The notes below the pieces were generated by a model. The model made no database searches, was not told the origin of the DNA, and worked only from the letters and a program-made list of their open reading frames with translations. Both the position numbers and the translations under genes were made by a program. Below are positions 1 to 33,854 of a DNA stretch of 33,854 nucleotides, piece by piece. How positions within the stretch are numbered: the first letter of the stretch is position 1; each line of letters starts with the position of its first letter. Source of the DNA: Methylococcales bacterium (GTDB taxonomy: Bacteria; Pseudomonadota; Gammaproteobacteria; Methylococcales; Methylomonadaceae); NCBI GenBank assembly GCA_023145835.1, contig JAGLDH010000113.1:1-33854 (forward strand). The letters are read 5' to 3'.

Positions 1-149
1 AAGTTTACTTGATTGCTCTTTTAAAGATGTCAACTAAGATTATAACTTAACCTACTTTTTATATCCCTTCGTAAAAGTCATTCATATAGCGAATCTCTGC
101 GTTCAAAAAAATTAAGGGGAAATAAGAAAAAAACAAGGGAAATATCACT
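1..149. other. Leader region before the chemoreceptor gene
   Basis: No gene is visible here. It is AT-rich and ends in a purine-rich stretch with AGGGA at 136-140, which serves as the ribosome binding site of the following gene. Upstream context is cut by the window edge. Confidence 0.5.
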
Positions 150-1895
150 ATGATGAACGTACACTCTGTTGGGGTGAAAGTTATTGCAATAACAATGTCC
201 GTTTTAACAGTTATTGCAATTGGGCTTTTAATTATTTATGCAAATAATGAAAAACAAAAAATTATTGACAGTAAAATCAGTTCTGCCAAACAACTATTAC
301 TTGTTTCTGAGTCCATCAGAAATAATACTATCGACAAGTGGAATCAAGGTGTTTTTAACACAAAACATCTCAGACAATTAATTGAAAACAAAAGTCCTTC
401 AGAAACCGAATCTCTTGTCATAGCAACTGTTCCTATTGCAACAGCTTGGAATATAGTTCAGGAAAAAGCCAAAGAAGGAGGTTTTCGATTTAAGGCTCCA
501 AGAATAGGTGCGCGTAACACTAAGAATGAACCAGATAAAATCGAACGTGAGGCATTAACTTTTTTCCAAAATACCCCCTCAGCCAATGAATATATTTATA
601 TTGATGAAGAAAGAGAAGAAACTCGTTATTTTAGGCCTGTAAGATTAGAGAAACAATGTGAGCTTTGCCATGGAAACCCTAATACATCTCAAGAGCTATG
701 GGGAAATACAAGAGGGACTGATATCCTAGGTTATCCAATGGAAAATAAACGTGCCGGTGATCTACATGGAGCGTTTGAAATTATTACTCCCCTTGCTACC
801 GGTCTTTCTGAATTAAAAAAAGACATTTGGATGGCCGTTGGTTTTATTATTATGACCTTGTTTGTAATTGGTGGAACAGGGTATTTTGTTATGAACAGAA
901 TTATCATTTCTCCATTAACAGACCTTGCCCTAAAACTTCAAGATATCTCTAGTGGAGATGGCGATTTAACTACACGCCTTGATGCTAACGGTAAATCAGA
1001 ATTTGCCTGGGTAGCAGGTAGTTTTAACAGGTTCGTGAAGAAAATTGCTAAAACTATTAACAATATTAGCGCTACTAGTGAGCAATTAACAACCGCTTCA
1101 CTTCAACTTGCTAAAATTACCGAATCAACAGAACAGGGGGTCGAAAATCAACTTTCAGAAACCACTCTAGTAGCGGCAGCTATGGAGGAAATGACGAATT
1201 CAGTACAAGAAGTGGCACGTAATGCAATCACTGCTTCAAATGAAGCCACCACCGCTGATACTGTTGCAAATGATGGAAAAAATATTGTTAACCAAGCCGT
1301 CGCTGAAATCAATACGCTTGCTGAAGAAGTTGAAAATGCATCAAATGTTATTCACGAATTAGAAAATGATAGTAATAGTATCGGAGAAGTACTCAGTGTT
1401 ATTCAAGGTATTGCCGAACAAACTAATTTACTGGCTTTAAATGCAGCTATTGAAGCTGCTCGTGCAGGCGAACAAGGGAGAGGTTTCGCTGTTGTTGCTG
1501 ATGAAGTAAGAACTCTTGCTAGTCGGACACAAAACTCAACCCTTGAAATTCAACAAACTATTGAACGCCTTCAAAATCGTGCTAAACAAGCCGTTAGTGT
1601 GATGAATAATGGTAAAAAACAAGCCGCATCAAGTGTAGAACAAGCTGCCTCTGCAGGAGTATCAATTACGGCAATCAGCGAACGAATTGATACTATCAGT
1701 GATATGAACAACCAAATTGCAGGAGCAGCTGAACAACAAACCTCTGTCGTAGAAGAAATTAATCGTAATATTAATAATATTAGCGCGGTTTCAAATGAGA
1801 CTTCTATGGGAGCAAAAAACACATCAGAAGCATGCAAAGTTCTTTCAAAATTAGCCGAACAACTTCGTACAACTGTTGGTCAATTCAAAACCTAA
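150..1895 (+). CDS. Methyl-accepting chemotaxis protein with periplasmic c-type heme (Tll0287/DUF3365-like) sensor domain
   Basis: Transmembrane chemoreceptor that should pass a periplasmic signal to CheA/CheW. Visible parts in order: membrane segment at about residues 10-30; periplasmic domain at about 31-225 with a CxxCH heme-attachment site (C170, C173, H174) preceded by the RYFRPVRL context typical of the Tll0287-like/DUF3365 family; second membrane segment at about 227-247; HAMP at about 250-300; then the long signalling coiled coil with the conserved hairpin tip ([19 protein letters not shown]). There is no C-terminal CheR-tethering pentapeptide; the protein ends in GQFKT. Length (581 aa) is normal. 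Two adjacent ATG codons start the frame; the first is better spaced from AGGGA at 136-140. A bound heme suggests redox or gas (O2, NO) sensing, which is inference. No chemotaxis genes lie beside it. Confidence 0.93.
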
Positions 1896-1952
1896 GATCA
1901 TGAGATACAATATATAAAAGTGACAGTTTAAGCACATTGATTTAGAATTCAA

Positions 1953-1958
1953 TATAAT
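1953..1958 (+). promoter_or_regulatory. Candidate -10 box for ssb
   Basis: A perfect TATAAT lies 34 bp before the ssb start codon. No convincing -35 hexamer sits 16-18 bp upstream, so the promoter call is weak. The intergenic space after the chemoreceptor is 97 bp. Confidence 0.3.
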
Positions 1959-1992
1959 CATAAATGAAAACTGCTTATACACAGGACAAGCA

Positions 1993-2496
1993 ATGCTTAA
2001 CAAAGTAACATTAATTGGAAGATTAGGTGCAGACCCAGAAGTTAAATACATGCCTAGCGGCGGCGCCGTCACTAATATCGGATTAGCAACAACACGTCGC
2101 TGGAAAGATAGACAAACAGGAGAACGTCGTGATGAAACAGAATGGCATCGTGTCACTTTTTTTAACCGTGTCGCTGAAGTTGCGGGGGAATATCTAAGAA
2201 AAGGGAGTTTGGTTTATATAGAAGGGCGTATCCGTACACGCAAATGGCAAGACCAAAATGGTCAAGATAGATATACAACCGAAATTATCGCAGAGCAAAT
2301 GCAAATGCTTGATAGCAAAAGTGGAGGCACGAGTAGTTTTAATGATAACCAAGCTGGCACTAGTGGATATAATGCTCCTCAACAAAGTGCTCCACCACCT
2401 GCAAATAAACCTCAATCATCAGAAAACAATCAACAACTCCCAGATAGCCCCCCAGCGGCTTCGTATGAAGACTTTGATGATGATATTCCGTTCTAG
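1993..2496 (+). CDS. ssb: Single-stranded DNA-binding protein
   Basis: Binds and protects single-stranded DNA in replication, repair and recombination, and recruits partners through its C-terminal tip. The OB-fold occupies about residues 1-110, opening with the family signature [16 protein letters not shown] and containing TEWHRV and GSLVYIEGR. It is followed by a low-complexity Gln/Pro/Ser/Asn linker at about 112-155 and the acidic tip DDDIPF that docks partner proteins. Length (167 aa) is usual for proteobacteria. The ATG start is preceded by AGGAC at 1983-1987. The gene ends before a hairpin shared with the convergent lipoprotein gene. Identification is secure. Confidence 0.98.
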
Positions 2497-2554
2497 GTCT
2501 CACCTCTTACATTAATAGATTCGCTGAAGTTTATCCACCGTATGCTCTCAAAGT

Positions 2555-2585
2555 AAATAATGCCCTGTTTTCAGAGGCATTATTT
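2555..2585. terminator. Hairpin between convergent ssb and lipoprotein genes
   Basis: A perfect 10-bp stem (2555-2564 with 2576-2585, arms AAATAATGCC/GGCATTATTT) is extended inside by CTG/CAG around a TTTT loop with one bulged A. It lies between the 3' ends of two convergent genes, so a bidirectional terminator is likely. The T-run is contributed only by the outer stem, so strength is uncertain. Confidence 0.65.
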
Positions 2586-2599
2586 AACTCATTGCTTCT

Positions 2600-3271
2600 T
2601 TATTTTTCTTCAGCTTGCTCACAAGTAAACTGAAATTTTTCAACTTCATCCTCACCAGAAACACTAAATATTACAGTATCCCCTACCTCAAGATCATCAT
2701 CAAAACCAATTTTCAAAATACCTGAATAACGTGCCCCAGGTTTAATTGTCTGCTTTCTCAAATAATTTCGATTCATTTGCGAAAAAGTTAACTTATCAAT
2801 ACGTTCTTCATGGGACTCTGTGTTTTGGCTTCCTATAGAATAAAACAGCCGGCCAACAGAATAAAAAACATGCCCAAAAGGTATAAACCCAACGCCAATA
2901 CTCGCAGCAGTATTGCCAACTTGAACCGCGGTATCATAGCCCTTATCAACAGCTTCCTCAGCCATTTGTTCATAATTATAAACTGTACCTGCTTGCAATT
3001 CTCCTGAGGCTAACAGATTAACGTTTAAATTTTTTTCTGAAAAAAGAATGGGATTAATAGTTGAGTTAGTGACAGTAAGGCCAATAACTATTTCATCAGA
3101 AGAATAATCCAGAACAGATAACTCTGGTTTTAAGAGAGATTGAGAATTCAATTTACTGCCCCCTCTATCATAGGAAACAGTTTGGTTGTTAGTAACCTTA
3201 GGCTGAAGTTGAACTCGATTAGATGAACACCCAGTCACCAAAATAAACGCTAGTAAAATAATTATTTTCAT
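2600..3271 (-). CDS. Lipoprotein of unknown function
   Basis: I do not recognise the family. A short signal peptide with lipobox VTGC puts the lipidated cysteine at residue 15; the next residues are Ser-Ser, which suggests outer-membrane sorting. Residues 50-100 look like a beta-rich domain (LSVLDYSSDEIVIGLTVTN, then INPILFSE), similar in style to proteins with an immunoglobulin-like fold. Residues 105-147 form an Ala/Gly-rich amphipathic segment (TAASIGVGFIPFGHVF) that may contact the membrane. The C-terminal part (about 165-215) contains PGARYSGILKIGF, again strand-like. It ends convergently with ssb and is transcribed alone; a 557-bp space separates it from the divergent PEP-CTERM gene. 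Confidence 0.75.
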   Translation of the reverse strand: MKIIILLAFILVTGCSSNRVQLQPKVTNNQTVSYDRGGSKLNSQSLLKPELSVLDYSSDEIVIGLTVTNSTINPILFSEKNLNVNLLASGELQAGTVYNYEQMAEEAVDKGYDTAVQVGNTAASIGVGFIPFGHVFYSVGRLFYSIGSQNTESHEERIDKLTFSQMNRNYLRKQTIKPGARYSGILKIGFDDDLEVGDTVIFSVSGEDEVEKFQFTCEQAEEK

Positions 3272-3828
3272 TTATCAATCACAGAAAATGGTAAAAAAAG
3301 GATTTTTTTATTAAGCCAAAGACGATTATATTTAATTAAAATTTAACAAACGAGGAGATATTCTATAATTTGGTAAAAATCAACTGATATTCTTTACCTC
3401 AAATGGAGCAAAAATTGACATTGAATATTAAAAGTACAATGTTTATATGTATTTTTCAATAGCTTACAAAACCTCTTCTAAATTAGTAGAAAATTGCGAA
3501 TAGTCATGAAACTATTTAGATACCCCACTGACTAGTAATATCACTTTATTATCCTATACTTTTAATATAATCCAACAAAATTGATTCTCTAGAGCTATCT
3601 TGTACACAAAGAAATTTACATACAAAGTAAGCCTCTGATTTAATTTAACTTGATTATACAAACTACAAGTACCACTAAATTTAAAATCAACGACATACGT
3701 GTATCGTGCATTCTACTTGGTGTACAGAGCCCTACATCATAGTACTTTGGGACAATATCTTTTGTTTTTTTAACTGCTATTATGTCGTTTCTTTGATAAT
3801 TTTTCTCTTGACTAAAAGGAAATAAATA
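3272..3828. other. Long divergent intergenic region
   Basis: No gene is visible in 557 bp of AT-rich DNA. It must hold the promoters of the divergent lipoprotein and PEP-CTERM genes. Two copies of the palindrome TGTACA, in opposed contexts (TTGTACAC near 3600 and GTGTACAG near 3720), could be operator half-sites. I looked for a cyclic-di-GMP aptamer like the one before the second PEP-CTERM gene and saw none. Confidence 0.4.
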
Positions 3829-4491
3829 ATGATCTCATTTTCACGAACTATTGCTATAGCAACATTACTTGGATTAAGCAGTTTTGCCAATGCAAGTACA
3901 GTCAATCTACAAGGTAATTTAAATATCGAAGGCTTTAATCCCTTATTCGATGATAATAATGGAAGAACTTATGCGCTCCATCTTTCAGATTTAAATGGTA
4001 GTGTTCTTTTAGACTCTACACCAATAACAAGTATAAACGGATCACTTACTCTTGATGCATTAGGAACATCTTCAATACCTAATATAGTAAACCCTGTTTT
4101 ATCATTAATAAATGTTGGGTTCAGCGCCCTCCCATCCAGTGTTTTTGGAGTACCTTTTAATTTTGGTCCAGGTTTTCCAGGTACGGTTAGTCAAACAGTC
4201 AACAATGTTACAATTCCAGGCGCAGGCGTAACATTTAGCGAAGTACAAGTTGTAGGATCAGGTAATTCTCTTGATATTTTCTTTACAGAAATTACTTCAA
4301 CTGGTTTTGGTCTGCTTATGGCCGCTGATGCGACACTTCCTGAAGTTTCTCTTCGAAACAATGGTAGCATAACATCAGGTTTTGATCTACAGTCATCAAC
4401 AGTATCAGCTGTTCCTGTTCCTGCCGCTGTTTGGTTAATGGGTAGTGGCTTAGCTGGTTTACTTGGTTTTTCTAGAAAAAAAACAGCTTAA
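3829..4491 (+). CDS. PEP-CTERM sorting domain protein (exosortase substrate)
   Basis: Predicted secreted protein processed by exosortase. The signal peptide covers about residues 1-22 (cleavage after ANA). The C-terminal 27 residues are a complete sorting signal: VPVPAA at 195-200, a hydrophobic span containing VWLMGSGLAGLLGF, then the basic SRKK tail. The mature region is rich in Ser, Gly, Asn and Thr, with short beta-strand-like stretches and only hydrophobic or polar repeats, and I recognise no enzymatic domain. The start is supported by AAAGGAAA about 7 bp upstream. The gene is monocistronic: it is followed by a strong hairpin terminator. The likely sorting enzyme is the XrtA-EpsI fusion encoded 17 kb away in this window. 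Confidence 0.9.
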   Translation: MISFSRTIAIATLLGLSSFANASTVNLQGNLNIEGFNPLFDDNNGRTYALHLSDLNGSVLLDSTPITSINGSLTLDALGTSSIPNIVNPVLSLINVGFSALPSSVFGVPFNFGPGFPGTVSQTVNNVTIPGAGVTFSEVQVVGSGNSLDIFFTEITSTGFGLLMAADATLPEVSLRNNGSITSGFDLQSSTVSAVPVPAAVWLMGSGLAGLLGFSRKKTA

Positions 4492-4862
4492 TTAATACTT
4501 TATCTTCAAGATATATATAACATGGACAGGTCGTAGTATGGAATACGATATCAACCACCAGATAATAACACTGGTGGTTTCTTAAGGAACTAAATCTTTC
4601 TAGAATGTTAATTATGATTATAGCCTTCTACAGAGATTTATTATTAATTTCTAATCTAAAAAAATGCTTAACATTTTTTTATGACTCCACATAAAAATAA
4701 CATCCTTCTATCAGTTTTCTTTAAAAAAAGGGTTTCTTTCAAAATTTATACTTTCCCCTAAAAAACTTCTTTTACTATTGTTGATTTAGACACGTCAATA
4801 GTTTGACCTAACAACTCATTTTTTAGTATATTCATCGCTTCAATTTGCATTCTTAACTTTGC
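4492..4862. other. Intergenic region before the radical SAM gene
   Basis: It holds the terminator of the PEP-CTERM gene (4553-4583). A weaker 7-bp hairpin (ACTATTG at 4774-4780 with CAATAGT at 4796-4802) lies about 60 bp before the radical SAM start. No gene and no clear promoter hexamers are seen. Confidence 0.4.
4553..4583 (+). terminator. Terminator of the first PEP-CTERM gene
   Basis: A perfect 9-bp stem (AACCACCAG at 4553-4561 with CTGGTGGTT at 4571-4579) encloses a 9-nt loop and runs into TTTCTT. It lies about 60 bp after the stop codon and isolates the gene from the next one. Confidence 0.8.
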
Positions 4863-6761
4863 ATGAAAATACTCCTAATAACTCCTCCAATGACACAGCT
4901 GAATACTCCATATCCAGCAACAGCCTATTTAACAGGGTTTCTCAAAAAAGAAGGGTATAGAGTTGCCCAAAGAGACTTAGCCATAGAATTATTTCTTACC
5001 TTTTTAACAAAGAATGGCCTAAAAAACATTTATCAAACCATAGAAAACAATTATCTTGATATTGATGATAATGATCTACCTGATTCAATTTATAATTTTC
5101 TACTTCATTACACTTCTTATAAACAGTGTATAGAACCAACAACTAAATTTCTTCAAGGAAAAAACCCATCTCTTGCTTTACGAATTGTATCTCGAACATT
5201 TTTGCCCGAAGGCCCTCAATTTGAAAGTTTATACCAAATGGAGGCGTTATCTAGCAACGTTTTAATTGATGCTTTTGGTAACCTTGGAGTACAAGACAAA
5301 GCTAAATATTTAGCAACTTTATTCATTAATGATATTTCAACTGTTATTAAAGAAGGTGTTGATCCTAATTTTGAAGTCTCTCGCTATGGTGAAAAACTTG
5401 CTGCATCAAACTCATCTTTTGATGATTTATACAATCAACTTTATCAAGCTCCTCTTTATACAGATGAAATAATCGAATCACTAGTCAATCTCTATTTAGT
5501 AGAGGAAAAACCTACCGTTGTTGGCCTAACAGTCCCCTTCCCTGGAAATATGTTGGGAGCACTAAAAATTGCTAAATGCTGTAAAAAAAACAACCCTAAA
5601 ATAAAAGTTATCCTAGGAGGTGGTTTTATTAACACAGAACTAAGATCCTTAAAAGACCCTCGGGTTTTTGAATTTGTAGATTTTATCACTGTTGATGATG
5701 GCGAAAGACCGATTTTAACTTTACTTGAACATATCAATAAACAGCACCCCATTGATAATTTATTCCGTACTTATAGAGCTGTTGAAGATAAGGTTGTTTT
5801 TACAACTAACTCGACTCTACATGATATTCCACATAAAAACACAGGAACTCCAAGCTATGAGGGGCTTCCTTTAGATAAGTATTTATCCTTATGTGAAATG
5901 CTTAACCCCATGCATCGTATCTGGAGTGATGGTCGATGGAACAAACTGACGATCGCACATGGCTGTTATTGGTCTCACTGTAGCTTTTGTGACATTAGCT
6001 TAAACTATATTGGTCAATATGACGATGCAGGTGCAGAAATTATTGTAAACCGAATTGAAACACTGATTTCTGAAACGGGGGAAACAGGCTTCCATTTTGT
6101 CGATGAAGCAGCTCCTCCCAAAGTTTTATTTGCAATGGCAAAAAAATTAATTGATCGACATATTATAATTAGCTGGTGGGGCAATATTCGTTTTGAAAAG
6201 ACTTTTACAGCAGAAAAATGCCAATTACTTGCTGACTCAGGTTGTATTGCAATTAGTGGCGGTTTAGAGGTTGCTTCTGATAGACTATTAAAACTAATGA
6301 AAAAAGGAGTCACTGTTGAACAAGTGGCGCGTGTGACTAAAAACTTTGCTAATGCAAAAATATTAGTCCATGCCTATCTAATGTATGGCTTCCCTAGCCA
6401 AACAGAACAAGAAACGGTGGATTCTTTAGAGCGTGTTCGCCAACTCATGTTAAATAACTGTTTTCAATCTGCTTATTGGCACCGTTTTGCTGCAACTATC
6501 CACAGCCCTATCGGGTTGCATCCCGAACAATATAATATAGAATTAATTCCTAATGGAGATATTCAGTTTGCAGAAAATGATATTGACTATCACGACCCAG
6601 TTGCAACAGATCATGATATGTTAGGTAGAGGCTTAAAAAAAGCCTTATATAATTATATGCACGGAATGGGATATGAGTATCCCATGAAGTTTTGGTTTGA
6701 TAAACCAATTAGTGAACCTAACATTTCACCTTCTTTAATTGAACAAGCACTCTATTCTTAA
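4863..6761 (+). CDS. B12-binding-domain radical SAM protein
   Basis: Predicted radical SAM enzyme with an N-terminal cobalamin-binding-type region. It opens with LLITPPMTQLNTPYPA (residues 4-19), the usual start of this architecture. A Rossmann-like core follows at about 215-300 (PTVVGLTVPFPGN, VILGGGFIN, VDDGERP). The iron-sulfur cluster cysteines are C368, C373 and C376 in HGCYWSHCSFCD, with the CxxC end typical of radical SAM proteins and a CYW-type spacing of four residues in the first interval. SGGLEV (near 462-467) and the following region fit the SAM-binding barrel. The reaction is unknown to me. It overlaps the next gene by one base (TAATG), so the two are translationally coupled and probably act on one substrate. 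No good ribosome binding site precedes the ATG. Confidence 0.88.
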   Translation: MKILLITPPMTQLNTPYPATAYLTGFLKKEGYRVAQRDLAIELFLTFLTKNGLKNIYQTIENNYLDIDDNDLPDSIYNFLLHYTSYKQCIEPTTKFLQGKNPSLALRIVSRTFLPEGPQFESLYQMEALSSNVLIDAFGNLGVQDKAKYLATLFINDISTVIKEGVDPNFEVSRYGEKLAASNSSFDDLYNQLYQAPLYTDEIIESLVNLYLVEEKPTVVGLTVPFPGNMLGALKIAKCCKKNNPKIKVILGGGFINTELRSLKDPRVFEFVDFITVDDGERPILTLLEHINKQHPIDNLFRTYRAVEDKVVFTTNSTLHDIPHKNTGTPSYEGLPLDKYLSLCEMLNPMHRIWSDGRWNKLTIAHGCYWSHCSFCDISLNYIGQYDDAGAEIIVNRIETLISETGETGFHFVDEAAPPKVLFAMAKKLIDRHIIISWWGNIRFEKTFTAEKCQLLADSGCIAISGGLEVASDRLLKLMKKGVTVEQVARVTKNFANAKILVHAYLMYGFPSQTEQETVDSLERVRQLMLNNCFQSAYWHRFAATIHSPIGLHPEQYNIELIPNGDIQFAENDIDYHDPVATDHDMLGRGLKKALYNYMHGMGYEYPMKFWFDKPISEPNISPSLIEQALYS

Positions 6762-7699
6762 TGACAAAGCAACCATTCACATTTGACCAAATCCATATTG
6801 AAGTTGCTCGAAATGCCTCTGATGATTTTAATCTCTTCCATGATAAACATAAATGGTTACAGATTAATCATAACCCATTTAAGGGGCCCATCGTCCTTGG
6901 CTATCAATTAAATACTTTAATTGAATATCGAATGAGGCTGTATAGAGCTGCTCATCATGAAAACCAAATTATTTCTGAAAACAATTTGCGTTTTAGTAAC
7001 TACCAAATCACGTTTGTAAATGCACTAAGACCAGCAACTACTTTTCAATTAGACATTAAAAAAACGTTAATAAAGACTATTCCTCATTTAACGCTAGGTA
7101 ATCGTATTGCTATAAAATCAGGTGGGAAAACAATATTATTAGGGTTCAAAAAAGAAACTCAAATCCCCCTATTTTTAGAAGATGCTACATTTAACAAACT
7201 GCCTAACCTAAATGTCATTCCTGATAAATCCATCATTCCAGGTACCGATTTTTTTCTTAAGAGAAAATTTTTGAATAATGGCAATGTTAAGAATTTCCTT
7301 TCAGGCTCGCTAGCCGAACAATCTGATTATTTTGATGAACTCAGCCACACTGAAAATTATCCAGAAATTTTTCCATGTAGTTTAACATCAGGTGCATTAT
7401 TAGAAAAAGCTCAACTAGAAAAGCATGATTTCAAACGAAACCCTATGGTTTATACATCCCATGAAATATCAGTTGACAGACAGTATTTAAAGCGTTTAAA
7501 AAATGATGACAAACTTTATATTCTAGTTAAACAACACCCAGAAACAGAGAATAATACTTTAAACCAAACAAATATAATGTTGCGAACGTATGACTGCTAT
7601 GGTTTATTGCATAATCATGATGTTTTATTTAGAGTTAGAATGAACCTTGTTCCTCTAGAAGAAATTTTAAAAAACCTTGAAGAGAAGAAACCAAAATAA
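6761..7699 (+). CDS. Double hot-dog protein, MaoC/acyl-dehydratase-like
   Basis: The N-terminal half (about residues 5-130) looks like a MaoC-type hot-dog: SDDFNLFHDKHKW carries the D-x-N-x-x-H pattern (D22, N24, H27) used by (R)-specific enoyl hydratases. It is followed by NPFKGPIVLGYQL, which resembles the conserved glycine stretch before the central helix. The second half (about 190-300) contains a thioesterase-like pattern (SLTSGALLEKAQ, then a strand-rich VYTSHEISVDRQYLKRL), suggesting a second, probably non-catalytic hot-dog. The likely substrate is an acyl-thioester, but this is inference. It is coupled to the radical SAM gene by a TAATG overlap, arguing for a joint pathway. The 3' end faces the response regulator gene. 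Confidence 0.7.
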   Translation: MTKQPFTFDQIHIEVARNASDDFNLFHDKHKWLQINHNPFKGPIVLGYQLNTLIEYRMRLYRAAHHENQIISENNLRFSNYQITFVNALRPATTFQLDIKKTLIKTIPHLTLGNRIAIKSGGKTILLGFKKETQIPLFLEDATFNKLPNLNVIPDKSIIPGTDFFLKRKFLNNGNVKNFLSGSLAEQSDYFDELSHTENYPEIFPCSLTSGALLEKAQLEKHDFKRNPMVYTSHEISVDRQYLKRLKNDDKLYILVKQHPETENNTLNQTNIMLRTYDCYGLLHNHDVLFRVRMNLVPLEEILKNLEEKKPK

Positions 7700-7773
7700 A
7701 TAAAAACAAAAAAATCTCTCAATCCAAGGTGCAGGATATTTAGAGTCAATCAAATCACTTTTAAAAATATAGC

Positions 7774-8184
7774 CTAGTCCATTATTCCCATAGAGAGTTG
7801 ATCTTTTGATAAATGATCAACATGCAAATCTTTTAAAAAAACCACTAGCTGAAAACGGTCTTGAACGTGAAGTTTTCTAAAAATTGCGGTCAAATGTGCT
7901 TTTACAGTCCGAATACTAATATTCAATGTATTTGAAATTGTTAAGTTATCTTCCCCTCTATATATATGTTCAATAACTTCTATTTCACGTTGAGTAAGCA
8001 CAGAAAGAGCTTTAAACGTCTGCCCACCTAATTTATCTTTATTTTTTATTAGATATTGTTGAGCAATAACGCCCTTGAGTACTTGAGGTATTAGTTGACG
8101 CTCTAACCAGATTTCATCATTTAAAACAGCTTCAATTGCACGTAATATCAATTCCTGGTCAATTATTTTTCTGAATAACCACAC
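7774..8184 (-). CDS. LuxR-type response regulator, C-terminal part (frame broken)
   Basis: This frame carries the end of a receiver domain and a complete LuxR/NarL helix-turn-helix: about residues 60-118, with LTQREIEVIEHI, NTLNISIRTVKAHLTAIFRKL and the DRFQL end. The first codons (GTG start) overlap the upstream fragment by 22 bp in another frame. The sequence after the overlap, IIDQELILRAIEAVLNDEIW, is the canonical receiver helix 5 and linker, so this is not an independent gene: it is the second half of a protein of about 234 aa. The join is a -1 shift at the A-run at 8166-8170 (T-run on the plus strand). It is convergent with the hot-dog gene and follows the TPR lipoprotein gene, so a role in regulating the polysaccharide locus is plausible. 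Confidence 0.8.
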   Translation of the reverse strand: MWLFRKIIDQELILRAIEAVLNDEIWLERQLIPQVLKGVIAQQYLIKNKDKLGGQTFKALSVLTQREIEVIEHIYRGEDNLTISNTLNISIRTVKAHLTAIFRKLHVQDRFQLVVFLKDLHVDHLSKDQLSMGIMD

Positions 8185-8477
8185 GCACCATCAAATATAA
8201 ATTGAATTTGTTGTCTAGGAGTATAAGCTTTACCGACTACAATAACTTTCTTAATATATTGACAAAAATGAGATAATTGCTGTGCTTCATTAATCAATGA
8301 AGCATCAAGGACTAACAAAATATTTTTATCATATTTGAGTTTTTCAACAACGATATTTATTTCAGAAATATTTCTAAGTAATATGACAGGATATATTAAT
8401 CCTAGTGAATATACCCAATTATGCATCGATACCTTACTTTCTGATGCAATAATTAAATGACTAATGTGACTTTTCAA
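8163..8477 (-). CDS. Response regulator, N-terminal receiver-like part (frame broken)
   Basis: This frame carries a degenerate receiver domain. LLVLDASL places a candidate phospho-acceptor at D58, and the final K104 in GACGYSEK matches the conserved lysine. The acidic pair normally following strand 1 is replaced by ASES (residues 11-14), so phosphorylation in the usual way is doubtful. The frame stops right after that lysine, exactly where helix 5 should continue in the other frame. The start is TTG at 8475-8477 with AAGGTG seven bases upstream; an in-frame stop (TGA) precedes it. Adding one A to the A5 run would restore one open frame with the C-terminal fragment. It could be a sequencing error, a pseudogene or a phase-variable tract. 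Confidence 0.75.
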   Translation of the reverse strand: MKSHISHLIIASESKVSMHNWVYSLGLIYPVILLRNISEINIVVEKLKYDKNILLVLDASLINEAQQLSHFCQYIKKVIVVGKAYTPRQQIQFIFDGACGYSEK

Positions 8478-8546
8478 ACAAAATCACCTTAGATTCATGA
8501 CGGATTCAAAATATACCAAAACCTACTCTAAAATGCTCTAAATTTT

Positions 8547-8580
8547 AAAAAAATTCAGAGCTATAATGGTGAATAACTCT
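8547..8580 (-). terminator. Terminator of the TPR lipoprotein gene
   Basis: On the minus strand an 8-bp stem (AGAGTTAT at 8580-8573 with ATAGCTCT at 8564-8557, one G-U pair) with an 8-nt loop is followed by GAA and seven T. It lies 12 bp after the TPR stop codon, so the response regulator downstream needs its own promoter or read-through. Confidence 0.7.
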
Positions 8581-8591
8581 ATACATTTAAT

Positions 8592-10991
8592 TTATTCAAC
8601 CGTAGCGCTAAGTTTTTTCAGTAACACCTCTGCCACCTCTTTTTCAACAAATTGCTCTTGTTGACTACCTTCTATCTTTAATGCTTTCTCCAAGAACCTG
8701 ATGGCTTCTGAAATATTTTCAGATTTATAATGAGCAACACCTAAATGATAATTAAATACAGCAACATTAGGCTCTTTTGAAATAACTCGCTCTATCACTT
8801 TCACAGCCTCTTTTACATTTCCATTTTGCAATAATGCCCACCCATACGTATCTAAAAAATAAGGATGTTTAGACGTTTCAAAACGCCTAGCTAATTCTAC
8901 AGCTCGCTCTAAATCTATTTTTTCTGAAGAATGATCTATCCATAAAGACACTAAATTATTAACAGCAACATCTGCATTAGAGTGCTTTTCTACAATTCTT
9001 TCATATACTTTGATAGCGTTATCATAATCAACTTGAGATTCATAAACTGATGCCAATAATAGCCCTAATTGCATATTATCTGGTATTTTTTTCAATCCTA
9101 GGTTATAAACGTCAATAGCTTTGGCTTTCTCGTTCTGATTTATATGAATATGGGCTATCGACTCATAAAACTGATAAACCTCTGGCCACTGCTCAGCACC
9201 TTTATTTAAAACATTGATGGCTTTACTCCAATTCTTATCTAAACTAAGTAACTGACCTTTGTATAAAAGAGGATAAGAAAGTGTTGGATTCTTTTTTATG
9301 AATTCATCAAGATAAGTATGCATTTTTTTTCGTTGCTTTAATTCTTCATAGCAAATAATCATACTTTTTAAAGCATCAGATAATGTTGGTGCATCAGCTA
9401 AAGTAAGCTTATATCTACTTATAGCTTCTTCATAATGACCCTGACCATGAGAAATTTTACCACTTAAATAATTTGCAAAGCTCTTACCTTTCGGCTGAGC
9501 TGCGATTAGGTCAACTACCTTTTGTGAGCCTTCCCAATCCTTCTTTAATAACCGAAGTTTAGCAAGAGCTTGCATAGCACCCGTATGATTTGGTTTTATT
9601 TTAAGTGCATTTTTCAACAACTCTTCAGCACGCCCAACATCTTGACTTTCTATCATACGAGAAACGACAGGCATTACCGCAGAAAAATTCCCTGGATTTA
9701 ACTCCAGAGCTTTTCTAAAATTTTCTTCTGCTAGTTCAGGCGACTCTTTTATAAGGAAAGCTTGACCAAGTAACACCATTGCTTCATCAGATTTTGAATA
9801 ATCTCTCAAAATACTGCGTAAATCAGTAATAGCATCATCAGTTGATCCATCAATAAGGCTTATCCGGGCTTTTAATAACAACGCATCATAATTTCTTTTG
9901 TCAATGTTCAATATATCTTCAACAAAGGTTAAAGCACCAGAATTATCACCTTCTTGTATAGCAAATCTAGCTAAAATAGATTTTGCCTTTATCTTATCTT
10001 TATTATCACTACTATGCTCTACTATCCATCTCAGTGGTTTTTTTGCCTCACCCTCTTTTTTTTGTAAAACATATAAGTTAGCAAGCTTGAAATGCAACCC
10101 CATTTCAGAAGGGTTATTTTTAATGAATTTATTTAAAGTAGCTTCTGCATTTTTAATATCTTTTTGTAACAAAAAATCTACTAAAATCAACTTAGGTTCT
10201 AATTGATCACCATTTTTTTCTACTACATCCTGTAGCAAATCATATGCATCAGTATTTCGCTGAATATTGACATAAAATTTAGCTAACGCATAAGAAAAAT
10301 CAAGCCTGGAAGGAAACCGCTTAATTATTTCCTGATAATCCTGCTCAACAAGTGCAATATCTTCTCTCTTCAAATGAACTCGTAATTTAAGAAGGTATAA
10401 TGTTAGTTCATCTGAATTTTTTTCTAATGCATCATTTATTTTTTTCTCTGCATTAGCATAATCTTCTTGTGTTAAAAAAACACCGACCATTAACCCAAGT
10501 GCATCAATATGGCTTGGATCAATGACTAAAGCTTTTTCAGCTTCTGTCAAAGCAGCTTGAGTATCTCCCTGCTTCAATAAAACAGCTCCATTTAAGGCAA
10601 TAACGTCTGGATTATCAGCCTTAGTAATTAATAATGAATTTATTTCTATTTCTGCTTTACTTACATCTCCAGATAATAAATATAACTTTGCTAATTTTAA
10701 TTTTGCATCATGGTTTTCTGGATTAAGATCTATGGCTTGTGAAAGACTGGCGTACATTTCTTTCCAACTTTGTTGTTTTTCATGAACTAATGCCAAATAA
10801 TAATAGGCTTCGCCCAGTTTCCCATTAATTTGCAATGCATTTTTTAATTCTAACTTTGCTTTGTCATAATTTTCTTTTTCATAATAAGATTTTGCACTTG
10901 TTAAATATTCTTTTGATCGGTCACTTGAATCACCACAGCCCTGTAAAATTAAAGCACACGCCAACAAAAGTAATTTATTTTTATTTCTCAT
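8592..10991 (-). CDS. TPR-repeat lipoprotein, PEP-CTERM/XrtA system type
   Basis: Large periplasmic lipoprotein built almost entirely of tetratricopeptide repeats, roughly twenty, from residue 25 to the end. The signal peptide ends in the lipobox LQGC (C19 lipidated). Repeats such as YYEKENYDKAKLELKNALQI and AEENFRKALELNPGNF show the W/L-G-Y-A-F-A-P spacing. It resembles the long TPR lipoproteins (TIGR02917, PrsT type) that accompany exosortase A clusters, though at 799 aa it is shorter than the roughly 900 aa I expect for those. Such proteins probably scaffold polysaccharide assembly or export. AAGGG five bases before the ATG supports the start. It ends at its own terminator. Family name is moderately sure, TPR nature is certain. 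Confidence 0.85.
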   Translation of the reverse strand: MRNKNKLLLLACALILQGCGDSSDRSKEYLTSAKSYYEKENYDKAKLELKNALQINGKLGEAYYYLALVHEKQQSWKEMYASLSQAIDLNPENHDAKLKLAKLYLLSGDVSKAEIEINSLLITKADNPDVIALNGAVLLKQGDTQAALTEAEKALVIDPSHIDALGLMVGVFLTQEDYANAEKKINDALEKNSDELTLYLLKLRVHLKREDIALVEQDYQEIIKRFPSRLDFSYALAKFYVNIQRNTDAYDLLQDVVEKNGDQLEPKLILVDFLLQKDIKNAEATLNKFIKNNPSEMGLHFKLANLYVLQKKEGEAKKPLRWIVEHSSDNKDKIKAKSILARFAIQEGDNSGALTFVEDILNIDKRNYDALLLKARISLIDGSTDDAITDLRSILRDYSKSDEAMVLLGQAFLIKESPELAEENFRKALELNPGNFSAVMPVVSRMIESQDVGRAEELLKNALKIKPNHTGAMQALAKLRLLKKDWEGSQKVVDLIAAQPKGKSFANYLSGKISHGQGHYEEAISRYKLTLADAPTLSDALKSMIICYEELKQRKKMHTYLDEFIKKNPTLSYPLLYKGQLLSLDKNWSKAINVLNKGAEQWPEVYQFYESIAHIHINQNEKAKAIDVYNLGLKKIPDNMQLGLLLASVYESQVDYDNAIKVYERIVEKHSNADVAVNNLVSLWIDHSSEKIDLERAVELARRFETSKHPYFLDTYGWALLQNGNVKEAVKVIERVISKEPNVAVFNYHLGVAHYKSENISEAIRFLEKALKIEGSQQEQFVEKEVAEVLLKKLSATVE

Positions 10992-11342
10992 ACAAACCCT
11001 TATTTATTCAGTAATAACCGATCATAGATATAATGTGTGACCATCTAATTTATTTTCAAAATTCACCTTTTATCTCTAGAAAAACAAAGAGGTAAACAGT
11101 TTTTCTAGCACGTATCATCAGTACAGTTTAATAATAGAACATATTCTAATAAAAGCTATTCTATAAAACCAAAACTGAGGTAATAATACGTCGAAATAAA
11201 ACATACTGATGGCTATTTCTTTTGATAACAAATCTCTCTGTTAGTTTACTACTCACACTATAAAAAATGGACAAGACAAATATCTGTGATGTGTAATAAA
11301 CTAGTACAGTATACTACTTCCCTTAGAATTAGGAATAAGCAT
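10992..11342. other. Gap between two minus-strand genes
   Basis: No gene is visible. It holds a 10-bp inverted repeat (11076-11108, listed separately) and, nearer the TPR start, an AT-rich stretch that may contain its promoter. I could not define hexamers with confidence. Confidence 0.4.
11076..11108 (-). terminator. Candidate hairpin terminator or leader hairpin
   Basis: Perfect 10-bp arms, CTAGAAAAAC at 11076-11085 and GTTTTTCTAG at 11099-11108, with a 13-nt loop. It lies about 235 bp after the phosphatase-fold gene and 85 bp before the TPR gene on the same strand. The T-run lies within the stem only, so it could equally be a structured leader of the TPR mRNA. Confidence 0.4.
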
Positions 11343-12278
11343 CTAATTTTTAAAAGATAATAAAGTAACAACTGGATAATGGTCAGCCCCTCCATTATCA
11401 GCAGCAACATAAGTAGAATGTGAATTAAAATGTGTGCTAAAAAAAATATGATCAATCCGAATAAATGGAGTTAATAAACCTAAACGCCTAACAGAAGATG
11501 GAAAAGTAAATCCAAAACCAAAACCAGATTCTTCAAAAGCATCTTTAAGATGTTTTTTTAGTAATTTACAAGGATAATTTATACCTGTGGCATTAAAATC
11601 TCCAGCAATTATAATAGGTAATGTTTCATTGGATACTTGGTCTGCCATTTCTTCAACAGCTTTATATTGTTTGGTCGTGCTAAAGAAAGATTTTTTTAAA
11701 TGTACATTCCATACCCGAATTTTTCTCTCTGGCATTTCGATTATTATTGAGGATATTTTTGAACCATCTGTTTCATGAGTTACAATAGGGTAAGAGCTTA
11801 ATATCAAACCAATATGTTTATCATTATAGAAAAAAAGGCGAGTAGTATAACTCTTAGATAAAATATCCTTTAGAGCATATACATCAGAATCAGAGATCTC
11901 TTGTATAAACAAAATATCTGGCTTTTCTTTAAGGATAGCTCTCGAAACTGAGGCAATATCATGATTTCGTCCCATTTTACTAAATGTCATCACTTTGTAG
12001 ACTGGTTGACTCTCAGAAATTGTTATTTGTGAAGGTGTAAAAAGCGGTATATATAGGTATCCAATGAATAAAAGCAACAGAAGTGTAAAGAAGGCTAATA
12101 GTATTTTATTATAATGAATGGATACAACAAATAAAATTAGCATTACACCTAATATCCATGGTGCAATATAACTACCTAAACGAATAATGGTAAACTGTTC
12201 GTTTGTCACAACGAACAGCAAATACCAAGAAAGAATCGTTAAACAAAAGATCCAAGTAAAATAATTAATTATTCTCAT
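11343..12278 (-). CDS. Membrane-anchored endonuclease/exonuclease/phosphatase family protein
   Basis: Three N-terminal membrane helices (about residues 6-24, 36-54, 58-80) anchor an EEP-fold domain at about 93-311. Catalytic-type motifs are present: FIQE with E127, NVHLK with H193, AGDFNAT with D227 and N229, IDHIF with D276 and H277, and ADHYPV with D299 and H300. The usual asparagine of the first motif (V-x-T-x-N) appears as serine (VMTFS, S100), a possible change at the active site. The EEP fold includes DNases, sphingomyelinases and phosphoinositide phosphatases, so substrate cannot be told. The helices place the domain outside or at the membrane surface. It is transcribed towards the TPR gene, divergent from the beta-helix lipoprotein gene. 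Confidence 0.88.
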   Translation of the reverse strand: MRIINYFTWIFCLTILSWYLLFVVTNEQFTIIRLGSYIAPWILGVMLILFVVSIHYNKILLAFFTLLLLLFIGYLYIPLFTPSQITISESQPVYKVMTFSKMGRNHDIASVSRAILKEKPDILFIQEISDSDVYALKDILSKSYTTRLFFYNDKHIGLILSSYPIVTHETDGSKISSIIIEMPERKIRVWNVHLKKSFFSTTKQYKAVEEMADQVSNETLPIIIAGDFNATGINYPCKLLKKHLKDAFEESGFGFGFTFPSSVRRLGLLTPFIRIDHIFFSTHFNSHSTYVAADNGGADHYPVVTLLSFKN

Positions 12279-12629
12279 TTTTGAACAAATATAAATTATA
12301 GAGAAAATACCGGTTTTAAAACTAGAACTATGAAATCAGAATTAAATTTATCAACAAAAATGAGAATTAACCAACAATTTTATAACAAAAGTACTCATGT
12401 TATACCTAAGTACAGTAGAAAAAAACTTGATAAAGATCTATTGTAGTCATATGTCTTAAATAACAATACTTGTTTAACTAATAGTTTTCTACTCACTTTT
12501 TGACTTATTTTCTATAATAAAAAGAAGAAAACTTCTTTTAGTTTTAATTTATTCATGTCTTTTTCATGACTAATGAATCCAAACTTAAGTTAATTTTTGG
12601 CTATTTTTCAACCAAATAATATAATTATT
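12279..12629. other. Divergent intergenic region with promoters
   Basis: About 350 bp separates the phosphatase-fold gene and the beta-helix gene, which are transcribed away from each other. A perfect TATAAT (12513-12518) lies 112 bp before the beta-helix start without a matching -35 at normal spacing. No other structure was seen. Confidence 0.35.
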
Positions 12630-14063
12630 ATGAAAAAAATTAATTTCTTATTAGCATGTATTATTGCTTTGGTAGTTGGGTGTTATACTCAAACTCAACA
12701 TCCCCCTTCTGAAGTAATAGAAGTATCAGAAGTAGATTTAATCAACAAAGAAATCTCTTCAAACCCATCAGCAGGTGGACGCAGAGATCGAAGACGGGGC
12801 AATTCCTTTTATGTTGATCCTATTAATGGAAGCATGGATAACCCGGGATCATCTGACTTTCCATGGAAAACACTTGAAGAAGTCGTCAAGAATAATTTGA
12901 TTGAAACTAAAGACAAAAATGGAAATATCATAAACCAAGGTTCTCCTATTCATTCTGGTGACACAATTGTATTACGATCTGGGTTTCATGGTCATGTACA
13001 AATTAAAAATGCATTTAATGACAGAAAAATAACTGTAATATCAGAAAATGGTGAAGATCCCAAGCTTGCCGAACTCGAATTAATATCTGTTAAAAACTGG
13101 AAATTCAGTGGATTAACAATTAGTCCTGAATTTTCTAATAAGGCAATTAGAACAAATTATATTGTAGTTCTAGGTGATAATGGCAATCAAGGCCCCACAA
13201 GCAATGTCGAATTAGTAAATTCTCATATATTTACTTCTTCAACCCCTCCTGAAACACTAAGTTCTGGAGATTGGAAACTGGCAAAGATCGGCGTCTTATT
13301 GGGACGAAAGGCAACAAACCTACGTGTTCGAAATAATTACATCCAAACAACAGAATTTGGAATATCAGCAGCAGCCCCCGGATCAATAGTTGAAGGAAAT
13401 GTAGTTACAGATTTTTCAAAAGATGGAATAAGACTCATTTCAAGTAACACAATTGTTAAATATAATGTTATAAAAAACAATTATGTCGTTAACGTTAATC
13501 ATGATGATGGTATTCAAGGTTTTTCTTATAACGGAGTGGATCTAACGGATTCATCGGTCGTAGGAAATATTATTTTAAACAGAGATAAAAAAGGTAACCC
13601 CTATCCTGGAGAACTACAAGGCATCGGTTTTTTTGATGGCCCTTTCTATGATTTTCTACTCCAAGATAATGTTGTTATGTCTTTTACTTGGCACGGTCTC
13701 GCAATATACGATTCAGTGGGCGGAAAAATCCAAAGTAATTTTTTGTACACGCCGGATGAAATTGGTAATAATATTGGTGCAAGAATAACACTAGGAACAA
13801 AAAATAAAGGAGTAGATATAATTAATCTATTAGCAGGGAATATAGCTCATCACTATCTTTTCGAAGAGAGTGAATTATCAAAAAATGTTTTAAATTTAGA
13901 TATAGATGATATGTCAGAAGATAGCCAGATATTATTCATGAAAAGATTAAACAGTATGCTGGGTTTTATTAATGCCACCTATGGTGAAGTTCACAATAAA
14001 TCGACTAAAAAAAGAATCAACGAAGAGTTTATGCTTAACGGTCCAAGTTATTTATTTAATTGA
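12630..14063 (+). CDS. Lipoprotein with right-handed parallel beta-helix fold
   Basis: Predicted exported lipoprotein: MKKINFLLACIIALVVGC gives lipobox VVGC with C18 lipidated. After a linker and a basic patch (GGRRDRRRGN, about residues 49-58) the domain begins with FYVDPINGSMDNPGSSD and GDTIVLRSG, the standard opening of pectate-lyase-like beta-helix proteins. Repeating N-V-x-x-N turns then run along residues 180-400 (for example VRNNYIQTTEFGISA, IVEGNVVTDFSKDGIRL). Such proteins are usually polysaccharide lyases, epimerases or binders; I see no diagnostic catalytic motif. The frame extends upstream to a TTG at 12597, but ATG at 12630 gives a clean signal peptide, so I prefer it, although no strong ribosome binding site is seen for either. 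As first gene of the plus-strand sugar arm, it probably modifies or cleaves the locus polysaccharide. Confidence 0.82.
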   Translation: MKKINFLLACIIALVVGCYTQTQHPPSEVIEVSEVDLINKEISSNPSAGGRRDRRRGNSFYVDPINGSMDNPGSSDFPWKTLEEVVKNNLIETKDKNGNIINQGSPIHSGDTIVLRSGFHGHVQIKNAFNDRKITVISENGEDPKLAELELISVKNWKFSGLTISPEFSNKAIRTNYIVVLGDNGNQGPTSNVELVNSHIFTSSTPPETLSSGDWKLAKIGVLLGRKATNLRVRNNYIQTTEFGISAAAPGSIVEGNVVTDFSKDGIRLISSNTIVKYNVIKNNYVVNVNHDDGIQGFSYNGVDLTDSSVVGNIILNRDKKGNPYPGELQGIGFFDGPFYDFLLQDNVVMSFTWHGLAIYDSVGGKIQSNFLYTPDEIGNNIGARITLGTKNKGVDIINLLAGNIAHHYLFEESELSKNVLNLDIDDMSEDSQILFMKRLNSMLGFINATYGEVHNKSTKKRINEEFMLNGPSYLFN

Positions 14064-14798
14064 TTTCAGCAGGAAAAATATAAACTCTCTCTGTGCTATG
14101 GTTAGGTAAAGTAAGTATCTCCCTCCTTCTTTTCTTGTTATATTTTGGATGTTTAGAAAAGAGCTTCACATAACTCCATAGCACACAACCTTGAGTGGTT
14201 CATCAACACATATTTTAAAAACCAAAAATTGTTCTCTTCTTAGCACACTTACTTATTCCCCCTCTACTTGAAATACTTATAACCTAAAAAGTAGAAATCA
14301 TTCAATTTTCATTCATAATCAATCGTTACAATGTGACTTAAATAAGACTCTTCGCATAAATAATAAGCAACTAGCCCTAACTATCTATAAAATAAACTTT
14401 AAATCTACATCAAAGAACAAAAATGAGTAACGATCTCTGCACACTGAATATTACTGAAGCATATGACACAGCACTATTGATTAAATAATGCTTATTAAAA
14501 TTAAATAATCCTGACATCCCAGCTAACGAAATACAAATACATGAAATAAATATAAAAACAGAAGGTTTTTGATTACCTATACTCCCCAAAATATAGAAAT
14601 AATGTAACTATATTCCTTAAGATAATATACTTTAATAATAAATTAAAATCATAAAAAAATGATCAATAAAGAACGCCTATCTAATTTCTTACCATTGTCA
14701 TTAAATTTCAATTTTCCTATAAAAAAAACAATACATACTATTGATTAATAGTGTCCAACAAGATAGCCAGCATATAATTCTAGTCAGGATAAAACACA
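14064..14798. other. 735-bp gap between beta-helix gene and flippase gene
   Basis: No normal gene is visible. It contains a nested inverted repeat at 14092-14185 (separate entry). At 14423-14572 one reading frame (MSNDLCTLNITEAYDTALLIK, a TAA stop, then 27 more sense codons) could be a short decayed gene, but nothing supports expression. The last 40 bp carry an AGGAT ribosome binding site for the flippase gene. Confidence 0.4.
14092..14185. repeat. Nested inverted repeat, possible structured RNA
   Basis: Outer arms TGTGCTATGG (14092-14101) and CCATAGCACA (14176-14185) are a perfect 10-bp inverted repeat. Inside, TCTTTTCT and AGAAAAGA form a further 8-bp stem. The 94-nt unit begins 29 bp after the beta-helix stop codon. 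It could be a long 3'-UTR hairpin, a small RNA or a miniature repeat; only one copy was noticed here. Confidence 0.5.
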
Positions 14799-16073
14799 AT
14801 GTTTAAAAGAGGTATTAAAGGCTTAATATTAAGATTTTCAGGAGCCCTAGTGAATTTTATATTAACTGTTTTTATAGCCAAAAACATGGTTAAAGAGGAG
14901 TTTGGAAGTTATCAGCTTATTATAACTTTAATAGTAGGTATTAGTTTACTTTCAAGAGTAGGTATGGATACATTTTTATTATCGACTATACCTGGCGAAA
15001 ATATTAAAAAAAAAATAAACTTTTTTTTCCAACAAAGCATTTATTTAGTATTTCAATGCTCCATAGTCTTATTAGCATTCCTCGCAGCTGCATATTCACT
15101 TTATCAATATCTTATTAAAAATGGGTTTGGACTTGGGTTTGGTTTTGGGCACGGGATAGAGCAAAATATAATAGTCTTTATCGCTGTCATTCCCCAATCA
15201 ATTTATTTATTAATTTCAGCTTTTGAAAAAGCATCTGGTAATTCAAATAATTCATTATTTCTTAGTAGTGTCAGCTTTCCTTTTTTTATGCTAATAATCT
15301 TATTAATTGAACAAAATTTTAGCCTTACTCATATTACTAAAATGTACCTAGTTTCAAGTGTAATAGTAATGCTAACCTCATTTTTAATTACCTCAAAAAA
15401 AATAATACGTTTTAAGGGATCTTATTTTAAACCCAGGTATTCATTTTTTTTCTTACAAAAAGGTTTAAAATATTTACCTCACTCTCTCATAACATTTGCT
15501 CTTCTATGGCTAGACATCTTGATAATAGGTGCCATGTTAGAAGGAAATTGGACTGCAGACTATTCAGTTGCATCAAGAGTAACGTTAATTATTTTATTAG
15601 CCATGTCAGTTTATGATGCTCTAGTATCACCACAAATAATTAAGAGTTTTAAAAAAAATACAATAGTAGATTTTATTAACGAGATTAAAGGTTTTTTTTA
15701 TAAAACCATTATATTTATTTCATTTTTTGTAATTATTATGGTTTTCCTATCAGAGCATATAATCACTTTATTTGGGGATCAGTATTCATCTGCATTAGAT
15801 TGTGCATATATCCTAATTGCTGCTTATGGGGTTAAGTCCCTTGCATCTTTACCTGGCTATGCATTAATTGCAATGAATAAAATACATATAGTTAATAAAA
15901 TACTCATTGGTGCAGTGATACTTAATACTATTCTTAATTTAATTTTAATTACCGATTATAAAATAATTGGTGTTGCTATTGGCACATTAGTTACAAGTAT
16001 TTTTATAGTAATATTAAGTTATATTGGTATGTTGAAAAATTTCAAACAATTAAAAATTAAAAATGCTTTGTAA
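14799..16073 (+). CDS. Polysaccharide flippase (Wzx/MATE-like oligosaccharide flippase family)
   Basis: Inner-membrane protein expected to flip the lipid-linked repeat unit to the periplasm. It has about twelve hydrophobic segments, a conserved N-terminal RFSGALVNFILTVFIAKNM and VKEEFGSYQL, which match the Wzx polysaccharide biosynthesis family, and normal length (424 aa). The start is supported by AGGAT 11 bp before ATG. Its end overlaps the next gene by 11 bp. An unusual Gly/Phe tract (GFGLGFGFGHG, residues 109-119) sits in what should be a loop between helices. Codon choice differs between repeats, so this is not a recent slippage product. Substrate is unknown; the neighbouring transferases suggest a heteropolymer. 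Confidence 0.9.
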   Translation: MFKRGIKGLILRFSGALVNFILTVFIAKNMVKEEFGSYQLIITLIVGISLLSRVGMDTFLLSTIPGENIKKKINFFFQQSIYLVFQCSIVLLAFLAAAYSLYQYLIKNGFGLGFGFGHGIEQNIIVFIAVIPQSIYLLISAFEKASGNSNNSLFLSSVSFPFFMLIILLIEQNFSLTHITKMYLVSSVIVMLTSFLITSKKIIRFKGSYFKPRYSFFFLQKGLKYLPHSLITFALLWLDILIIGAMLEGNWTADYSVASRVTLIILLAMSVYDALVSPQIIKSFKKNTIVDFINEIKGFFYKTIIFISFFVIIMVFLSEHIITLFGDQYSSALDCAYILIAAYGVKSLASLPGYALIAMNKIHIVNKILIGAVILNTILNLILITDYKIIGVAIGTLVTSIFIVILSYIGMLKNFKQLKIKNAL

Positions 16074-17295
16074 TTTATATATAATAAGTTTTTTTATTCC
16101 TCTCGAAGTCTTTTTTAATTGGGGAGGATTAAGGTTAGAACCATATAGGGTTCTTCTTATTATTGGATTTATAAAGTATATAGCTGGTAAGCAAAAAAAA
16201 GATGATGGCTGCACAATATTAAATTACTATATTCTCTTTACATTTATCTCTTTAATAGTCAACCATGGGTTTGAATTTGCTTTAAAAACTTCTGGAATTT
16301 TATATTTAGAAGTTTGTATTAGCTACCTTATGGGTGTTATGTTCATTAGAGATATAGAAAGCTTAAAGAAAAAAATATATCTTTTAGCATCCTTGTATAT
16401 AATAATAATGTTACCTTCTTTAATAGAGTTTTTCACTGGAAATAAAATAATCCATAGCTTTTTTGAGAAAATAACAGGACATAAACAGCTTGCTGAAAAT
16501 TTATATAGTGAATCATACATAAGACTAGGGTTCACAAGAACAACTTCAGTTTTTTCCCACCCAATTTTGTATTCCATTTCAGCCACATTTATTATTCCAA
16601 TTTTTATTTCACTATATAGTTTAGAAGCTAAGAAAAAAACCATTCATTTATTTAAAAAAATGTCTGGACTTATCGTTGCTGTATTCATAGCTTTAACATC
16701 TGCTGGCATAAGCGTTATTATTATTCAAATCGCACTTAGATGGTGGTATAAAAATCAATATAAAATAGGAAATCTTCGAAAAATTATTATTACTTCCTTT
16801 TATACTTTACTTGTTATTATCCACTTTGGGTCAAATAGAGGAGTCATTAAATTTATTGCGACGAGTATTACATTAAATCCACAAACTGCTTATTACAGAA
16901 TATTACAATGGGAATACACTTTAGATGATATTGCAAATAATTTATTTTTTGGTATCGGGTACAACGACTTCACTCACCCAGAATGGTTCGCATCAAGTGT
17001 AGACTCCTATTGGCTACTTAATATGTTACAATATGGGGCTTTATCAACTATATTTTTATCCTATTTTTTTATTAAATTATTGAAAAAAACGTACTTTGAA
17101 TCTACAGTTAATGATACAAACAACGTAATATTGTTGGGATTTAGATTACTTATAATTTCAATAATCTTTGTAGGTTTTACTGTAGATTTTTTTGATAAAC
17201 TCCAACCTCTAATGTACTTTCTTCTGGGGGCTTCATCTTGGTTGTTTAAGGAAATAAACAAAGAAAATTATGAGAATAAAAATATTGTCAAATGA
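16063..17295 (+). CDS. O-antigen polymerase/ligase-like protein (Wzy-type)
   Basis: Polytopic membrane protein, about ten or more hydrophobic segments, 410 aa. It opens with LEVFFNWGGLRLEPYRVLLI, a pattern frequent in Wzy-type polymerases, and contains a large extracytoplasmic stretch (about residues 250-320) with FGIGYNDFTHPEWFASSVDSY, where Wzy proteins carry their functional loop. It should join repeat units after flipping. It overlaps the flippase gene by 11 bp and the acetyltransferase gene by 26 bp, so the three are cotranscribed. Sequence identity in this family is always low, so the exact bond formed cannot be told. Confidence 0.8.
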   Translation: MLCNLYIISFFIPLEVFFNWGGLRLEPYRVLLIIGFIKYIAGKQKKDDGCTILNYYILFTFISLIVNHGFEFALKTSGILYLEVCISYLMGVMFIRDIESLKKKIYLLASLYIIIMLPSLIEFFTGNKIIHSFFEKITGHKQLAENLYSESYIRLGFTRTTSVFSHPILYSISATFIIPIFISLYSLEAKKKTIHLFKKMSGLIVAVFIALTSAGISVIIIQIALRWWYKNQYKIGNLRKIIITSFYTLLVIIHFGSNRGVIKFIATSITLNPQTAYYRILQWEYTLDDIANNLFFGIGYNDFTHPEWFASSVDSYWLLNMLQYGALSTIFLSYFFIKLLKKTYFESTVNDTNNVILLGFRLLIISIIFVGFTVDFFDKLQPLMYFLLGASSWLFKEINKENYENKNIVK

Positions 17296-17719
17296 AAGCA
17301 TCTACAAATTAATAATATCCTTTAGACATTGGCTATTACATGCAATGAACATTTATTATAACAAAGTATATGGAATGTCTATTGATAAGACCTGCCGAAT
17401 ATCTCTTAAAGCAAAACTAGATAAAACCAATCCCGCAGGAATTGTTATTAATGAGTATTCTTATGTGTCATTTGGTGCTGTAATATTAACTCATGATTTC
17501 CCAAACAATAAATCATATTGTAAAACCATTATTGGAAAAAAATGTTTTATAGGATGTAATTCAATAATTCTACCTGGAATTGAAATTGGTGATGAGGTTC
17601 TTGTTGCTGCTGGTTCAGTTGTTACAAAAAACATTGAAAGCAACTCTTTAGTTGCTGGAAATCCTGCAAAAGTAATTAAAAAAATAACTACAAAAAATTA
17701 CGGACAAATTCAAGAATGA
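17270..17719 (+). CDS. Hexapeptide-repeat acyltransferase
   Basis: Left-handed beta-helix acetyltransferase expected to O- or N-acetylate a sugar from acetyl-CoA. Hexapeptide repeats cover about residues 50-130 (for example VSFGAVILTHD, IGKKCFIGCNSIILPGIEIGDEVLVAAGSVVTKNI) and it ends with the family signature NSLVAGNPAKVIKK. The catalytic histidine is likely H75 in ILTHDF. At 149 aa it is shorter than maltose O-acetyltransferases, typical for polysaccharide-cluster versions. It starts inside the end of the polymerase gene (26-bp overlap) and overlaps the next by 4 bp (ATGA), so it is translationally coupled within the sugar operon. Confidence 0.9.
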   Translation: MRIKILSNESIYKLIISFRHWLLHAMNIYYNKVYGMSIDKTCRISLKAKLDKTNPAGIVINEYSYVSFGAVILTHDFPNNKSYCKTIIGKKCFIGCNSIILPGIEIGDEVLVAAGSVVTKNIESNSLVAGNPAKVIKKITTKNYGQIQE

Positions 17720-18627
17720 AAGAAAATTTAGTTATTTTATTTGTCAATTATAATTGTGGGCAAGATATAGCAGATAATATTGAAAAAATAAACGCTATGA
17801 ACTTCAATTCATATCATGTTGAATATATCGTAGTGGATAATTGTTCAAAAGATAATTCAATTTCTTTTATTAGAAACTTAAAACTAGATAATATAAAGAT
17901 TATAATTAGTAATGAAAATATTGGCTTTGGAAGAGCATGTAACTTAGGATTAACAAATATTTCTTGTAAATACATATTACTTTTAAATCCCGACATTCAA
18001 TTATTTGATAATAGTATTAATAATCTAATCGATTTTGCAGATAAAAATGAAGAAGCTGGCATATATGGTGGGCTTACTATAAATGATACGGGCATCTGCG
18101 ATAATATGAACGCATGGCGAGAACCATCTTTATTAGGACTTACGTATTGGGCTTTTTTTTTAACGCGTCTTTTCCCAAACAGTGCAATCTTTAATCCAGA
18201 TAAGTACGTTGACTTCAACTGGGAGTATAAAACCAAAGTAGATGCCGTTTCCGGTTGTTTTTTCCTTATAAAAAATATTCTTTGGAAAAAACTCAAAGGG
18301 TTTGATCCTCGTTATTTCATGTATAGCGAAGAAATTGATTTGTGTAAAAGAGCAAGAAAAATAGGAGCCACCCCTTTAATTACAAATAGCTCTCAAATTA
18401 CTCATTTTGGAAGCCGTACCCTAACTAATGAAAAAAAATTATTTTTTTTATATCGCTCAAAATTAATATATTTTAAATCTAATTTCAATTATATTGAGTA
18501 TTTATTATCTATAATATTACTACTTTTAGCATTTTCATTTCGGGCGATAGCAAGCTTAGTTAAAATTAATATTACTGATGCTAAAATATGGGGTAATTTA
18601 ATAGTAAAATTACTTCCATTCGTATAA
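17716..18627 (+). CDS. Glycosyltransferase family 2, rhamnosyltransferase-like
   Basis: GT-A fold enzyme adding a sugar to the lipid-linked repeat unit. Motifs: VILFVNYN at the N terminus, EYIVVDNCSKDNS (nucleotide site), NENIGFGRACNLGL, then LLLNPDIQL as the metal-binding motif at about residues 91-99, and YSEEIDLCKRARKIGA at about 202-217 as the acceptor-side motif. A hydrophobic C-terminal segment (about 254-275) may anchor it to the membrane. The pattern fits the family that includes rhamnosyltransferases, but sugar specificity cannot be read. It overlaps the acetyltransferase gene by ATGA. Confidence 0.93.
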   Translation: MKENLVILFVNYNCGQDIADNIEKINAMNFNSYHVEYIVVDNCSKDNSISFIRNLKLDNIKIIISNENIGFGRACNLGLTNISCKYILLLNPDIQLFDNSINNLIDFADKNEEAGIYGGLTINDTGICDNMNAWREPSLLGLTYWAFFLTRLFPNSAIFNPDKYVDFNWEYKTKVDAVSGCFFLIKNILWKKLKGFDPRYFMYSEEIDLCKRARKIGATPLITNSSQITHFGSRTLTNEKKLFFLYRSKLIYFKSNFNYIEYLLSIILLLLAFSFRAIASLVKINITDAKIWGNLIVKLLPFV

Positions 18628-18753
18628 TCGATAATATTTTCTTCTTACCATTAGGTAATATTTATTATATACCAACCTATATTAAAACAATTACCTCTAT
18701 TAAAACCAAATAAAACTAAGAAACAAATAAACTTTTAAAGCATTTACTTAATA

Positions 18754-19806
18754 ATGAAAAATTTAGATTATTTTATTTCACTTGGAAGAAATAATAACTT
18801 TAACTTAATAAGGTTTATTTCTGCTTTGGCGGTAATTCTTAGTCATAGCTACCCGCTTTCCCTAGGCAAAACTGCTTTAGAACCATTTGAAAAAACTATT
18901 GGAATTAGCCTTGGAGAAATAGCTGTTCATATTTTTTTTGTCACAAGTGGTTTTTTAGTTACAGGTAGCTTAATAAGAAATAGAAATATTTTAGATTTTT
19001 TTCTATCGCGTATTCTCAGAATATTTCCAGCATTAATTGTCTCCGCTATATTTGTTGTCATTCTATGTGGAGTTACTGAAACAAAGTTATCACTTACCGA
19101 ATATTTTTCTGACTCACAAATCTATAACTATTTTATAACTAATTCAGTATTAATCATTAAAAGTGTAGTATATTTTTTACCTTCTGTTTTTATTGATAAC
19201 CCATATCCAAACGTTGTTAATGGCTCATTATGGTCTCTACCCTGGGAATTGAGAATGTACCTTATACTTGGAGGAAGTTTTTTTATTTTCAAAAAAAGAG
19301 CTGATTTCATCATACTAGGAATATACTCGATATCTCTCATATATTTTTTTTATAATGAATTTATTTTAGATATTGATATCTTATTTTTTTATCATTTATT
19401 TTATTTATCTATTCTTTTTTTCTCAGGGTCATTGCTATACATTTATGGCCATATTATCCCAATAAATTTTTTTATTTTTTTAGGTATACTTTTTCTATTA
19501 TTTTTATTAGTTATTTTTTTTGAACCTCATTATTTTAAGTTTTTTTACTATGTTTTATTCCCTTATATAGTTATTTATATAGCTTATGTACCAAAAGGTG
19601 CCATTAGAACATTTAATAAATTAGGAGATTATTCTTATGGTCTCTATATATATGCATTTCCTGTTCAGCAAATTATAGTTACATTATTTGATAAAATCAC
19701 TCCTCTTGAATTATTTAACTATTCTGTTCCTGTTACTCTTTTTCTTTCCATTTTTTCTTGGGGGCTTATTGAAAAACCCTCTCTCAAACTAAAAAGAAGG
19801 AAATAA
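18754..19806 (+). CDS. Acyltransferase family 3 (OafA/YrhL-like)
   Basis: Polytopic membrane O-acyltransferase of about ten helices that moves acyl groups, often acetyl, onto sugars. It shows the family opening NNFNLIRFISALAVILSHSYPLS (residues 14-36, with the conserved RF and H31), then FFVTSGFLVTGSL, and FFLSRILRIFPAL. NGSLWSLPWELRMY at about 155-168 is also characteristic. Length (350 aa) is usual for the stand-alone form. It follows a 126-bp gap after the glycosyltransferase gene and lies 3 bp before the next gene. With the hexapeptide acyltransferase it suggests a heavily acetylated polymer. Confidence 0.92.
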   Translation: MKNLDYFISLGRNNNFNLIRFISALAVILSHSYPLSLGKTALEPFEKTIGISLGEIAVHIFFVTSGFLVTGSLIRNRNILDFFLSRILRIFPALIVSAIFVVILCGVTETKLSLTEYFSDSQIYNYFITNSVLIIKSVVYFLPSVFIDNPYPNVVNGSLWSLPWELRMYLILGGSFFIFKKRADFIILGIYSISLIYFFYNEFILDIDILFFYHLFYLSILFFSGSLLYIYGHIIPINFFIFLGILFLLFLLVIFFEPHYFKFFYYVLFPYIVIYIAYVPKGAIRTFNKLGDYSYGLYIYAFPVQQIIVTLFDKITPLELFNYSVPVTLFLSIFSWGLIEKPSLKLKRRK

Positions 19807-19809
19807 ACT

Positions 19810-21099
19810 ATGACTTCAATTATTATTCCTGCTCATAATGAAGAGTTTTATATTTCTAAATGTTTAGAACCATTATTAGAATATACTTCAAAGTATCATG
19901 AGCTACAGATTATTGTTATTTGTAATAATTGTATAGATAATACTGTCTCTATCGTTAAATCATTTGAACCTATAGTAATTTGTATTGATACCGATATTGC
20001 CTCAAAAACCAATGCTATTAATGAGGGTGAAAAAATTGCTAATAGCTACCCAAGAATCTATTTAGATGCAGATATTATTTTAAATATTAATTCTATTGAG
20101 GCTATTATTAAACTATTCTCTAATAAAAATTGTCTGGCTGGCTCTGTTGAAGCCAAAATGGACTTTTCTAATAGCTCTTTTTTTGTTAAAGCTTTTTATG
20201 ATATCTGGTTATCCTTACCTTACTGTAAAGCTGGCATGATCGGTAGTGGAATCTATGCATTATCTGAAAAAGGTCGATCACGATTTGGTGAATTCCCTGA
20301 TATTATTGCTGATGATGGTTATGTAAGATGCTTATTTAATGAAAATGAACGGATGATTACAAAGGGAAATTTTTCTCTTGTTACTGCTCCTTATGATTTA
20401 TTTAGCTTAATTAAAATCAAAACTCGCTCTAGACTTGGTAGATATCAATTAAAAGATAAATTTCCTAATCTATTAGTCAATGAAACTAAAGATTACCAAG
20501 GAGTTGTTAAAAGGCATTTATTTAATTTCACGCTGTGGCCCAAGCTTATTATATACCTTGGAGTTAACACTGTTTCTCGTCTACGAGCAAAATATCAATA
20601 TTTGACTAAACAAACAAAATGGGAAAGAGATGATTCAAATAGAAGTAAAAAAAATAAAAAAGCTCTGTTTATTTCATCTTGTGGTGGACATTGGAAACAA
20701 ATGCGCCGTCTCGAACCAGCTTTTGAAGGGGTCATTAAATATTATGCATCGACAGATAGTGGTTATGCCCAATTTGTACCAAATGAGATATTTTATTCGC
20801 TTCCTGATGCATCAATGTGGAATAAATTTCGTTTAATTTGGCAAGCTGTTTCTGTTTTATGGTTATTAATAAAAACACGCCCTGATGTAGTCATTACAAC
20901 AGGAGCCTCTGTTGGTTTTTTTGCTCTTTTTTTTGCAAAAAAACTAAATATAAAAACCATTTGGTTAGATAGTTTAGCTAACGCCGAAAACATGTCTTTA
21001 AGTGGTATCAAAGTTAGACCATATGCTGACTTATGGTTGACTCAATGGGAACATTTGGCAAAACCTAAAGGCCCTCATTTTTATGGTGCTGTTTTATGA
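19810..21099 (+). CDS. GT2 glycosyltransferase fused to Alg14/PssD-like UDP-sugar transferase subunit
   Basis: Two enzymes in one chain. Residues 1 to about 265 are a GT-A family 2 domain: IIIPAHNEE at 4-12, YLDADII with the D86-A-D88 metal motif, and IADDGYVRC at about 166-174. Residues about 284-429 resemble the Alg14/Cps14F/PssD membrane-anchor subunit: FISSCGGHWKQMRRL at 287-301, DVVITTGASVGF, and SLANAENMSLSG. The linker WERDDSNRSKKNKK is charged and low-complexity. The frame is continuous across the junction. The catalytic partner of the second half is the next gene, which starts inside its stop (ATGA). AGGA 8 bp before ATG supports the start. Together they could add two successive sugars. 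Confidence 0.88.
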   Translation: MTSIIIPAHNEEFYISKCLEPLLEYTSKYHELQIIVICNNCIDNTVSIVKSFEPIVICIDTDIASKTNAINEGEKIANSYPRIYLDADIILNINSIEAIIKLFSNKNCLAGSVEAKMDFSNSSFFVKAFYDIWLSLPYCKAGMIGSGIYALSEKGRSRFGEFPDIIADDGYVRCLFNENERMITKGNFSLVTAPYDLFSLIKIKTRSRLGRYQLKDKFPNLLVNETKDYQGVVKRHLFNFTLWPKLIIYLGVNTVSRLRAKYQYLTKQTKWERDDSNRSKKNKKALFISSCGGHWKQMRRLEPAFEGVIKYYASTDSGYAQFVPNEIFYSLPDASMWNKFRLIWQAVSVLWLLIKTRPDVVITTGASVGFFALFFAKKLNIKTIWLDSLANAENMSLSGIKVRPYADLWLTQWEHLAKPKGPHFYGAVL

Positions 21100-21581
21100 T
21101 TTTTGTTACTGTTGGATCACAACTTCCTTTTGATCGATTAATAAAAACAATTGATCAATGGGCAGAAACTAATTATATCGGACAGAAAATTTTCGCTCAA
21201 ATTGGAAAGTCTGGTTATACACCAAAAAACATTGATTTTTCACAAACTATATCCCCAGATAATTATAATGAACATTTTACAAATGCTGATTTAATTATTG
21301 CCCATGCTGGAATGGGGACCATTATTAGTGCTTTAGAACATGGAAAGTTACTAATAATATTACCTAGACTTGCTTGTAATGGCGAACATCGTAATGATCA
21401 TCAACTTGCAACATCAAAACATTTTTCAAATTTTGAAAATATTTATGTAGTTAATAATGAAAATGAATTATTACTCACAATAAATAATTTAGTTAATCAA
21501 AAAACTCTATCTGTCAAAAAAGATTTAAAAGAAGTTTCAAGTAAACTGATTTCTGTTATAAAACAATTTATTAGCGATTAA
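21096..21581 (+). CDS. Alg13/PssE-like glycosyltransferase subunit (GT28 C-terminal)
   Basis: Catalytic half of a two-part UDP-sugar transferase. It has the family opening MIFVTVGSQLPFDRLI, then ADLIIAHAGMGTIISALEHGK at about residues 64-84, and PRLACNGEHRNDHQL at about 90-104, the UDP-sugar-binding motif of the GT28 C-terminal fold. Length (161 aa) matches Cps14G/PssE proteins. It overlaps the preceding fusion gene by four bases, as expected for a partner of its Alg14-like half. A 64-bp gap precedes the exosortase gene. Confidence 0.93.
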   Translation: MIFVTVGSQLPFDRLIKTIDQWAETNYIGQKIFAQIGKSGYTPKNIDFSQTISPDNYNEHFTNADLIIAHAGMGTIISALEHGKLLIILPRLACNGEHRNDHQLATSKHFSNFENIYVVNNENELLLTINNLVNQKTLSVKKDLKEVSSKLISVIKQFISD

Positions 21582-21645
21582 TATGATAGCGCATTATATT
21601 CAATCATTTATTATAAATAGACTAGTTTCTAGGAGAATGTAGATT

Positions 21646-23184
21646 TTGAATACATTTATAAATAAAAATTATTTCTTTATTTTATTATCCTTTATTCTAG
21701 TATTAAGTTTATATTGGAATGTTTTTTCTGATCTTATTGATATCTGGGATAGTAAGGAAGAATACAGCCATGGTTACATGCTACCTTTTGTTGCTTTATA
21801 TTTTATCTGGCTACAAAAGGATTTGATTTTATCTATTAAGTTTAATCCTTCGTATTTTGGTTTTGCAATGAGTTTTTTTGCATTAACAATCTATTTTATT
21901 GGCATTGTTGGTGATGTCTATTCTTTACTTAGATTTTCATTTATTTTTCTTTTAATTGCTATAGCCCTTTCTATTGGCGGCTTTAAAGTTACACGGTTAT
22001 TATTAGTCCCTTTATTGTTACTCGTTTTTTCCTTTCCTTTACCTCCCGTAGTACAAGCAGGTTTAACATCTAAACTACAACTCATCTCTTCCCAGCTAGG
22101 TGTTTCTTTTATTAGAGCTTGTGAGATTCCTGTTTTTTTAGAAGGCAATGTAATTGATTTAGGTAACTACAAATTACAAGTAGTTGAAGCTTGTAGTGGA
22201 CTTAGATATTTATTCCCGCTGATGAGTTTAGCTTTCATCTGTGCGTATATGTATCAAGTTACTTTTTGGAAGCGCGCTATTTTATTTTTAACATCTATTC
22301 CTGTTACTGTTTTAATGAATAGTTTTAGAATTGGTATAATTGGACTTTTAGTCGACAATTGGGGAATAACGATGGCCGAGGGATTCATTCATGATTTTGA
22401 AGGATGGATCGTTTTTATGGCATGTTTTATCATTTTATTTTTTGTGATGTGGTTACTGTCTTGGACTGAACGAAAAGAAAGAGGCTGGGAAAGTGTGTTT
22501 GGCTTAATTGTACCTGCTCCTGAAGCTCAAGAGGCTACTTTAATAAGTACTACACCTAATTATTCACCCTTAATAAGTGTATTGCTTCTACTCACTATTA
22601 CAATTATCGCAATTAAACCGCTTGGTGAAATTGAAGATATCATACCTGACCGTAAAAGTTTTAATGAGTTTCCATCACAGTTATCCGGTTGGTCAGGCGT
22701 ATCAGTCAATATGGATCAGAACACAATTGATTTCCTAGGCTTATCAGATTATGTTTTAATGAATTTCAACAACCCTAGCAAAACATCTCAAGTTAATTTT
22801 TATATTGCTTATTATCAAACTCAAAAACATGGCGCCGTACCTCATTCACCTAAACTATGTATTCCTGGTGGTGGTTGGTTAATTACAGATATCAGTGAGT
22901 CTAGTTTCAAGGGCATTGAATTTAATCGTGTTATTATTTCAAAAGATAAAATACAACAATTAGTTTATTATTGGTATAGACAAAGAGGAAAGGATATTGC
23001 CAATGAATATGCTTTAAAATGGAACACATTTATCGGTGCATTCCAATATAAAAGAACTGATGGTGCTTTAATCCGACTAACAACAACGTTAAGTGCTAAT
23101 GAAACTGTAGAAAATGCAGATGAGAGGTTACAAAAATTCATTTCATCGATAAATGAAAAGATACCTGAGTATGTTCCTGACTAA
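21646..23184 (+). CDS. xrtA: Exosortase A fused to EpsI domain
   Basis: Membrane transpeptidase-like enzyme that processes PEP-CTERM proteins. Residues 1 to about 275 form the polytopic exosortase domain with its catalytic residues visible: C183 in VVEACSGLRYLFP, R228 in MNSFRIGIIG, and H249 in FIHDFEGW. EYSHGYMLPF at 39-48 is another family motif. Residues about 330-512 are the EpsI domain, with SPKLCIPGGGW at 401-411. Fusion of EpsH- and EpsI-type parts is known in this superfamily. The start is TTG at 21646, preceded by AGGAG ten bases upstream; the first in-frame ATG lies at residue 45, inside a conserved motif, so TTG is right. It is the last gene of the plus-strand arm. Confidence 0.95.
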   Translation: MNTFINKNYFFILLSFILVLSLYWNVFSDLIDIWDSKEEYSHGYMLPFVALYFIWLQKDLILSIKFNPSYFGFAMSFFALTIYFIGIVGDVYSLLRFSFIFLLIAIALSIGGFKVTRLLLVPLLLLVFSFPLPPVVQAGLTSKLQLISSQLGVSFIRACEIPVFLEGNVIDLGNYKLQVVEACSGLRYLFPLMSLAFICAYMYQVTFWKRAILFLTSIPVTVLMNSFRIGIIGLLVDNWGITMAEGFIHDFEGWIVFMACFIILFFVMWLLSWTERKERGWESVFGLIVPAPEAQEATLISTTPNYSPLISVLLLLTITIIAIKPLGEIEDIIPDRKSFNEFPSQLSGWSGVSVNMDQNTIDFLGLSDYVLMNFNNPSKTSQVNFYIAYYQTQKHGAVPHSPKLCIPGGGWLITDISESSFKGIEFNRVIISKDKIQQLVYYWYRQRGKDIANEYALKWNTFIGAFQYKRTDGALIRLTTTLSANETVENADERLQKFISSINEKIPEYVPD

Positions 23185-23208
23185 AGGCAATAAATCTACT
23201 AAAATAAA

Positions 23209-23235
23209 TTTAACTCCAACTCCAACTCAGTTAAA
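23209..23235. terminator. Weak hairpin at the convergence of the two arms
   Basis: TTTAACT (23209-23215) pairs with AGTTAAA (23229-23235) around a loop with a tandem CTCCAA repeat. It lies in the 46-bp space between the convergent xrtA and ATPase genes, overlapping the ATPase stop codon. A short, AT-rich stem, so weak evidence. Confidence 0.35.
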
Positions 23236-24127
23236 CTTTAGCAAGGTCTATACTATTTTCACTCATAATACTTTTTCTAATTTTTTCAAATATTTCACCT
23301 TTATGGGAAATAATGGGAGTAATCCCACCCAATTTTTTTTCTTTAATAACTTCAATTACCGTTTGAAGAGATACAATCTTTTCATCTTCGGCAAAGCCAT
23401 ATAATAATGATAAATCACAAATATTATTTATTAGCCTAGGAACTCCAGCCGTAAAATAATAGATAGCTAAGCAAGCAGAAGGTGTAAATAGTTGAGTACT
23501 CCCTCCTGCAATTAATAAACGATAATAAATATATTTCTTAGTTTCTTCAAGATTCAACGGATTTAAGTTATAGCCTACAGATACCCGTTGCGCAAATTGT
23601 ATCAATTCTGGTGCTTGTAGTTTTTTTAACAACTCTGGTTGCCCGACTAAAACTATCTGTAACATCACATCTTGACCAACATTTATATTAGACAACAATC
23701 GCAGCTCTTCTAGTGTTTGCAAATCCATATTTTGTGCTTCGTCAACAATCAGTATTACGCGATGCCCCTTCTGATATTGTTGTTCTATAAATCTTACAAA
23801 CTTTTGATATCGTTCTGCTTTATCGCGAGATTCATGCTCTACTCCAAATGCAGAAAGAACCCATGTTAATAAATCACCAAAGGCAGTGTGCGTATTTGAA
23901 ATCAACCCAACATCACAATCTTCACCAATTGTATTGAGTATATGTCGTACTAGTGTAGTTTTCCCAGCACCAATTGCACCTGTAATTACTGTAAATCCTG
24001 CCTGACTCATTAAACCATATTTTAATACAGTTAATGCTTTCTTATGATTAGAACTTAAATATAGAAATTCAGGATCAGGTGTCAATGAAAAAGGCTTTTT
24101 AACCAGCCCAAAAAAACTTGTGTACAT
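23231..24127 (-). CDS. XrtA system-associated ATPase (ExeA/GspA-like AAA)
   Basis: Cytoplasmic or peripheral AAA ATPase that accompanies exosortase A polysaccharide clusters (TIGR03015 type). The opening MYTSFFGLVKKPFSLTPDP is diagnostic. The Walker A motif is GAIGAGKT at residues 51-58, Walker B is VILIVDEAQ near 119-127, and the sensor region VGQPELLKKL is at about 162-171. The C-terminal winged region contains GVPRLINNICDLSLLYGFAE. At 298 aa it is somewhat shorter than the family members I know. Its exact role in assembly is unknown. It is the last gene of the minus-strand arm, 262 bp after the kinase gene. Confidence 0.93.
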   Translation of the reverse strand: MYTSFFGLVKKPFSLTPDPEFLYLSSNHKKALTVLKYGLMSQAGFTVITGAIGAGKTTLVRHILNTIGEDCDVGLISNTHTAFGDLLTWVLSAFGVEHESRDKAERYQKFVRFIEQQYQKGHRVILIVDEAQNMDLQTLEELRLLSNINVGQDVMLQIVLVGQPELLKKLQAPELIQFAQRVSVGYNLNPLNLEETKKYIYYRLLIAGGSTQLFTPSACLAIYYFTAGVPRLINNICDLSLLYGFAEDEKIVSLQTVIEVIKEKKLGGITPIISHKGEIFEKIRKSIMSENSIDLAKV

Positions 24128-24225
24128 AATTCAATTTTAGTATCAACTTATAAAATCACAATATTATATATATTTAAAGCTAAATAGTTTTAACGGCCTA
24201 AAAAAATCGTAACCTTTTCTTATAT

Positions 24226-24249
24226 ATGAGTTCAAATACTTGAACTCAT
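24226..24249. repeat. 10-bp inverted repeat between kinase and ATPase genes
   Basis: ATGAGTTCAA (24226-24235) and TTGAACTCAT (24240-24249) form a perfect stem with a 4-nt loop. On the plus strand it runs into a short T-run, but no plus-strand gene ends here. On the minus strand it sits between two genes and may stall, process or protect the transcript. Confidence 0.55.
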
Positions 24250-24389
24250 TTTAGATCTTCAACTTTATTGCCTATCTATCCACAAAGCTCTTTATACAGA
24301 CAAGACAACAACAAACTATTTAACGCCATTACCCTATGAGCATTTGTTTTAAAAAAAACCAGTCTTTTTTCTCTTATCACTAATTGTTA

Positions 24390-25193
24390 TTAATAATAAC
24401 TCTGATGATCAGGAGGGTTTTCACTTTTATTAAGTACTGTCCCTAAAAGATTAGTTCCAGACAGCATTTGTATTGATTTTTTGATTTCAGCTTCAGTATT
24501 TCCACCATCCTCCACGACTAGCAATACAGAATCATAATAATCCATACTTGCTAAAACATCATCTGCAGCAAGAACTGGAGGCATATCAAAAATAATTATT
24601 CGAGATTTATATCGTTTTTTTATTTCATCTGCAAGCTCTTGCATTTTCAAACCTGACACCATTTCTGACGACCCAGCGGCTTCACCACGTCCAGGAAGTA
24701 CGACCAACCGATCAATTCCAGCTGGGTTTATTAATATATCAGAGAGTGGAATATCAGACAAAATATAGTCTTTTAACCCTACTTTTACTTGAAAATCAAA
24801 ATACCAATGTATCTTGGGATATTTAAGATCTAAATCAACTAATAATATAGTTTGATTGACTTCCATTGCCATTGCTATTGCAAGATTTACTGCAACCATT
24901 GACTTCCCAGCACCTTGAGTAGCTCCAGTTACAGCAAGGCTATTCCAATTATTTTTTCGGAGTTGCTTTAAAACTTTTGTTCGTAACATTTTAAAGACTG
25001 AAGCTTCAGGCGAATATTTTTGTTGCGCTATAATTCTACGTTGAATCAATTCCTCATGATTTAACTCTTGAACTTGCGTCTGTGTATAAACTATCTCAAC
25101 TTTATTAGATGATTTGCCGATAGGCGCCATTTTTTTAAAGCTCTTTTTTGTATTGAGTTGAGCTTTTTCCATTGCTTTTTCAATTCGATCCAC
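24390..25193 (-). CDS. XrtA-associated tyrosine autokinase (BY-kinase)
   Basis: Cytoplasmic bacterial tyrosine kinase paired with the chain-length protein to control polymer length and export. It begins with MDRIEKAMEKA, frequent in this family (TIGR03018 type). Walker A is GATQGAGKS at residues 90-98, Walker A' is ILLVDLDLKYP at 116-126, and the Walker B-like motif is IIIFDMPPV at about 190-200. The C-terminal tail ends in HQSYY, only two tyrosines, a short phosphorylation cluster. The start is GTG at 25191-25193 with GGAGG four bases upstream. It follows the Wzz-type gene after a 305-bp AT-rich gap. Known kinases of this class need the chain-length partner for activity. Confidence 0.92.
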   Translation of the reverse strand: MDRIEKAMEKAQLNTKKSFKKMAPIGKSSNKVEIVYTQTQVQELNHEELIQRRIIAQQKYSPEASVFKMLRTKVLKQLRKNNWNSLAVTGATQGAGKSMVAVNLAIAMAMEVNQTILLVDLDLKYPKIHWYFDFQVKVGLKDYILSDIPLSDILINPAGIDRLVVLPGRGEAAGSSEMVSGLKMQELADEIKKRYKSRIIIFDMPPVLAADDVLASMDYYDSVLLVVEDGGNTEAEIKKSIQMLSGTNLLGTVLNKSENPPDHQSYY

Positions 25194-25498
25194 GTCACCT
25201 CCAACTATGCGTATTTCTACTCATTTTCTCTACTAACATACAAGACAAAATATGTATTCTAAGTAAAGTTATAAAAATTATTAAAATTAAACTTCCTGAT
25301 TTATTAAACTATAGCTTATAAAATATAAACCAACTATTATCCGAAATCATTCTGTATCTTTACTCTACCTACTTTTAAAAACGTTAAATGTCCTACATAT
25401 ATCTATATATCATTTAAATTGATACATAAATAATCTTTAAAAAATACTGTTTAAAATAATTTCAACCGCTAGATCATCCACATAATAATTTTAATAAA
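25194..25498. other. AT-rich gap between chain-length and kinase genes
   Basis: No gene is visible. The sequence is very AT-rich, with alternating TA runs near 25398-25415. It may carry an internal promoter for the kinase and ATPase genes; the kinase ribosome binding site is at its edge. Nothing else was seen. Confidence 0.4.
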
Positions 25499-27085
25499 TC
25501 AAGACAATGCTACCAACTCTAACTTATGTAGCAATCTGAACCATAAAACATCTAAATTCATGTATAAAATATGAACAGCTACGACCATTCCTATAAAAAT
25601 CAACCCCCCAAGAATGAAAAAGTTAATTTTATTTCTATGTGCTTCTGTTATATCTTCTTCAGTAACTATATAAGGGATAACAACTAAAGGTTCAACTCCA
25701 GTGACTTTATATAAAGCTCTCTGCCCTCTAATACCCCCCCTCATTATCTCTATAAGATAGCCAAAACCTAATCCTCCACAAAGAGATAAAATAAATCCTA
25801 TAAATAATATCTTTAACCGATCAGGTTTATCTGGGTTTCTTGGTATTCTAGGCGGTTCCAAAATAGAAAATTTTTCAGCCTTTTGTTCTTCTTCTAATGT
25901 TTGAGCTATTTTAGCATCCATATACTTAGCCTTTAAATCATCATACTTCGACTGATGCCCCTGCAAATCTCTCAACAAATCATTGTAGCCACGTTCAACT
26001 TGGTGAGTCTGAGAAACATTTAGCTCAAGTTTTTTTAATGAATTAACGAGTTCCTTCTGTAATTTTTTTATATTTCCTATCTCAACATTTGCCAATTGTA
26101 ATTCACTTGTTAACTGAAAATATATTGGATTATTACCACTTCCTTGCAAATTTGTTGAAGTATTATCTGTTTTTTTAAAGTTCGATATTTTTCGCTTTAT
26201 GGCTTTCACATCAGGATGAGATTCTGAATACCTACTTAACAACCTAGAATATTCAGCCTTTAATCCAGGTAATGATATAGGAGCGGTTTGCCTATTTTTT
26301 CCTGGTACAGATAAAACAACATTAGTCATTGCTAATTGTGAACGAAGACTAGATTTACGCTCACCTAGCATTTTTAGTTGCAGTCTTAACTGCTGTAAGT
26401 CATTTTCAATTCTAGTAATTGATGACAAGCTAACAGGAAGAAGCTCAGGAAGACTTTGGCTATATTTATCTTTATATTCAGCTAATTTACTTTCAATAAT
26501 TTGTATTTCTTGCTTATATTTATTAGATTCTTCTTTCAAAAAACCCGATGTTTCTTTTGCCCTCTGAGTTCTTGATCGTGCATTCTCAGATAGAAATGAT
26601 GTTACAAGCTCATTTGCCACTTTTTGGGCTAGTACAGGGCTTCTATCATCAAAAGAAAGGTTGAAGGCCAAGGTTGCCTTTGATTTTCTGCCCTCACTAA
26701 TAACATCAGCACTAATAACATCCAACACGACATTTTCACTGAATGTTTCAGCCATTTCTGTCGGACTAAGTTTCCCTGCTTTATCTGAATATAAATTGAA
26801 TTTTGATATTATTTTATTAATATTATCAATTCTCATTATTTTTTGTTGAATCTGCTGAATCCTTTCATCAGCAAAACTCACAACTGTTGACTTAACAAGA
26901 TCAACAGGAATATGCTGTCGCTCAATTAATATAGTTGACTGTGATCGATAGACTGGAGGTAAAATTAAAGCAATTAATACACTTATTGATAATAAAATCA
27001 GTGTTGGAATAATTATATAATATTTTTGTCGCTTTGCTATCTGAATATAATCTTTTAACGATAGACTACTCTCTTCCATTTCCAT
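25499..27085 (-). CDS. XrtA system polysaccharide chain-length determinant (Wzz-like)
   Basis: Inner-membrane co-polymerase that sets chain length and links to the autokinase. TM1 lies at about residues 22-43, followed by LPPVYRSQSTILIERQHIP, the usual Wzz opening. The periplasmic part (about 45-425) is long and largely coiled coil, with SRLLSRYSESHPDVKAIKRK at about 278-297. IPRNPDKPDRLKILFIGFILS at about 413-433 is the proline-rich motif before TM2. After TM2 a short cytoplasmic part (RALYKVTGVEPLVVIPYI) is followed by a third hydrophobic segment (about 488-510), as in exosortase-linked versions (TIGR03007). Length 528 aa is normal. It starts 7 bp after the beta-barrel gene. Confidence 0.93.
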   Translation of the reverse strand: MEMEESSLSLKDYIQIAKRQKYYIIIPTLILLSISVLIALILPPVYRSQSTILIERQHIPVDLVKSTVVSFADERIQQIQQKIMRIDNINKIISKFNLYSDKAGKLSPTEMAETFSENVVLDVISADVISEGRKSKATLAFNLSFDDRSPVLAQKVANELVTSFLSENARSRTQRAKETSGFLKEESNKYKQEIQIIESKLAEYKDKYSQSLPELLPVSLSSITRIENDLQQLRLQLKMLGERKSSLRSQLAMTNVVLSVPGKNRQTAPISLPGLKAEYSRLLSRYSESHPDVKAIKRKISNFKKTDNTSTNLQGSGNNPIYFQLTSELQLANVEIGNIKKLQKELVNSLKKLELNVSQTHQVERGYNDLLRDLQGHQSKYDDLKAKYMDAKIAQTLEEEQKAEKFSILEPPRIPRNPDKPDRLKILFIGFILSLCGGLGFGYLIEIMRGGIRGQRALYKVTGVEPLVVIPYIVTEEDITEAHRNKINFFILGGLIFIGMVVAVHILYMNLDVLWFRLLHKLELVALS

Positions 27086-27092
27086 ATTTTAT

Positions 27093-28334
27093 TTATCTCG
27101 CAACACTTAAACCTTGCCAAATGTAATTTACAGATAGCATATATAAATTTGAATTTGCTGTTTCTTCCAAACCGTCTATTGGTCTTTTCTGGTATCGGTA
27201 ACGATAACTCCCAGATAAAGTCCAGTCGGGAGTGATTTTCCAACTTAAAGAAGGGTTAAACGTATAATTTCTACGTTTATCAGAACTATCGACTGATTCA
27301 CTCTCTTGGTAACTATTCAGCAAAGATGCAGAAAATCGTTCAGTAATTTTATATTCCAAGTCAAAACTTATTCTAAACTGGTCGTTTAAAGATCCTTGAG
27401 ATGATGGTTCTAGTGATTGCTTTACATTAAACTCTGCAAATAAAACTTCACCTTTATAATTAACGCCACTATCTATCAAATAGCCTGATGATGTTTTAGA
27501 ACCCCCATTAAACCTTTTTGTATTAGTTACCCTACCCCCAACTGTTCCAAATATTTCCCATTTTTCTGATAAAAAATAAGTCAATGAAATATTGGCACCA
27601 CCACTATCACTTTCTTTCTGGTTTGTTGGTTCCCTATTATAATCAGAGGATTTATAATTAGAATAAAATATACTTATTGAGCCAGTATATAGCTCTGAGA
27701 ATTGTCTAGACCATGATAAGTTTAGCCCTTTGTCTACATAATCTGACAAACTATCTGTCGTAGATGATTCAACATTATCTAATTCATCTGTTGAATAACT
27801 CGTATTAGTATAATGAGCTAAAAACGTCAACCTATCCAATTCTGATAATTGAAAAGAAACAGACGGTGAAACAAAAAAAGTCTCTCTATCAGAGTCTGTA
27901 GAAAAATCACCGGACTCTTGTTCTGCTGTATCTCTAGCAGGAGCCAAACTGTAGCTTGCAACTCCTGCCCACTCAATATTTTCTGTAGAATAACGACCAC
28001 TTATCCCATAATTCTGATTTTCTCTATTAAATTCTGTTTTATCAAAATAGCGTTGTATTCCGTAACTAGCATTTGCAGTTATTTCGGATACATCTGTCTG
28101 ATGAGAAACTTTTAATGTTGGTGTCAAAGCATAAATAGTTGATGCTTCTGGGTTTTCCCTCATTATCACATTGTCATCATAAGAGAATGATTGAAAAATA
28201 TTGCCCTTAACATGCCATTCTCCCGCCTGTAAAGGCGATATGCTTGTTAATATAAGCATAGCACTTCCTATCAACCCCGAAAAACTTTCTTTTTGATTCT
28301 TCAATTTATTTGTATTTTCAAAATGGATAAACAT
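27093..28334 (-). CDS. Outer-membrane beta-barrel protein, PEP-CTERM system type
   Basis: Predicted outer-membrane beta-barrel, probably the channel or partner for polymer export, of the type encoded in XrtA clusters (TIGR03016). A signal peptide ends at about residue 37 (SPLQA-GEW), preceded by an unusually long polar N-terminus of about 17 residues; the ATG at 28334 has no clear ribosome binding site, so the true start may be internal. The rest alternates polar and aromatic or hydrophobic residues in amphipathic strands (for example DWTLSGSYRYRYQKRP, ENIEWAGVASYSLAPA) and ends with a strand-like LYMLSVNYIWQGLSVAR. It lies 34 bp after the export gene and 7 bp before the chain-length gene. 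Confidence 0.85.
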   Translation of the reverse strand: MFIHFENTNKLKNQKESFSGLIGSAMLILTSISPLQAGEWHVKGNIFQSFSYDDNVIMRENPEASTIYALTPTLKVSHQTDVSEITANASYGIQRYFDKTEFNRENQNYGISGRYSTENIEWAGVASYSLAPARDTAEQESGDFSTDSDRETFFVSPSVSFQLSELDRLTFLAHYTNTSYSTDELDNVESSTTDSLSDYVDKGLNLSWSRQFSELYTGSISIFYSNYKSSDYNREPTNQKESDSGGANISLTYFLSEKWEIFGTVGGRVTNTKRFNGGSKTSSGYLIDSGVNYKGEVLFAEFNVKQSLEPSSQGSLNDQFRISFDLEYKITERFSASLLNSYQESESVDSSDKRRNYTFNPSLSWKITPDWTLSGSYRYRYQKRPIDGLEETANSNLYMLSVNYIWQGLSVAR

Positions 28335-28368
28335 ATGATAATGATTAAAAAAGAGTATGTAATATTAT

Positions 28369-28923
28369 TTATGGTACAACAATAACATCACCACTTTTTA
28401 ACATGTGGTTTTTATCTAATTTATCACCATCTTCCAACTCACCATACTCAAACTTTATAGCTTTTGAATCTTTTCCATTACGACGGAGAATAAGAATATT
28501 ATTGGATTTTGCAAATGCTGTTAAGCCCCCTGCTAAACTTAGAGCTTGCATTGCATCTAAGGGTCTACGCATTATAAATTGTCCTGGCAACTTCACTTGT
28601 CCAATGACGTATACTACATTTCCTTCAACTGACTTAACTGAGATATTGACAACAGGATCTGAGATATATTCTGATAATTTTTTAACTAGTTGTCCTTTCA
28701 CTTGCTTTAAAGTTAACCCTGAAGTTGCTAAATCACCAGCTAATGGAAAACTGATATGGCCATCAGGTAACACTCTAATTTCTCGTTTTAATTCTTCTTC
28801 TTTCCAAACAGATATATCTAAAACATCTCCTGGATTAATTTTATAACTACTGTCATTTGCATAAACTGAAATTTGAAAAAACAATAAAAAACAACTTAAA
28901 AAATATTTTAGATATTGTGACAT
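28369..28923 (-). CDS. Polysaccharide export protein, short Wza-like (XrtA type)
   Basis: Periplasmic or outer-membrane export component. A signal peptide (about residues 1-22, cleavage after YAN or nearby) precedes the polysaccharide export domain: YKINPGDVLDISVWKEEEL at 27-45, VLPDGHISFPLAGDLATSGL, and a soluble ligand-binding beta-grasp at about 107-155 (VYVIGQVKLPGQFIM, RPLDAMQALSLAGGLT). It ends with LKSGDVIVVP. There is no lipobox and no C-terminal helix, unlike Wza (about 380 aa). Its 184 aa fit the short XrtA-associated export proteins (TIGR03027 type). It begins a tight set with the beta-barrel and chain-length genes. Confidence 0.93.
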   Translation of the reverse strand: MSQYLKYFLSCFLLFFQISVYANDSSYKINPGDVLDISVWKEEELKREIRVLPDGHISFPLAGDLATSGLTLKQVKGQLVKKLSEYISDPVVNISVKSVEGNVVYVIGQVKLPGQFIMRRPLDAMQALSLAGGLTAFAKSNNILILRRNGKDSKAIKFEYGELEDGDKLDKNHMLKSGDVIVVP

Positions 28924-28986
28924 TTTATGTGTTCCATAGTAATTGTAATGTATTAGCTTAGCAAAATTAATAACTACCTTTCAAGC

Positions 28987-29013
28987 AAAAAAAAGGGAGC
29001 CCTAGAGCCCCCC
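28987..29013 (-). terminator. Terminator of the second PEP-CTERM gene
   Basis: On the minus strand a GC-rich hairpin (GGGGGCTC with GGGCTCCC, arms within 28995-29013) is followed at once by eight T. It lies 27 bp after the stop codon and separates the PEP-CTERM gene from the export gene. Confidence 0.85.
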
Positions 29014-29039
29014 TCTCTTATTTAATTAATCGAAATTAA

Positions 29040-29591
29040 TTAAGCTGCTACAGATGAAGATTTACGACGTGAAACTCCAACTAACCCCATTAGAGCAGAA
29101 CCAAATAACCATACTGCCGCAGGAACAGGTACATTACTAACACTATTAACATCATTAATAGTCAATTGATAAGTACCAATCAATCCTAGTGGATTGTTTG
29201 AATTTCCAAAAATATGCAATTGAAAACCTGATAAGTTTTCAATATTAGCTGTGACTGTTTCAGAAAAACCATCTCCACTAATTTCATCATATCCTATCCA
29301 AGGAGATGAATCATTTAATCTGTATTCAACAGTAAACAATTCAAATTCTGGAATACTAGATGCAATGCTAAAAGTTTCAGATGAAGAATCTAATGACACA
29401 GTCCAGAAATCTTCAAAAACGCCATTAATCCCGCTGTGGCTAGTTGAAACAGAATCTGGTGCAGAAACACTTAGATTACTTATAGTACCAGTACCAGAGG
29501 TTGAGTTGTTTTCAATTGATACTATCGCTGCATTCGAAACCATCGGGAATAAAAACAATGTTAGCATCAATGCCAAAATATTTTTTTTCAT
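29040..29591 (-). CDS. PEP-CTERM sorting domain protein under a c-di-GMP riboswitch
   Basis: Secreted exosortase substrate. The signal peptide covers residues 1-21 (cleavage after SNA). The C-terminal 31 residues form the sorting signal: VPVPAA at about 154-159, VWLFGSALMGLVGV, then SRRK and a short tail SSSVAA. The mature domain (about 130 aa) is Ser/Asn/Gly-rich and beta-strand-like, with SETFSIASSIPEFELFTVEYRL, without recognised enzymatic motifs. A ribosome binding site (TTTGGAG) lies about 10 bp before the ATG. The leader folds as a class I cyclic-di-GMP riboswitch. It lies between the WcaJ-type and export genes and has its own terminator. Confidence 0.9.
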   Translation of the reverse strand: MKKNILALMLTLFLFPMVSNAAIVSIENNSTSGTGTISNLSVSAPDSVSTSHSGINGVFEDFWTVSLDSSSETFSIASSIPEFELFTVEYRLNDSSPWIGYDEISGDGFSETVTANIENLSGFQLHIFGNSNNPLGLIGTYQLTINDVNSVSNVPVPAAVWLFGSALMGLVGVSRRKSSSVAA

Positions 29592-29639
29592 AATAATAAA
29601 ACTCCAAAGTTTAACAAACTATTTTATTTAAATAATATA

Positions 29640-29730
29640 ATTTGCAACCCAGCCACCTTTTTAACCAAAAACAAAAAGGTCTGTAGCTTTCCGTCCTTAT
29701 CTCACGACAAGTTTGGCATTTCATCATCCT
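29640..29730 (-). ncRNA. Class I cyclic-di-GMP riboswitch (GEMM-I)
   Basis: On the minus strand, in order: GCCAAAC; a 6-bp stem CTTGTC/GATAAG (29711-29706 and 29701-29696) closed by the GNRA tetraloop GTGA; GGACGGAAAGC, matching the tetraloop-receptor segment GGACGCAAAGC; an 8-bp stem ACCTTTTT/AAAAAGGT (29680-29673 and 29662-29655); and GGCTGGGTTGC at the 3' side. This order and these motifs are those of the GEMM-I aptamer, where the two stems pack through the tetraloop. The outer stem P1 is poorly defined by eye. Downstream a small hairpin (AGTTT/AAACT) abuts the ribosome binding site, with no T-run, so translational control is the likelier output. I cannot tell on from off. Confidence 0.82.
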
Positions 29731-29735
29731 TAATC

Positions 29736-29755
29736 CATAAATATGAATATTTATG
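29736..29755. promoter_or_regulatory. 20-bp palindrome upstream of the riboswitch
   Basis: Arms CATAAATAT and ATATTTATG are perfect 9-bp complements with a 2-bp spacer. It lies within about 10 bp of the 5' edge of the aptamer, where the promoter should be, and could be an operator. Confidence 0.4.
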
Positions 29756-30017
29756 ATTTACAATCCATTCCTACAATTTCCTGAAAGTAGATAAAAAAAT
29801 TTCTTTATCCTAACTAAAATCTTAATACTATTTTCACTGAATTTCAATACTTTGTAAATTGTACTTAAGTACAATTCTACATATATATTACCACCAAATT
29901 CTAAGAATCTGTTGAAAGTTACATTAAAACATAATTTAGCTTAATTGAAGCTTAATGCACAAAAGTATAGATTGCCATTAACTAATTACTACAAATAGTC
30001 TCTAGACCATGCTCTAC

Positions 30018-31424
30018 CTAATAAACATCCTCACTTAAAAAAACATTAAAAACGGTTAAGAATACAATTTTTATATCCATATACAAAGACCAATGCCTTA
30101 TGTACTCTAAGTCATATTTTATCCGTCCTTCCATTTTATCTAACGTGTCAGTTTCTCCTCTATATCCTCTCACTTGAGCTAATCCTGTTATACCTGGCTT
30201 TACTTTATGCCTCAGCATATAGCCTTTTATCTGTTTTCGGTATAATTCATTATGAGCAACAGCATGCGGCCTTGGCCCGACGACAGACATCCGCCCCTGC
30301 AAAACATTGATAAACTGAGGAAGCTCATCTAACGATGTTTTTCTTAAGAATTTACCTAGTTTTGTTACCCGAGGATCATTTTTCTTTGCTTGAGTTACCG
30401 TTCCTCCATCTTCTGTAACAGACATAGAGCGAAATTTCCAAACGCTTATTTCATTGCCGTCCAAACCAAAACGCCTTTGCTTAAACAATATTGGCCCCGA
30501 AGATGTAAGTTTAACTAACAAAGCAATAACAAACATTGGTAAGGCAATGATTAATAAAGCTATTAAACTAAACAAAATATCGAATATCCTTTTAAGCACA
30601 CCATCTACTCCATAAAACGGTGAATCATAAATACTTATAACAGCGATATTACCAACACTACTCCATTGAGCTCTCAACAAATCAAAACCAAAAAAATCAG
30701 GAACATAATAAACTGATACAGTTGTATCAGACAATTCACTTATAATTTCTTTTATTCGATCTTCTGCTTTCAATGGTAAGGTAATATAAACGATATCAAC
30801 CTTACCCTGCTTAGCACTATCGACTAGCTCTCTAACATCACTATATTCCTTCTTAGTTGAATGTTCTCCTCTACCAAATAGCCTATCATCATAAATACCA
30901 GAAAAAGCCATTCCCATCCAGTCTTCCTCTTCAAATAATCGCTGTAATTCAAAACCAAGATTATTAGCACCAATAACGGCTGCTTTCCGACTATTCCGAC
31001 CGTTTCGCCTGATCATACATAAAAAACTATCTACCATAAAATGCCAAGAAAGCAATTCAATTGGTACAAAACAAGCCCATAAGAAAAAGACTTGCTCATA
31101 AACTGGGTCTATTAACAAATAAAATTGATTAATAGAAATTAGTGCAATCAATACAATAAACCAGTTTAATAATATATTTTTTAAACTCTTTATAAATAGC
31201 ACCCCCCTTCTTTCTCTATATAATCCATTAAGTTCAGCAACAAAGAAAAACATCACAATAGAAACAAGTAGCCACCAGCTATGCTTTGAATCCCAATCCA
31301 GATGGTTAATATCAATGACAGCCCACAAGGTGATACCTATAACTGCAACATCTAACAACCTAGCAAATGCTTGTATTTTTGACTCATGTGGCCGTATAAG
31401 ACCAAAATTTGAATCATTATTCAA
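30018..31424 (-). CDS. Undecaprenyl-phosphate sugar phosphotransferase (WcaJ-type)
   Basis: Starts repeat-unit synthesis by moving a sugar-1-phosphate (often glucose) onto undecaprenyl phosphate. Four N-terminal helices (about residues 20-130) are followed by a nucleotide-binding-like region (KAAVIGANNLGFELQRLFEE at about 147-166), a further helix near 285-307, and the bacterial sugar transferase domain to the end. Motifs: KRIFDILFSLIALL, GPILFKQRRFGLDG, VWKFRSM, LRKTSLDELPQF, and MSVVGPRPH. Length (468 aa) is normal. The start is TTG at 31422-31424, with GGGGTG eight bases upstream and no in-frame ATG near. It heads the minus-strand arm; two TAGACCAT repeats precede it. Confidence 0.95.
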   Translation of the reverse strand: MNNDSNFGLIRPHESKIQAFARLLDVAVIGITLWAVIDINHLDWDSKHSWWLLVSIVMFFFVAELNGLYRERRGVLFIKSLKNILLNWFIVLIALISINQFYLLIDPVYEQVFFLWACFVPIELLSWHFMVDSFLCMIRRNGRNSRKAAVIGANNLGFELQRLFEEEDWMGMAFSGIYDDRLFGRGEHSTKKEYSDVRELVDSAKQGKVDIVYITLPLKAEDRIKEIISELSDTTVSVYYVPDFFGFDLLRAQWSSVGNIAVISIYDSPFYGVDGVLKRIFDILFSLIALLIIALPMFVIALLVKLTSSGPILFKQRRFGLDGNEISVWKFRSMSVTEDGGTVTQAKKNDPRVTKLGKFLRKTSLDELPQFINVLQGRMSVVGPRPHAVAHNELYRKQIKGYMLRHKVKPGITGLAQVRGYRGETDTLDKMEGRIKYDLEYIRHWSLYMDIKIVFLTVFNVFLSEDVY

Positions 31425-31460
31425 TTTTAATACACCCCAAAAAATTTATTACTTCCATGT

Positions 31461-31510
31461 TAGACCATGAAATAGATTTGTTATTTTTAGACGGATACTC
31501 TATAGACCAT
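31461..31510. repeat. Direct repeat TAGACCAT upstream of WcaJ-type gene
   Basis: TAGACCAT occurs at 31461-31468 and 31503-31510, 42 bp apart (about four helical turns), 37 and 79 bp before the TTG start of the phosphotransferase gene. A third copy lies just past its 3' end at 30003-30010. Spacing suggests possible regulator sites, but the 8-mer could recur by chance. Confidence 0.3.
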
Positions 31511-31578
31511 TAATTGTTAATTCTCTCTTTTTACCTATCTATCTCAGCACCTTGCACGCATCCTTTTCGACTTCCCCT

Positions 31579-33231
31579 CTAATGTTCACTTGCTCCATGT
31601 GATCCAATACCTGTTTGAGATCGAATATATTGATGTTCAAATTGCCTTCTCTCATTCTCTGCTCTTTCACTACGATCTGTAATAGAAAAAAACCAAATAC
31701 AAAAAAATGCAATTGAAACAGAAAATAAAGCAGGGTATTTATAAGGAAACAACGCAGACTCATTACCTAATATATCTACCCACACAATTGGCCCCGTAAT
31801 AACTAAAATAATTGCAGTAAATAACCCAGTAAAACCACCGATAAACGCACCACGTGTCGTTAGGTTTTTCCAATACATTGAAAGAAATAACACTGGAAAA
31901 TTAGCACTAGCTGCAATAGCAAAAGCTAATCCCACCATAAATGCAATATTTTGTTTTTCAAATATAATCCCTAACAAAATTGCTACAATTCCTAAAATAA
32001 TAGTTGCTATTTTTGACACTCGAATTTCATCACTTCCATTTGCTTGTCCTTTCATAATCACACTAGCATACAAATCATGCGAAATTGATGAAGCTCCTGC
32101 TAAAGTTAATCCAGATACTACTGCAAGGATAGTTGCGAAAGCTACTGCAGAGATAAAGCCAAGGAATAGATCTCCTCCTATGGCTTTGGACAAATGGATT
32201 GCAGCCATATTATTCCCCCCAATCAAGTCTCCATCTAGATTAAGAAATTCGGGGTTGGTCGAAACCAAAACAATTGCACCAAAACCAATCACAAAAGTAA
32301 GAATATAAAAATAACCAATAAAACCAGTGGCATAAAAAACTGATTTGCGTGCTTCTTTAGCATCTTTTACAGTAAAAAACCGCATAAGGATATGCGGCAA
32401 ACCTGCCGTCCCAAAAATTAAGGCAACACCTAATGATATAGCAGAAATTGGATCTGATACGAGCCCTCCTGGTGACATAATTTTTATTCCGTCAGGATGA
32501 GCATTGACCGCTTGACGAAACAGCTCGTTTAAATCAAAACTAACGTGCTTCAAAACCATAAAGGCCATAAAACTAGCGCCTGATAGAAGTAATACGGCTT
32601 TAATAATTTGCACCCAAGTAGTGGCTAACATCCCCCCAAAAGTGACATATAAAATCATTAATACCCCAACCAATACAACGGCAAGTTCATAGGGCAAGCC
32701 AAACAATAGCTGAATCAATTTACCAGCACCAACCATTTGTGCGATTAAATAAAGAGCAACAACAGCAAGTGATCCAGCAGCAGCTAACGTACGAATAGGT
32801 AATTGCCCTAAACGATAGGACGCCACATCAGCAAAGGTATATTTCCCTAAGTTACGAAGCCTCTCGGCAATTAAAAAAAGAATTAATGGCCAGCCAATTA
32901 GAAACCCGATTGAATAAATTAGCCCATCATACCCGGACAAGTAAACCAATCCAGAAATACCCAAAAACGAGGCTGCTGACATGTAATCTCCAGCAATTGC
33001 GAGACCATTTTGAAACCCTGTAATACCACCTCCAGCGGCATAATAATCAGACGTTGTTCGGTTTTTCTTAGCTGCCCAAAAAGTAATTCCTAATGTTGCT
33101 GAAACGAAGAGCAAAAACATGATAATGGCAGGAATATTTATCGGCTGTTTTTCAACATCACCCTCAATTGCACCTGCACACCAACCATACTGTGAAAATA
33201 GAATTCCTATAATTATAAAGGTACCTTTCAT
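31579..33231 (-). CDS. actP: Cation/acetate symporter ActP
   Basis: Sodium-solute-symporter family permease that takes up acetate (and related short acids) with a cation. N-terminal signal-like segment ([20 protein letters not shown]), then about thirteen helices. Family motifs: [20 protein letters not shown] at 54-73, [18 protein letters not shown] at about 74-91, and [18 protein letters not shown] at about 274-291. Length 550 aa is typical of ActP. It overlaps the upstream DUF485 gene by 4 bp (ATGA), the standard yjcH-actP arrangement. An acetate supply could feed acetylation of the polymer, but this is speculation; the pair is probably separate from the polysaccharide locus. Confidence 0.95.
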
Positions 33232-33539
33232 TTCTGCGCGTCCTCAATAATTTCTTGATTAATACGATCATATTCTTTATTAGCTTTTCTGACGTAGATA
33301 CCTGTCAAAACGAATGACATCACAATTATAAAAACACCAACAGGAATACCCATAGTGATAAAGCTTCCTGAATTTATTGGTTTTCCAAGGATATCTGGAG
33401 CAAAAGCGATCAATAAAATAAATGAAAAATACACTACGAAAATAATTAACGACAACACCCAAGCCAACTTTGATCGTCGAGCAACTAATTGATGAAATTT
33501 TTGATTATTTTTTACTTTCTCGTAAAGATCCGTACTCAT
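33228..33539 (-). CDS. DUF485 membrane protein (YjcH-like)
   Basis: Small inner-membrane protein always found next to ActP. Two helices (about residues 27-49 and 60-84) lie after the family segment [20 protein letters not shown]. Its C-terminus ([16 protein letters not shown]) is charged and cytoplasmic. 103 aa is the normal length. It has a strong ribosome binding site (AAGGAGGG) just before the ATG and overlaps actP by four bases. Its role in acetate transport is unclear in the literature I know. Confidence 0.93.
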
Positions 33540-33854
33540 TATTCCCTCCTTAAATTAGCTATTGCAACATTATAATTTACTCGCTATAGAAAACAATAGG
33601 CATTTATTAAAACAAGCTTTAATCCTGAAACATATTTAACACAAAATATCACAAAACACCAATAACCTACTAATAAATAAAATATTTTCTAACACAACCA
33701 GGATAAATATAAGATAAACAAACTATTATCAATCCTGACTAGCAAGGATCTTCCGCCAAAATATATTCCATTAATAAATTAAGACCTAATAGTTGCGGCT
33801 CATAAACTACAAAAGGCTTTCAAGGCGATGAATCCCCTCGAAATTCCATTTTCC
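33540..33854. other. Region upstream of the acetate operon
   Basis: It contains the promoter listed below. Near the edge a short frame (minus strand, ending GKWNFEGIHRLESLL then a stop) may be the end of a truncated gene; a plus-strand ATG at 33822 is equally possible. No other gene is visible. Confidence 0.35.
33569..33596 (-). promoter_or_regulatory. Promoter of the yjcH-actP operon
   Basis: On the minus strand a -35 TTGTTT (33596-33591) and a perfect -10 TATAAT (33574-33569) are separated by 16 bp, about 30 bp before the DUF485 start codon. A strong ribosome binding site follows. Confidence 0.55.

Follow-up and report, generated by a model that had tools for sequence, protein, structure and literature searches.

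The riboswitch, its gene and the exosortase system

The window, by which we mean the whole 33,854-base stretch of DNA analysed here (contig C17 of a 3.9-Mb genome), carries on its minus strand a gene for a 183-aa protein (29040-29591) with a signal-peptide-like start and, at its C-terminus, VPVPAAVWLFGSALMGLVGVSRRK, a sorting tag of the VPLPA/PEP-CTERM-like kind; the terminal sequence of the protein reads VPVPAAVWLFGSALMGLVGVSRRKSSSVAA. Upstream of this gene, a cmscan search of Rfam aligned the minus strand from 29727 to 29640 with positions 1-87 of the 87 in RF01051, the model of the c-di-GMP-I (GEMM-I) riboswitch aptamer. At 59.5 bits (E 2.2e-9) the score is far above the gathering score of 35, and no other Rfam match in the window reaches the gathering level. 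It stands 48 nt before the ATG of the 183-aa ORF and about 290 nt downstream of the end of a sugar-transferase gene on the same strand (30018-31424).

In 5' to 3' order the aptamer is made up of CCAAAC, a P2 stem closed by a GNRA loop, which in this case is GUGA, GGACGGAAAGC, a second stem and GGCUGGGUUGC. The preliminary description had recognized here a class I c-di-GMP riboswitch with the GEMM-I elements in order, and had named an RF01051 search as the way to check it. That search gave a significant, full-length match, all of the listed elements were found, and the observation of a c-di-GMP-I riboswitch is confirmed as real and correctly placed. The span originally given, 29592-29760, is correct for the leader, while the aptamer proper is narrower (29640-29727).

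The riboswitch was also said to lie directly upstream of an exosortase substrate gene, and this too holds, with a tag that is borderline by score: against TIGR03370 (VPLPA-CTERM) the 183-aa protein reached 26.0 bits in a six-frame search (cut-off 25.35), while hmmscan gave it 22.9 bits for this model, which is too low for the cut-off, and 17.7 bits for PF07589, where the cut-off is 20.7. The gene is accompanied by an exopolysaccharide locus and by an exosortase encoded on the plus strand (21646-23184), which has an EpsI-type C-terminal domain and is of the XrtD type, specific for VPLPA-CTERM proteins (TIGR04152, 540.1 bits, cut-off 400). The connection to an XrtA system that had been suggested earlier has to be abandoned, since the same enzyme scored only 176.5 bits against the XrtA model TIGR03109, under the cut-off of 208; the models for the usual neighbours of XrtA (TIGR03007, TIGR03015, TIGR03018, TIGR03027 and TIGR02917) were all below their cut-offs in the window. 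Together, the XrtD enzyme and the VPLPA-like C-terminus resemble the known VPLPA-CTERM/XrtD sorting system, and the XrtD exosortase likely processes the 183-aa protein.

Just 3' of the gene, on the same strand, there is a possible terminator, a hairpin followed by a U8 tail (28978-29030; fold -17.7 kcal/mol, z -1.83), which was matched in stability by 11 of 200 shuffles and was not listed by the terminator pattern scan. Regulation may therefore extend to this one gene, with a mostly monocistronic transcript suggested by the hairpin.

The 183-aa protein has no clear full-length orthologue among the matches listed from 151 genomes, and its closest relatives, again among the matches listed, match mainly over the C-terminal tag. 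RF01051 is present in 5 of its best 11 homologue loci, with six matches in total, and each of these six aptamers has G20, the C21-G46 pair and C92, the bases discussed below. In the genome of the window itself, none of the loci of the seven other VPLPA-CTERM candidates (L019, L020, L021, L022, L024, L025 and L026 of G000) has an RF01051 match. A search of this genome for class II c-di-GMP riboswitches had no match either, but carries no weight, as its control genomes were equally without one. The window has one more sorting-tag gene (tag at 4411-4461, in the region 3829-6761); it is followed by a B12-binding-type radical SAM protein, all of whose NCBIfam hits are under their cut-offs.

Ligand-recognition bases and the 21-46 pair

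We number the bases after Vc2, as in PMC3764141. According to the available part of that paper, position 20 is the ligand-selecting base and the conserved C92 pairs with a guanine of the ligand, while A47 is described as stacking between both ligand bases in the parts available of PMC3764141 and PMC9049102. All three recognition bases are present in the window, as seen both in the cmscan alignment and in a table of family aptamers: G20 (29717), A47 (29690) and C92 (29644), the last being the expected partner of one ligand guanine. G20 is followed by C21 (29716) and C22 (29715), which pair with G46 (29691) and G45 (29692), respectively, and G46 is followed by A47-A49 (29690-29688). Compared with the RF01051 consensus, the window shares the whole model, including G20, A47-A49, C92, the GNRA-capped P2 and the 3' strand of P3. 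It differs from the consensus in its GUGA loop in place of GAAA, in its P3 and in the pair 21-46. P3, where a tetraloop receptor would be expected, folds as a hairpin without the CUAA motif, and cmscan marked four distal pairs in it as non-standard.

The 21-46 pair deserves a closer look. Here it is C-G rather than the consensus G-C: CAAAC is preceded by a C where the consensus has G, and the partner of this C is the G46 of GGACGGAAAGC. The preliminary description, which had considered this segment in isolation, took it as an oddity that might tune ligand affinity. A comparison with the family speaks differently. The 106 family aptamers compared are the 18 listed for the genus plus 88 from the matches listed for the family in order of score, so that strong scorers are over-represented; eight are identical copies, which leaves 98 distinct sequences. 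The pair is C-G in 79 of the 106, G-C in the other 27 and mismatched in none (77 C-G and 21 G-C of the 98 once identical aptamers are dropped), and it is C-G in 16 of the 18 aptamers listed for the genus. The neighbouring 22-45 pair also varies among the family aptamers, as C-G, U-A or U-G, with three C-A mismatches. The idea of G46 as a lone affinity-tuning change was rejected on account of its C21 partner and this mismatch-free covariation. We regard G46 as an ordinary compensated change, given that the C21-G46 pair covaries, is common in the family and is the same in the solved Geobacter riboswitch; the swap probably leaves the affinity unchanged. Judged by its sequence, the riboswitch in the leader of gene 29040-29591 is an ordinary one of class I for c-di-GMP, belonging to a C21-G46 sub-type.

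The C-G form is also found well beyond the methanotrophs. A pattern scan for it returned at least 116 stretches from many phyla; by record name, the matches listed include Desulfobacterota-type deltaproteobacteria, Campylobacterota, Nitrospirae, Acidobacteria and Vibrio in addition to methanotrophs. One C21-G46 pattern match (L154:561-626) is in a contig that is labelled as a Methanomicrobiales archaeon MAG but may be bacterial and misbinned. Tandem arrays were seen in a Desulfosudis oleivorans MAG (four pattern matches in 331 nt, L160:7172-7502) and in a Desulfobulbaceae MAG (three in 468 nt, L155:5827-6294).

With G20, A47 and C92 kept, c-di-GMP is the expected ligand, and the aptamer would be predicted to bind it; the genome encodes about 30 GGDEF domains (32 match rows, with two domains split in two). 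The closing pair nevertheless raises the question of another cyclic dinucleotide, 3',3'-cGAMP, or of more than one ligand. In the solved Geobacter 3',3'-cGAMP riboswitch, which was studied with both cGAMP and c-di-GMP, P2 is closed beside the ligand by C15-G40, with A14 before and A41 after it (PMC6274999, in the part available), in the same C-G orientation as in the window, and the position-20 base is treated in the accessible text of PMC9262584 as a factor in selectivity and not as an absolute filter. What makes this reading very improbable is the selectivity position itself, where the window has G20 in place of the A14 described for Geobacter, so that c-di-GMP is expected; among the family aptamers A is seldom found at this position (4 of 106). 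It is also highly improbable, and even less probable than a change of ligand, that the riboswitch is a degenerate, non-functional remnant. Such a reading could appeal to the solitary state of the aptamer, the sole RF01051 match listed at E <= 0.001 in its genome (150 of 202 first-look candidates scored), while relatives have, among the matches listed, up to eight in the genus and up to 18 in the family. A remnant, however, would not be expected to give a full-length match far above the gathering score, with all recognition bases kept and the 21-46 pair compensated, nor to stand at the usual spacing of 48 nt before an intact gene.

The four relatives whose position 20 is A and not G are L011, L032, L095 and L096; in Geobacter, an A there goes with 3',3'-cGAMP sensing.

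Two forms of the aptamer across the family

Riboswitches of this class are widespread in the family, probably one of gammaproteobacterial methanotrophs, with RF01051 present in at least 59 of 101 sampled genomes and in 5 of 9 of the genus. The genes behind the 106 aptamers were approached through the first ORF downstream, chosen by script: it was complete in 62 cases, continued past the end of the stretch in 42 and was absent at two loci. A PEP-CTERM-like tag, recognized by a pattern applied to the 42 C-terminal residues, was found in 44 of the 54 first ORFs that were complete and followed C-G-type aptamers, in none of the 8 that followed the G-C type, and in 7 of 101 control ORFs. The controls were taken from the six-frame ORFs of these loci, so that PEP-CTERM genes nearby and spurious frames are among them. 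The Fisher values of 1.4e-21 (C-G type against control) and 1.3e-5 (C-G against G-C type) are not true probabilities, because the sequences are related. Removal of identical proteins left the counts at 44 of 54 and 0 of 7. Many ORFs were incomplete (25 of the 79 C-G-type and 17 of the 27 G-C-type aptamers, apart from the two loci with no ORF), which makes 44 of 106 a lower bound, leaves the G-C type poorly sampled, with 8 complete ORFs for 27 aptamers, and under-counts long genes, an effect that is strongest for the G-C type. Profile searches detected TIGR03370 in 27 and PF07589 in 18 of 87 first proteins at E <= 0.01; at E <= 0.001, TIGR03370 had 133 matches in total in 20 whole genomes.

The two orientations of the pair go along with other features of the aptamer. 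The CUAA motif is present in P3 of 23 of the 27 G-C-type aptamers and of only 5 of the 79 C-G-type ones, the remaining 74 being without it as in the window. P2 is capped by GAAA in 22 of the 27 G-C-type aptamers and by GUGA, GCGA, GUAA or GCAA in 73 of the 79 of the C-G type, with GUGA the commonest (36 of 79). These associations could be read as two sub-types with different jobs: one with C21-G46, GNRA loops of various sequence and, in most cases, no CUAA, placed before exosortase substrates, and one with G21-C46, mostly GAAA and CUAA, placed before other, mostly long proteins, the first forming a lineage-wide regulon that would include the window riboswitch. We hold the chances of this reading to be even. 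What can be said more generally is that a riboswitch before a sorted-protein gene appears to be frequent in the methanotroph family. Beyond the family the association weakens. There, the matches listed gave 86 pattern matches in 80 loci, 72 of them with an ORF, and 10 of these 72 ORFs were PEP-CTERM-like; four of the 10 are in records named Methylomonas, Methylomicrobium or Methylicorpusculum.

The arrangement itself has a precedent. In Methylophaga nitratireducenticrescens GP59, seven c-di-GMP riboswitches were reported, four of which share an 18-kb region, every one next to a VPLPA- or PEP-CTERM gene and in the neighbourhood of exopolysaccharide genes (PMC12530212, PeerJ 2025). The same arrangement is seen in the window, in a different genus, and in view of the Methylophaga precedent the window riboswitch is a further case of a known arrangement; the available portion of that account gives transcript levels and no aptamer analysis. 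For Geobacter, GEMM-I genes and PEP-motif proteins are both mentioned in the accessible part of PMC10599522, where they are not tied together. The addition here is one of scale, namely that a tag is carried by 44 of the 54 complete genes that come first after C-G-type aptamers, and a family-wide bias of the C-G sub-type to exosortase substrates was not met in the open-licence literature searched.

Direction of control and what it would mean

The 48 nt between the aptamer and the start codon (29592-29639, minus strand) make up the expression platform. A pattern scan found no terminator-like site in it on the minus strand, which makes translational control likely; promoter-like sites occurred at chance level (seven found, 6.8 expected). 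The platform contains a Shine-Dalgarno-like GGAG (29602-29605), and in the predicted ligand-free fold, which depends on the 5' end chosen, the strand GAUGAUGAAAU-CCAAA, with C21 and C22 in it, pairs with UUUGGAGUUUUAUUAUU and masks the GG of this site. The duplex between the aptamer 5' strand and the platform was predicted at -13.6 kcal/mol, and few shuffles (34 of 2000 and 24 of 2000) were as stable. Enforcing the aptamer lowered the predicted pairing of the GG from about 0.84 to 0.07, with the spacer next to the Shine-Dalgarno site and the start codon remaining largely paired. Since the enforced aptamer frees the GG, an ON switch is suggested.

The masking is sensitive to where the transcript is taken to begin. 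Pairing of the GG with the aptamer core was predicted at 0.22, 0.87 and 0.35 with 0, 10 and 20 nt of upstream sequence, so that masking in the window holds with 10 or 15 nt and not clearly with 0 or 20. In the six homologous leaders this pairing was at most 0.36, and over 79 family leaders the aptamer fold moved the pairing of the Shine-Dalgarno site only from 0.645 to 0.625 (Wilcoxon p 0.21). Masking of the Shine-Dalgarno site by the aptamer strand was dropped as a general rule, being dependent on the 5' end and not clear in the homologues. Four relatives of the same genus (L004, L005, L006 and L009) are built differently, with an apparent terminator that would compete with the aptamer, unlike the window leader.

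Our best explanation, which as a whole we consider highly probable, is that a C21-G46 c-di-GMP riboswitch would link the level of c-di-GMP to the output of one VPLPA/PEP-CTERM-type surface protein, with control at translation; binding of the ligand would hold C21 and C22 in P2 and so free the otherwise masked GG of the Shine-Dalgarno site, turning the gene ON. The ON step is the weakest part of this explanation. The direction is weakly supported by the predicted folds, and we would favour it modestly. That the same riboswitch works with the opposite sign, c-di-GMP being the OFF signal, or that its platform acts through transcription, is a rival that we hold to be rather unlikely. Both ON and OFF switches exist in this class, according to the part available of PMC9262584, and the family leaders have no common direction: among the 79, six were freed and four occluded by a change of more than 0.3. 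In L004, L005, L006 and L009, moreover, a GC-rich stem and a U-run formed from the aptamer 3' strand, as judged by eye, would make a transcriptional ON switch. In the window leader, however, the minus strand has no terminator-like site ahead of the start codon in the 48-nt platform, and the aptamer fold is predicted to free the GG rather than mask it; both points speak against this rival.

Taken alone, the feature in the window is ordinary. Its value is that of a clean example of direct wiring, at the RNA level, of c-di-GMP to an exosortase substrate, one that would make an easy reporter. The functions of exosortase substrates are mostly unknown, and for this reason a c-di-GMP riboswitch placed before them hints at roles in biofilms or at the cell surface; a biofilm link of riboswitch and sorted protein is plausible. 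The family-wide count makes the methanotrophs a good testing ground for such roles. If the reading of two sub-types is true, c-di-GMP would set, gene by gene, which of the sorted surface proteins are made.
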